This document shows positions 1-64,000 of a DNA stretch of 64,000 nucleotides, piece by piece. A model generated the notes under the pieces. That model was given only the letters and a program-made list of their open reading frames with translations. It did no database searches and was not told where the DNA came from. Source of the stretch: Prosopocoilus inquinatus (lineage: Eukaryota; Arthropoda; Insecta; Coleoptera; Lucanidae); the NCBI GenBank assembly GCA_036172665.1, contig CM069874.1, positions 25,379,946 to 25,443,945 on the forward strand, given 5' to 3'. The stretch's first letter is position 1, and each line of letters starts with the position of its first letter. Position numbers and translations under genes: made by a program.

Positions 1-2640
1 ATTAGCATAACCGTAGGAGCAGATCTTGTTGTAAACATGCATTACTATAATGCCATCGGGAAAATTTATGGCGGGGTATTAATTAAATGCTTGTTTATTG
101 AGTTTGTCTGAAAGAGCACGGCACCTTTTTTTCATTTAATTTAAAGCCAGAGTGCTCGACCCAATTGACAGCACAATGGTAACAATATAATTATTAATGA
201 GCAATCATTAATGTTAATGTAGTCCGACACGTGAAACTGTTGTTTAGAGACCACTTAAATTTCTAAAAAAATGCAGATAATATGTTATAATCAACGAGAA
301 AAAATAATCACTATATTTTTTTCGTGTATTTGTTTCTAAACACTTTTCAAGAGTTCAAAAATGATAATTTATCAGTGTTAAAAAATAACGATAATTATTA
401 TCATCAGTGCTGATAGAAGGTTATAAATAAGAAAAAAGCTTTTAAGTATTCTTAAAACTGTTCCAAACTAATTCGAGAATATAAAGACAAAATTATTGTA
501 ATACGGTGTCAGGTTTAAAAAATTAAAATTTTGGTTAGTAATCAAAACATTCTCAGATAACTGATTTTCTTCTATCAGTTAATCTTATATTCAATTCACA
601 TAATTGTGGAATTAGATTTCCAACCGGCATGCGGCATGGGAAAAGAAACATTTGAAGTATACTCCACCTAAAACTAGTTATCAGAAGTTTTCTTCATCCA
701 AAATTTTGATAGCTCCTTCATTTTTTAAGTTACAGGATAAGCCGAGGTCAAGTTCAAGTAATCTCGCTTTATTTAATTTGCAAAGAAAATAATATATATA
801 TAATAACAATGTTGTATATTGTTATTGACTCACGTCATTTGTTCATTCCTCAGATTCGTTTGTATTTATGAAATCAAAAAAATTTGAATTCTGACGTAAA
901 TACAATTTTTCAAATGATATTAAAACTTAACAAAAATTACAATCGTAGCGTCGCATGGTCAACTTTGAAATATTTTAATTGGCATTAACAGTGACATTAC
1001 TACAGGAGAACTACTAAGATGTTGCAGATTTTCAGTTTAATTCACTCCAGGACCACGCTAAGCCACTTCAGTTCATAACAGAATTGCTCTTGATCGGATT
1101 AGATGTGCTCTTGAAACGGTAATTTCATTACCACACGCATCCCCTCTACAATGTTCTATTCTCCTGCACTGTCTCTCGACATGGTGCAAAAATTTTGCTC
1201 CGTTTCAATGCAGTTTGTTTCGTTCGAACGTGCAAATTGTTGATCCCCGGACAAGAAAAAGCCGTTCGAATACTCCACCAAATATGGTCGCTCTTTCTGC
1301 GCTTGTGCAACACGGTCTGGAGCTGCTCCGAGCAATCACTCGAAAGCGACATTAACCTTTGAAAAGATTCACAAATGCAGAAAAGTGAAGGCTTATTTAT
1401 AAGTGAAATATCAAAAGATTTCTAATTCAGAATTCAGTCTGAAATAGGGAACCTTAAGAAAACAATGTTTTAAGTATCAATTTCGAATGAGCGAAGTTTG
1501 CAGCGCCGTTTGTTAATCTGAGCCGTAAATTTTTAGTAATTTTCCAGACGCAGATTTCAAAACAAATGAAAAAATGCTCAAAAACAATGCCCCGAAAACA
1601 TAAATACAATTTTATACTTAAATATTCTAAAATAAATATTGTAATAATTAAAGGCGTCAGTAAAAATTTTGCAACCCGACGATTTGACTTCTAGTTACGG
1701 CACTGCAAGATATATTTTTTTTTTCAAGTGACGAATATACAAGTTGTAAATGCTTTGCGGAGCTGCTTTGTGAAATTATAATTTATTCTAATTGGGTATT
1801 AAAGTGACGCTTTTTTATTACTTAAAATATTGCGCTACGCGCCGCTGTTGTAAACATTTTCTGAAAAAGAGTTATATTAGGATTCGATTGCGTAAATAAT
1901 GTTATAAAGTGAATTACAGAAAATTTCTTAATACAAGCTAGCAAACGTACGGAAGAAACCACTGCATCCTATGTTGCACTACAGCACAAAAAGAATTCAT
2001 TCAAGAGAGATACAGTAAAGGATGTCAAGTGATTTAAGTAGGTAAAATGAAAATACAAATGGTAATTATTAGAATACATACAGATAAAACCATTCTAAGT
2101 AGACACAGAATTTAAATTGGAATACATAGGCAAATGTAATCAAATAGAAAGTGGGAAGATCGGTAGTATGCGGTGGATATACGATAGTCGCTTGTATGCT
2201 AACGTGTGGGATGTTAAGACGATGTGATCCTATTGTAATATTTCTCTTGTTACTCTTATTCTTATTAGGATAGTTTGTCTTTTATTTCCACAGTTTCTAT
2301 GTCATAAGGCTGTTAACTAATATGTTTATATGCAAAGTAATTAAGTATCATAAAGAAACGAAATGTTTGCTAAATCGTTTCAAGTAGGGATCGCATGTAT
2401 AGTATACTTTCTCTCACACTGTAAGATTTCCTAGTAAGCACCCGATTGTGCCTAGTATTAACATGAGGAATCTCTAGATTTGTTTGTTTGTTTCGGAAAT
2501 ACCTTTTGTGATGTCGATGTCAGATTTGCGCGCGCGGCGCTTTGCAACATGTTGTCTGTCCCAATATGATTACAATAAAACGTTCCAATAGATTAACTCC
2601 GAAAAGGAAAAGGTTAAAAAAAGTTGTTATTGCGAGAAAC
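1..2640. other. AT-rich noncoding stretch
   Basis: No supported gene. The open frames are short and resemble no family I recognise. A stretch around 1020-1350 is less AT-rich than its surroundings, but neither strand gives a recognisable protein. Confidence 0.5.
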
Positions 2641-2718
2641 ACACACCTAATTTCGTTTCGCTGGTTCCAAGTGAGTTCTTTGGAAATTTACCTGTTCTTC
2701 AAATAGAAGAAAAAGACA

Positions 2719-2961
2719 TTGATGACTTCGCTTTTTAAAATTAGGGAAAAGTATAGTAAGACAGAGCTGCTAGGTGAACAGAAACGTGACACGGAATACG
2801 AACTCTTTCAAAATTTCTATAGAACGAACTCTTCTGATTTTGAATATTTATTAAATAGTATTGGACCAAAAAAAAAAACATTATTCAGAAAAACTGCACA
2901 TGCAGTAGAAAGATTATTTCCTTTACGATACTCGGCTACAGACGACTCCGGCTTAATATAA
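2719..2961 (+). pseudogene. PIF/Harbinger transposase, N-terminal fragment
   Basis: This 80-residue frame resembles the N-terminal region of PIF/Harbinger transposases. It has an acidic ELFQNFYRT stretch, then FEYLLNSIGPK (matching the F-x-x-LL-x-x-v-x-P helix of the family), then a basic segment ending in ERLFPLRYSATDDS (matching the family's R-L-x-x-x-LR-x-l-A-T-G). It stops far short of the catalytic DDE_4 domain and is cut off shortly before the hAT-type repeat at 3021. Related C-terminal debris lies at 5560-6166 on the same strand. It is a dead remnant. The family call is from motif memory and has not been checked by a search. Confidence 0.6.
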
Positions 2962-3020
2962 ACGTTCAAAATATCTAAGCTAAACTTATTTCAACAATTA
3001 TACCAGAAGTTTGCTCGGCT

Positions 3021-3858
3021 CTAGATGCAGATACAGATACTTTTTCCGGAAAATATCTAGATACAGATACAGATACAAAAAAAGTATCTACAGTTTATCA
3101 AGATACATGCAAGTGTAAAATTCAATAACCTATGCAGTAGTGGAGGTACAGTATTATTTGTGATCCAATTCGATTTTTTTGTGAAAATTGACGAAGTTTT
3201 CGTATGAATATGTGAATAATGTACACACTAAAATCTGTGATAATTTTCACATATTTTTTCAGCAGTCTTTTTAAATAGAAACTTTATCTTTGTAATAAAG
3301 TTGATCAATAAGCTGATAAGTAATTACCTGATTTTGTATGAAACCAAATCAAGTCAACGTAAAATATAAAGTTATCAACAGAAATGACTCTACTTCCGTA
3401 TCTGACAAGTTTAATATCAAATAAATCTAGGATCCTTAGTTGCAACCTTGTTGTAGTTAAGAGAGCGTTCCCATGAACAAGAAAAGTTGATAAAATCAAC
3501 AATACAGTCTTTTCCTTTTGATTTTCTCCTTCTTTCCCAATTTTCAAGTTTCTGAGCTATCAAATCGCATTTTAAATAGTCTCACTTGACAAACTGGAAA
3601 ACATAATTAACAAGAGGGGAAAATCAAAAGAAAGAGACTGTAAAATCGGAGGTTACATTTCCGCCAAGGTCTGCTGTTTTTATGGAAGTTCAAAATGTAT
3701 CTAAAATGTATCTTAGTATCTCAAATGAATAGATACACTGTAACTGTATCTAGATGCATTTACATTTTTTTAGTAGTATCTGAGATATGTATCTAGATAC
3801 TCAAAAAGTATTTAGATACTGTATCTAGATACTTGCATCTAGATACTTAACAACACTG
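3021..3858. mobile_element. hAT-like non-autonomous element, left-truncated copy
   Basis: This is the same repeat as the intact copy at 27249-28180, with co-linear near-identity over most of its length. Both ends are rich in the palindromic word GTATCTAGATAC. The right end finishes in CTTAACAACACTG, matching the terminal inverted repeat of the intact copy. The left terminus, roughly 80 bases, is missing. No coding capacity is apparent. It lies between Harbinger-derived fragments and probably landed in an older Harbinger remnant. Confidence 0.75.
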
Positions 3859-4049
3859 AATACATCCATGTAACGCTATTGGGTAACTTTCATCATTTAA
3901 ATAATTAGTGCAATATGTAACTTTACAAGATTTAAGTTCAGTCGTACGTGTTAAGTGAAGTAAACAAAGAAAATAAAAAAATATGCATTGCCAAAGATAA
4001 AACATAATTATAAAAACAGAAAGTTCTTTCTGATACATGCAAGTAAAGA

Positions 4050-4571
4050 TCATTTTAAGTACATTTCATAGTCGTACGTATGGATTTCCTGAGAACTAGT
4101 CCGTGGTGACTGAGCATGGATGAATTCGGATAGTACAAATGTGGGTGATAAATTGTGAGGAGTGACAGGATTAAAGGTAATGGGCATAGTGAACTCACAG
4201 TATGGAGAGAATGGAGCAGACGTGGCAGTATTTGAATTGATGTTGTTGTGGGAAGGATAACCCTCATAAAACGGATATGTAGGTAAGCAAAACGAAGTGG
4301 ACACGTATGATGAATGAAAACAATGCAAGCATGAGTTATTCTCGTAAAGACCTATATCAGCATTATAAATAACATTTCCAATTAAATGCTCAATGATGCT
4401 TCTTGTATGCGGATTGTACTTTCTAAGTTTTACTGCAATATATTCCTCGTAAAGCGCACTTTCATCTCGAAAACGTTGTTTTTCCACGGGTTCCTTCAGT
4501 ATGTTGTAAGGTTCTTCTGCTCCAGAAGTTGACAATTGTCTTCGTTTATTAGACTGAGGCGACTGAGACAA
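4050..4571 (-). pseudogene. Harbinger-associated MADF/BESS-like protein, C-terminal part
   Basis: This 173-residue open frame starts inside a longer reading frame; conceptual translation upstream to about 4730 is also low-complexity and acidic/basic. The central block (ESALYEEYIAVKLRKYNPHT followed by RSIIEHLIGNVIYNADIG) resembles the C-terminal helix of insect MADF/BESS proteins that accompany PIF/Harbinger transposases: an acidic residue, an aromatic, then V-x-x-KLRK and a downstream I-x-x-x-I helix. A Ser/Thr/Pro/Asn-rich tail follows. No MADF domain is visible, so the N-terminal half is lost or on another exon. Nearby Harbinger transposase fragments support the assignment. A host gene exon is less likely but not excluded. 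Confidence 0.4.
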
Positions 4572-4777
4572 TGTCTTTCGTTTGTGGTCCGCTGCAAAAG
4601 TTGTACCTGTTTTTTGTACTTTTTTTATCAGGCTTATGCTCAGCAGTATTCACATTTATTTCCTTTGCTTCACTTGAACTGTTGTTGGGCAATTCTTCCA
4701 ACACCTACAAATTTTAATAACTGTCTTTAGTTTTCCTGTCTGTATTTTTATAATACATATAATACTCTTACAATGTA

Positions 4778-4887
4778 CAGTCAGTTAGGCAACTAGCTTG
4801 ATAGGCTTGGAGTCATCGCATATGTTATCGCTCCAAACGCGTCCATACGAAACCTGCACTGTCTACCTAGTTGCCTGACTCAGCCTG
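4778..4887. repeat. Small palindromic MITE flanked by TA
   Basis: The ends are imperfect inverted copies around GGCAACTAG: CAGTCAGTTAGGCAACTAG on the left and CTAGTTGCCTGACTCAGCCTG on the right. A TA dinucleotide stands on each side (776-777 and 888-889), as expected for a Tc1/mariner-type MITE. It is about 110 bp and has no coding capacity. Confidence 0.5.
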
Positions 4888-5559
4888 TATGATATAACTA
4901 TGGGTCGGGGCAATATATTCAAATTCTAATGAAGCGGGCAATATAAGATATTAGACCTTAGCTTGTAATCAAACACGAGAACTGTAGAGACAATTAACGC
5001 CGCTACAGCAATGGTGTTACTCAGTATAACAAAAAACAGAGCAATATTGCCGCAATAAAAAATTACAGTATTTCAATCAAATCTTCTTGTTTCATTGTGT
5101 AAAGATTTTCAGAGTAATTAGTTGACTAGTTGTACCTCGACCTCCGGAATATATCGCCACATTGCATAATATACTAAGAACGCCGCAAACTATTTTTACC
5201 GTCCCATTACACAATGTGCCTGTTCGGTGCATTTTTACGGCGCTACTAATACAACGGCGTGTACTTATTTCAATCCTATCCTTAGATATAACAAACGAAA
5301 AGAGATAAAACCAGTTACATAAATTACAAAGCGCATTATTACTTTCACTTTAGATTGATTAACATTAATGTTTTTTTTTTATGTGAGAAATTAAAAGCTG
5401 GATATCTCTAAAATCAGTACCACAAATTATTGAATTTTCTCACTCAAGTTTAATTTTAAGATACTTTGTGTTGCAGCATTTATGGTATTGATTTTAAAAA
5501 CACCTTGCACATGTTTATGATTTTTAAATGAACTTCCTCTGAAGACAATAGTTGCGGAT

Positions 5560-6166
5560 AACTCAGAATTATGAAGAGAAATGGAATTTTCCGCACACAG
5601 ATGGCAAGCAAACGTTTAGTGTCACAATTTTCGATGGAGGCGTATTTCGAAATTCGTTTCTATGGAACCAAATAAAAGACAATAAGCTTTAGGTAAAAAG
5701 AAATTCTACATGTATTCAAAGGTGATGATACATTCAGTCTCCATAAGCATTTAATGAAAGCGTATTCGGTGGAACAAGAAAAAGAATCTAAAAACAAATT
5801 TTCAACTACCGATTATACAGAACCCGTCGGGCTATTGAAACGTTTTTGGCATGTTGCCTGCCATTTTCAGAGTTTTACGGAAACCAATGCTGTTGTCACC
5901 ACAAACAACAGTTAAAATTGTATTGGCATATATTTGCACAATTTTCCGCGAAAACGTAAAGAATAGAGAAATTTTAACACCTCACCGGGCACATTTGATG
6001 AAGATAATGAAAGGACCGTAACCAAGATATTGGCGACAAAAAAACTCAACCAGGAGTTCATTAAAAAAAAAATAGCTCGGAATCTGCAGGTACATGTGGG
6101 GAAATTCGTGATGAATTTGCAGAATATTTTATTACGGAAGGGAGTTAGGATGGCAAAATAAATATG
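5560..6166 (+). pseudogene. PIF/Harbinger transposase, C-terminal fragments
   Basis: Translating the + strand across two or three frames gives DDE_4-type pieces in the right order: WNFPHTDGK near 5580, then DGGVFRNSFLWNQIKDNKL. Next comes a stretch around 5810-5960 matching the family's R-x-R-R-x-IE-x-F-G-L/M...F-R-V-x-R-K-P-M...T-x-K-I-V-L-A-x-I-C block. Last is an EIRDEFAEYF-like tail near 6100-6140. Several frameshifts and stops separate them, and the second catalytic region is largely deleted. It may be the other half of the element whose N terminus is at 2719-2961, although the intervening minus-strand frame makes one simple element doubtful. It is clearly non-functional. Confidence 0.6.
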
Positions 6167-6187
6167 CATAATAACAAATTTATTATA

Positions 6188-8008
6188 CAGGATGTCTCAG
6201 AAAAACTGTTCCTAACTTGGGCATGTAATTAGGCAACTTTTAATAAAGTTGTGACCGGAATTGGTTCTACGTCAAGTTAAAACGAAATAAAGAAAATTAA
6301 AGACTAGAAATAATCTCAACACAAAAAATAACTTTTCTCTTTATTTCGAGCAGCTACAAAATTTTAGTTAATTTCAACTTATTATGAAAACATGAAAAAT
6401 TATAAAAGCTGTTCAAAACTATGGCCTCCATTTTGAATATACAAGTTATAACGACGTATGATTGAATGGCGAATTCTTTTGAATAGCTGAGGCCAGTGGC
6501 GGCTCGTAGAAGAATGTAAGTGTTCTGCAAATGCAAGTTAAGAATTTTTGTATACAATGTCAGTATTGTACAATTTTATCTTATTTTATATATTAATTCT
6601 ATTCTTCGATCCTTCCTGGTCGCAAATCTATCAATGACCTTCGCATTAAAATAATAATCACTTATGCAGATTTCAATATGTCAGATATGTGATCGAGTAT
6701 AAATTCTAAATAAATTTATTGAAATTATGAGCCTAAACTCTTCTCTACTAGTCACATTTTCTGGGATGTACAAAGTGTAGATTTCTGCTGTAGCTCTAGA
6801 TGTCAGCACCACATAATGTAAAAATATCAAAATTAAGAAAAAAATGTAAAAAAACTACGGGAGAAACAGAAAACGCTTGATGATTTATTAATAATAATGT
6901 GACTACAATAATATTGACAACATAGTTAGGTTTCTTGTAATTTATTCTGATTTATAAAACTTGAATGATCGGACAACACACCTTTTGTATTTCATTTCAC
7001 GTTTTTGGGCCCGGCTGGGTCCACCATCAGAATGCTACAAAATTAATACAAGTTCGAAATATTTCCTTAAGTTAATTTTAACTATAGTTAGTAAAATGCA
7101 TGTTTTAATTATTAATTAGATTGAAACAATTGTTAATAACAAATAATTCAAATTTAATCTATCACTATCCATAGTGAAACTTTGACTATTCTCTTCGAAC
7201 TTAACAGTGCCCCTTTAAAGTTTAAGAACTATATCCTTTAATTTTATTAACCCTAGCTTTCTTAAAAATTTTAATACCAACTCTGGACATAAATCCTTAA
7301 AAGATTCGTAGTTACAGCATCGATGTTACAACCCCACCATCGTGTATGAACTGCAGCAATTGCAGCTCCAGGTCTGCCTTAAATGTGTGACATTAGTCTG
7401 TCGAGGAAGGGGTCGAGGGAAACAGCGGGGGTGTTCGAAGCAGTGCACAGATCCACTTCAGGCGGCTCAGATAAATACTGTATCTGCGCCTATGAAGCTA
7501 GCGAATGGTAGTGGTGAACACCACTGGTATGCTGTGAAGTCAGTGTGCTAAAATAGCTCACGTAACGGGTTTTTTTAATTACTTTAAAATTTCTCGCTAA
7601 TTTTTTCGAATTTTTATAACATTATTTTGGTAGTTCTGCAGTTTTTCTGTAAAAGAAATCGTTAGTTTATGCAACAGGAGTCCCTAGGGAAGAGAAATTA
7701 GTGGCTAGAATTATTTTTGCGTTTGATACCATTCGCAATCGTTCCCAGCTATTTAGAACAATTCGCCATTCAACCATACTTATGTATTCAAAATGGAGTC
7801 CATAATTTTGAACAGTTTCCATAATTTTTCATGTTTTCATATTTATTAGTTATTTTTTGCATTGAGATTATTTATAATCTTCATTTTCTTTATTTCATTT
7901 TAACTTGACGTGGAACCATTTCCGGCCACAACTTTTTAATAAAAACTGCTTAATTTCATACCCTTTACTACTTCTGAAAGATAGAAATAGTTGTACAAAG
8001 ACATCCTG
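6188..8008. mobile_element. Long inverted-repeat (foldback) element, CAGGATGTC ends
   Basis: The left end reads CAGGATGTCTCAG and the right end gives the inverse, GACATCCTG; each is flanked by TATA. The arms are roughly 300 bp (about 6188-6490 and 7740-8008) and share, inverted, a block around TCCATTTTGAATA and a block around AACTTGACGT/ACGTCAAGTT. The centre of about 1.2 kb has no convincing ORF; a 69-residue frame at 7342 is unlike any family I know. It belongs with the similarly ended elements at 30310 and 58086. TA duplication suggests a Tc1/mariner-like mobilising enzyme; that is inference. Confidence 0.65.
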
Positions 8009-10402
8009 TATAAATTTACAGTATAAAATAAATCTTATTTACTTACCTCAGTATTTACCGTTTTCTTGGCTGAAAATTTGTCAAGTAAAAACAGCATACT
8101 TTTAAATGCGAACCACGTTGACTTATAATTAATTATAAGCTTCATGAGTTCCATACCCCGTTCTGCATTCTTGTTTTTGTCTTTCCCGTCAGAATGAAGT
8201 TAATAGGAAATCAATTTTTTTTTTTTAATTTAAATTTGCTCCACTCCATATTGAAATATCAGAAATGATGAGAAATTACAAAGGGCTCACAATCGCAATG
8301 AAAATTTACAATGGCTGTTTTACCGCACCCAGTTAATAATATCTCCACTTCATCATAGACATTTTCACATTTTGTGAAATCTTTCCGATGACGAAGTAAT
8401 ATGTAAATATATTGAAAGAATAAATTGGGAGGTATTGTATTGCAATTAATTATTATAAAATAGATAAACAAAGTCCTCGCTACTTTTGTACATCTTTCTA
8501 ATATACGAATTAAAGTATTTTAAAATATTCTAATTAAACAAATTATCACAAGAAAAAAATGTACCGAAATAATTAGAAGCACAATTGAAAATAAAAATTA
8601 GTAAATGTATTTTCGTCGCACTAAATATTCAATTTGCAATTATACAGGACGTCTCAGAATTTATGGAGGAAATTAAAGGCTGTCGCACATTTTTGCGCAC
8701 AAAGTGCAGCAAAATTTGCGTTACATTTTTGGTATAAATTTGAAAACGGGTAAAGTAAACGAAATACAACTTACGAAAGATCAATGAACGTAATTGTACA
8801 ATTTTCTCGACTCCTATTCTGTTAATCCAAGTTCTGCTTATTGTTTAACTTATTAGTATTATTCTTATTTATTTTGGGTATATTATTAATATGTATGCGA
8901 TTGAAGGAACCAACGCCCATTTCATATAGGCCTGATTCCTAGGCGGGAGAACCCCGACTTTAAAATCGATTCATCTGAAATACGGTCCAGAAATTAATCA
9001 TTTTAAGTTATCTTTCCAATTTCACGGCTCAACAGCGAAATACTTGCATTGCAGTCCCTAAAAGCTGGATAATACCTTGAGGTCTAATATTCCTGCGTGA
9101 TGACTCAGGCCTGTTATTGAAGACTGTGTTGAAGGAACACATATTCAGACAATTAGATTTTTTGTTGCTAGTCATAATAATTTACGACATCTCGTCTTTG
9201 ATACGAGACGAGACCTTTTGAAAAGGACTCGTGTAGCTTTTATGATTTGTTTCGAAGCAAAAACTAACTAACCAACTCATTCTGGAATTTTCTAGTGATT
9301 TTAGGCGAGATGTGACAATATAATATACCAAGTGTTCAACGGTGTGGTTGGTCGTTTAACATATCAAAATAAAATTTTTAAATGGTGTTAGGTCACGTTA
9401 ATTTGTAACATTACAACTATTTGAAAACTGTATTCATCAAACATCATTCCTCTGTCCCATTTTTGTGCTCCTTAAAAAGAAATCAAAATCAATTTTTCAA
9501 TTAAACAGTCACTATGTAAGCGATATCAAAAATAACATATTTTTGCGGTTTTCAGAATTACCTTTTCGTATGTATATTAGTTTAACCCTTAAGAAGTGTC
9601 TTTTTTTAATTAGCCGCTCCGTAAGCTGTGACTACTGCACGATCCATTTACAGTGTATACAAACTAAAGAATTCGCAGCATTGTGGGCGAAAAATAAAAA
9701 AAAGAACGATGTAATTTGCAGTTTCTTTTTTATCTGTAATACGTATATCTACATACTTACCGTACTTTGCGTTACATTAGTTTTTTTTTTGGACTTTATC
9801 CACTTGCAATTTTAAAATTTTCTATATACCAGAAGCAAATACGCTTCTGAGAAAGGTACAAAAAACGAAGAACGGATTCATTAGTTGCCTTGTAAGTCTT
9901 ATTTCGGAATTGTTTTTGTTCTGGATTGTGTACCTGTCGCAATTGTCCAGTTAGTCTTAAACTTTGTACTATTAATTTAAGGGTAAGATAACTCTTATAG
10001 TTGTTAATTTTGGATTTAGTACAAATAAGGGGGAAACTTTCATACAGTGTGGCCCCACTTAGAATGGAGACACTCCTGTAAAAAATATGTTTATTAACCG
10101 ATTCGAATCGAATTCTTTCAAAAGGTAGAACTTCAGAAACTGTATTTTGATGAAAATTTCTAACAAAAATCTTTAAAATGTATCTCGGCCTCCAAAGAGT
10201 TGAAAAAGGATTTTTATAACGAATATAATAATATAATAAGTAATAAAATTAATTTGACAAATATTTTGGCATGAAACTTCAAATAAATCGCCAACTTTTA
10301 GCATTTTCTTAACGTTTTATAGGTCATTTTCGTTCTATGCTAACATTATGCAACATGTCGCGGTCTTTTAATTTATGAACAAGGTATAACTGCCATACAA
10401 AT
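8009..10402. other. AT-rich noncoding stretch with one solo element end
   Basis: There is no supported gene. At about 8641-8660 the sequence TATACAGGACGTCTCAG looks like a solo end of the inverted-repeat family described at 6188. The 116-residue frame at 9465 is compositionally AT-driven and unrecognised. Confidence 0.5.
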
Positions 10403-10406
10403 ATAA
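10403..10406. repeat. Target-site duplication ATAA (left)
   Basis: ATAA immediately precedes the 3' LTR and recurs directly after the other LTR at 16891-16894. A 4-bp duplication is usual for gypsy integrases. Confidence 0.85.
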
Positions 10407-10732
10407 TGTTACGTTTCTAGGGTTTGAGTTTATTTATTTAAACGAATAAAACACTCGATAAAAACTTAACCGTAATTTAATAAAGCTTAAAAACTAATTT
10501 ATTTGTAATAATTTATTTTCACACTAAAATCTAACTTCGACGTTCGCTGTTCGAATTCGACTGCCTGGTGAGTCAACTCCGGGCGATTTTATATCATTTG
10601 CTGCCGTCTGGAATCCTCCATGCTGGAGAAATCTAGTCTGTTCGATGTAGGCCCCGGCCGCGTGACGGCCGATGACACATAACAGCGAACCGACTTCTTG
10701 ACGCCTTGAGCTAAGCCGGTTGGTGCGCCACA
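10407..10732 (-). repeat. 3' LTR of the gypsy element
   Basis: This 326-bp copy is identical to 16565-16890 except at 10709. In element orientation it starts TGTGGCGCACC and ends AAACGTAACA. AATAAA motifs in the A/T-rich distal third could serve as polyadenylation signals. Confidence 0.95.
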
Positions 10733-10745
10733 CTGCCCCCTTCTT
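10733..10745 (-). promoter_or_regulatory. Polypurine tract (plus-strand priming site)
   Basis: In element orientation, AAGAAGGGGGCAG abuts the start of the 3' LTR. A purine run in exactly this position is where RNase H leaves the primer for second-strand synthesis. Confidence 0.85.
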
Positions 10746-10780
10746 AAAAACGTTTCGTCTCGAAATGTTCCTGGTGATAG

Positions 10781-11359
10781 TCATGAAGGAGGGTGTCGGA
10801 ATCTACATGCTGGCCCATTCTTGCAACTTCCCGTCTGGAAGAAGTAACAGTCTACGGTTTTGCTGTTGCTGACTGTTGCCTGTGGGTGGTGGCTGCAGAC
10901 TAGGACTTCAATTCCCGTTCTGTGGAAGATGACTTCCAGCATGCTTCGAATTACTCTCCAGTCTAGTCCGTCCAATCCGCAGCCCAATTTGGGGATGGCT
11001 AACTTCATCTGATGGGTCTCTATTAGCTGTCTCCTCAGGCTATATAGGGCTCTCCACATACTTTGATAGTCAGGTTTACCGCTTGATGTCTTCTTAGTGA
11101 CTAAATAATGCACGTGGCGCCTCCGATCTGCCGTCGAATCAATGATCTGCAAGCTCTTACCTACCATGGGATGCTGTCTTCGTAGCTCCTCGATTTGGCC
11201 AAATTTCTTCCTAAACACCTGAGCGATTCCTTTGGACGTTTTCAGGTCTTCTGCTACGCAGTGAGCCAGACTGTACTCCAGTGGCACTTTAAAGAGATCT
11301 TGTTGCTTCTCCGTGGTCACTCCAAACCGTGCCTTGCTTCCTTCGGCGTGATGAGACAT
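10781..11359 (-). CDS. Retrotransposon accessory protein: TARG1-like macrodomain plus CCCH zinc finger
   Basis: A 192-residue protein from the first ATG at 11359; the frame is open for 12 more codons back to the pol stop. Residues about 24-155 match the TARG1/OARD1 macrodomain branch: SLAHCVAEDLKTSKGIAQVF (substrate-binding strand and loop), KKFG, then YLVTKK...KP.Y, then IPKLGCGLDGLDW. The TKK lysine and the GCGLD aspartate align with the catalytic Lys/Asp pair of human TARG1 (K84, D125). The C terminus is a CCCH finger (C-X7-C-X5-C-X3-H, residues 171-189), typical of RNA-binding fingers. The predicted role is removal of ADP-ribose from protein or nucleic acid, with an RNA-binding tail. It occupies the usual env position; no signal peptide or membrane segment is present. 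The domain call is strong; the biological role is inferred. Confidence 0.88.
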   Translation of the reverse strand: MSHHAEGSKARFGVTTEKQQDLFKVPLEYSLAHCVAEDLKTSKGIAQVFRKKFGQIEELRRQHPMVGKSLQIIDSTADRRRHVHYLVTKKTSSGKPDYQSMWRALYSLRRQLIETHQMKLAIPKLGCGLDGLDWRVIRSMLEVIFHRTGIEVLVCSHHPQATVSNSKTVDCYFFQTGSCKNGPACRFRHPPS

Positions 11360-11395
11360 GAAGGTTTCGAAGTTCACTTCGGAAACTTGCGCCCT

Positions 11396-14300
11396 TTATA
11401 CTGTCCCTTCATCTGCTTCTCCATGGTAAGGGGCTATCCGGTTGAAGTGGATTACTTTGGGTTTGCCATGGGGGACCTTCCTGATGCGGTAAACAACGTC
11501 GTTGATCTGTTTCGTCACTTTGTAAGGACCTTCCCAAGAGGTCTGTAATTTTGGGGAGAGGCCTCGACGTCTTTGGGGGTTATAAAGCCAGACCAGTGCT
11601 CCAGGTTGGTATCCCCCGTGTTGAGCGTTGATGTCATAGTGCTCCTTCATCCGATCGCTGGCCGTCTGTATATTGTGACGCACTTGGTTGTGGATATCAT
11701 CCATTTTCCTGCGTAATTTGCTCACGTAATCTTCGTCGGCAGAGACTTCGCCAGGCTTCACACCAAACTTCAGGTCGCAGGGCAGTCTCGGCTCTCGCCC
11801 GAATACCACTTTCGCGGGAGTCTCCCCTGTTGTCTCATGAACAGATGAGCGGTATGCCATTAGAAACAGGGGGATGTACGTGTCCCAGTCCCTCTGATGA
11901 TTGGAAATGACCTTGGACAAATGTCGGTTGATGGTTCTATTGAACCTTTCCACCATTCCGTCCGACTGTGGGTGGAGTGCAGTTGTTCTAGTTTTTCGTA
12001 CGCCGAGCAGAGTACACACGTTCTTGAACAAGGCCGATTCAAAGTTCCTTCCTTGGTCTGAATGCAGTTCCATAGGTGCACCATACCGACTGATCCATTC
12101 CCTGACAAGGACTTCCGCAATAGTGACTGCCTCTTGGTTAGGTAGGGCGTAAGCTTCAACCCACTTGCTAAAGTAGTCCATTACCACGACGATGTACTTG
12201 TTTCCACCATTCGTTTCTGGAAACGGGCCGGCTACATCGATGGCAACTCTCTCAAAAGGACTTCCAACGTTGTACTGTCTCATGGGAGCCTTACCCCGCC
12301 TGTGGGGACCGTTACTGGCTGCGCAGACTGTACACTTTCTGCACCAATCCTTCACGTCTTCCTTGCAGTTCACCCAGTAAAATCTTTCGCGCACCTTCTC
12401 CATAGTCTTCTTAACTCCCAGATGCCCTCCGGAAGTTCCATCGTGAAGTTCCCTCAGAACTTCTGGCACCCTATTCTTAGGGATCAGTAACTGTGTCTTC
12501 TGTTCCATGCCTTCCTGATTCTCTATGCTTCGTCTCAGAAGACCACGATCCAACACTATGGAGTCCCACTGCGCCCAGTATGATTTTACGGACGGTGCAC
12601 ATGGTGCTACCTCTTCCCAGGTAGGCCTCGCGTCCCTGCTTTTCCATTCTAGCACTAATTTCAAATCCGGGTCGTTCTCCTGGTCTCTTCGCAGTTCTTC
12701 CCCTTGCCATTTGTCATCAACAATGGCTGTCCTCGCAGTCGTGGCTACTTTCTCGTCCAAACGACTACAGTGCTTACAGTCTTCGGCACAGGGTCTTCTC
12801 GACAGAGCATCGGCATTTCGATGGCTAGTTCCTGCCCGATGCTGAATTTCAAAATCGTACTCCTGAAGTCGTTCGATCCATCGTGCAACTTGCCCTTCTG
12901 GGTTCTTGAAACGGAGAAGCCATTTTAGAGCGGCGTGGTCGGTCCTCAGCAGGAAGCGTCTACCATACAAGTACTTGTAGAAGTGTTCTATCGTATTTAC
13001 GACGGCTAGCAATTCCCTTCTTGTGACGCAATAGTTTCGTTCCGGCTTTGATAGGACTTTACTGAAGTAGCCGATCACCTTCTCTTGCCCCTCTTGTATC
13101 TGGGAGAGTACGCCACCAATCCCAACGTTGCTAGCATCTGTGTCCACGACGAACTTGCCTTCCGGGAGAGGATAACTCAGAATAGGAGCACTAACCAAGT
13201 ACTGCTTTAGTTGTTCAAAGCCAATTTGACACTGTTGGTCCCATTCAAATGGACGACCTTCTTCAGTGAGTTTTGTCAACGGCTTAGCAATGTCTGCAAA
13301 TCCAGGAACGTAGCGCCGATAGTAAGTGCACAGGCCAAGGAAACTCCTTATTTGGTGTTTATTTCTGGGAGTTGGCCAGTCTTTCACCACCTGAATCTTC
13401 ACAGGGTCCACGGCGATTCCATTTCCATTAACAATGTGCCTCAGGTAATTCACTTCCTTCTGGAACAGGTGACACTTCTTGAGGTTAAGCTTTAGTCCAG
13501 CTCCGCGAAGCCGCTGGAACACTCCTTCCAGGTTCCTTAGGTGGTCGTCGAACGTCTTTCCCACGACAATTATGTCGTCAAGGTACACCATGCACGTTGT
13601 CCAGGACAGACCTTTCAGAACCGTCTCCATTAACCTCTCGAATGTCGCTGGGGCATTACATAATCCGAATGGCATTACTGTGAACTGCCACAGACCCATA
13701 CCAATGGAAAACGCCGTCTTTTCTCGATCTTCGGGCGCCAGCTCCACTTGCCAATATCCACTCTTTAAGTCCAAAGTTGAGAAGATCTTTGAGCCGGCCA
13801 GGGTGTCCAGGGTATCATCAATCCGTGGCAGGGGATAGCTGTCTTTCTTGGTGACATTATTGAGTAACCGGTAGTCTACACAGAACCTGGTGGACCCATC
13901 CTTCTTCTTCACAAGTACTACTGGTGACGCCCACGGGCTGCTTGATGGTTCTATTACATTATCCTTTTCCATCTCGCGAATAATGCGTTCCGCTTCCTCA
14001 CGCTTCGCCAACGGTAATCGCCTTGGAGCTTGACGGATAGGTCTTTCTTCTCCAGTCTCTATTTTGTGTTTCACGACATCAGTTCTTCCCTTGGATCCAT
14101 TTTCTACCTCAAATACATCTTGATAGCGGCCGATCAGATTCTTTGCTTTTGTCTTCTGGTCTGGAGTCAATTCCTGGGCTGTTGACATAAACATTTCCCA
14201 TAATTTCTTTGGGACTTTCGCTTCTGGCACGTTTGTTTCAAGTTGCCGGGAGATGGAGGACACCATGGTGCAGCTTCCCAAGATTGTTCCTTTCTTGATA

Positions 14301-15058
14301 TTGACAGAGAAACAATTGACGTTCATCAGGCGGACAGGTACTTCCTTCTTCGCCGTCAACAACATTTTCCCAACGAGGACTCCTCTTCCAATCCTTTGAT
14401 CATCAGTATTAGGTTCAACCATAATGACTTGCCCATCTTGAAAAACACCGTCCAGTTTTGCGTCGACGATAACCTCAGTCCTGCTGGGTAATACAACGTC
14501 TTCAGCGAGGACTACTCGAGCAGCCACGTCCCCTCGTTGATGTAGAACCAACTCCTCATTATTGAACGCCATCACGCCACGCTTTAAGTCCAATTGGAAC
14601 CCGTGGGCACACATGACGTCCATGCCCAAAATTGCCTCGTCCTCTATATCTGCCACCAGTGCACGGTGTTTTATTGGAGTTGAACCAATGGTGATGATAA
14701 CCTCTACTTCACCGTGGACAGTTGCTGATGTTCCAGTTGCAGTTTTCAGTTTCCACTTGGTCGGCTCGGTGCGTCCAGATGACTTAATGACGTAGGGTCT
14801 TAGGATGGTCTTCGTCGCACCCGTATCCAACAACATGGTGTGAGGAATGTCATCAATGGTGACATCCACGAAGACACTGCTGGTTAACTGCCGTAGGGAT
14901 ATTACTTGTTTGGCTTTCGTCTTTGGGGGCCTTTGAATACGGGTCGACGTTTGCCCCTCTGCACCGACCCGGCTTAGTTTAACTGTGGCTTCCTTGGATC
15001 CTGTCTGGGCTTTGGACATCGCCTGCGAACATGTCCTTCCTCCTGGCAATTCCAACAC
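11396..15058 (-). CDS. pol: Pol polyprotein (protease, RT, RNase H, integrase)
   Basis: The open frame is 1220 codons. Its apparent start (15058) is a GTG inside gag, so translation must enter by -1 frameshift at 14977-14983, just before residue 28. Domains in order: aspartic protease with DTGA at 78-81; reverse transcriptase about 350-540 with LDLKSGYWQ (429-437) and catalytic YLDD (492-495); RNase H about 630-755 with D639, E682, D707 and D750; integrase zinc-binding H872, H879, C906, C909; integrase core D941, D1001, E1037 (D-35-E spacing); and a C-terminal GPY module (WEGPY, 1175-1179). No chromodomain is seen. All catalytic residues are present and the frame is uninterrupted, so it could be active. 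It ends in TAA, 36 bp before the ATG of the macrodomain ORF, in the same frame. Confidence 0.97.
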   Translation of the reverse strand: MLELPGGRTCSQAMSKAQTGSKEATVKLSRVGAEGQTSTRIQRPPKTKAKQVISLRQLTSSVFVDVTIDDIPHTMLLDTGATKTILRPYVIKSSGRTEPTKWKLKTATGTSATVHGEVEVIITIGSTPIKHRALVADIEDEAILGMDVMCAHGFQLDLKRGVMAFNNEELVLHQRGDVAARVVLAEDVVLPSRTEVIVDAKLDGVFQDGQVIMVEPNTDDQRIGRGVLVGKMLLTAKKEVPVRLMNVNCFSVNIKKGTILGSCTMVSSISRQLETNVPEAKVPKKLWEMFMSTAQELTPDQKTKAKNLIGRYQDVFEVENGSKGRTDVVKHKIETGEERPIRQAPRRLPLAKREEAERIIREMEKDNVIEPSSSPWASPVVLVKKKDGSTRFCVDYRLLNNVTKKDSYPLPRIDDTLDTLAGSKIFSTLDLKSGYWQVELAPEDREKTAFSIGMGLWQFTVMPFGLCNAPATFERLMETVLKGLSWTTCMVYLDDIIVVGKTFDDHLRNLEGVFQRLRGAGLKLNLKKCHLFQKEVNYLRHIVNGNGIAVDPVKIQVVKDWPTPRNKHQIRSFLGLCTYYRRYVPGFADIAKPLTKLTEEGRPFEWDQQCQIGFEQLKQYLVSAPILSYPLPEGKFVVDTDASNVGIGGVLSQIQEGQEKVIGYFSKVLSKPERNYCVTRRELLAVVNTIEHFYKYLYGRRFLLRTDHAALKWLLRFKNPEGQVARWIERLQEYDFEIQHRAGTSHRNADALSRRPCAEDCKHCSRLDEKVATTARTAIVDDKWQGEELRRDQENDPDLKLVLEWKSRDARPTWEEVAPCAPSVKSYWAQWDSIVLDRGLLRRSIENQEGMEQKTQLLIPKNRVPEVLRELHDGTSGGHLGVKKTMEKVRERFYWVNCKEDVKDWCRKCTVCAASNGPHRRGKAPMRQYNVGSPFERVAIDVAGPFPETNGGNKYIVVVMDYFSKWVEAYALPNQEAVTIAEVLVREWISRYGAPMELHSDQGRNFESALFKNVCTLLGVRKTRTTALHPQSDGMVERFNRTINRHLSKVISNHQRDWDTYIPLFLMAYRSSVHETTGETPAKVVFGREPRLPCDLKFGVKPGEVSADEDYVSKLRRKMDDIHNQVRHNIQTASDRMKEHYDINAQHGGYQPGALVWLYNPQRRRGLSPKLQTSWEGPYKVTKQINDVVYRIRKVPHGKPKVIHFNRIAPYHGEADEGTV

Positions 15059-16470
15059 ACCAGCGGCTTCTTCTGCTTGAAGACCTGTTCCACAATGCGG
15101 CGAACATCCTCGGCGGTGGTATACTCCCTGGGTCGCTCCTTTATAGCAGATCCCACCTTGGCGTTAGCGGATTCTTCCTCTTCTTCCTCTTGGAAGTCCA
15201 TAGCCGCTCGCACCTTGACATGCCCTCTTGAGACTCGTCTCGCCGCTTCAAATTCCAAGGCATAAGCCAATGCGTTCTTGGACGGGTTCGGATGGGTCAT
15301 TCTCAATGCCTGCTGGTTGTCTGGGTCACGGATTCCATCTATGAAGGTCTGCACCGTCAAACATTTGAGGAATTCAACAGGAGCTGTGGGATATGCCAAC
15401 TGGGCCAGACGCGCAACGTCTGCTTCGAATTCCTGAAGAGTTTCTCCGGATTTCTGACAGCGATTCCTCAACTGCGCATGGTATACCTCGGTCAGATGGG
15501 CCTGTCCGTAACGCATTTCCATCCTATTCACCAGCTTGTCGAAGTCTTCTTGTTCCTCTGGCGGCATCGTCTGTAGCACATCGATGGCGTCCCCTCTCAA
15601 GGCCACAATTAACGAAGTGGCTTTTTCGCTGGCCGTCCATCTGTTCGCCTTTGCTGCTGCTTCGAACTGTTTGAAGTAGTTGGGCCAAGAAGACTTTCCA
15701 TCGAACGTTGGTGGTTTTATTTTCAGTTTAGAATTTTCTGCTGGTCCTTCCACAATTCGGGTTTCATTATTTTCTAGTACTTCTATTGGTGGCTGATCCC
15801 CGAACACTCGCAACCCCGCCATGATTTGTTCCAGATTTTTGATTTTGTTATCCTGCTGGAATATTATTTCTTCCACATTTTCTTGCAGGTTTCTTGTTTC
15901 TTCCGATATTTTTACCACTAGTTTATCTTCGAGTCCCTTCGTCTGTTCTAGAAATTCACCCTTCAAATTTCCGGACTGTTCTAGAAGTTTCTCGTCGAAA
16001 TTTCTGGATTGCTCTAGAAATTTCTCGTCTAAGTCTCTAGATTGTTCCAACAATTTATTCTGTAATTTATCGAAATTTCCAGATTGTTCTAGAAGCTTCT
16101 CCGCTAAATTTCTGGATTGTTCTCGAAGTTCGTCCTTGAATTTGCCAGATTGTTCTCGAAGTTCTTCCTTGAAATTTCCAGATTGTTCTAGAAGCTTTTT
16201 CTCTAAATTTCCAGACTGTTCTTGAAACATCTCGTCCAAATTTCTGGATTGTTCTCGAAATTCATCCTTCAAGATTTTATTAAAATCGACGGGACCACAC
16301 GAAATTTCGAAAAGGAACGTCTCTGGATCTTCACCAGCTGTCAACAAATCGGATCGGAGACGCTGTTGAAGTGCGCCTTTCAAACCACAGGTTTCTAACT
16401 CTCGTTCTTCCAATTCGGTTTTTAATTCGGCCACTTTTAAGTCTTTCAACAACACTTTTCTCGTAGCCAT
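14974..16470 (-). CDS. gag: Gag polyprotein with SAP motif, hendecad coiled coil and CCHC knuckle
   Basis: A 498-residue protein starting at ATG 16470. Residues about 8-42 (DLKVAELKTELEERELE followed by GLKGALQQRL) fit a SAP DNA-binding motif. Residues 71-184 are about ten 11-residue repeats of the form LLEQSGNF-K/D-E-E/K, predicted to be a long hendecad coiled coil. Residues about 252-390 (FDGKSSWPNYFKQFE onward) are the retrotransposon Gag capsid domain. The C terminus carries one zinc knuckle, C-X2-C-X4-H-X4-C (472-485). It should assemble the virus-like particle and package RNA. An N-terminal SAP motif is unusual for Gag and may direct particles or the integration complex to chromatin; that is inference. 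The repeats are visible in the DNA as a 33-bp tandem array at 15920-16260. Confidence 0.95.
   Translation of the reverse strand: MATRKVLLKDLKVAELKTELEERELETCGLKGALQQRLRSDLLTAGEDPETFLFEISCGPVDFNKILKDEFREQSRNLDEMFQEQSGNLEKKLLEQSGNFKEELREQSGKFKDELREQSRNLAEKLLEQSGNFDKLQNKLLEQSRDLDEKFLEQSRNFDEKLLEQSGNLKGEFLEQTKGLEDKLVVKISEETRNLQENVEEIIFQQDNKIKNLEQIMAGLRVFGDQPPIEVLENNETRIVEGPAENSKLKIKPPTFDGKSSWPNYFKQFEAAAKANRWTASEKATSLIVALRGDAIDVLQTMPPEEQEDFDKLVNRMEMRYGQAHLTEVYHAQLRNRCQKSGETLQEFEADVARLAQLAYPTAPVEFLKCLTVQTFIDGIRDPDNQQALRMTHPNPSKNALAYALEFEAARRVSRGHVKVRAAMDFQEEEEEESANAKVGSAIKERPREYTTAEDVRRIVEQVFKQKKPLVCWNCQEEGHVRRRCPKPRQDPRKPQLN
14977..14983 (-). promoter_or_regulatory. -1 ribosomal frameshift heptamer GTTAAAC
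   Basis: In element orientation gag ends CAG TTA AAC TAA. The heptamer G-TTA-AAC directly precedes the gag stop. Pol is in the -1 frame, and slipping here gives ...QLN then LSRVG, continuing straight into Pol. G UUA AAC is a proven -1 slippery sequence in arteriviruses and fits the X-XXY-YYZ rule with a relaxed first base. A downstream structure was not examined. Confidence 0.8.
15920..16260 (-). repeat. 33-bp tandem repeat encoding the Gag hendecads
   Basis: About ten degenerate copies of a 33-bp unit, recognisable on the + strand by CCAGATTGTTCTAGAAG and CTGGATTGTTCTCGAA. Each encodes an 11-residue LLEQSGNF-type unit in Gag. One copy carries an extra three codons (around residues 134-137). 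Confidence 0.85.
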
Positions 16471-16546
16471 TGTTTTTTTTTTTTTTAATAATTTAATAAT
16501 CTGATTAAATTTAATTTACTTTAAATTGTTTATTTATTTGCACAAA

Positions 16547-16563
16547 CCCGCACACCGACACCA
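16547..16563 (-). promoter_or_regulatory. Primer-binding site
   Basis: In element orientation, TGGTGTCGGTGTGCGGG lies one base after the 5' LTR. It begins with TGG, complementary to a tRNA CCA end. TGGTGTC would fit a leucine tRNA best, but the match beyond that is imperfect, so the primer is not assigned. Confidence 0.6.
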
Positions 16564-16564
16564 C

Positions 16565-16890
16565 TGTTACGTTTCTAGGGTTTGAGTTTATTTATTTAAA
16601 CGAATAAAACACTCGATAAAAACTTAACCGTAATTTAATAAAGCTTAAAAACTAATTTATTTGTAATAATTTATTTTCACACTAAAATCTAACTTCGACG
16701 TTCGCTGTTCGAATTCGACTGCCTGGTGAGTCAACTCCGGGCGATTTTATATCATTTGCTGCCGTCTGGAATCCTCCATGCTGGAGAAATCTAGTCTGTT
16801 CGATGTAGGCCCCGGCCGCGTGACGGCCGATGACACATAACAGCGAACCGACTTCTTGACGCCTTGCGCTAAGCCGGTTGGTGCGCCACA
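16565..16890 (-). repeat. 5' LTR of the gypsy element
   Basis: This 326-bp copy carries the promoter for the element. In element orientation it starts TGTGGCGCACC. A TATA box is at 16745-16751, followed by the A/T-rich R/U5 part. The right flank ATAA (16891-16894) is the second half of the target duplication. Confidence 0.95.
16745..16751 (-). promoter_or_regulatory. TATA box in 5' LTR
   Basis: TATAAAA lies on the minus strand about 145 bp into the LTR. CAGTCG some 25-30 bp downstream could be the initiator. The same motif exists in the 3' LTR and could drive flanking transcription. Confidence 0.6.
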
Positions 16891-16894
16891 ATAA

Positions 16895-17981
16895 TATTTA
16901 TTTTACTTATAATCATACAAAATAAAATTAAACAAAGTAACAGTTCTTCATATTTGGTCATAGTCATACAGTGGTGCACTAAACTAAATTTCGCTTCGGA
17001 AGTAGGTCGTCCTAATGATATTGAAATATTGTCTTGTACCATAATAAATTAATAATTTTAAATAAATTAATTAGAAATATCCATTGTTTTAAGTTGACAA
17101 ATGACACTTTTCAATGACGCTTTTACATGACGGTTGTGGGTGTCAACTTGACAAAATAAAAATCGATGTTTTCTACACAGATACTCATTTTTAAATACTT
17201 TTATTTTATTAATTTCATATTTTCAATATGTTAAAAATTACGGCAATTTCTGGTGTATCCAGTTTTTTTTTTTTTTTTTTTTCTAAAAGCATCTGTGGAC
17301 CTTATTTAGAATTGTATAAAGCATGGAGGTTAAGTAAATGAAGGAGTAACAAGCAGCAGCAGAGCAGAAAACGAGATGATTTGAGGATTTTCTTACTTCT
17401 TGAGCAGAATTTAAAAGAATCATTTTCTCAAAATACAAAATAAATATGAATTATGAACAGCAAAATTTATATTAAACTTAGTTACCTTCAAAAATATTAA
17501 ATAAAATTGATTAAAAGAAGGGTTTACGTTGTGAAAATAACGTGGCCGGATTTTATTGCTCCCTACTGTACCTTGGCCGAAACCAGTTGAACGAATTGTT
17601 GCCAGCCATGACGCAGTACGCAAGTGTACGAATATTTGCTACTTTTTTGTATCTGGTTCCTATTTTACAATTTTTTTTTCAGCGCAGCCAGTAAAATTAT
17701 GATTCGATGATATTTTAATTACTGCAATCGGATATGTTTTCTTGACTTATTTATTTGACAGAAGTTTGACGTAACCAAAAGAACGACAAGGTTGTTGCAG
17801 GCTATGTGAATACGATTTGACTGTTTGTCAAATTGTCAATAACGCTTTCACATGACGGCTCCCAGCATTGTCAAGCTGTAAACACTCCAAGCTCTTCAAT
17901 TTCACAAAATGTGATTTGCATATTGAAATTTTGATACATTTTTGATTCTTAATTAAAAATTGGAGATTTGGTTAGAAGTTG
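16895..17981. other. AT-rich noncoding stretch
   Basis: No supported gene. A 20-base T run lies near 17262. A block around 17093-17150 (TGACAAATGACACTTTTCAA and following) recurs in diverged form around 17818-17875, so it is a dispersed repeat of unknown type. Confidence 0.45.
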
Positions 17982-18631
17982 TACTTTATTATTGATTTCA
18001 TAGAAAAAATTATTCTTTATGAAAGCTCCTAATCTTCCCAAACTCAAGACGCATGTGTCAAAATTTGAATACCTCCTGTCATATACCGAGGAAATCAAAA
18101 TATTTGAAATCGATATAAGAGTAAAGTAAATTTTATTTAAATAAGTTACTCAGAGTTATTATAAGATCTCAAATATGAAATCATGGCTATCTACGATGAA
18201 AAAAAGAATTTCATGTATTTTTCAATTTTTTTCATACCAACGTGTGTGCCGCAGAACTTTGAATGTGTAGAGCTGGACGTTTCTTCAAGTATGACATGGA
18301 CGTCCTCTAAGATTTGTCTTTTGCTCAACTGTCAACTAGAAATTATGACACCCTAAAAATTACAATTTTTTGTAGCCAATTATTTTTTTCATCGTAGGTA
18401 GCTATGATTTCATATTTGAGCTTTCGGAATAATTTTGAGTAATTTAATCAAATAAAATTTCCGCGAAGCGTGAAAAATAAAGGTACTTTACTCTTATATC
18501 TATTTCAATTATTTTTATTTCCTCGGTATATGATAGGAGGTATTCAAATTTTGACACATGCGTCTTGAGTTTAGGAAGATGTAGGAGCTTTCATAAAGAA
18601 TAATTTTTTCTAAGAAATCAATAATAAAGTA
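17982..18631. mobile_element. Foldback repeat with ~230-bp arms
   Basis: The left arm (17982 to about 18203) and right arm (about 18386 to 18631) are inverted copies with few mismatches. They share TACTTTATTATTGATTTC, then ACTCAAGACGCATGTGTC, then a block containing CTACGATGAAAAAAA. The spacer is about 180 bp. There is no ORF. The superfamily is not determined because clear terminal and target duplications were not found. Confidence 0.7.
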
Positions 18632-19668
18632 TTTTCCCAACTTTCGTCAACTTTCTGCCGGTCACTGTATATAAGTTGAATAAGAAAAATCAGTTTCGAA
18701 AATTTCTTGATTCCAAAGTGGTAGCGCCGATGGCGTGTTGGCAGCCCCTATTGCTACGCCACTGCATCATTCTGTTGAAATAATATAAAACTTCAACATA
18801 AGACTTGTTCTATTTTTGTGAATCCGGAGCTGTATCAAGTCAACATGTTGACTCAATTGCGACCAGAGGTTGATGAGTAGAAGTAACAAAAAGAAAATTA
18901 AGAAAAATCAGGTATCAACAATTGGAAAGAAAGAATGTAGAAGGGAAATGTGTTTATAATTAACTCAAGTTTTATATCAACGTTCTATATGTTAAGGTTG
19001 ATAGGTTGTTTTATTACATAATTTATATAATCATTTTTATGTGCACGTTAAATTATTCTTCTTTATATTTACTGCTAACTACTCATCGTGTCATAGTTTT
19101 ATTTAATTTATTGTTGTTTCAATATTTAATGCTAATTTGTTTCTTAAATATTGTACATTCATGTCATAGGTACCTATTTTACGAAAAAAATTTATCAGAT
19201 TATAATGCGGTCCTGTCTGTGTTATACCAGCAATGATTTTTTTTTACATGCCCAGACTCTACTATTAAAGGTAATTGCACTTAGTACAAACAATTAACAT
19301 GTAAGTTAATTACATGATGACGTGTATGTAGGTGCATTTTGATATATTATGTTTGTTTTAGTAAAATGCTAAAAATATGAAATCGATAAATAAAATTATC
19401 TGACTGCGCGATAAACACATTATGCAAATGAGTAAAGCGTTGTTTAAATGGTAATAAAGACATTCATAACGAAATATTAACAATTATAAAAATCAGGTTT
19501 ACTACCGGCTTCACAATTCATCCTGGGGACAATAACTCTTCCCAACAGACGGCCTTGTGACTGGAGCATACCACGGCTTAAATGTTACATTTTCAAAGTC
19601 AACAACTCGACGAAATTAATCAACAATATACGCCGCCGAAAAAAACTGGCCCTTAGGTGTGGTCGCTT

Positions 19669-19675
19669 TATAAAA
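19669..19675 (+). promoter_or_regulatory. TATA box of the cuticular protein gene
   Basis: TATAAAA lies 76 bp upstream of the chosen ATG. A TTTTAGTTT initiator-like site near 19695-19703 is about 28 bp downstream. That predicts a short 5' UTR of about 45 bp and excludes the upstream ATG at 19688 from the transcript. Confidence 0.7.
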
Positions 19676-19744
19676 TCGCCTGCATACATGCAAATTTTAG
19701 TTTTGCGAGTACTGGCAAACCAGCAGCGCTTAACCATAATCAAA

Positions 19745-20491
19745 ATGAAGTTCTTCGTCGCTTTTCTCGCCGTCACCGTCGCTGTAGTGCAAGCTAAGCC
19801 CTCGGGAGTTCCTGCTCCTGTCATTCCCGTCGCCTTGGCCGCCCCCATATCCACCCAATTCGTCGCTCAGGACTCTATAGGACAATACACCTACGGATAT
19901 TCCAACCCCCAATCGGCCAAGACTGAGACGAGATCGCTCGACGGAATCACTCGAGGAGCTTACAATTATGTTGACGGTTCGGGAAAACTGCAATCAGTTG
20001 AATATTCTTCTGATGCAGTTCATGGTTTCCGGGTAGCCGCAAGCAACCTTCCCGTGGCACCCGCAGTTCCAGCACCTCCGGCTTTAATTGCACCTGAACC
20101 CGTGCAGGATACTCCGGAAGTTGTTGAAGCTAGAGCTAAGCACCTGGTGGCGCTCAAGGAAGCAGAAGCACGAGCAGCTGAAATACCTGCCGCCGTTGTT
20201 ACCAAGACGGAAACCATCTTGCCTTCTACCCTTGGTGTAGTTTCCGCCTACATTCCTTCATCAGCTAACCTGGTGGGCGTGAGCGCCCCAATTTTATCTT
20301 ACAGTTACGGAATTCCAGGGGCTTCCGTCGCGTATTCGGCCTTCGGCGCTCCTGCGATTGCTTCATACACCACTCAAATTGCAACCCCCGTGTTGGCGGG
20401 GTTGGCGCTCGGAGAAGCCCCAACCAGCTCAGATGCAGTGACCGTCGAAGCTAAGTCAGCTCCAGTCGAAACCAAAGAGAAAAGCGACTAG
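19745..20491 (+). CDS. Cuticular protein with chitin-binding Rebers-Riddiford domain
   Basis: A 248-residue secreted structural protein of the exoskeleton. The start is ATG 19745, not 19688: it has a CAAAATG context, lies downstream of the predicted transcription start, and gives a clean signal peptide (MKFFVAFLAVTVAVVQA, cleavage after A17). A Rebers-Riddiford chitin-binding domain follows: IGQYTYGYSNPQSAKTETR, then G-x-Y-N-Y-V-D-G-S-G-K, then V-E-Y-S-S-D-A-x-H-G-F-R-V with ASNLP (about residues 40-105). The C-terminal half is Ala/Pro/Val-rich, with a charged helix (VVEARAKHLVALKEAEARAA), typical of cuticle proteins. The gene is intronless here and complete. Polyadenylation signals are at 20548 and 20558. 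The exact RR subclass is uncertain. Confidence 0.92.
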   Translation: MKFFVAFLAVTVAVVQAKPSGVPAPVIPVALAAPISTQFVAQDSIGQYTYGYSNPQSAKTETRSLDGITRGAYNYVDGSGKLQSVEYSSDAVHGFRVAASNLPVAPAVPAPPALIAPEPVQDTPEVVEARAKHLVALKEAEARAAEIPAAVVTKTETILPSTLGVVSAYIPSSANLVGVSAPILSYSYGIPGASVAYSAFGAPAIASYTTQIATPVLAGLALGEAPTSSDAVTVEAKSAPVETKEKSD

Positions 20492-20547
20492 TTTAAGGGA
20501 CTTATAAATTTTTGAAAGTTGTTGCTTCGATTTTTGAATTATCAGGC

Positions 20548-20563
20548 AATAAATTTTAATAAA
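20548..20563 (+). terminator. Polyadenylation signals of the cuticular protein gene
   Basis: Two AATAAA hexamers, at 20548-20553 and 20558-20563, lie about 57-67 bp after the stop codon. Confidence 0.7.
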
Positions 20564-23385
20564 AATATGAAAACCCTCTTTTATTTACTTATAATGTAAG
20601 CAAATTTTCGTTTAAATCAAGTATGTAGCTGAAGAAATCGGTTTTCTTTCAAATATAAAGTAATATAAGTGGTACATAAAATATTAGTGTGAAATCATCC
20701 GGAGCTTTAAGAAAAAAAATTAAAGAAAATGATTTATTTGAATAAATTCTATACAGTTATAGAGTTGGACAGGTTCGATTAATCATGCAATTATTATTGA
20801 GCTATTATACATTATGTGTAATCAATTAAGTAATGCGTCATTGTTTTTTTAATTCAAATGATGCCATTCAAGTAAAAATTGAATCATAAGAAATATTTGT
20901 AGCATACATAAATTATAATTTATAACAACATTCTTCTGGTGATCGGTCAATGAAATCGCATATTTTAGTCTCTTTAATCAAATAAAATATATTAAACACT
21001 AGATAACATAAGGTTAACATAAGATGAATGGTGAAAGTTGCCATTAATTTCTGTCACTCACGAAAATTCGTTATTTTAACAATATATGTTATTAGGAAAA
21101 TCTACAGATTTGATGACGCATGCTGCCAAGAGTCCACCGAACATACTGTATGTGTCAGAATAATTTTAGGTTATAGTATTCAATAGGCAGAAACTCAATG
21201 TGAAAGAAAATAAATTAACTCAGGCAGTGCGACGGATAGGTTAAACCTAGGAAGAAACGTTATGTACATTAAATAATTTTGACAAAGGAAAATACAAATT
21301 AGCTTATAGTTCGAAGGTTACATATACACTGAGAGCAAAATAGCATTGTCTCTTGAGATGTAGATACCATTTTATTTACTACCGAGAACAGAGAATCAAA
21401 GCTTAGGAATAAAAAATTGTAGTAAATATGAATATCACTTTTGACAATTTAATTAAGTTCAAAAATTGGTACAATTCAACCATCTTACAAAAATACATTT
21501 TTTAGTGGGGATAAGCGCAAACTAAAAGCAATCAAACATGTGTATATTTTGAAAGGTGGGGATGCATTACTAAATGCTAAGTGAATGTTTGTTAACTATT
21601 GTTTCTGTTTGTATTGAACCCACTCCCAAATTTCCAAACGTAAACACGTGCGAACATTTTTTTTCGCATTTCCCAACCTAACGAATCTTTATAAGAGACT
21701 TGATTATATCATAGAAACTGTTTGTTTACTTTAAGTCGTAAGTATAGGCTTAGTATAATTTATATGTTTACTATAAGTTTAGTACGCGGAAGGCTTTCTT
21801 CCTAGCGTTATTTAACTATTCGCCCCGAACATACCTATACCAGGACCCGCACCTGCTACCGAGTGGTTTTAGTCAATCTGTATAGTTAAATAATGTGAAA
21901 CAAAACGAAAATTCGGAATATTTTCTTCTATGGCGTTATTTTTGTTTTAACTGTAACTATAAATTAAATAAACTTTTAAAAATACAGAAATACTGGTTTT
22001 GTTAGCATCAAAAAAATTTCTTATGACTTATGAATAAAACACTACTCGAAGAAAGTCCAGTTATTGTAAGTTTTTTCAATTCCTGAAATTCTAGTGCACG
22101 AAATAACATTATAATTATTTAAACAATAATTTAATTTAATTTTTAAAAGTTTTCAAAAATTTCCAACTGTGCCACTAAGCATAATTAAGTTAATGAAGTT
22201 AAGAATGGAGAACTGTGTACAAGGTTGTTATAAAATAACTAGTAAAATCTATTTTATTTTAACCTCTTTCAGGGTGTCTGAAAAAAGTTTGTAGTTAAGC
22301 TTTAACCGATTTCTTTTTCAATTGAAACCCCTCAATTTTTTTCTATTTTTAAGTTGGCGCTTGAGAGTTTATAACTTTAAAAATTTGATAAATTATAAAA
22401 TTAAAACTGTTAAGTTGAAACAATCTCTGCTTTTTTGTAATATGACTCCCGAGCAAAAAATTTTGGTCATCATTGATTGTCAAAGATTTGTGCTTGGCAT
22501 GTGTTTTACTAGAAATAATTTCTTAAAAATTCAAAATTATTTTCAACCCTTTTATAGTAATCAACAGGATATAAAACAAAATGAAGTGTTTTTCAATTCC
22601 AATTATTTTATTTGTTGGTGGTCTAATTATTTTTCTCTTGCTGACTTTAATGAATTAGTAATAATAAAGAAGTATTACGTATTTAGTAACTGTGATATGA
22701 ATGTTCAAATATAAACAAGACGATCAAATTTATGAAGTGTATGAGCAACACGAGGATTGTATTGTATAAGAGGTTGCCTAAAGAAACTGAAACAATTATG
22801 TTGGTAAAACTTAAAAACTGCAAACATATTTTGAAACTAATTGAAAGAAAAAGAAAGAAGTTTAAATATTAATTATTTCACACGTTGTTAAATACTTATT
22901 ATAAATCATATATGTAATTGTGCAGATCATTGGAAAGAAACAAAAATTCTCTTGATTCACTAATATTTTTTAAAGACTTTTAGGCCCGGTTTCTGGAAGG
23001 GATTAAATGGGCGATTACAGTATGACCTCTTTAATCCGAACACGCCCTAATCCACACCTCCAGTAATCTGAAGAGCGGTAATCCGAACAGCGAAGTGATT
23101 CCCGCTACATAAATGGCGAAATAATTTCGTTTCATGTTTTCTAAAAGAAATGCTCTGATTGCTTTTTATCGTTTATTTATATTCGTTATTGAGCATGGCA
23201 ATTTAGAACAGACATGAGACTTCTAAAACGAAACATGTTGCTTTATCGATAAATGTAAAATTGAGCTTATTAAGCTCTGAAAAATATTAAGAAAAGCCGA
23301 GCGGGATAACTGAATTACCCAACACTTTATATGGAAATTTGTACATAAATTGAAGAAACAAATAAAACAATGCATTGGAATGATG
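20564..23385. other. AT-rich noncoding stretch
   Basis: No supported gene. The 130-residue frame at 22322 is Phe/Asn/Lys/Ile-rich, as expected from base composition, and matches nothing I know. CAGGGTGTCTG at about 22271 may be a solo end of the inverted-repeat element family. Confidence 0.45.
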
Positions 23386-23800
23386 AAGGTATGGATCGAT
23401 GGAACGATAGATGATGATGCGAAGAGTCGATGAGGCGTCATCGATGAAGTGAGGGATAATGGATTAATGAAACAATGGATCGATGAATTAATGAAGCGAG
23501 AGATTGATAAAGCGATGGATGAATGAAACCATGGATCAATAAATCGATAAATGGATTCATAAATCAATGTGGCGCAGGGTCAATAAGGCGATCGAATGAT
23601 CAAGTTGCTGATGGAAAATGCGATGGTTAGATAAAGCGATGGATCGATAAAGTTATGGATCCACCGACTGATGGATAATATGATGGATAGATAAAGCGCT
23701 GGATTAATGAAGCTTTGGATCGATTACGCAATGAATTTGATCCAATGATACGGTGGATCAATAAAGTGATGGATTGATGAAGCAATGGATTGATAGATAG
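23386..23800. repeat. Degenerate GATG/GATC minisatellite
   Basis: A run of imperfect short units based on GATGGATCGATAAAGC and GATGAATGAAGC. They recur at irregular spacing of about 12-28 bp over roughly 400 bp. It is simple tandem sequence with no coding meaning. Confidence 0.8.
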
Positions 23801-24288
23801 TTAAATATTTTCAAACTATAACGTTTTTTTAGGTGCAAAGAGGTTTTACAGGCTTTTACACGTTTCAGATACAAATCGCTTCCGTTATAAAAGCATCCAA
23901 GCGCGAAAATTAAATTACCCCACCCCTATGATAAAATCTTCAATCATTTAAAATGTAAAGAATTAAATAATTTTATAAAAGACATATTTATTAAAGTTTT
24001 TTATAGGACTAGTTGACAATTATCATTTCCAATTCATAATTTAACAAATTATTTACAAATCCATACATCTGGGGCATCTCAGTTACCCCCCAGGGCACAA
24101 AAGGGTTAAGAGTTTAGAAGGGGGTTAATTTTCGATTTTAAAATAAATAATTTTTTGTTGCGAGAATGCTGAAATTCATGGATAAATTAGGAAAATGAAT
24201 ATTTTCAGTTTTTTGTTCGATAAAGCGAACATTTTGAAAATCCGGATCAACCAGAGCAATTATAGTTCAGATTAAAGAAGTCCTTCTG

Positions 24289-24358
24289 TAGTTTAACTAA
24301 GTAAGAGTTAGAATGTGACATAAATTCTGCGTGTCACATTCTAATCATTAGTTAAACT
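24289..24358. repeat. 70-bp hairpin repeat
   Basis: Near-palindrome with arms AGTTTAACTAAGTAAGAGTT / ATTAGTTAAACT and TAGAATGTGACA / TGTCACATTCTA around a short loop. It is probably a deletion-derived MITE. Confidence 0.6.
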
Positions 24359-25437
24359 AAACTGGATCTTAAATTAAATAAAGGAAAGAAATAAGAAAGA
24401 GAGTATACAGGGCGGGGTTTTTCGATGTTTAGCATGGGGATCTCGGAAAGTAGCAAAGATCTCTATATCTGCCAGAGGTCTATGCTGACGGTTAAGCGTG
24501 GAACGATTTATATTAAAATTGGCTCCTAAAACTGAAAAACTTTCCCCATTTAACCATCTTTCTACCTCTGATAATTTTTGAGGTCTCCATGCTAAACAAA
24601 AAAAACTAACCTTGTATGAACTGCTTGAAACTGTACAGCATTAGTTATTCCAATACACGCTCGGATTATGGTAAAATGCTTCTTGTCTATGTTTCATTTT
24701 TTCTTTTAAGAAGACTTGTTTTTTCTGTTGTTTTGCTACTGTCGCTTTTTATAAATCAATACGTAAACAAGATTTTTGGAGGAGAACCCTCAACATCAAC
24801 GTCATGTCAGTTCGTTTTATAAGAGTAGCTGTGTTATTTTAAGAAATTTTATTCTACCAAAATGAGCTTACAGTACGGGGACATAAAATGAATTCCTCGA
24901 AAAGAAGGTACACACATACCGATGGGTTGTTGAAAAAGTGAGAACATAGACAATACAATAGATAGAAAGCCATATAAGCGCGCAAAAGAGAATGGGCAGG
25001 TCTCTGTACACTCTGAATTTTGTGGAAGTGTGATGCTACCCTACTCGTAAAATAACGATAGGTATCCCATTTGCACTTCATACGTTTCAATCTTCATCGT
25101 TAGAAGGAAAAATGAAAAATAAATGTAATTTAAAAAGAGGTATTATTAGTTTGAATCATCAAAATTTTTAAAATACATAGATTTCAACTGAAATCATTTA
25201 AAAGATATTAATACCGCGTAAATGTTTACACGTTTGTTAATCTTTCTCTCGATTGAGAAAATGTATCTATAAAAGGTATCGCAGCATGTATTTAAGGAAA
25301 CATTTTCTTGATTAAGAGTTTTCTCAATAGTTTTAGTAATTTTCTCTTTATTAGCTGTTTTTGTTACTTGGACAATGCACAACAATTAACTTTCCGAAAT
25401 TGCAAAAAAACACCCAGATGTTAAAATTCGGGGTAAG

Positions 25438-25562
25438 TTCGAGTTAACGCTCGGAACGCTTGATTAATGCTTGATTATTTGTCTCACTCTTACATGCAGT
25501 GAAACGCAGTCGCTTTCTCTCACACTTTTGCTCAAAGCTTATTCCGAGCTTCAACTCGAATA
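25438..25562. repeat. Palindromic MITE
   Basis: The ends TTCGAGTTAACGCTCGGAA and TTCCGAGCTTCAACTCGAA are inverted copies. It is about 125 bp and has no ORF. Confidence 0.6.
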
Positions 25563-26332
25563 CACTCACGACTTAACCTGTGCTGAAACAAAACTAAACT
25601 GCAAACGAATCAGCTTTGACTTAACAGATAAAGGTCGAAAGCGATAGCAATTTGGTTTTTCTCGGATACATCCAGTATCAAAATGCATATTATTATTATT
25701 TTTTTTTCTTTTGCATTTCATAGGAGATTTGATAAAAATATATTAGAATTACGTAACTGATAACAGAAATATTCTTATCACTTTTAAAGGTATTAAAAGT
25801 ATTTACTTGAGCGTAATAAGATGCCATAAAAGAATAAAAGACTACATTAAAACCAATATTTATTTAGAAGTTAAAATTAATTAAATATGTAAAGTTGAAC
25901 TTGTATAACGTAATAATTGAAAAGTAAAGTCAAAATCAGGATTCAAGAGTAATACGTCATTAAAGACGAAAACTCGAACCATCTTAAAATACTAGAGAAA
26001 TCTGTAAAATACTGCAAATGAGAATTAAGTTGGCAATATATCACCATCTTGTCAAGTGTAAACATAAACATTCCTACATAACCTCAGTAATTTGTTCCGT
26101 GCTTTATGTGTCTGACAGAGATGTGTCTGACAGTTGTATGTCAATGTAGTTGTCTTGACTGTAAAGTGGGTCGTAACTCTAAGTTCAGTTACTTCCTAAT
26201 TTCATTCTAGCAATCAGAGAAGTAATTATTAAGAAACTAAATAAAAGATCCTTTTACCGTTTTTACTGCATGACGTTTCATTTAAATTTCTGTTTGGCGC
26301 CACTATCACTGCCATCTTAATACACATCCAGA

Positions 26333-26489
26333 GACCGTATTCTCGAATCGAGCGACAAGAGTCGTATGCGAAAATGACGTCAAAATGGTGCAATTTTCGA
26401 ACGATTTGTATAGTTTTGTATAAGAGTCTAAGTCATTTTGACGTCATTTTCGTATGCGACTCTTGTCGCTCGACTTGAGAATAGGGCCC
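26333..26489. repeat. Palindromic Harbinger-like MITE
   Basis: Arms of about 55 bp are inverted: GAGCGACAAGAGTCGTATGC, AAAATGACGTCAAAATG and their complements. The right end GAGAATAGGGCCC is a GGGCCCTATTCTC terminus, common in PIF/Harbinger MITEs. The target duplication is not clear. Confidence 0.65.
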
Positions 26490-26779
26490 CTGGATACACA
26501 TTCAGGCCTTTAGGCAGCAATCATTACAGACACACGTAATGTTTTCCAACGGACAAAAAATGTTTTATTGAAATAGTAGTTCTTCGTTGTGTCGATAATA
26601 ATTTAGGCAAAATATAATAGCTGTGTTAATATAGTCTCAAATTCGTCACGAAAACATCCCCGCCCCCTTATGCTTGGATTCAATCAGTTGAACCAACGAG
26701 ATTTACGTTGTTTTATTGATTTGCGCTTTAAAACGCTGTAACAACGACTTTAATAGCGTTTTCTAGTATAATATGAACA

Positions 26780-27075
26780 GATAAAATAGGGACATCTTAC
26801 TATCGCTTTTTGACCTGACATTGCAGTAGGATAGACAAATTAAAGCGGGATTTGCTCCTAATAAGTCCCCCGTGCAAGGTGGCCATGCTTATCGCTATTT
26901 TATCTGTTCATCACTCTTACATCGCAATTGCGAATAAATTGGACAAGTCGTTTTTTTTTGCAGTGGGAATGTCGAGCTACGTCTCTGCTGAAGAAGTCCC
27001 AAGCAAGGCTGAAACAGCTGTACAGTGGCTGCTCGAGGTTTTCACTGCAATCAAAAACGATTTGCACAAAATTTT
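26780..27075 (+). mobile_element. Hammerhead-ribozyme element, copy 1
   Basis: It is flanked by the 13-bp direct repeat TATAATATGAACA (26767-26779 and 27076-27088), which overlaps the usual ATGAACA start. After the 5' arm (to about 26890) the inverted arm is mostly deleted. Then come a short AT-rich linker, the ribozyme (26974-27034) and the standard 3' end GATTTGCACAAAATTTTT. No protein is encoded. Confidence 0.85.
26974..27034 (+). ncRNA. Hammerhead ribozyme type I (slightly degenerate)
   Basis: Core CTGAAGA (26988-26994), stem II AGTCC/AGGCT with loop CAAGCA (one A-C mismatch), GAAA (27011-27014), palindromic stem III CAGCTG, then UA before the predicted cleavage site at 27022/27023. Stem I GTCTCTG/CAGTGGC has one mismatch. 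An outer helix GAGC/GCTC is kept. All core bases are conserved. Confidence 0.7.
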
Positions 27076-27248
27076 TATAATATGAACAATATAATATATA
27101 TTAAATTAAATATTTTTTAAATATATGAATATGTCGATGAATATACATAGATATTTTTAAGTTATGGATATCCGATATTAAAACATGATATCGCGCACCC
27201 CTAGTTATAAAAACAAAAAATAAATGCTCTGTGTCTCTGTTCCAATAA

Positions 27249-28180
27249 CCAGTGTTGTTAAAGATACATTTCTAATAGTAGATACAGTAGATACAGATGC
27301 AGATACTTTCACAAATATGTATCTAGATGCAGATACAGATACTTTTTGCGGAAAATATCTAGATACAGATTCAGATACAAAAAAAAAGTATCTGCAGTTT
27401 GTCAAGATACTTGCAAGTGTAAAATTCAATAACCTATGCAGTAATGGAGGTACGGTATTATTTGCGATCCAAATTGACTTTTTTTTCGTATGAATATGTG
27501 AATAATGTACACACTAAAATCTGTGAAAATTTTCACAATTTTTGTCAGCAGTATGTCTTTTTAAATAGAAAATTTGTCTTTGTGATTAAGTTGATCAATA
27601 AGCTGATAAGTAATTACCTGGTTTTGTATGAAACTAAGTCAAGTCAACGTAAAATATAAAGTTATCAACAGAAATGACTCTACTTCCGTATCAGACAAGT
27701 TAAATGTCAAATAAATCTAGGATCCTTAGTTGCAACCTTGTTGTAGCTAAGAGAACATTCCCATAATCAAGAAAAGTTGATAAATTCAACAATACAGTCT
27801 TTTCCTTTTGATTTTCTCCTTTTATCAATTATCTTTCCCAATTTTTAAAGTAATTTTCAAGTTTCTGAACTATCAAATCGCATTTTAAATAGAACAGTCA
27901 TTTGATAAACTGGAAAACATAATTAACAAGAGGGGAAAGTCAAAAGAAAGAGACTGTGAAATCGGAGGTTGCATTTCCGCCAAGGTCTGCTGTTTTTATG
28001 GAAGTTGAAAATGTATCTAAAATGTATCTTAGTATCTCAGATGAATAGATACACTGTAATTGTATCTAGATGCAGATACAGTTACATTTTTTTAGTAGTA
28101 TCTGAGATATGTATCTAGATACTCAAAAAGTATTTAGATACTGTATCTAGATACTTGCATCCAGATACTTAACAGCACTG
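27249..28180. mobile_element. hAT-like non-autonomous element (intact)
   Basis: It is 932 bp. Terminal inverted repeats are CAGTGTTGTTAAAGATAC and, inverted from the right, CAGTGCTGTTAAGTATCT. The 8-bp target duplication is CCAATAAC (27241-27248) / CCAAAAAC (28181-28188), with one mismatch. Both features are diagnostic of hAT superfamily insertions. Both termini are packed with GTATCTAGATAC-type words, probable subterminal transposase sites. It has no transposase gene and shares its sequence with 3021-3858. Confidence 0.88.
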
Positions 28181-28188
28181 CCAAAAAC

Positions 28189-29903
28189 TAATTAAAAAAT
28201 TAGGCATAAGTGTAAGTGAGAATGAAAGCGAAAATCTTCATCTAGCTTTTTCATCGTTGAAGTCGAGTACTTGCGTTTGTGTGTGCCACATCATAAAAAA
28301 TTTGCTTTCAAAGCGTAACCTAGAGAGCATAGATTTTTTATGAGGTCGTGGTTTCTAACCTTACTCCCATGTGCCCTTTTTTCCCACATTGAGTCTTACA
28401 TTCGGCTGACCGTATCGAATGAGGCGTCGAAATACCTCTGTATCTACCACCGTGATTGCAAGTAACTAATTTTTAAAAAAATTTTTGTAAAAAATATATC
28501 GGTTATACAGTACCATCTTATCAGTCTGACTGATAATTTGTTCGCAAATATAGATTTTAGTGCGCTTATATTGATAAATATCTTAATATGTTATATGACA
28601 TGTATATCTGTTAATCAATAAGTTATATGACATGGTTTTGTAAAATAAAATAAGTGTATGTTATTAACAAACAACAAAAACTCAAGAAAACTTCTTCATT
28701 TTTAATATTCAATTCAATATTCATAGGAAATAATTTTATTATTTATTATATTTTTGTATAAATGTGTACAGCTACATCGTCGATTTTTGCAAATACTTTT
28801 TTCTAATATTGCGCCTTAAACTTGTAATTGTACTTTAAGCTCAATAAAAATGATACTTCTGCGTGCAAATTGCGACAATTAGCGGCAAGTATTTAAAGCA
28901 ATACATCGGTGTCATACCCTTTCCATTAGGTACTGTCGAGTAGTATCATCTAACGATAGTAGTATAGTATATACATTTTTAATTAAATTAATTAAACAAA
29001 CGGTATCTACAATTGTCTTTCTCTGCACTTATTGTCGTTTCACTAAAGTAAACACGTTTTTATTCATACAGTATATGAATAAAAACTCATCATATAGTAT
29101 GTGAATAAAAATGTTTGCTTTAGTGAACGCCATTGGTGGATTTAGATTACATTCCACTGTGTTCTCTAAATACAATAAACGAAAATGAAATAAATTATAT
29201 TACAGGTATTTTTGTGTTTATTCTAGATGCATTCCCATGACATAAGTTTTGGTGCCGAGTTTACTTTTTTCTTCTAATATTTAATAATAAAATACGAATT
29301 GTTCTATGAAGTGACAATTTAAAAAAAAATATAGTTTTATCTGAATGTCCTTACATCAATTCAGTTCCGATATAACTTTAATAAATATACGCGAGGAGCT
29401 ACCGAGAACAGTGTTCAAGGTTACGCTACAACGAGTTTTCAGCAGCAAGTATCAAGATCAAGGTTGAAGTTTCGGTCATTTAAACAAAACAGGCCTACGT
29501 TTCTTCTTTTTTGGAATCACTCATCTTGAAATTCATCTCATTTCCTAATTTTTATAGCTTATGACCACACAATTCGATTAGTTATACAAATGCGGTGTTC
29601 TAATTCCGATGCAGGGAATCGACTAGCGTCAAATGACAAAATCAAGCAGATTTTTAACACTTCATCGGAGCCCCTGTGTGGGGTGCTTCGTACCCGGTGC
29701 ATCCCGCTTGTGGCCGGCCCTGTTCCGATACACCTTATGATATCGTGCAACCACAGTAAAGAATTAATAGGTATATGCACAAGCGCTTGTAAAGCCTAAC
29801 GAGAATGGGAGATAATATGAGAGAGAATGCATGTGAAAGATTACAAAGTGGCGGACGGAGGAGCGCTCGTTAAAATATTTCTCAAATAAGCTTATGTTGA
29901 ACC
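28189..29903. other. AT-rich noncoding stretch
   Basis: No supported gene. A hairpin at 29038-29125 has inverted arms CACTAAAGTAAACACGTTTT / AATGTTTGCTTTAGTG. A less AT-rich block at 29590-29760 gives only overlapping short frames with no recognisable protein. Confidence 0.45.
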
Positions 29904-29914
29904 TTAAACCTTGA

Positions 29915-30169
29915 TGAGCAGATAAAACAGCGACATCTTACGATCGCTTTTTGACCTGATATTGCAGTAGGATAGACAAATTGAAGCAGATTTGCTCCTA
30001 TTAAGTCCCCCATGCAAGACGGCCATGCTTGCTGTCAAAGCATAATGAAAGTTTTAAGAAATTTTGTTACAAATCGTTTTCAATTGAAGCCCCAAGCAGG
30101 GCTGAAACAGCTGTACAGAGGCTGCTCGAGGTTTTCACCGCAATCAAAAACGATTTGTAACAAAATTTC
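29915..30169 (+). mobile_element. Hammerhead-ribozyme element, copy 2
   Basis: It is 255 bp, flanked by a perfect 11-bp duplication TTAAACCTTGA (29904-29914 and 30170-30180). The 5' end is TGAGCAGATAAAACAG, followed by the long arm and an inverted linker. A ribozyme remnant at 30085-30130 keeps stem II and GAAACAGCTGTACAGAGG, but the 5' half of its core reads TTGAAGC instead of CTGAAGA. The 3' end is GATTTGTAACAAAATTTC. Confidence 0.9.
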
Positions 30170-30309
30170 TTAAACCTTGACAATACAATTGAAGAAATAT
30201 TTTCTAGTAAAAGGAATTATTTCTTCGTATTCCTATGTCAAATACATGAACAGGATATTTTTTCAAAATTATTACATTTTTATATGCATCACCTATTATA
30301 CGTATTATA

Positions 30310-31247
30310 CGGGGTCTCCCAAGTTGAGTGACCTATTACAAGTTTTCGAGGAAGGGAACACACAAACATTCTGAAAATTAATTCACTGCCCTAGGATGAA
30401 GTGATCTTTCAGACTAAAATACTTTCATTTTCATATCACTGCCGGTTATACCGGAAATCGCCCTTCACTTTCTTATTTTAAATGGAATGCTATACTTTTT
30501 ACTGCAAATTATGATTCTACAAGTTATTCCACGTAAACATTGTTAAGCCTTGCCTATACTTAAAGGTAACTGTTTTTCAAATATCTTCGAATTTCTGAAA
30601 AAAAAAATTATTTAGGTGGCCTTTCATTTAAGAGAATGTATTTACGACACTTCCAAATGTTAAGATACAAGTTGCATGTCGTTTGAGAGAATAAGGTTGA
30701 GCCTTTTAAATCGTATCCTAGTTATCATTGAAAAATTCACAGGCTGGTCAAAATATGGTGTGGAATCTTCTTCTGTTCAACTGTCCAAAACTCAGTTTTC
30801 GTAAATAGAATGCCCGGTATATTTTTGCATCATGAGATGTAGAATTAAATTCTACATCGATTAGTAGTAGCACTCCCAATACCCATTCCCAATAGTTTTC
30901 TAGTTATCAATTATTGTTTATCATTATTATTTTGGTAAAATTATGGTAATTTTTCACAATAAGTGTCGACAAAACAAAAATATTTACCGAGTTACATTTA
31001 AGTATAGGAAAGCTTTAACAATTTTTGCTTAAAATAATGTGTAGAGTTGGAATTTGCAACATAAAGTATAGCATTCCCTTTGAAGCAAGAAAGTTAATGC
31101 CGACTTCCGGTATAACCGGAAGTGATATATAAGTGAAAATATTTTAGTCTGAAAGATCACTTCCTTCTAGGGCAGTCTATTAATTTTCAGAATGTTTGTA
31201 TGTTCCTTTACCCGAAAACTTTTAATGGGCCAACTTGGGAGACCCTG
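30310..31247. mobile_element. Long inverted-repeat element, CAGGGTCTCCC ends
   Basis: Left end CGGGGTCTCCCAAGTTG, right end CAACTTGGGAGACCCTG, each next to TATA. The arms are about 220 bp and contain a matching block with TTCAGACTAAAAT and the palindromic CCGGTTATACCGG. The centre resembles part of the element at 58086-59799. No ORF. Confidence 0.75.
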
Positions 31248-31252
31248 TATAT

Positions 31253-32365
31253 ATACGTGCATGCAACATAAGTGGTTACGACATTATTAACTTTAGAATT
31301 AATAAAACTATTAAAACAGCGATAAGATATGTATTATTGCGTTACATTGTAGAAAGGTACTTCAACTGAACTTTTTTACCAATCTTTTACGTAATTTAAT
31401 CATATATTTATTGTCAAGTAAAGTGGTTGCTGGAGATGTTGCGATTAAAAAAATTGTTATTTAGGAATACATTTACATAATTGTGCTCTTCTATTATGGA
31501 ATTTTTATTGAGATTTTGAGAAACGTTATGCTTTGCGTCTAGCAATGACCTAATAATATGGAAACACGTATTCGTATCGTGTAATTTACTAATTCTATTC
31601 GTAGTAGATAATTTGGTTCTGACTAAAACTAAACAGAAGAAAACTTTGCAGACGTCTTTTTTAACGTAAATGTAACATGAGAATTTAAGTTTATTTGCGT
31701 AGAAAAAAATAAACCAAATAAAAAGAGCTGGGTAACCAATGGAAATTTTAATCCAAATGTAGTATACACTATGTCCACATTTCGATGCTCACTATTGGAA
31801 TCTTGGTTATTAGAAGATACAGAGCAACGGTTAAATGAGGAATGTTTTGCATACATATCTCATTTCAAATTCACCACAACTTTTTAAATTTTTAAGATAA
31901 TTTAAAGAAACCAAAATTTGATGATTTCAATGTTCCTCAAGAACTCGATAACATCTGACCTCTTCTAAACTTTTACAATTTTCAGACACTTTTTTAAGAC
32001 AAAGTTTCTGATATAAACAGAAACCTCGACTGTTATTTTTACAAATTTTACCGCAGATCACGTAATTGTCATTTCCGTTGGCAGGAACAAGTAACGTTGA
32101 AGTGAGATTTCTACTTCCAATTTTGCCACTCGGACACTTCTGTTAGTTGCTAAGTCGAAATGTATATCCAAACTTACTCGTTCGTCCTAACGGAAGTGAC
32201 GTTTATCTGATATGAGATGAGATTTATGGCAAAAGGAAACCACCTATCATTTAGTAATTAGAGATGGAGACGCCTTGAGAGTGCTCTACAGCAGTGAATT
32301 TAAAACAATGTACTATTTCGTTGTTGGTATACTCTCAAACATTTATTCTCTTTCGTTTTTTTTTA
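31253..32365. other. AT-rich noncoding stretch
   Basis: No supported gene, RNA or repeat was recognised. Confidence 0.4.
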
Positions 32366-32373
32366 TTTGTAAA

Positions 32374-33187
32374 CAGGGCCCCCGCAAGGTCAAAAGCCGC
32401 CCGCGTGCCTATCCATATTTTGGTGCCCTCTGGCAGATAAGTTGGGGCAAACAAAAACGGTCAATTATCAAAATTATTAAAAATTAAAAGAAAAGAAATG
32501 GAAAAAACAGAAAATTTTTTAAACATTTTCCTTCACATTTTTTAAACATTCTCCTTCCCTTTTTCTAAACATTCTCCTTCACTTTTTTTAAACATTCTCC
32601 TTCGCTTTTTCTAAGCTTTCTCCTTCACTTTTATTTAAACATTTTCTTTCGAAGTGAAGCGCTTTCTTCTCATCTGACCGAGAAGACCTCTGTTTAGGCG
32701 CCCCCCCCCCCCCCCCGAATGCAAGTGGGCGAAGCCCGGTTCCTAACATTAGAAAAAAGAAACAAAATCACTAAAGCAAAAGGAACTTAAATTTATAAAA
32801 ACTTAAAAAGTGAAATGTAATTTGTTTTTTTGTTAACCAAACCGTAACAGCTTACATAATTTATCTTTTTACCCAATAAAATTATTAAATTTTTATGAAA
32901 AATTTAGCAAACGAAAATTACAAAAATTAGACTTTTCTACCTTTTAATTGCCTCAGTTAATTGTTCTATTTTAGTCGACTTTTGCCGTGAGGTTGACGGC
33001 TTCATCAAAACTTGTGGCTAGTTTTTCGAATAATTTATACCAGACAAAAAAATGTTTCCCATTATTTTTCTTGTTTTGGGCGAAAAAAATTACAAAATAT
33101 GTCCAGTGGCCAAGAAGTTAATTGCTCCCCTTGAACATGCCGCCCGTGTGCACTGCACGCTTTGCACACATTTTTACGGGGGCCCTG
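32374..33187. mobile_element. hAT-like non-autonomous element, CAGGGCCCCCG ends
   Basis: It is 814 bp. Termini CAGGGCCCCCG and CGGGGGCCCTG are perfectly inverted. The 8-bp flanks are TTTGTAAA (32366-32373) and TTTCTAAA (33188-33195). Inside, 32510-32660 is a tandem array built on AAACATTCTCCTTC, followed by a 17-base C run at about 32701. No transposase. Confidence 0.85.
32510..32660. repeat. Tandem AAACATTCTCCTTC array
   Basis: Five to six imperfect units of about 26 bp within the hAT-like element, each a TTTTT(T)(C)TAAACATTCTCCTTC variant. A neighbouring poly-C tract (32701-32717) is an assembly-error-prone site. Confidence 0.75.
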
Positions 33188-33565
33188 TTTCTAAAAGAAC
33201 CATGTTGGTGTGAGTTTTTTTTTATTTATTTACCAAAATACTAAAGTACAAATTTGCAAAACATAGACATCAACAAAGAAAAATTTATCGTGTACCGAAA
33301 ATGAATTGTGAATGTAGAAAGTTCTAACTAAAAGTTTCAAAAGTAATTACATAACAAGCTGTTTCTAGTGTAAAACTATTTTAATTGTAGTTTAATTTTA
33401 TTTTCAAAACACATTTATTGTAACAAAACATACTGAATGAACTGTTTCCAATTTTTTTCATATTCTGCAAAGAAAATGTTTATGTAGATAATGGATCAAA
33501 AGATATGGACGTTTAAAGTTAGGATTGTTTTATCGTCGTGAACGTCACATGAATTAATTTCTAAT

Positions 33566-34701
33566 CAGGGCCCTAGCCAGACTAAATATTCAGGGGAGGC
33601 TTATCGTAGTGTAAGGCAGGCTGTATAAGTTATTTTATTATAATGCTTTTTACGAATTTAAAATATTGTATAAATAAGAAACCAACAAAATTAAATTATT
33701 ATAACAAAATTATTACAAATACAAATTTTGTGATAAAATTGTCAAGTGTGAAGAAATAAATGACAAGGTTTTGAATATCTAAGATTAATGAGTGATGAAT
33801 ACTTTCATCTTGACATTTGAAATGTTTTTCTGCTTACGTGCGAATACAATTGACGAACATCAACTGTTTGATTTCTCACATGAAGCAATTGCATCCGCTA
33901 GATGAACATGAGTTTTCGAAAGTTTCACCGCTAAACAAACACTAACAAAGCAAGGAAAACATAAATGAAAACAATTGACAATCGGCAAACGGAAATTTGC
34001 TAATTTTGGAGTCTGAAAAAGACAGAACGTATCTTCAACGCCTACTATCAATCTACTATGTTCAATGAATCGTTTATAATAACTCTTTAAGAAAAAGTGG
34101 AAATTTCTTAAAGTTCAAACTTGACAACACCGGTTAGTCTGATTTGAAGTGTCACAACCTACTAACTAAGATTACTTTTAGGTTATAGTAGTGACGAAGA
34201 ACTACTCTATTAATAAATGGCAAACTTTCCTTCTTATTTTTCAAAGGTCATTAATCAAAGAACATTTTTAACAAGTGTGTAGTATGTTAATGCTCTAGAC
34301 GAATTCGTGATGAAAAGAAAATAATGCAACAGTGCCTAAAATTTAATTACATACTTGAGTGCTAGATTCTCACACACAGAAAAAAAGTTATAGAAAAACT
34401 AGAAATAAAAACAAATTGTAGAAAATATTGGTACGAGGCGCTATTCTCATCGTAAGATTTACTACAATTGTTAATATTTGATATAATTTGCGTCTGTTTC
34501 CATTTTTACTACAATTACTTTTATTACTCAATTTTTTCTGTACAGCATCCTGAGATGGTAAATTTTAAATGAATAGAATGTATGTATCATTTTCTATCAG
34601 GTTAGGTTATCGTAGGGCAGGCTTAAGACTTTCTAGGGCGGGCTCACCCTCCCTTGGTACCCCCCCTCCCCCCTCCCCACCTACTACTAGCTATGGCCCT
34701 G
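33566..34701. mobile_element. hAT-like non-autonomous element, CAGGGCCCTAG ends
   Basis: It is 1136 bp. Termini are CAGGGCCCTAGCCAG and, inverted, CAGGGCCATAGCTAG. A perfect 8-bp target duplication TTTCTAAT flanks it (33558-33565 and 34702-34709). The interior has no transposase frame; the 63-residue frame at 33860 is not recognisable. Confidence 0.88.
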
Positions 34702-34709
34702 TTTCTAAT

Positions 34710-37555
34710 TATTTCAAATCACGCGGCTAAAACTTTCTAGAGCTATTATTAAATAGATATGGATGTTTACTTTATGACTACGTAAAAATTCTAATTTTCT
34801 TGGTGTTATATGAGTAATGACTCATACTGGTTTAAATAGGGGTACAGAACTTAATATCAAATATTTTTTTCAATTTCTTGATACAAGGAAAATCTACACA
34901 TTTTACTCTTTGCAATGGATTAAATATTATTGATCTGTAATCGTTAGTTTAATGGCGACAGCATTTTGAAATTTTATAACTTTATTACAAGAATTTTATT
35001 TCAACATCTCATCGGTTAGAAAATGGTACCAGAAAAAGGTATATCGAGTTTAAAGCCTGTTTTATAAATTCAAACAAAATTTTATTTATTTTTAATATTT
35101 AGTTTTAAGATGTGAAACAAAAAAAAAACAAATTGTGCTGCCGTAATATATTATCAGTAATACATATATTTGTCTGTATGTTACCAAAAATAGTATAAAG
35201 ATATACATTTGTATGTGCCCGTTTTATAACATTTGTTGCAGCACTTTCTCGTAACAGATATTAGTATAATAGTATAACAGTAAAACGGGCTTAACACAAT
35301 TTTTTGTTTATAGGTTTTCAATTTCTAAAAACACTTAATATTTTTTTTATTGATTCCAATTTTCTAAAGTTATAACTAACTTGTCGAGATAATTCAAATA
35401 TTATTAACAAATTACACAATAATATTAACTAAATTCTATAAACTAAAGTTAAGATAATAAATGAGGAAAAAAAACAAATAAAATTCAAGTTCAATTTAAT
35501 AGCAACAAAGATCTAAGGTATACTTTTCTATTGAAAGGTAAAATTTGAGTTCAGTGGAATAACATTGTAACAATAAAGTTATCTGAGAATATTGTTTTTA
35601 TATAAAATGTTCTAAGGAAATGCAAGTTGTTATTGCACTTAAAAAAAAATCACGAACTAAATCATTCGGCACACAAACTTGATTAAATTTGCCGTATGTG
35701 TGAATTATGCAGATCTTTACAAATCTTAACAATTCACAGCACACAATAGAACTCCCAAGTGTCAAGGTTAATTCATACATGCATCATTTCCATCTCTAGC
35801 TGGAACTTCTCGCGCGTCAATTATCATGAAGTATCAAAAGCATAGAAAACAACTCGCACAATATTGTGAAATAGACTGATTCATTTTATCTACCCTACGT
35901 TTGCGTACGGCATTGGAAGTGGCTCGTTTCCAGAATATTTTGGCGAGAACCGTGACGTACGGCCTGTTACGTCTCGACATCGGCGTCGTTTCTGCATGAA
36001 GAGGCCTTATTTTTAACTTTAACCTATATGAGAATACATGTGTGCGTATGTATGTGTATGCGTCTGTGTGGTTTCTATTTTTAAAACCGATCCAAATTCA
36101 AGTAGCGCTCTAATTTTAATCATACGTCTATGCAAAGTCTTGAGATTATTAGAAGTGCAAACAAAATACATTGAAGTATATTGACGATATTCCTATCGGA
36201 TTCAAGCATTAATTACGTCAGTTTCACTGTGTTCTAAACCAGGGGTTCCAAATCTTTTTGAGTATCGTCCCCTTACAAGACTTCTTAATAAATTTAATTA
36301 ATACCGAGATATTAAAACAGTATACAGTAGATATACTAATACATATATATGTTAACTTTAAATTTTGTTAAATTGCAATCTGTGAAACATTTTTTAGTTT
36401 TTAACAGAAAACATTACACTTGGATGAGTATAAATCATAAAATTTTATGAAAAAATCTTTACTGAAGTTATTAAGTTTTTATAACTTTAGTTATTGTGAC
36501 ATCATAACATAAAGTTAAATACTAAATATTTTGAAAAAAATAGTGTCCCGTTTTCTCTATTCTGTGTTCGATACGATACAATGTTGAATTCAAATGTAGT
36601 TAATATTATTCGACTCATCGTCATTTTTACTTATTTAATCTTCTCTTAGATTTTATTAGAAAACTACTCAGGTAGACCTCCGCTAGACTAAACAAGAATA
36701 CAAAACTCTGACCACTAATAGTTTATCGATCCACAGCTTTAGGTGGTTCCTGAAGGTTCATCGACCTCCAACCAACCCTTATAAGTTCATCGACCCCCAA
36801 GATGTCGATACCGACTTCGTTGGAATCTCTACTCTAAACGCGACTGTGACTTGATGAAAAAGAAAATTTTTGTTTTAATAACAACGAGTACAATGATAGT
36901 GAATATGATAATGAGGGACTTTAATACGAGTATTTAAAATTAATAATAAGTCCGAATTTATAATGCATAAAATAAGTGATTTTTTTAATCTATAACTAAC
37001 AGAGAATAAATCGAAAAACAATTAAAATATTGAATATATAAGAGTAATTTACTTTTACTAGCATAGTTTCCTACTGCAACTAACAAAATTCTCTCTAACC
37101 TGGGCAGCAAAACAATTAACATTTTTAAAAGAATAACAATTTAGTTTCTCTTGAAAACAGCTTGAAACTAGTCACCTACGTTCACGATGTGGTGACTTTG
37201 TGAGTATTTGGGCCTAGTATTAATAGCTGGAAAGTAAGAACATAAAAAATAATAGAAATATTTTGAAACACATAAAACAGGAATAAATATGTATCGTAAT
37301 TTGTTAAATTTTATTAGGTTTTATTGGTCAATACAATATACAGTGCTTTTTTTAACTTTTTTAAAACTTTTTTTAACTTTTTTTTAAATTTTAAATTAAT
37401 TTCAGTTTCTAATAATCAATTACATAATTTATTACAATTTACACATTGCCAGAATAAGAGATGCATTTTTTTAATTAATTATTTTAATATTAAAAGTGAA
37501 ACTTTTTAATGAATCGAGTAGGTCAACGTTAAAGAAAAATTAGTCGCTGCCCTCT
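34710..37555. other. AT-rich noncoding stretch
   Basis: No supported gene. A block at about 35790-36010 is distinctly less AT-rich, with several CG dinucleotides (GTGACGTACGGCCTG and neighbours). It may be a conserved regulatory sequence or an exon I cannot place. A GT-rich microsatellite lies at about 36035-36070. Confidence 0.4.
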
Positions 37556-38612
37556 AAATAATAATAATAATTTATTGGTCCTAAGCGCACTGTCATAATA
37601 AAACGAGCATAGTGATTAGACAAGGCAAATTTAGGTACAATAATATAAAATAATATAAATAATATACATAGTTGTAAGTATTGTTACCTTCGTCGATTAA
37701 AGCCTTAAAATTACAATGAAATTCAGAAAACTTCAGTTGTTCGTATTACATAAATTTATGAATTCTTCCACTGAATATAATGTTTTATTTAAAAGAAAAG
37801 ATTTGAGCTTACGCTTAAAAACAGCTAAAATGGAACATGTTTCAATATCCAAGGCAATAAATTAAAATATTGAAGACCTATGTAATTGCGAATAACATTT
37901 AGCCCGCTGAAGGTAGGCCGAAATCTTTTACTACTACGTATGCACATAGAATGTGTTTATAGATCTCATAAATTTTGAATTTTTTTGAAAAATATGAACA
38001 CACAGTTCAAATAAAAAATTGTGGATACCCATCATGATACTGATAATTTTTTTTTTGAACGACAAGAACATCGTGCATCAAAGCCGATAAAATAAACGTC
38101 TGTCTGACGAATTAATTCTTGATTTTGACCTACTCGATTCATATTTGGATATAATTCCAACTTTACACATTAAAATAATTAAATTGAAAACGCCCATTAT
38201 GCATACCTTTGAGACCTCCCTCTCCACTCATTCAAATACGATTTCAATCCAACTCATTTCTGTCCACCTATTTGAAGAATTCTTTTAATTTCATATGAGA
38301 TCACGGATTGAATAAGACCAAAGTAAGACAGTCTAAGAACATTTGGGTTTACGAGTTCGTATAATCGTTTTTAAACGCAATACACTGTGCTTATTTTGAC
38401 ACACAAGCAATCAATGTGCTTGTTCCACGTAATCTTTCATGTAAATACCTAAGAATTTTGTATTATGCGCTTGTTACTCGTTTTACCATTTAGTCTTATT
38501 AATAAACTGCTATTGATGTTATTTTTGGTTACAAAGTTAATGAAATTTGTCTTGAACGGATTCAGAACCAAAGCATCGCTAAAACATCGTACATTTCATT
38601 AACAATACTGTT

Positions 38613-38963
38613 AGAAAAAAATTTGTTGCAAATCGTTTTTGATTGCAGTGAAAACCTCGAGCAGACTCTATACAGATATTTTAATTCGTTTTTGGTTTGC
38701 AGTGGAAATTTTGAGCTACGTTTCTGCTGGAGAAGCCCCAAACAGCGCTGAAACAGTTGTACAGAGGCCGCACGAGGTTTTCACTGCAATCAAGAACGAT
38801 TTGCAGCAAAATTTTTTAAAACTTTCATTACGCTTTGACAGCAAGCATGGCCGCCTTGCATAGGGTGACTTATTATGTAGCAAACCCGCTTCAATTGGTC
38901 TATCCTACTGCAATGTCAAGTCAGAAAGCGATCGTAGGATGTTACTGTTTTATCTATTCATCG
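38613..38963 (-). mobile_element. Hammerhead-ribozyme element, copy 3 (in LINE)
   Basis: It is inserted in the LINE with an 8-bp duplication ATACTGTT/ATATTGTT (38605-38612 and 38964-38971). Read on the minus strand it begins GATGAATAGATAAAACAG and ends in GATTTGCAACAAATTTTTTT. A 3' ribozyme half lies just before that end (about 38625-38680). A second, plus-strand ribozyme copy at 38713-38770 has a mutated core (CTGGAGA for CTGAAGA). Confidence 0.8.
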
Positions 38964-39496
38964 ATATTGTTTGAGTTTCAAATTAACGTTTCTAGATCAC
39001 TAGCGGCAGTTAGCGTAGTTGAATCATCTGCATATAAAATAAATTTACTAGGTGTTATATTTTTAATAAAGATAATGAATAACAACGGGCCTAACAATGA
39101 TCCCTGTGAAACTCCGGTGTTATCTGCATGTATCGAGATACAAAATAACAATCGTCCTTCAACGTAACGTTTACATAATGGCGATTGAACGGGATAGGTA
39201 CTCGGGCTGATTATGTCTTAAAGATGACAACGTGTTACTGATTTGTACGTATTGAGTGCGATTATTCAAGTATTCCCTTAACCAAGCGAGTATACGAATG
39301 TCAATGTTACTGAGTTTATTTAATAAAAGAAATGTTTTTTTCCGAAATCGTGTTGGTATGGAGCGAACAAATTATTTTTTTCCAACAAGTTTACTAGTCT
39401 ATCACTAAAAGCGGATTCAAATATTTTTGCAATGGAACACTGTAAACCGATAGATCGATAATTGGCGCACTTAGACGTTTCACCTTTATTTTTATA

Positions 39497-40761
39497 AATT
39501 TTGTTGCAAATCGTTTTTGATTGCAGTGAAAACCTCGAGTAGCCTCTGTACAGCTGTTTGAGCCCTGTTTGGGGCTTCGTCAGCAGAGACGTAGCTCTTC
39601 CTGTTATGGATTTCGATCCACAACTCGATTGATTTTAAGTTATCAAAAATAAAACCCACACGTAACTTAGTTACTTTATTAAAATAAGCAACATTACGAA
39701 AAGGAATGAATTTTACAAGAATTGACAACTGATCATTAATCAGAACACATGTAGAATATCTAATTACAAAAGGTAACAGCGATACCGACACGTAGTGTTC
39801 CTAAGTTACAAGATTAATGACAATGGAAAATACTAAATTTGAGTTTATAAAGCATCGAACACTGGCGGGGGTTCTGGTAAACAACTACCCCGCGAACAAG
39901 CGAAGCGTCGGTCGCGGTTCTATGTAAACATTACCAAATAAGGACATAGAATCTAATGCTGGCAATGTTTGATTAGGCTACGGAAACGAAATGCAAAATA
40001 AACGAAACGATACATCTTCGAAATATCGAAGCAATAGCTGAAAACAATTTACAGAGGAAACGTGAGGTTCCTCGGCAAACAAACCAAGGAGGTCTGTGTG
40101 CATTTGGCACTACGAACAAGTTGATTCCTGATCTTAAGGTTTGAAAGCAAATGATATTATATTTAACCAGCCAAATTTCGTGGCGAGAAAGGAACAAATA
40201 GTTACTTTTGACACCTTAAAATCAGCACCTTTTCCTGCAATAAAATACATTTAAAATATTAGTCGGGTTGCACTGAGGGTGGCCCGGATATGATGCAATT
40301 CGATTTATCTACTTAAATTGCAGAAATAAGACGAACAGCTAAGCTTAATACTAATTAATACGCGCACAACACAAAACTATTTGTTCAATTGTGGCGATGT
40401 TATAACATTCCCACTGCAAACTAACAACGACTTGTCCAATTTATTCGCAGTTGCGATGTAATAGTGATGAACAGATAAAACAGCGACATCCTACGATCGC
40501 TTTTTGACCTGACATTGCAGTAGGATAGACAAATTGAAGCGGATTTGCTATCTAATAGGTCCCCCATGCAAGGTTTTCACTGCAATCAAAAATGATTTGC
40601 AACAAAAATTTTTAAAACTTTCATTATGCTTTGACAGCAAGCATGACCGCCTTGCATGCGGGACTTATTAGGTAGCAATCTGCTTCAATTTGTCTATCCT
40701 ACTGCAATGTCAGGTCAAAAAGCGATCGTAGGATGTCGCTGTTTTATCTGTTCATCACTAT
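39497..40761 (-). mobile_element. Hammerhead-ribozyme element, copy 4, long form (in LINE)
   Basis: It is 1265 bp, inserted in the LINE with a perfect 12-bp duplication TTTATTTTTATA (39485-39496 and 40762-40773). Minus-strand start TAGTGATGAACAGATAAAAC, end GATTTGCAACAAAATT. A ribozyme relic sits at 39537-39597. Two inverted arm copies (about 40470-40580 and 40630-40755) enclose the usual linker. The remaining ~800 bp (39600-40400) is unique in this window and has no convincing ORF. Confidence 0.85.
39537..39597 (-). ncRNA. Hammerhead ribozyme relic
   Basis: It keeps GAGC-TAC-GTCTCTG, the core CTGACGA, stem II AGCCC/GGGCT, palindrome CAGCTG and CAGAGGC. The second core strand reads CAAA instead of GAAA; loss of the invariant G12 should abolish cleavage. 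Confidence 0.6.
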
Positions 40762-41440
40762 TTTATTTTTATAGATGGGAATTATTTTTGACCGTTTCAG
40801 TAAATCGGGAAAATGTCCTTCGAACGACAAATTAATTAAGTATGATAGTGGTTCCGATATGTGATCATTAACTTTGCTTAAAACAAAACCAGGAGTGTTA
40901 TCCGGCCCACTCGATTTTTGGGAGGAAAATCTATTAATAATTTTTGAAATTTCAGCACCTGTTATGGGATATAAAAAAGTTGAAGACATATTTGTTTATT
41001 TCCGGGGGATGGCATTTGACTTGTTTTGGATATGTCTAAAAATGCTTCTCTGAGAGCATTGGCAATTTGATGAGGATCTTTAAGGATAGTTTCGTTGACG
41101 TACAACTCCTTATGTATGTTGAACTTATCTTATAAGAGTAGAGTTGATTATTTGCGTTAACATGATTTCGACAAGTTACTGAATGCGGTAATCTATTTAT
41201 TGTAGTAATTCTTATTTGATTCAGTTAATTTTTATTTGTATAGTTTCCGGATAAAAGCTAATATGTGCTTCAAAGTATTAATCTTATTATATTTGTGCAT
41301 GTCACTTAGTTCTTTTAACAAATTATATAGACCCGACAGATATCTACAATTAATTAGGCAGGAGATTGTTATAGTTTCTTTTTCTCCATATTTTGAGTGA
41401 CCCTGTGTGTATGTAAATGAACCCTGGGAAGTGCACATTT

Positions 41441-43479
41441 CGGATACGGCCGTATGCCGATTTTGTTTACCGTTACCGTTTTGGGCGCTTAACGCCAGAA
41501 TTTATTTTAATAACGATGTAAAGTTAATTAGTTAATTTGATTGACTTTCGAGCTAATTATGGTGAGTTTGCTAGTTGCTATTCCGATAACGTCACGATAA
41601 TATATTCATAAAATTTCACATTGTCCAGTTGGCAATTTTAAGTCGACCACTCACTTGGTGGTGTTAAGCCCTCCACACACTTTGCGTCGTATATGATGAC
41701 ATGTTATTTATAAAGTTGTAGCACAAATTGAGTTATTTCCTTTTCCTTTGATCCTCTCCTTATCTCCGGTTAAGATTCGGTCGCGCTCATTTGTTATCGC
41801 TTTTAATGAACACCCACACCCCTTCACGACTGAAGCTGCCGGCAGCGTAGCGAATTAATTTCTTCAGCATCACTCTTGTTTCTACATACGCTAGGTAGCA
41901 AAATACATGTCAAATTAACGAAGTGAGGAAGAAGTTGGCGGGCCAATTTTGTTTAAAATATAAAGTAAAGTTTCTCGAAAACAGAGATTTCGTTAATTCA
42001 CAACATAATTGAATAATTGAAATAGAATGAATGAATCGGTGACTAACGCAGATATGAAGTATTGATGCAAGATCTCTAGTCAGGGCTCTTTCCAAACTTA
42101 TACTCCGTCATAGTGTTTTATGTTTGTGATTTCAATTTGACTTAAGGTGCATTTGCTATAAATAACCTAAAGTGTATACCTTAGTTTCTTCATCTTTCCA
42201 TTTATTATAGTACACTTTTCCCGTAAATAGTCTTTACCAGATCATTTTCCAGTGTTAAGTGAACGACTGATCGCATAATTAGGTTGAGAATAATTTTTTT
42301 CTATTAATTTTTTTTTTATTACAAGTCCAGTTCTACTGACTGCCTAATAATAAGTCAAAGCATTTCATCAATTTGGCTTGGGTCTTTATAATTTATCCTT
42401 TTATATTTTTCGTATGATTATTAGCTTATTAAGAAACCTGATAATAAATCATATTTATTAGGAAAATTAATTTGTTGGTTAATTTTTCATTATTTAACAG
42501 ACACCTATACACGCAACTTAATGTTATTTGATTGTTGTACAATAATGTCATTTTAATAAGAAACGGCCCATTGTGAAGGAACTGGGCAATCAAATTTGAC
42601 AAATTAGATATTTTTCGTAAACAATTTTATTTAATTGTATTGAATGTAGGGGAACAGAGTTAACTCTTTTAGCCTTCTACTTCTCACATAAATACAATGC
42701 CTAATTACACTTAATATATATTTAATTGAATATAATAGCCAGTAATTTTATAAGGTGTTATACTTTTTGCTGACAGTTTCTTCCAGCATTGTTTAAATTA
42801 ATAATATAAACACAATCATTAATCATTTGTTTTCATTTCACTACCATTATTAAATAATAAGTACAAAATGAGATTAATTCGGCTTCTAATGTCAAATTCT
42901 GTAGAACTAACGATACTATTCACCCCGGCCAGACGTCGACAAAGTTATTGATTTCTTGTAACTTTGTTTACTTATTTTCTTTTCGTTTCCTGGTACCTTG
43001 AAACACTTCGTTAGCAGACAATTTACAGATGAAATCTAATCTTTGAAATGGTATTTGTGCTCATCTGTCTTCTTCCCCAACCCAAGATCAAGTTACAGGT
43101 AGAACAACAAGGAGAAAAATAAACTGCAATTTCATATCCTAATTGCGTTGAAAATAAGTAAATAACTTCATTTAGGGTTACTTATTATGATGTCACTGAT
43201 AAAAGTGATCTGGATATACTCTATAGTTCTATGTCTATTTATACACCGAGTAAATTAAAAGATAAAAAGAACTTGATATTATGAAAGACGTTCAAATATT
43301 AAATTTAATGCGCAGAAGGCATTTCATTTGACAACCTCTTATGAATAATGAGATTTACCACTCGAAAGATATTAATCTTACATGATTATGGTGAATAAAG
43401 TTAATAACAATTTAAAACTACTTATTTGTAATCGAAGTTTCGGAGAAAACGCTTCGGCTCAAATAATCATTCTGGAACA
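41441..43479. other. AT-rich noncoding stretch upstream of the first beta-subunit exon
   Basis: No supported gene. It should hold the promoter of the exon at 43480, but no TATA box at a convincing distance was identified. Confidence 0.4.
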
Positions 43480-43621
43480 ATGACTGTGAAGACAAAAGAA
43501 GTTTTTCAGGACTTCACGTTCTATTTGAAACCACCGGATAAGTCCTACTGGGAAGCGTTTTGTACTTTCATTTACAACAAAGAGGAGCATTCCATCTTCG
43601 GTAGGACCGCAAAGGGATGGG
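43480..43621 (+). CDS. Na+/K+-ATPase beta subunit (nervana-like), first coding exon, paralogue 1
   Basis: The 47 complete codons plus one base encode the cytoplasmic N terminus of a Na+/K+-ATPase beta subunit. FYLKPPDKSYWEAFCTFIYN followed by a GRTAKGWG end matches the family pattern W-x-x-F-x-x-x-x-YN-x-e-x-x-x-x-GRT-x-x-x-W, just before the single membrane helix. Translation past G48 soon stops, and the exon ends in a good donor (G|GTATGT at 43622), phase 1. The beta subunit escorts the pump alpha subunit to the plasma membrane. The next exon, which should carry the transmembrane helix, was not found. It is the most diverged of the three homologous first exons in the window. Confidence 0.75.
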
Positions 43622-43985
43622 GTATGTATTTACTTCTTGTCTGCAATATTATTTTACATAACAAATTTTTTCATTAAAATGTACATAATAAATGCATAAA
43701 ATAACATGTTTAATTTGCTTTCTAGTCCAAAACTAGAGTAGTAGTGGAACTCGTTAAACTTTTAAATAAATCCATAGATTCTTTAAGGGGATCGATTAAT
43801 GATTTAAATTCAGATAAAAATCTGTTATAGCATCGTCAGTTTTTCTTCTGTATCTCCCAATAGTAGACAATAAAGATGGAAAATGGAAATACGAATTGAA
43901 ACAGCATCACTACTTTACACCGGCCATGTTGTTATCAATTGAAAAGACTCACAAAGCAACACAAAACCTGTGGCTGTAATCCAAA

Positions 43986-44178
43986 TAAATAGTGAGAAAA
44001 CCCCTCGACCACATTAATTCACTGAAAGCGAATACGTATTTCGGTAACGAAGTTACCATCTTCAGCGCTAAACTGATATTTAATTTATCAGTTTAGCGCT
44101 GAAGATGGTAACTTCGTTACCGAAATACGTATTCGCTTTCAGTGAATTAATGTGGTCGAGGGGTTTTCTCACTATTTA
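43986..44178. repeat. Perfect 93-bp-arm palindrome, 7-nt spacer
   Basis: The arms 43986-44078 and 44086-44178 are exact reverse complements with no mismatch; the spacer is TTTAATT. Perfect identity means it is very young or maintained by conversion. It sits in the intron after the first beta-subunit exon. A hammerhead-like motif lies within it. Confidence 0.95.
44081..44149 (+). ncRNA. Hammerhead-ribozyme-like motif in palindrome (doubtful)
   Basis: Core CTGAAGA (44099-44105), stem II GGTAAC/GTTACC with loop TTC, GAAA (44122-44125), palindromic TACGTA as stem III, TT at the cleavage position and stem I AGCG/CGCT, with an outer helix TAATTT/GAATTA. One extra T (44106) lies between the core and stem II, which is not canonical. 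Its location in a palindrome would also favour a long hairpin over the ribozyme fold. Confidence 0.35.
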
Positions 44179-44315
44179 ATTGAAAAGACGTTTTTACTTT
44201 AAAATTACGATCTTCCAATCGATATAAACATTATACTCCCATTATTGCAAGATTTGCAAGGGCATATACAAGATAAACAATTCAGATTTTCATAAAATGC
44301 TTTAAAATGTATGTA

Positions 44316-45940
44316 CAGTCGGGGACAAAATTGTGGGTACGGAAGAGAGTTCTATCGTATTTGAAAAAGATATATACACAGAATTAAAATATAAACAAAA
44401 ATAATCAACTAAACAGTTTATTGACAACTAAATATAATATTCTAGCAAAAAAGTGAAAAGATAAACGAAAAAACAAGTACTTTATTATAATAACTTAATA
44501 ATTTCTGAAATAAGAGGTGGACTTAATTCTGGGTACAATTTCTTTTGTAAATTTGTATTACATAAATTTCACCAGAATTAATATTTAATATGACCTCCCT
44601 TGGCTGCAATGACTGTTGTAAGTCGCCGTGGTATGCTGTCAATTAAATTTGTTATTATTTCTGCTGAAATTTCTTCACAAGCAGCGATCAGTTTGTTAAA
44701 GTAAGATGTGGCACTTGTTACTCCTTCTCGTGAAATTTTGGCGTCTAAATAAGCCCACAAGTGTTCAATTGGGTTTAGATCCGGACTTTGAGGCGGCCAC
44801 TGAAGGACTTAAATGTCATTTTCTTGGAAATAATTCTTAGCAACTCGCGAAGTATGCTTGGGATCGTTATCCTGTTGAAAAATAAAGTCAAGGTCCATCT
44901 TTTCAAGCGAAGGATACAAATTTTCTTCCAAAATTTGTACGTATGATATTCTTGTCATCATACCTTCTATTCTAGCTAAATTGCCTACACCGCTTTTACT
45001 AAAACAACCCCAAACAAGAACATTGCCGCCTCCATGTTTAACTGTAGCTTCTACTATTTTAGAACTTAAGGCTTCTCTTACTCGCCTCCATACTCTCCCT
45101 CTTCGTTTTGACCCAAAAAGTTTAAATTTACTTTCATCCGACCACACCACTTTTTCCCAATAGGCTGGGGGTTTATTTACATGTTGTTTTGCAAATGCTA
45201 AGCATTTTTTCTTATTTCGTTCACTAATGAATGGTTTCTTTCTTTTTAAAAAACTTTGAAGGCCGGCGTCTTTAATCCTTCTTTTAATTGTTTTAGTAGA
45301 AATGTTTATACTGACGCTTTCCCTCATTTGGCGAGCACTTACACTAGGATTTTTTCTCACTTCCCGCACAATTCGGGCATCGTCTCTTGGTGTGGATTTT
45401 CTTTTTCGCCCTCGACCCGCGATATTTTCAGTACTATTAGTGGCTTCACATTTTTTACAATTACGAACAACAGCGTTTTTTGATACTTTATACATTTTTG
45501 CTAATTGTCCGTAACTTATACCCACTTTTCGGTCTTCGACAATACGTTTACCAATTTCCCAAGCGATTTCTTTTTTGGGAGCCATGAGAAATTTTTAGTT
45601 TAAAAACTAACTTTCTTAGGACATTTCACTATTTATTATTAACTCAATACAAATTCCGTTTTTCAGATTAATCCACTAATATTGTGTGCACGCTAGAATA
45701 GTTCTGATAAAACTAAAGCTGCATCGTTGTACCCATAATTTTGTCCAACTAAAAACATCTATAAAATAAACAAAACAAACCCCACCATTAAGGAATTATT
45801 CATTTATGAAGTAATGCCCAATAAATATTATTTGCACAGTTTTATTGTCGATTTATAAATGCTGCAGGTATAAAGGGATAAACGTTTGCGGAAAGTAACC
45901 AGCAATATAAATGTCGTACCCACAATTTCGTCCCCGACTG
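44316..45940 (-). mobile_element. Tc1-like DNA transposon with IR/DR ends
   Basis: It is 1625 bp between TA dinucleotides (44314-44315 and 45941-45942). The 25-bp outer inverted repeats start CAGTCGGGGACAAAATTGTG and differ at one base. Inner direct repeats of the same motif lie about 200 bp inside each end (GGACTTAATTCTGGGTAC at 44519-44536; inverse of GGACAAAATTATGGGTAC at 45729-45746), the IR/DR layout of some Tc1-like elements. It encodes one transposase, with a single in-frame stop. Confidence 0.95.
44578..45585 (-). pseudogene. Tc1-like DD34E transposase with one premature stop
   Basis: The reading frame runs from ATG 45585 to the stop at 44578 (335 codons) and is broken only by a TAA at 44809-44811. 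The N terminus has paired helix-turn-helix DNA-binding domains (GISYGQLAKMYKVSKNAV; SARQMRESVSINISTKTIKR) with a basic GRGRKRK between them. Catalytic residues are in VVWSDESKF (first D), FQQDNDPKHTS (second D) and, after the stop, SPDLNPIEHLW (E). The 258-residue product therefore lacks the catalytic glutamate. Everything else looks intact, so inactivation is recent. It lies in what would be the intron downstream of beta-subunit exon 1. Confidence 0.95.
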
Positions 45941-46104
45941 TATGTTGTGTGAATAAAGTATTACTTAGCATTCTGCTTATTCAAACAAAATAAAGGTCGT
46001 TTCAACAATTTTTATCGTGGAGGTTAATTACAGAGGAGCAACTTCGCAAGCCTTTGAACTTAAATCTTGAAGATCAACTTCACATTCGAATAAAATCAGA
46101 AAAT

Positions 46105-46296
46105 AAAACGATAACAATCTCTTTATTACGGAAGACGACACCTATATACTTCGAGAGCTCCTCACGAGTGGTTTAACAGGACTGATCCAGATTTCTTTAT
46201 CTAGTTCTTATTTAATGAGACAAGCTTAATTACTTTTACTTGGTGAGGAGTTTGTTAGTAGTTAGATAATCGTGTGTGAATGTGTTGCATTGAAAA
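46105..46296 (+). promoter_or_regulatory. Conserved upstream region of beta-subunit exon, paralogue 2
   Basis: It shares several blocks, in order, with 52160-52422: ATTACGGAAGAC, then AGTGGTTTAACAGGACTGAT continuing into CCAGATTTCTTTATCTA, then AATGAGAC, then GTGTG...TTG before the ATG. Duplicated proximal promoter and 5' UTR is the simplest explanation. The transcription start is unknown. Confidence 0.6.
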
Positions 46297-46444
46297 ATGA
46301 CGGTGAATAATACGGAACAGGAAAAAAATTTGGGTGGTTTTGCGTACCTGAAACCACCAAAAGTGGGTGCTTGGAAAAAATTTAATTTATTGCTGTATAA
46401 TAAGGAGAAGGGCACTATTCTTGATAGGGATGCCAAGAATTGGG
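46297..46444 (+). CDS. Na+/K+-ATPase beta subunit (nervana-like), first coding exon, paralogue 2
   Basis: The 49 codons plus one base start MTVNNTEQEKNLGGFAYLKP and continue with AWKKFNLLLYNKEKGTILDR and a final DAKNWG, the cytoplasmic tail that precedes the membrane helix in this family. The donor is G|GTAAGG at 46445, phase 1, exactly homologous to the exons at 43480 and 52423. It is close to the third exon (shared LGGFAYL, PPK, AW, YN, EKGT, DR, AK, WG). With no membrane or extracellular exon seen before the next copy, it is either an alternative first exon of one gene or the start of a separate gene whose exons I cannot recognise. Confidence 0.78.
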
Positions 46445-46929
46445 GTAAGGAAGAACCGTTAAGTTGTAATTTTACATGAAATTCTTATGAGATTTGAATC
46501 AAATCAAAACTATTTTATGGAAGATTTCGTATGGCAAGCATCGAAAGTTCAAATATCGTTCGAGTTTGAAACTCTGTATAATACTTGATTTCGAATAAGT
46601 TGCTAAACAGACAGTTTAAGTGTATTTTTACACAAAGGAAATTGAAACTATTTTGATAGTAGTGCGGTGTTGGTAGTTTATATGTTTATGTCGATTAATT
46701 TTTATATACCTAAAAAAATGTGGATCAACGATGTAACTGGCACATATTTAGAATCACTCTGCAAATTACATTTTATTTAAAAAAAAACAACAAGAAAAGT
46801 GTGTCAATTATTGAGTATTAAGTAATAAAAAAGTAATGTGTAAGTTCTAGATACCGACTGTTTTATTGAAGCTTGATAAAAGGCGGAGCTAAGATAGAAA
46901 GCTTCATTATAAAAAGATTAATTTATTTG

Positions 46930-47343
46930 CTATGCTAAGCCTACTTCACTAAATAACATCGATTTTTTTTTGAGGCTATACTCATCATTATCGATTGTCT
47001 TTTGTTTCTTTGTTTTCTTTGAGAACAATTGAAGAACACATTTACCTATTAAAAAAGTTGTTTTCGCCTTTATCGAGCTAGAACTAGCGTAAAGAAAATG
47101 CCTTGTTTTCTCAATTTGTTTCTTTTTTTTATCTGTGGTCCTTGCCCAACGGGGTCTTAAGTTTTCCACGATATTAGCCAAAATCTTTTTCTTTTGTAGT
47201 ATTGTTTCCATCCAAGTACAAAGAAAATTTTGAAAAAAACTTTCGCTAATTTTATTGACAGAAAGATGTAATAATTTCAATTGTTTTCGTTGTTTATGTT
47301 CTTTTTTGGAATCTTCTTTTAGCACATTGCCTATAAAACACAT
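46930..47343 (-). CDS. Hypothetical Lys-rich ORF, doubtful
   Basis: An open frame of 137 codons from a true ATG (47343). The product is strongly basic (runs such as KKKK and SKKTKK) with no signal peptide, membrane segment or motif I recognise. It lies antisense in the interval between beta-subunit exons 2 and 3. In A/T-rich DNA a Lys/Phe-rich frame of this length can occur by chance, so I hold this loosely. A host microexon gene or a transposon fragment are the alternatives. Confidence 0.2.
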   Translation of the reverse strand: MCFIGNVLKEDSKKEHKQRKQLKLLHLSVNKISESFFQNFLCTWMETILQKKKILANIVENLRPRWARTTDKKKKQIEKTRHFLYASSSSIKAKTTFLIGKCVLQLFSKKTKKQKTIDNDEYSLKKKSMLFSEVGLA

Positions 47344-47548
47344 TTAAAAGTTTCTACTAGTGATAAGTTAAGTAAATTAGACATAAATTGACCGAGAAAA
47401 CCATTTTTATTTTAATCTTCAGCAATAATGCAAAGTAATCTCTGCTCAGCCTTTAATTTAGCTGAATGCAAATGTTTGAAGAGGCAGATCTAAATTGGCT
47501 GAAGTAACATAATAACTATTGAGCCTAGAGTTCAACCAAAATCAATTG

Positions 47549-47679
47549 TTTTAAAAAAAATTGTTGCAAATCGTTTTTGATTGCAGTGAAAACCTCGAGG
47601 AGCCTCTATACAACTGTTTCAGACCTATTTGGTCAGAAAGCGATCATAGGATGTCGCTGTTTTATCTATTCACCACTAT
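47549..47679 (-). mobile_element. Hammerhead-ribozyme element, copy 5
   Basis: It is 131 bp with flanks AAAATCAATTG (47538-47548) and AAAATCCAATTG (47680-47691), a duplication with one indel. On the minus strand it starts TAGTGGTGAATAGATAAAAC and ends GATTTGCAACAATTTTTTT. An internal deletion joins the 5' arm to the 3' ribozyme half (GGTCTGAAACAGTTGTATAG). Confidence 0.85.
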
Positions 47680-47691
47680 AAAATCCAATTG

Positions 47692-50600
47692 AAGGGTGAA
47701 ACATAAATTAATTAAAGTAACCTTTATTCGGCTAACAGTTTAGCATTTTAACCCTTAAGTATGGAAGACGTGTTTCTTATTTCTTTGTATCTAATAAGTA
47801 ATAAAGTACTGATAAGTGAACTACAGATGGCCATAAAGCTGCAGAAAACCATTTGAAAATTTAGAGAAACTTAAAAAATTTCTCCTATTTTAACCGTTTG
47901 AAAGTAAACTGAATAGCTTTTAACGACTATTTCTTGCTAAAAACAAATTTCCAGCGTGTAGATGAATAATATAGTCGCTGAAGAAACCTAAAATGTTTTC
48001 TTATAAAAATAAATAAAATATAGCAGGTAAAAATGAATGGAATTTCATTTTTTATTGTGTATTAAGGAATTGGAGGTCAGTGTCAGAAGACTAATAAGAC
48101 TTGTAAGACAAAGCGAGAAACAAGAAACCTTACAGCTTTTAACGATATGCGGTAGACAGACTGAAGACTTTCACTTAGCCAATAGACGTTGTTATGGATT
48201 TTATTGATAAAGACATGTATACTCTGCGTAGCGTATTTTCTTTGATGTATGTAAGTGAGAGAGCGCTATTCGTAGATTTACTTTGTGCCCACTGTTCATG
48301 TTAAGATCTCAAGATTTGGTATTTTTTTCCTTTTAACGTATTGTTACATTACGCACTAAGGAATTTCTTGATCGTTGGGAATTAAACTATTTTGAAAAAT
48401 ATCGGGCTAGCTCAGCATAAAAATAAAAAAATCTTTTATTGACCGCTAGCCCGCTAGCTTTCTCAAAATAGTATATTGTTACATTCATATTTCGCTGTAA
48501 TCGTTACGGTTGAATAGGCTTCCCTTTGTGCATGCATGTTAAGGACGTTACCGGTCGGAACGCTTGCTTCCCCAGCGATGCCAGGTATGGGAATTTTTCT
48601 CCAATTTGGGGATTGTTGAAGGAAGTGGAGAAATAATCGGGAATTTTTTAAAATGAGGAATAGTTGGGGAAAAATTGTACCGTATCCTTTATCCCTCAGG
48701 TTGGCAATGAGCCTGAAACTGGAATAGCAAAGATTGACGGCAGTGTTGTCAATTTATGAGTAATTCCCCAATATATATGAGAATTTTGTTTGCCCTCAAG
48801 TATTTTGCGTTTTTTGAGAATTTTAAGATTTTGAATAATTACAGATTTTTATTGATACATAAACTAAGCAAATAGTTTTTTTCAGTTTTGTAACATTTTC
48901 GTTTCATATTAAAATTTTCATTAGGTACAAGCCTTTCAAGAAAAATGCGCAATTGTCTCAGTGTGCTTTAAACTGATTTCTGTTTTGATTCATTCATTGA
49001 TTCATTTCATTCTATGTATAAGTGATCTACTGATCCATTGATCTCTAATATTTGAGTATGCCCTCTGCCATGGCACACATATTTTATTTCCACCTAATTC
49101 TAACTTCTGTTAGATTATTTCCTCTGAACGTCGAAGTCGAGTTCACTGCGGCGCGATACCGAGAGGCTCGCGTTCAATCCCCGAAAGTGACAGAATCTTC
49201 CCCCTTTGTATTAATTTAATTTTGATTTTGTTTATGATCGATCGGAATAAACGATTTATTGTTGGGCTGAAATAGAGTTTATTTACTTATTGTTTACTTT
49301 TGCTAAGTCGTATACTTTTGGGGGGTCTCAAAGACAGCCATTGGGATTTACTTTTTTTTAGTTTCCATAAGAATTACTTCTTGGGGTACACCAACGGAGA
49401 AGCGGGTCCTGGGGAGTTTTTTTTTTTTGGCCGGTTATCACCGATACTTATGGGTTGCGTACTCATTGCTAGTTGGCGCCCTTAATCGTATCAGCTTTTG
49501 AACACGTCGTCTCCACTGAGTGGGCACCATTACGCAGGTTTTCTTCACATCTTAGTCTCCGAGGGAATGGCCGACCCTGCTTCTGACGTTCTATATGTGA
49601 CGATTGGCGCAGGCCCATTCGTTTCTTTTTCGTGGGCCAAAACGTGCACTTATTTGACAATATTGTGAGAAAGCCCTTTTATTAGGATTTTCTTCCGAAG
49701 TTTTCGTTTGAGTCGCGACCAACTGCAAACAGAAATGCCTGTTTCAACTACACAAAAAAATTTCAAACTACAGTCTTCATAATTAACCGCTGTCAGATTA
49801 TACAAAATCAGATATAAGGAATTTCCAACTCTCGTGTTGCATATTTGTTTTTTTTTTTTTTTGACTGGATAACAAAGACTAACAGAGAACAACCTTAATG
49901 TACATAGACATAGTAAAAGAAATTGACAGTCTTGAAAGGATATACTTGGAAAGTCTATTTATTCACTACTTACTCTGATTGAATTTTCATTTTTTTTGTG
50001 ATAAATGAACAGACAAAGCTTTTCATAATTTGATGAAATTAAAAATTGCATTAATACATTCGTCCACACTTATACGCTCTTAATTATAACAGAATAATAT
50101 TTCTTTTAACATAAAATTTGTTAAAAACAAGAGAATGATCGAGTCAGCTAATAAATATTCACTGTGGTAACCTATCTCTCTCATTTTGTAACAAATTTTA
50201 CACAAAAATTAACATCGTTTCATACGAACCTTACTGATCAAAAATTGCAATTAATGAGATTGTGTGAATGAAAATCCCAGTCTTTACCAGCATACCGACC
50301 AAGCTAAATACAAAGTAAAAGTTATAAAGAAAAACAAATAAAACGAATTTTAGATTTCTGAAAACAGTCTAAGCTTATAAGAAGATACTTACTCATATGA
50401 TTGTTCGTTGCATAAGGTCTGTTCTTGCAGCATTTCTGATTGATTTGAAACCCTCAGAAGTCAAAACCAGTCGAAATAAAAAGCGATTTTAACAGCGCCA
50501 TCGAGCGTACAACTCGGATAAATGCACACTTCCGACGGTTTCAAACTAATAAGAGGCTGCTGTTCGAATAGACCTATAAGCTACAGAACTGAATTCTATT

Positions 50601-50846
50601 AGAATATTATTCCTAGTTAATAAATTTCGGGCAGTAGAAAACACTTAAATTAAACTAATACCTTAAATGTCATTGTAGTTATCAAATGTAAATTCAAAAG
50701 AACTCGCATGAATTTTTACGACATCCTTTCAACAAAATAATAATTTATTTAAAAAGCTCTATTGAATTTTTTGTTGTCTATTAATTCGATCCTTTTATTT
50801 TGAATTGTTTTAAACATGCTTATTTTATAACAAACGTTAATTTGTA
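47692..50846. other. AT-rich noncoding stretch
   Basis: No supported gene. GCGTTCAATCCCCG near 49168 resembles a tRNA-like B box, but no tRNA fold could be drawn. Around 49430-49640 is a less AT-rich block with only short overlapping frames on both strands. Confidence 0.4.
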
Positions 50847-50906
50847 ATGAACAGATAAAAAGTGACATCTTCCGATCGCTTTTTGACCTGACATTGCAAC
50901 AAAATT
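50847..50906 (+). mobile_element. Hammerhead-element minimal derivative, copy 6 (60 bp)
   Basis: Only the two ends of the family are left: ATGAACAGATAAAA plus part of the 5' arm, joined to TTGCAACAAAATT. A perfect 11-bp target duplication GTTAATTTGTA flanks it (50836-50846 and 50907-50917). The ribozyme is deleted. Confidence 0.85.
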
Positions 50907-50917
50907 GTTAATTTGTA

Positions 50918-51401
50918 CGTATGTGTATCCTATTTACTACTACATAATCATTCTGTGGCATCTGTTATAAAAATATTAGTCCTTACTTTTTAGGTCAGCG
51001 ATATTTTAATTATAAACAAAGGAAACTGGGAAATTTGTCTGAACATTTTACTATTTTTGATTTTCTGTACTGTTTCACTCTGGATTTTACTAGTAGCCAT
51101 GGCGTCAATTCTTTAAAAAAAGGCTGCGTTTCATACAACGTCGTGTTCCTTCGCGTATAAATGTGCTAAATTTAGCGACCTCCAACTCCTTTTTAACTTC
51201 TCACAGTTTTAATAGAACTGCACTGATCAGGTTTGTAACGGTTCGACGAAAATTGGAAACTGATTAAACATATTACTTTAATTATCGCACGGAGGGTTTA
51301 AATGAAACACTTTTCTTTGAAAATGTCATCAGCAAACGAGCCACTCGAAATGAAATCGTACTCAAAAAAAACAAAAACATTTTTCTTTAATATTTGATTA
51401 A
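50918..51401. other. Noncoding stretch
   Basis: No supported gene. A frame at about 51020-51110 gives a hydrophobic stretch, but it has no similarity to the beta-subunit membrane exon. Confidence 0.4.
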
Positions 51402-51659
51402 GGTCCGGTATTATAAACGTAAGTTAAATTTACTCTACAGTTTAATGCCTTAGTAACTATTGTTTTTACAATTGTTACTAAGGTCCAGTTTTTCAATAAC
51501 GGTTTAACTTTGAGCCGAAGCTTAAATCCTTCACAACAATTGTTGAAATAATCGTTGCTAAGGATTTAAGTCTCAGCTCAAAGTTGAACCGCATTTGTAA
51601 AACTGACCTAAGGCATTAAACTGTATAGTAAATTTATTGTACGTTTATAATACCGGACC
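51402..51659. mobile_element. Harbinger-like palindromic MITE
   Basis: It is 258 bp. Ends GGTCCGGTATTATAAACG and its inverse are perfectly matched over 18 bp, with further inverted blocks inside (TTTAATGCCTTAG / CTAAGGCATTAAA). A TAA triplet on both sides (51399-51401 and 51660-51662) fits the 3-bp TWA duplication of PIF/Harbinger elements. Confidence 0.8.
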
Positions 51660-52159
51660 TAAGTGTTTAATAAATTAAGAACAAATATAAACGAAAACGT
51701 ATGAATTGCAATATATGACTTTTCACTATAACTTTAAATACACGTATGTTCACTGTATGTACGTATAACATGAAGATTATAAAATATTATTACTATAAAA
51801 TTAAGAAAGATTGATTTTTCACTTTCTAACAAATTTTCGTAGCATATGTTGATATACGTACGGAATCAGTTAAGTTTTTGCTGAAAGGAAAACTAAGTAA
51901 ACCTTTTCACACCACCGAGCAGCGTACAAGTTCTAACTGGAATGGATGACTTATAAAAAAAACCTAATGTCCTTCCAACAAAATCATGCGAATTAGATTA
52001 GCATGTTGAAATGCAATAACATTTTCCTATTGGATGCACCGATGTTTTGTCGTGGGGGTAACCAGGAAGCAAAATTTGAGGACCTTCGAATATATCTTTA
52101 AAAATCACTACGAGATTAAGATCATAAGCAAACCAGTACTTGGATGAAGTCAAAAGATA

Positions 52160-52422
52160 AAACGATAGAAATCTCATTACGGAAGACCCCCGCCCAACTT
52201 GAGAACTCCTCACTAGTGGTTTAACAGGACTGATCCAGATTTCTTTATCTAACCTTATATAATGAGACCGAACAGAATTATTTTTACGTGGTAAGAAGTT
52301 CGCCGGTTTGTTAGCCGACGGATTCTCATCCAGCGTACTGAAATTTTCGGGTGCGCGCTACTTTCAAAGAGTTTTCCTGAGACTTTCATTGGTAAACTTG
52401 TGGGTGTGTGTTGGATTAAAAA
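52160..52422 (+). promoter_or_regulatory. Conserved upstream region of beta-subunit exon, paralogue 3
   Basis: Counterpart of 46105-46296. It contains CATTACGGAAGACC, AGTGGTTTAACAGGACTGAT with the following CCAGATTTCTTTATCTA, and AATGAGACCG. Its survival next to two paralogous exons suggests shared regulation or recent duplication. Confidence 0.6.
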
Positions 52423-52567
52423 ATGTCTACGAAAAAAATCCCAAATGATAATTTGGGTGGTTTCGCATACTTGAATCCACCAAAACTAAGCGCATGGAAA
52501 GAATTTCAATTGCTGATATACAATAGGGAGAAAGGCACCGTTTATGACAGAAACGCCAAGAGTTGGG
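52423..52567 (+). CDS. Na+/K+-ATPase beta subunit (nervana-like), first coding exon, paralogue 3
   Basis: The 48 codons plus one base start MSTKKIPNDNLGGFAYLNPP and continue with KLSAWKEFQLLIYNREKGTV, then a YDRNAKSWG end, then the donor G|GTAAGA at 52568 (phase 1). It has the same architecture as the exons at 43480 and 46297 and is closest to 46297, including its upstream region. It was found by reading the sequence; the frame is too short to stand out on its own. The beta subunit is a type II membrane protein, and this is its cytosolic tail. No membrane-helix exon was recognised in the following 8 kb before the Ly6 gene, although most of that is transposon sequence. Confidence 0.75.
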
Positions 52568-53531
52568 GTAAGATACAACCATTTTTTATTTCGTAAAAAT
52601 ATGTAATTTTGTTTAAATACACAAGTGATAAAGTAATGAATAAATTCGATAAATTCAAGACTTTTTTCAAAAAATTCTCGGACCCCAATTTTGTCTTATT
52701 TTTTTTGCTTTTTGCCAATAAATATTTTTAATACTACAGTGTTTTTACAAAAAGTGGAGCGAGTGTTAACTTTATTTTTTTTAAGGGAATTCCCAAATCT
52801 TTTTTCGTAATTTTAATCCCTCTTAACATTATACATATTTTTCATATGTTTTCACATGTCAAAAGTCACCTCTTTTCATGATATTGACGTCTAAAAATTG
52901 CATATTAACGCTTGAGAGTTACATATAAAACAATAACTTAATGGAACATTTAAATTTTAATTAAATTATAATTCATTTCAAATTGTATCGTTATGAAAAA
53001 CGAAGATGAAAAAGACAAGATAGCTGTACTCCAAGTTAACAAGCTTAAATTTATAGTATGTTAAATGGTGAAAATTATCAACTTTCAGGCATCAGTGTCT
53101 CGAAAACAGCTGTCTATTGACATGTGATAACTTATATGAAAAATATGTAAAATTTTGAAAATATAAAATTACAAAAAAAATTGGGGTTCATTTAAGAAAA
53201 TAAAGTTGGTGTTAGAGTCTAGACTTTTTTGCAAAACCCTGTAGTAACAAAAATATTTTCTGGAAAAGGCAGAAAGCAAGGCAAAATTGACAGGTTCGAG
53301 AGCTTTTTGAAAAAATTAATCGTCTTGAAAATATCGAATTTAGCCCGTAAATATATCAATGTTGGCATTTTAATTTATATGTATTCTCATTTCTACATCC
53401 ACACATTTGCCACATGCAAAAATCACCGAAAAACGACCAAACAATTTGAAACGATGAACAAAGAGCCTAAAATCTCCAAAAGCCCAAAATTACTTGCCTA
53501 AATCAATAAATTATGTATATCTACACCTCAG
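52568..53531. other. Probable intron sequence
   Basis: No supported exon. The 90-residue frame at 53229 is Lys/Ile-rich and unrecognised. Confidence 0.4.
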
Positions 53532-53879
53532 AGGCAAACAGTTAACTCCAAAATTAGCTTTTACAGGAGAAGCGTTTAAAGTTTTTGTATATGAATTATG
53601 TTAAGTCACTGTTTAACTATTTGAGATAACTCTTTCAAATTTTGAAATTGTCAAGGTAAGAAAACTGTATTTCATACCAGGTAGTTACATTTAAAAAAAT
53701 GCATAGGTTTTCGTTAATGTGACTTAACATGAATTGGCTAAGAGCAAAATATTGGGACTGTATGTTAAGTCCAATAGAGGAAAATAATACTGATGGAAAA
53801 CAACGTTAAATTAAATTTATTAAACTTTTATTCAAACAAATTAATTTTAAGAAACTAAAGAACTATTAAAGATACTTGT

Positions 53880-55080
53880 TTAATCGCTAACTTCCGCATT
53901 GTTATCACCATGTGCAAGATTATCATAGAAAGCGTGAAACACTTTAGGAATCCATTTTAAGAACTTTTATAAATGGTTATATTTTTTCGTAGAAATACTT
54001 TTAGGTCCGTCTCTATTTATTTTTAATTGAACGGGCTCTAGTTCGCCTCGTCCTTCTGATGATATCTAGTTGTTTAAAATCTTTTTTAAAATCAGTTTTA
54101 TAAAAGACAATTCCAGGGCTTCCTCTTCTTACTTGAAACTGAACCATTGTGATGTAAGAAAATCTTCTCCAGCATCATTTTTCTTCCTCATAACAAACAG
54201 CGACGAAAGGCCGTCACATAAGTTCTTAAAATTTAAAAGATCTCCGGTTTCCACGATTTATTTTGTTTATGTTAGGTTTTATTTTTAATATCCAAAGATA
54301 ATACATGACCATTTGTGCATTTCGATTTTGTGAAGGACAGTTATCTGATCAAATGCACAGCTCCGTAATGGCGTGGGAAATATCATCTACAAACACGTTT
54401 AAAAATTATATGGTAATTTCAACTATAATTTGTTTTGTTGTATTGTTTACGCTATAGTAACTTACTTTTTAGTCAGAAAACTTGACGCCTCTAGTTAGAA
54501 CAACCATTTTAGAAATTCCATTGTGCTTGTGACAAATAAGACAAGTTAGTTGTAGGTGTTTTAGTTGCATAAAATAAAAATTTAGTTATTTCTGCTTTTT
54601 ATGAGCTGTCATTACTTTTTTAATTGTTAAGAAATATCAAAATTAGTTTTTGCAACTTTTATTTTGTTGCTGAAAACAAAAAGCATCACGAATATTACAC
54701 TCTTTCCTTCCACAACTAACACAGCTGGAACTATTTTCATTAAAAAATTAGTTGTGACATCAAAAATTTAGTTGGGATTTTTAAGCATGTATATCAACCC
54801 ATTTGGATAAGCAAGATGCTAACTCATTCCCTGCACGTTCAGCTAAGCTTTCGTCCACAACATGCAATAGGAGAATTTGAAAGGTCTGGGTTTGGAAAAC
54901 ATTTTTCTAAGTCTATCATAATTACTTTTTCAAAATTGTTCTTCTTGGAACGGTCTTTGTCTTCTGATTTCAATTTATAACGGTTACTAGCGTCTTCCAC
55001 ATGTTGATCACACTGTTGTTGGAAAGCAATTCGATTTTCTTGAGTATCCACTTCTTGCAATTGCAAGTGTCATTGGCGGC
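53880..55080 (-). pseudogene. Transposon-derived protein of unclassified arthropod family
   Basis: The minus strand, read through several stops and shifts, gives ordered blocks. First is an acidic/basic segment ending in KLKSEDKDRSKK, then VIMIDLEKCFPNPDLSNSP (54839-55066). Next comes SLAERAGNELASCLSKWVD (about 54790-54840), then LNFKNLCDGLSSLF (about 54200), and a C-terminal IPKVFHAFYDNLAHGDNN (about 53900-53960). I recognise this order (DLQ-x-x-LP-x-P, then W-H-E-x-x-x-x-RG-x-N-E-I-A-S-C-L, then I-P-x-x-x-H-x-F-Y) from repetitive, uncharacterised proteins common in arthropod genomes. I cannot name the superfamily. The N-terminal half is missing. Confidence 0.5.
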
Positions 55081-55449
55081 TGGTTTAAATGCAAAATTGA
55101 ATTCATAGTTAAAAATTTCAGAAAATAATCATTATTTGGCAATACAGTCTATATTGTTAATATTGTCTTGTCCAAATACACTGCTCCAAGAAATTAACGC
55201 GCCACTCAGTAAAATAAGATTTTTCGTTTTCTTTATTTAAAATTTGAAACGGTTGACGTTAATTTGAAACAATTTAATAACCACTGTTTAATGTGTTATA
55301 AAATCATCATTTACAAGTGAAAAATAAACAATAAAAACCAATAAAATCAAAAGTCGAAAAATTCGAAAAACAAAATTTTCGAATAAATGAAACCAATGTC
55401 GGGTATTTTTACCTCTATTTGAAATAACAGAATGTTATCCACCAATAAA

Positions 55450-56268
55450 ATAAGCGAAGTTATTTAATTTTGTTCCAATTCTTTCCATATTTTCACAAGT
55501 CAACGCCCCACCTCTTCAAAGTTGGTTCGGATAATCTCTGAGTGCTTTCAGACGCCTACTAAGTGTATCCCAGATTTGTTCAACGGGATTCAGGTCTAAA
55601 CTTCTTCCTGGCTAAATCATAGCATCGATTTTAATCTCGCCTAAGCAATTTTGAACTTTCCCAGCACATTGGCATCGAACGTTATCTTGCCTTAATAAAA
55701 AAAATGTGTTCGATATAGGGCACAATTGACACGAGATGACCTTGTAGGATGTCCGTTGTATACCGAAAGGCAATACATTTTTCATTATTTGACATCACTA
55801 CGTCCGTGCGCGCTGTCAAAGAAATTCCTATTCACGCCATGAAAAAACTTTCGCCAAATAATGTGGTATTTAAATGATGTGATATATGCGATGTTCTGTA
55901 AACAAGATTGAATCTTGGACAGACATATGACATGTCAAATTAGCTTCCCCGAAACGTTAACAAACAGTTTCGATTCTTACCATGCACCTCCCTTAGTTCA
56001 AATTGGAAATTTTTGCTTGTAACGAACCTCTGTTCTAAAGCAAAAAGTGTCAAAAAATGGTCTAAACACAGGTTGTTTGACTACGTTTGCCTTTCCTAGG
56101 CCTTCGAGTATAATTGCCAATCTCTCTATACCTTCGCATCACTCGGCACACCAAGATTTAGGACACTCCGAATATTCCTCCTAATCGACAATAGCTTCAG
56201 TCTTATTTTAACAATTCCACTACTTGAGTACATTCTTCCTTGGTCAAATTTCGAAATGCGTGTGGCAT
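55450..56268 (-). pseudogene. Old Tc1-like transposase relic
   Basis: Starting near ATG 56268, the minus strand yields pieces typical of Tc1-like transposases: FRNLTKEECTQVVELLK (first helix-turn-helix), YRETGNYTRRPRKGKRSQTT (linker), DILQGHLVSIVPYIEH, a QDN-containing second-Asp block (about 55690), and SLDLNPVEQIWDTLSRRLKA with the catalytic Glu (about 55560). There are many stops and shifts. One possible terminal repeat, CACTGCTCCAAGAAATTAAC, starts at about 55179; the other end was not found. It is nested in the larger element at 53532-57833. Confidence 0.7.
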
Positions 56269-58085
56269 AATGTCGAAGACCGCAAAAACAAAAAAACAAT
56301 AAAGTCACTTTGAGAATAAAACCGAAATTTTAACTTTAAAATTGAAATTGGTTTTATGATTAATTAATCTGCATGTGATTTAATTTTATGGAATCATCTT
56401 TAACTGATAATCAAATGTAAATAAAGCTTCACTCGAAGCTTTGACTAATTACTAATATGCTCTTTAAAGGTTGGAATAGCAATACTACGTACCACCATTG
56501 AAATCAGTAGATGGATGTGCAACATAATTTTCCGGTGATAATAATATGCTGTCGTACACAACACGTCAACCTAATCAAAAGTCGTCATGTGTGCATCTTT
56601 ATGGGAGCACTCAGTGATACATTGATTATCTTCTGTGTTTCTTTTGATGATTTCGGAATTCGGAAAAGTTGAGGAAGATTGGCCCATTTTAATAAGGGTA
56701 CTGCCACGATCACAAAAATAGGATTTTTCAATATCCTGATGTATCTGATCCAGTTGCAGATTATTTTCTAAAAATAAATGAAAGAATACCAAGAATGATA
56801 AGTCACTACAATGGACTGACAGATACATTTTCAGATTTGATGGTGAAAACAGAACTTTGGTAATTTTCGTAAAATTAACATGATACTGTAAGTTTTTCCA
56901 TTGTAAAAAATCTTACGCCCAAGGTCGGGAAATAATTGAAAGGGTCAGTGCAAAAAGTGACTAAGTCCATATTATTTGCATTTTTGATAAATTCAGATAA
57001 ACTCCAAGAAGTCGACAAATTTACCAAACAGCAACAGTAACAATTTTGGTCGAACCCTAATTTAGTGCAAGAAGTTTATAAATAACAAGATATGCCGCCC
57101 CTAATTACCAGAAATAACTATTTCTTGATGCGAATGTCGTATGAAAAGTTGTTTCAATATCAAATTTTCTTATTTTGATTTACCAAATTTTTCGAAATAA
57201 CGTGTGCTATTATTTATATTTATATTAAATTCTTGTCCGAATTTTATTATCTGCTACCGTACCTTCATTTTGTTAAAATTTGAATTATTATAACGTGTGT
57301 GCTCTATTTTTTAACTGTTTATAACGTGAGTTCCAGGTCTTGGGTGCCTAAGAATAAATTTCATGTCTTAACTAAATACAGAAATTGTTAACTTGATAGC
57401 ATTATCACTTACCATGATTTTTTCTAACTGATTTTCTTAGTCATTATCGTGATCAGTTTGCGAATTACATTTTTTAACAAGTTTTAATATTTTAACATTT
57501 CTTTCATCATCACCTCTTTTTCATTAAAACAGTATAGAACGCTTGGCAATACATTTATCAAATAATTAAAACAATACTTTTCTGTCAATTACTACTTGGA
57601 AGCGCATGTGATTAGTGACTTAAAATTGTGCAGTGTTGCAATATGTCCTGATGCATATTATTATTAAGGGGACTTAACCGACTTTTGCTCTAGGCCATGG
57701 TGTGACTTAACATAGTTCAAAAGTGTCTAACTTTTTAACAGAAATACGAGAAAAAAGCAAATGAAAGAACATGTACATGGACTAAACATTTTTAACCCGA
57801 TTTTGCGATATTTGGACTTAATATAGTTTGCCTCGAAAGGTACAGTTGCGGACTTTGAAAACTGGACAAATACAATGTTTCAGCGATGTAAACTGATCCT
57901 AAATCTTAAGTTTTAAACGTCACTCAAATCATTCTATATCCTGCTATCAAAATGTTAGATGAAGGTTTGATTTACACATTACAAAATTAAGAATTTCTGA
58001 CAGAGATGTCAAATCTCAGTATACCAGTTTTCAAGAACCGCAACTGTAAAGATTACAACTTTTTTGTCTGGATTTGTACGGAATA

Positions 58086-59799
58086 GAGGGAGATTCAGGC
58101 AACCCTTCCATTAAAAGTTTATGGACTTCTCCTTTGAATTTCTGTTTCTTATTTTGCAGTTATAAGTTAACGATGATGATCTATCAAAGTAAAATATTTT
58201 CAATTTTCGGACACTTCCGCTTATACTGGAAGTTACTGACAACTTTCTTATTTTAATGGAATACCCCATTTTTTAATGAATTTTTGAAATCTTCATAAAA
58301 TTCTAAAAATATTTTGTGCAACATGTCACACAACGAAAATTAACCGTTTCCGAGATATTTTAATTTTTTTTAAATAACTCAGACTTGCACAACCTTGGTT
58401 ATGATACTGCCATCTTTGTGCAACAAGAACCATGATGCCCATTTTTGGCCTGTAGTAGGCTACAGTAACATTCTTTCAGATCATGTCCAGTTTTGCACTT
58501 GATTGCTTACAGGCTGGTTGAGAAGTAACTTCTATTCGAACTAATTTCAACTGTCGAAAAATCAAGTTTTTTAAATGGAACGCCTAGTATATTTTTATAC
58601 CAAGTGACTCAGGATTAAATGTTCTTTCGTCCTGTGTTAACATTCCCTATACCTATCTCTTAAAGTTCACTCGTTATCGATAATTTCTTTTTAATACCTA
58701 ATTTTTTTCCATTTTCGGCGTTGTTTTTAAATAATGGGCTATGAAAACTAGAGATATTATAATTTTTGAAATCATCCGTCTCGCAGGAATTAAAAAAATA
58801 CAATTTAATCGCTACGAAGAACCAAAAAATAAATATTTAAACAGGCATATTAAACGTTTTTGACGATAAAAGAAAACCGACAATTCAAGAAGTTAATAAA
58901 AAAAAAAATTGTTATATCGAGGAAAATATGTTATTACTTAGACACAATAGAAAGTTATTACTAATAAATAATAGCAAAGAACTACTTAGAGCCAATATTA
59001 TAACCAACAATTTGTGTATTATTTTCAATATATTTGATTTATTTATTAGTTTTCATAAAATTTTGTTTTGTAAGTGTAAATTTCTCTTTGTAAATGTGTA
59101 AAAAGTCATACCAAGAATTCTAATACAAACGGTATATGTAAATAAAAAATTCAGATGACAGATATGTATTTAAATATTATTTTTCGGTTTTTAAAATAAA
59201 ATTGAAATACAGTCAGAAATTAATTTAAAAAATTTCATTTTGTAAAATTTTCATAGTACACTATTTAGGAATAACACTAAAAAGTGAAAAAATTGATATG
59301 CCAAAGAGAAAATCATGAATAAGAAGAGAAAGGTAAGAGATGGGTATAGGGAATGCTAATACAGTTCGAAAGAACATTTAATGTGATTCTTATGGTATAA
59401 AAATATACTGGGTGTTCTATTTAAAAAACATGACTTTTCGATAGTTGAAATCAGTTTGAATAGATGTTACTTTTCAACCAGCCCGTAAATAATTTTGTGT
59501 AAAATTAGGTATAACCTGAAAGCCTATAATTATATCCCACTACAGGCCAAAAAGTGAAATTGTAGCTTTTGTTACACAAAGAGAGCAGCATCATAAACAA
59601 GGTACTGCAACGTCAACTTTTTTTAAAAAATGGAAATACCTCTAAAACGGCTAATTTTTCTTGTATCACATGTTACACAAAATATTTTTAGAATTTATCA
59701 ATTGGTCATTATCGCTAACTTATAACCGCAAAATATGAAATAGAAATTCAAAGAGGAAGTCCGTAAACTTTTAATGAATGAGTTGTATGAATCTCCCTG
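58086..59799. mobile_element. Very long inverted-repeat element (~600-bp arms)
   Basis: Ends GAGGGAGATTC and GAATCTCCCTG are flanked by TA. The arms (58086 to about 58700 and about 59330 to 59799) are inverted copies sharing ATTAAAAGTTTA, TTTTGGCCTGTAGT, TAGTATATTTTTATACC and CATTCCCTATACC blocks. The central ~600 bp is AT-rich and without an ORF. A middle section matches part of 30310-31247, so the two are related. Confidence 0.75.
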
Positions 59800-60060
59800 T
59801 ATAACTTTTTTTTATCTACTTTTGGGATTAGTTAGATGTCACATTTAATTCATTTAACAAGTTACAATTTCTTAAATTAGATATGTGTATGTTAAAAAAA
59901 AACATTTATAGGAAAATATAATATTTGCTTATTTAAAAAAATATATTTCTTGTCTACGGAGCACTGTACGGCAGACACCTGTACCTAATATTAAATAACA
60001 GGTTTTAAATAGGTAATTAGTGGCTTAAGTTTGATATGACGTGGTGTGAATTTCAATTCA

Positions 60061-60290
60061 ATTAGTCATTAGTCACCAGTCGAAATAATGATTAATGACT
60101 AATTTAGTCATTAGTCGTGAGATACGTGACTAATAACTAAATTAACCCTTAGTCTTGACTGGTTGACATCAATGACTAAATTAGTCATTAGTCACCAGTC
60201 AAGACTAAAGACTAATTTAGTCATTAGTCACCAGTCAAGACTAATTACTAATTTATTAGTATGTCTTGACATACATCATTAATTTGACTA
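60061..60290. repeat. ATTAGTCATTAGTCACCAGTC repeat cluster
   Basis: Three direct copies of a unit built on TTTAGTCATTAGTCACCAGT are interleaved with inverted TTAGTCTTGACTGG words. It is about 230 bp with no coding content, and possibly the fossil end of an unknown transposon. Confidence 0.7.
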
Positions 60291-60573
60291 AAAGATGCAC
60301 ATCTCTGCTAGCAGCTAGCACTCGTGAGTCATCTATTTCTATAACCACTTGAAATCTAATCAGTACAAGTTTAACACCAATCGTCTTCTCAGTTAATCGG
60401 CCACCTTTTAATTATAAATCTTAATCAAGAGAGTTATTAAAGTCTTTATTATTATAAACAGATAAAATAGCGACATCTTACTATCGCTTTTTGACCTGAC
60501 ATTGCAGTAGGGTAGACAAATTGAAGCGGGATTTGCTCCTAATAAGTTCCTAATAAGTTCCCCATGCAAGGCG

Positions 60574-60622
60574 GTCTCTGCTGAAGAAGCCCCAAGCAGG
60601 GCTGAAACAGCTGTCCAGAGGC
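60574..60622 (+). ncRNA. Hammerhead ribozyme type I, complete core (unit 1)
   Basis: Stem I GTCTCTG/CAGAGGC (7 bp), core CTGAAGA (60581-60587), stem II AGCCC/GGGCT with loop CAAGCA, GAAA (60604-60607), short palindromic stem III CAGCTG and the favoured GUC cleavage triplet, cut predicted after 60615. The outer GAGC/GCTC helix is missing because the upstream arm joins here. Confidence 0.82.
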
Positions 60623-60879
60623 TGCTCGAGGTTCTCGCTGCAATCAAGAACGATTTGCACAAAAATTTTTCTAAAATCTTTCATTATGCTTTGACAGCAA
60701 GCATGGCCGCCTTGCATGGGGAACTTATTAGGAGCAAATCCCGCTTCAATTTGTCTACCCTACTGCAATGTCAGGTCAAAAAGCGACAGTAAGATGTCGC
60801 TATTTTATCTGTTCATCACTCTTACATCGCAAATGCGAATAAATTAGGCAAGTCGTTTTTATTTGCAGCGGGAATGTCG

Positions 60880-60940
60880 AGCTACGTCTCTGCTGAAGAA
60901 GCCCCAAGCAGGGCTGAAACAGCTGTCCAGAGGCTGCTCG
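60880..60940 (+). ncRNA. Hammerhead ribozyme type I, complete (unit 2)
   Basis: Stem I in two helices, GAGC/GCTC (60880-60883, 60937-60940) and GTCTCTG/CAGAGGC (60887-60893, 60929-60935), with a TAC/T internal loop. Then core CTGAAGA (60894-60900), stem II AGCCC/GGGCT with loop CAAGCA (901-916), GAAA (917-920), stem III CAGCTG (921-926) and GUC with the cut predicted after 60928. Every invariant core base is present. The tiny self-complementary stem III is the form known from Penelope-like and retrozyme hammerheads that act as dimers. Confidence 0.88.
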
Positions 60941-61229
60941 AGGTTCTCGCTGCAATCAAGAACGATTTGCACAAAAATTTTTCTAAAATCTTTTATTATT
61001 ATAATTTTTAATCGACCATAATAAAATATCCCAAATTACAAAAATTTAATATAACAGTAATGTTGATGGGAATTGAACTCGAGTCCTCTTGAATATGAAA
61101 CTCAAAACGAAGAATGCTCGCCCGCTCCAAAATGTTCGTTCCTAGGAATCCACGATAAGTCAGAAAGGACTTCATTTTGAAGAACGATGTGTTTAAAGAT
61201 GGTGCGCTAATATTTTCAGTTGCTTATGT

Positions 61230-61652
61230 TTATAGATACATAACAAGGTACAGGCCGAGGCAAAACATGGCAATCACACCGGATAGGTCCCTCCGTGTAG
61301 CCATAGCAATAATCGAATTACAAAGGTTCCTTGAACACGAATCTCTGTACGTATGAGTATTCCCCGTCCGGGAATTTACACGTCGCAATCTGATTCCACA
61401 ACCTCTGCGTACCTCATAATACGGTCCAGTCTTCTCAATTTCCACTGTGCACGCATCACGGTTGTCGTCACAATCTCGGCCTTTTACATTGAATGCCACT
61501 GGATCCCCGCAAGGTGAATTCTTCATCCAATCGCGTAGGCCCGATTTACGGCAGCTGTAACATTTTAATGCTTGCGTATCAGACAAGAAAATTGCTAGCC
61601 ACACAATGACACAGAAAAGTATCGCTTTACGGAAAACGCTGCGAGATGACAT
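61230..61652 (-). CDS. Ly6/uPAR-domain GPI-anchored protein
   Basis: 140 residues from ATG 61652; the frame opens further upstream only with a TTG, and the ATG directly precedes the signal peptide. Residues about 8-28 (FRKAILFCVIVWLAIFLSDTQA) are a signal peptide. LKCYSCRKSG opens a three-finger Ly6 domain with cysteines in CYSC, SPCGDP, RDCDD, DACTVE, RRGCG and the closing CSRNLCNS signature; eight cysteines, so one disulphide of the ten-cysteine form is absent. The C terminus (LSGVIAMFCLGLYLVMYL) is a hydrophobic GPI-attachment tail. Insect relatives act in septate junctions or ion-channel trafficking; which role applies here is unknown. AATAAA on the minus strand at about 60992 is a possible polyadenylation site. 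Confidence 0.85.
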   Translation of the reverse strand: MSSRSVFRKAILFCVIVWLAIFLSDTQALKCYSCRKSGLRDWMKNSPCGDPVAFNVKGRDCDDNRDACTVEIEKTGPYYEVRRGCGIRLRRVNSRTGNTHTYRDSCSRNLCNSIIAMATRRDLSGVIAMFCLGLYLVMYL

Positions 61653-61692
61653 TTCGTAGAACTTGACGTACGAATTCGTTAATAATTGCAAT

Positions 61693-64000
61693 CAGAACTT
61701 ACTAGACTTCACTGAACGCTTTAAGTCCAAACGACAAACAGAGGTTAACAAACAATACTCACAGCAGAGAAATGCGAGGAGAAAAAAAGGGAAAGAAACG
61801 GTGGACGAAAACTCGACAAAACGCAAGAAAGTCAGTCAGACATTAAAAGCGAATGTTGGGGCAGTGGAAACACTTCGGTAACAGGGTGAAAGAAAATTTA
61901 GGGCATCACGTAAAAAGAACCATCATCGAAAAGTATGGGGAATGGGGATGGAGGAAAACGAAAAAGGAAGATCACATGGCAAACGGAAAGTGAGATTTTG
62001 GACGTCACGAATACCATGGTGTGTTCGGGGAGAAGTCAGAGATACTCACGCCAAACAATTTAAAAAGTGAGAGGAGGCTTAGAGGAAGTCCGAGGAGAAA
62101 GAACCTAGAACTCTAGCGGGAAATAAAGAAAGACGTGCCAGTCAGACGTGAAAGTACCAAACTCTAAAAACCAGGTTCCTGCGTTTCAAGATTCATGTCC
62201 AGAGAATTTGCGATTTTGCGATGGCATATTACTTTTTTCCTATTGGTTCCTGTTTATGTCATTAAGCCGTCATGGGCGTAATCCTGCACGAACCCACGAT
62301 TGTTCAGAGATGGATCATTGTTCGCGTGTACTTGACACATTTTTTCTGTTGGATGCTACAACCGGAAGAGAAGCTTACTTCCGGCTTAGAGTCGCAATTA
62401 CGTTTCGTCCAACAGATTTGAGAAACGCTCAGGTAAATGTAAAGCGTTTCTTCAAATGTTACAAACGTTGCGGTACAGGACAGATAAGAAAAAAAGCACT
62501 CGCTTCGTGCAATAATTGATTTAAACAAACAATGAAGCTTATTTCGATCACCCTTTTCATGAAGTGCCTTACAGTTGTTGCCCATGGTTATGACTCATAA
62601 TTTATGAGGCACAGTAAGCAGACACACTAATAACTTTACTGATTTGCTTGTACTGTTTGCACTCAGAGTATTTTCATCTTGTTTTAACCACATGTAACGA
62701 CAAGGGATGGAGATGCTGTGAGTACAGCCAGTGTGAATCGATAACGCCATAACATGGCATCACGGTCCATACAAACTTATTTGTCTTGGGAATCCCTTCT
62801 AATATTCTTAGAACTGGTTTAAACCAGCATCCATACAAAATAAAATAACAAAATAAAAATTGCATAAAGCACGAGTATAACCTCAAATATGACAACTATC
62901 AACTTATTATTTATTTGTCAGTGTATCCAACCACACAGCATAAAGTAGCACCAATCACAGCCTCCTCTAATTATGAATTCCATTAATCACCCGGTACTTC
63001 TGACAACAGTTAATTTGTAATTGTTCAAATCATTATAAAAATAAATAATAATAAAAATAAACATCGGAACTACCAATAAAATTCACAATTTTCTCAGCAT
63101 ACTCAGCATATTCTGTTGTAATTAGGTTAACGGTATATTTTTTTTTTAATTTTCATAGAAGATATAAATAAATGTTACTTCATAGTGTACCGAACTATTT
63201 TATAGTATAACGAATTAATATTTAATTTCTAGCATATCAAGAATGAAATTAAAAAAATATATAAGGAGATATTTATAATAAATATATTTTTATTACAGAT
63301 TAAGGACAGATTATTTTTCATTACAAATTGCGGATTTTAAAATTATCTTAAAAAAATATAATATACCTGTATACATATATTCACTCTAAAAGTTAAGTAA
63401 CTAAAAGAGAATGATATCATGACATACTTGTATATTGTTTCGTAGGACAATTGGTTTTACTGTTTTCCTGTTTTATTCAGCTGCAATGATCCGTAGTGTT
63501 TTAAAGTAATTTTTTTTTCTAAATATCTGATACTAACTTTATCAGCGTTCGAAAGATGAAGATGCAACAAAATTGCCTTTACAACCTTTCTTCCGATCTC
63601 TTCAACTTCACATATTTTTTTATAATAAATAGTATTTTATACAATAGGGAAGAGAATGGTAAACTTGTAACAATGATGACTTATCTAAGGTGTCTTTTAG
63701 CTTTAACAGAGTGTAGTAGGCAGTGTTTAATTTACCACAAACATGTTCAATTTGCTGAGCCCAGTCAAATTTATTATCCAGGTGTGAACTAAGAATTTGG
63801 ACGATGATGAAGATATATCGGTTTGCACCTGTCTTCCACCAAAATATAAGTACACAGTCTTGCTTGAATTAGGCACAAGTTTGTTTTTATTGCACCACTC
63901 TTCCATTTCAGCAGTTACAGTTTTGATCGAATCGTAATCAGATGGGGAGACACTGATTGAAGTATCGAAATTTACAAGTTTACCAGTAGTTTTAATGAAA
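61693..64000. other. Upstream region of the Ly6 gene and noncoding stretch
   Basis: 61700-62150 is A/G-rich on the + strand and should contain the Ly6 promoter. The overlapping frames at 62148 (+) and 62304 (-) have no recognisable domain. Beyond 62900 the sequence is very AT-rich. A LINE or other gene may begin near 63790-64000, where short frames look less random, but I cannot identify it. Confidence 0.35.

Follow-up and report, generated by a model that had tools for sequence, protein, structure and literature searches.

Head-to-head hammerhead insertions with two fixed ends in an insect genomic window, consistent with two-ended target-primed integration of a non-LTR retrozyme

The closest described systems to the element reported here are the non-LTR retrozymes of animals, whose hosts include insects and crustaceans (Cervera and de la Peña 2020, PMC7229834). 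As published, these are tandem repeats (PMC7229834, PMC7761336). Plant LTR retrozymes (PMC4918200) are likewise small, non-autonomous hammerhead retroelements for which a circular RNA model has been put forward, as we consider here, but they carry type III hammerheads, LTRs, a PBS, a PPT and 4-bp target-site duplications (TSDs) (PMC7229834), whereas the element here has type I hammerheads and TSDs of 11–13 bp. The animal repeats are reported to hold no conserved motif that would help to deduce the helper element (PMC7761336). Penelope-like elements have been called a strong helper candidate, based on common features and co-existence (PMC7229834), and either Penelope-like elements or LINEs have been named as possible helpers (PMC8969392, PMC11722881). 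In Anolis, the purified Penelope protein is described as cutting and extending both target strands, using two internal RNA starts and preferring AT-rich targets; the two strands show no difference in start sites, which are separated by a tail of 30–40 bp (PMC11167929). Rotifer Penelope copies often have an inverted pseudo-LTR and, where target duplications are present, these are 8–10 bp (PMC3846280).

A sequence-only reading of a 64-kb stretch of DNA, which we call the window, had singled out one retrozyme-like element at 60458–60991 and proposed that it moved by an RNA-type mechanism. Our analysis supports that proposal, and more strongly through six other insertions in the window than through the first. 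Like the animal non-LTR retrozymes characterized in PMC7229834, the family has a type I hammerhead with a conserved core and the usual stem III (albeit below threshold in Rfam), a non-coding unit within about 170–400 nt and under 50% GC, TSDs longer than 4 bp (11–13 bp in five of seven insertions) and no LTR-like layout in any of the seven. Whereas the published elements are described as tandem repeats, the copies in this window appear as individual composites, joined head to head between two fixed ends; the main text of PMC7229834 contains none of the words inverted, inversion, twin, head-to-head or head to head. Throughout the family, copies are inverted and have two fixed ends, and the element first noticed is one of several copies; the sequence-only reading had overlooked both points. 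We consider it probable that the family is a non-autonomous non-LTR retrozyme that integrates through target-primed reverse transcription at both target ends, beginning at two fixed internal sites on a circular or multimeric RNA and likely by means of a Penelope-like enzyme.

Seven insertions on one plan

A perfect target duplication of 13 bp flanks the insertion at 60458–60991 (c8), as had been claimed for it; an equally high score was reached by 0.1% of 4000 random pairings. Its antisense segment has one additional copy of an 11-nt repeat (array 60537–60561), and this inverted arm matches the sense sequence at 98% over 97 nt, with a further 27-nt stretch past the 11-nt duplication. Where aligned, the two arms are identical at 105 of 106 positions, compared with 89–94% identity to the other insertions. 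Within the sense segment, a direct repeat of 114 nt (60574–60687 and 60886–60999, 99% identical) carries both hammerhead cores. The unit defined by the two predicted cleavage points measures 312 nt, one less than the spacing of 313 nt given previously; it has 44% GC, and no open reading frame (ORF) of at least 110 aa overlaps it. Expressed in unit coordinates, c8 consists of an antisense run from about 201 to 92 and a sense run from 271 to 72 beyond one turn.

When the window was searched with the element and its copies (BLAST and nhmmer, limits in unit coordinates), eight clear matches to the unit were found, including c8, and these make up seven insertions (Table 1). Three additional BLAST matches of 29–39 nt (1633–1671, 20411–20439 and 31000–31038; E 0.005–0.026) were left out, as they are absent from the nhmmer results (E up to 0.1). 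A 22-base family pattern has no exact match in viral contigs or prokaryote genome contigs, nor does the element match phage records.

Table 1. Positions of the family members, their parts and two other annotated features of the window. Runs labeled A (antisense, from site A) and B (sense, to site B) are in unit coordinates.
Feature	Position	Strand	Details
Insect cuticle-protein domain	19490–20488		Pfam scan
Ty3/Gypsy-like pol ORF	11396–15163		identified by eye
c1	26773–27083	+	A 203 to 84, B 182 to 62; TSD TATAATATGAAC(A), overlaps A end
c2	29912–30178	+	A 203 to ~22–34, B 283 to 65; TSD CTTAAACCTTGA, overlaps both ends
c3	38611–38962	-	A 202 to 235 via cleavage point, B 302 to 59; no significant TSD
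c4+c5	39490–40762	-	A 208 to ~14–17; B 95 to 262, ~807-bp later insertion, 264 to 61
c6	47549–47690	-	A ~205–213 to 159, B ~289–295 to 61; weak gapped TSD
c7	50844–50906	+	A 204 to 149, sense ~8–12 nt ending near unit 52; TSD GTTAATTTGTA
c8 left target-site duplication	60445–60457	.	TTTATTATTATAA
c8 antisense segment (A cDNA)	60458–60574	-	inverted copy of 60707–60814
c8 sense segment (B cDNA)	60574–60991	+	418 nt; exceeds one turn of the unit
Hammerhead 1 core	60581–60615	+	hybrid: inverted arm gives outer half of stem I
312-nt unit	60616–60927	+	between the two predicted cleavage points; position 1 = 60616
Site B	60667–60687	+	unit 52–72; sense end; second copy at 60979–60999
Site A	60812–60823	+	unit 197–208; antisense start in 7/7 insertions
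Hammerhead 2	60848–60972	+	core 60893–60927; native long stem I (38 pairs), stem II (5 pairs)
c8 right target-site duplication	60992–61004	.	

All seven insertions have the same architecture, antisense sequence from site A followed by sense sequence to site B, clearly in six and most weakly in c7; this much is read directly from the copies themselves. In ungapped fits, the A limits of c1, c2, c3, c4+c5, c6, c7 and c8 fall at 201, 203, 202, 205, 205, 197 and 198, and the B limits, in the same order, at 54, 53, 55, 53, 44, 52 and 72. For c7 the ungapped A fit is poor and a gapped fit starts at 204, and the B end of c6, at 44 ungapped, lies at 61 when gaps are allowed. Were each end free to use either site, the pairing of A with B in all the insertions would have a probability of (1/2)^7 = 0.8%, or 1.6% without c7. 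Between these ends the copies vary. The antisense part ranges from about 55 to 280 nt, and sense sequence exceeds one unit in one insertion of the seven, c8.

The split copy c4+c5 bears on the rule as well. We read it as a single insertion that was split later, because its two parts have a common 12-bp TSD (TTTATTTTTATA, at 39485–39496 and 40762–40773) and abut in unit coordinates (262/264). Treating c4 as a truncated non-inverted copy, and c5 as a copy with the wrong end, was dropped given that common duplication. Although it looks broken, then, c4+c5 still follows the A/B rule. The approximately 807 bp that interrupt it at unit 262/264 occupy 39598–40404, and a short near-palindrome spans their right junction.

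The internal junctions, at which the antisense and sense parts meet, were compared by script. The pair of unit positions joined differs in all seven insertions, with 0–3 tied positions and 0–7 filler bases, and because no two pairs agree, the copies look like independent events rather than copies of one inverted master. Comparison of the two arms within an insertion, made only for overlaps of at least 40 nt, adds two further cases to c8: the overlap within c5 is identical at 109 of 113 positions, marginally over its best match elsewhere (43/45, in c1), and that within c3, at 57/67, is no closer than to other copies.

At the outer ends, clear and perfect TSDs of 11–13 bp are present in five of the seven insertions (c1, c2, c4+c5, c7 and c8), each equaled by 0.1–0.25% of 4000 random pairings. 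For c3 and c6, the best candidates are not significant without gaps (0.64 and 0.28) and borderline with them (0.066 and 0.040). In c1, c2 and c4+c5, the TSD overlaps the element end by a few bases, as expected from microhomology. The clear TSDs are 87% A+T (52 of 60 bases) versus 66% for the window, a value reached in 0.17% of 20000 random draws.

Hammerhead motifs and predicted folding

The two type I hammerhead cores reported for c8 are both found by pattern matching, in direct orientation and at the positions given in Table 1. Both have CTGAAGA, a 5-bp stem II, GAAA and a GUC triplet, and a short, self-complementary stem III (A-U, C-G, loop AGCU), in agreement with the earlier description, and they predict cuts at 60615/60616 and 60927/60928. 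The pattern CTGANGA..GAAAC..GTC, which is blind to the GUA variants of other copies, occurs twice in the window, where 0.10 occurrences are expected, and two were reached in 1 of 100 shuffles. In the Rfam check that the sequence-only reading had proposed, no match is obtained at the gathering threshold; a permissive search places Hammerhead_HH9 weakly over each motif, in one case at 19.9 bits (E 0.034) and in the other at 16.3 bits (E 0.49), both below the gathering score of 52 for that model.

The description of both hammerheads as intact holds for their cores, but not for stem I of hammerhead 1. This hammerhead lost its own 5' half of stem I at the inversion junction, where the direct repeat starts (60574); further out, bases of the inverted arm pair instead, so that stem I is 10 bp long and uninterrupted. 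Within c8, only hammerhead 2 retains the long stem I native to the element. Among the other copies, the ribozyme of c1 has an intact core and a GUA triplet, those of c3 and c4 have a change at a conserved core position, those of c2 and c6 lack the 5' half, and in c7 the ribozyme is absent. Six insertions hold the triplet at the cleavage point: five of them have GUA, in each of their six crossings, and c8 has GUC. A GUA triplet is cleavable.

It had also been suggested that the inverted arm gives the monomer a strong hairpin. This is not so, as the left arm (60458–60574) lies upstream of the cut at 60615/60616 and outside the 312-nt unit. The monomer is nonetheless predicted to fold strongly (z -8.7), dominated by the long stem I. 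At 25 °C, the computed energy of the catalytic monomer is -44.3 kcal/mol versus -53.9 kcal/mol for the best hairpin, leaving it 9.6 kcal/mol less stable, and that of a double hammerhead is -105.9 kcal/mol versus -107.8 kcal/mol for two hairpins. These predicted energies favor dimeric cleavage and would make simple self-cutting uncertain. Dimeric cleavage has been reported for amphibian hammerheads and suggested for Penelope hammerheads (PMC7229834, PMC7761336). Most invertebrate retrozyme hammerheads with a similar stem III are, however, reported to cut well as monomers (PMC7229834), which counts against the need for a dimer. Covariation in the long stem does not exceed that of shuffled controls: two pairs are changed on both sides, and 119 of 500 shuffles equal that. 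A scan of the element for pol III boxes gave best matches with two to four mismatches, which are unconvincing.

Template RNA and routes of integration

The segments also carry information on the RNA from which they were copied. Of the 12 tested (all except c5B, c6A, c7B and c8A), eight cross the predicted cleavage point, in six of the seven insertions and in every case without a gap there; the other four do not cross. Linear self-cleaved monomers end at the cleavage point, and the crossing templates were therefore not such monomers. The template RNA would then have been either circular, or multimeric and uncleaved, and we infer the circle over the multimer. In the B segments, reverse transcription appears to begin near unit 52–72 and to run back through position 1 into 312. 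In the predicted fold of the circle, the unpaired fraction is 0.70 at site A and 0.42 at site B, against an average of 0.34.

It is possible, though on balance doubtful, that the template was instead a long tandem transcript of a satellite-like locus, integration being otherwise as we propose. Read-through of the cleavage point and synthesis over more than one turn fit such a multimer equally well, and unprocessed RNA is described as the dominant substrate of the Anolis Penelope element (PMC11167929). On the other hand, the window contains no tandem array of the unit, and only c8 holds two hammerhead cores. Further, published animal retrozymes are reported to accumulate as circles, with multimeric RNAs too in the axolotl (PMC7229834).

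With either template, the structure of the copies suggests how integration may proceed. Because target duplications sit at both outer ends, the duplicated bases must be present on each chromosomal 3' end, and each segment, read inward from its chromosomal end, is antisense to the RNA, such that each could be a first-strand cDNA primed by a target end. In the proposed mechanism, an endonuclease would cut AT-rich DNA with a stagger, so that each 3' end keeps the 11–13 bases that become the target duplication. These ends would prime on the RNA, one at site A and the second at site B. Both first-strand cDNAs would be extended until synthesis stops and then be joined head to head; the place of joining would vary and would show a few bases of microhomology or filler. 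An endonuclease-bearing Penelope-like element is the most likely source of the enzyme.

Several features point to such an enzyme. As in endonuclease-bearing Penelope-like elements, there is a head-to-head inverted end, short TSDs, AT-rich targets and a hammerhead, and, as in Penelope-like integration, there would be two fixed internal starts with both strands extended, which here we infer from the structure of the copies. The analogy to the Anolis element is not exact because sites A and B lie approximately 150 nt apart, not 30–40, and one of each is used per insertion. Moreover, unlike a Penelope-like element proper, the family has no ORF for a telomerase-like reverse transcriptase or a GIY-YIG endonuclease (none of at least 110 aa), and of the window's 22 ORFs that reach 110 aa (6 examined by Pfam, the rest by eye), none was recognized as Penelope-type. 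The element is thus not itself Penelope-like and is at most a passenger of an element that is.

Other routes to a head-to-head insertion were weighed against this one. First, ordinary LINE machinery with frequent twin priming could combine the normal 3' site with a random internal site. In LINE twin priming, as in LINE-1, head-to-head inversion of a 5' segment, junction microhomology and TSDs of similar size are typical, all of which resemble what we see, but inversion is occasional, affecting a minority of insertions, and the priming sites are scattered. Here, inversion is found in 7/7 insertions and site A, which would serve for the second priming, is as constant in position (197–205) as the first site. 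In addition, neither end has a long poly(A) or simple-repeat tail, although the B end is A/T-rich. We therefore regard a LINE origin as unlikely. Second, a single cDNA could prime itself by snapping back, folding on itself to produce inverted arms, and self-priming is the explanation that the authors of PMC3846280 prefer for Penelope inverted repeats. Such a process predicts mirror-image arms, whereas the unit positions at the junctions differ widely (84/182, 235/302, 159/~289), and it leaves the fixed second terminus unexplained; we give it very little weight. Finally, an element of the DNA transposon or foldback (MITE-like) kind, with inverted repeats and an incidental hammerhead-like sequence, would account for the 97-bp inverted arms and 13-bp duplication of c8, but is scarcely credible because each copy ends in two different sequences and its antisense part is so variable in length.

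Two-ended target-primed integration with a Penelope-like enzyme thus remains our preferred reading. A stronger form of it, which we advance tentatively as quite possible, is that two-ended integration is obligate, the circular RNA having two dedicated priming sites, each kept for one strand of the cut target. If so, every insertion would be a head-to-head composite primed from one circle. Few insertions would then re-create a tandem hammerhead, and only those in which reverse transcription had passed a full turn, like c8, could release new circles.

Genomic setting and relevance to animal retrozymes

The window from which all copies are drawn is AT-rich, with 30–38% GC in 15 of 16 four-kb blocks and 49% in the remaining one, and its insect cuticle-protein domain led us to read the host as an arthropod. 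Several other features were observed in it. The Ty3/Gypsy-like element identified by eye from its ORFs is accompanied by a 204-aa ORF (10781–11395, minus strand) that is in frame and immediately after the stop of the pol ORF. This ORF encodes a macro domain near human TARG1/OARD1 (PDB 2eee and 4j5r; E 5e-28 to 8e-28), which in Pfam reaches only E 0.008 for Macro, under the cut-off, and a CPSF4-like CCCH zinc finger, which is over the Pfam cut-off. The combination would be an uncommon accessory gene for a retrotransposon. A Tc1-like transposase ORF with HTH_Tnp_Tc3_2 (Pfam) is found at 44809–45594 (minus strand). Closer to c8, palindromic AT-rich tandem repeats with a period of 36–38 nt occupy 60050–60255, shortly upstream, and a small ORF at 61230–61691 (minus strand), with its 3' end approximately 240 bp downstream of the insertion, resembles the Ly-6/quiver (CD59-like) family under the curated cut-offs; a protein search with it returned no homolog.

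We found no description of inverted retrozyme insertions with fixed ends in the titles and abstract openings of the top matches in the open-licence literature, and the A/B pattern is absent from the relevant passages of PMC8969392 and PMC11722881. In the natural insertions analyzed here, reverse transcription passed through the cleavage point and, in one case, went beyond a full turn, behavior expected of a circular or multimeric template. The copies bear a fingerprint, two fixed starts, one for each target strand, and head-to-head joining, that points to Penelope-type integration. This fingerprint bears on the question of what mobilizes animal retrozymes, and it can be counted in any genome. 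It would tie these poorly understood elements of animals to the machinery by which Penelope-type elements move.
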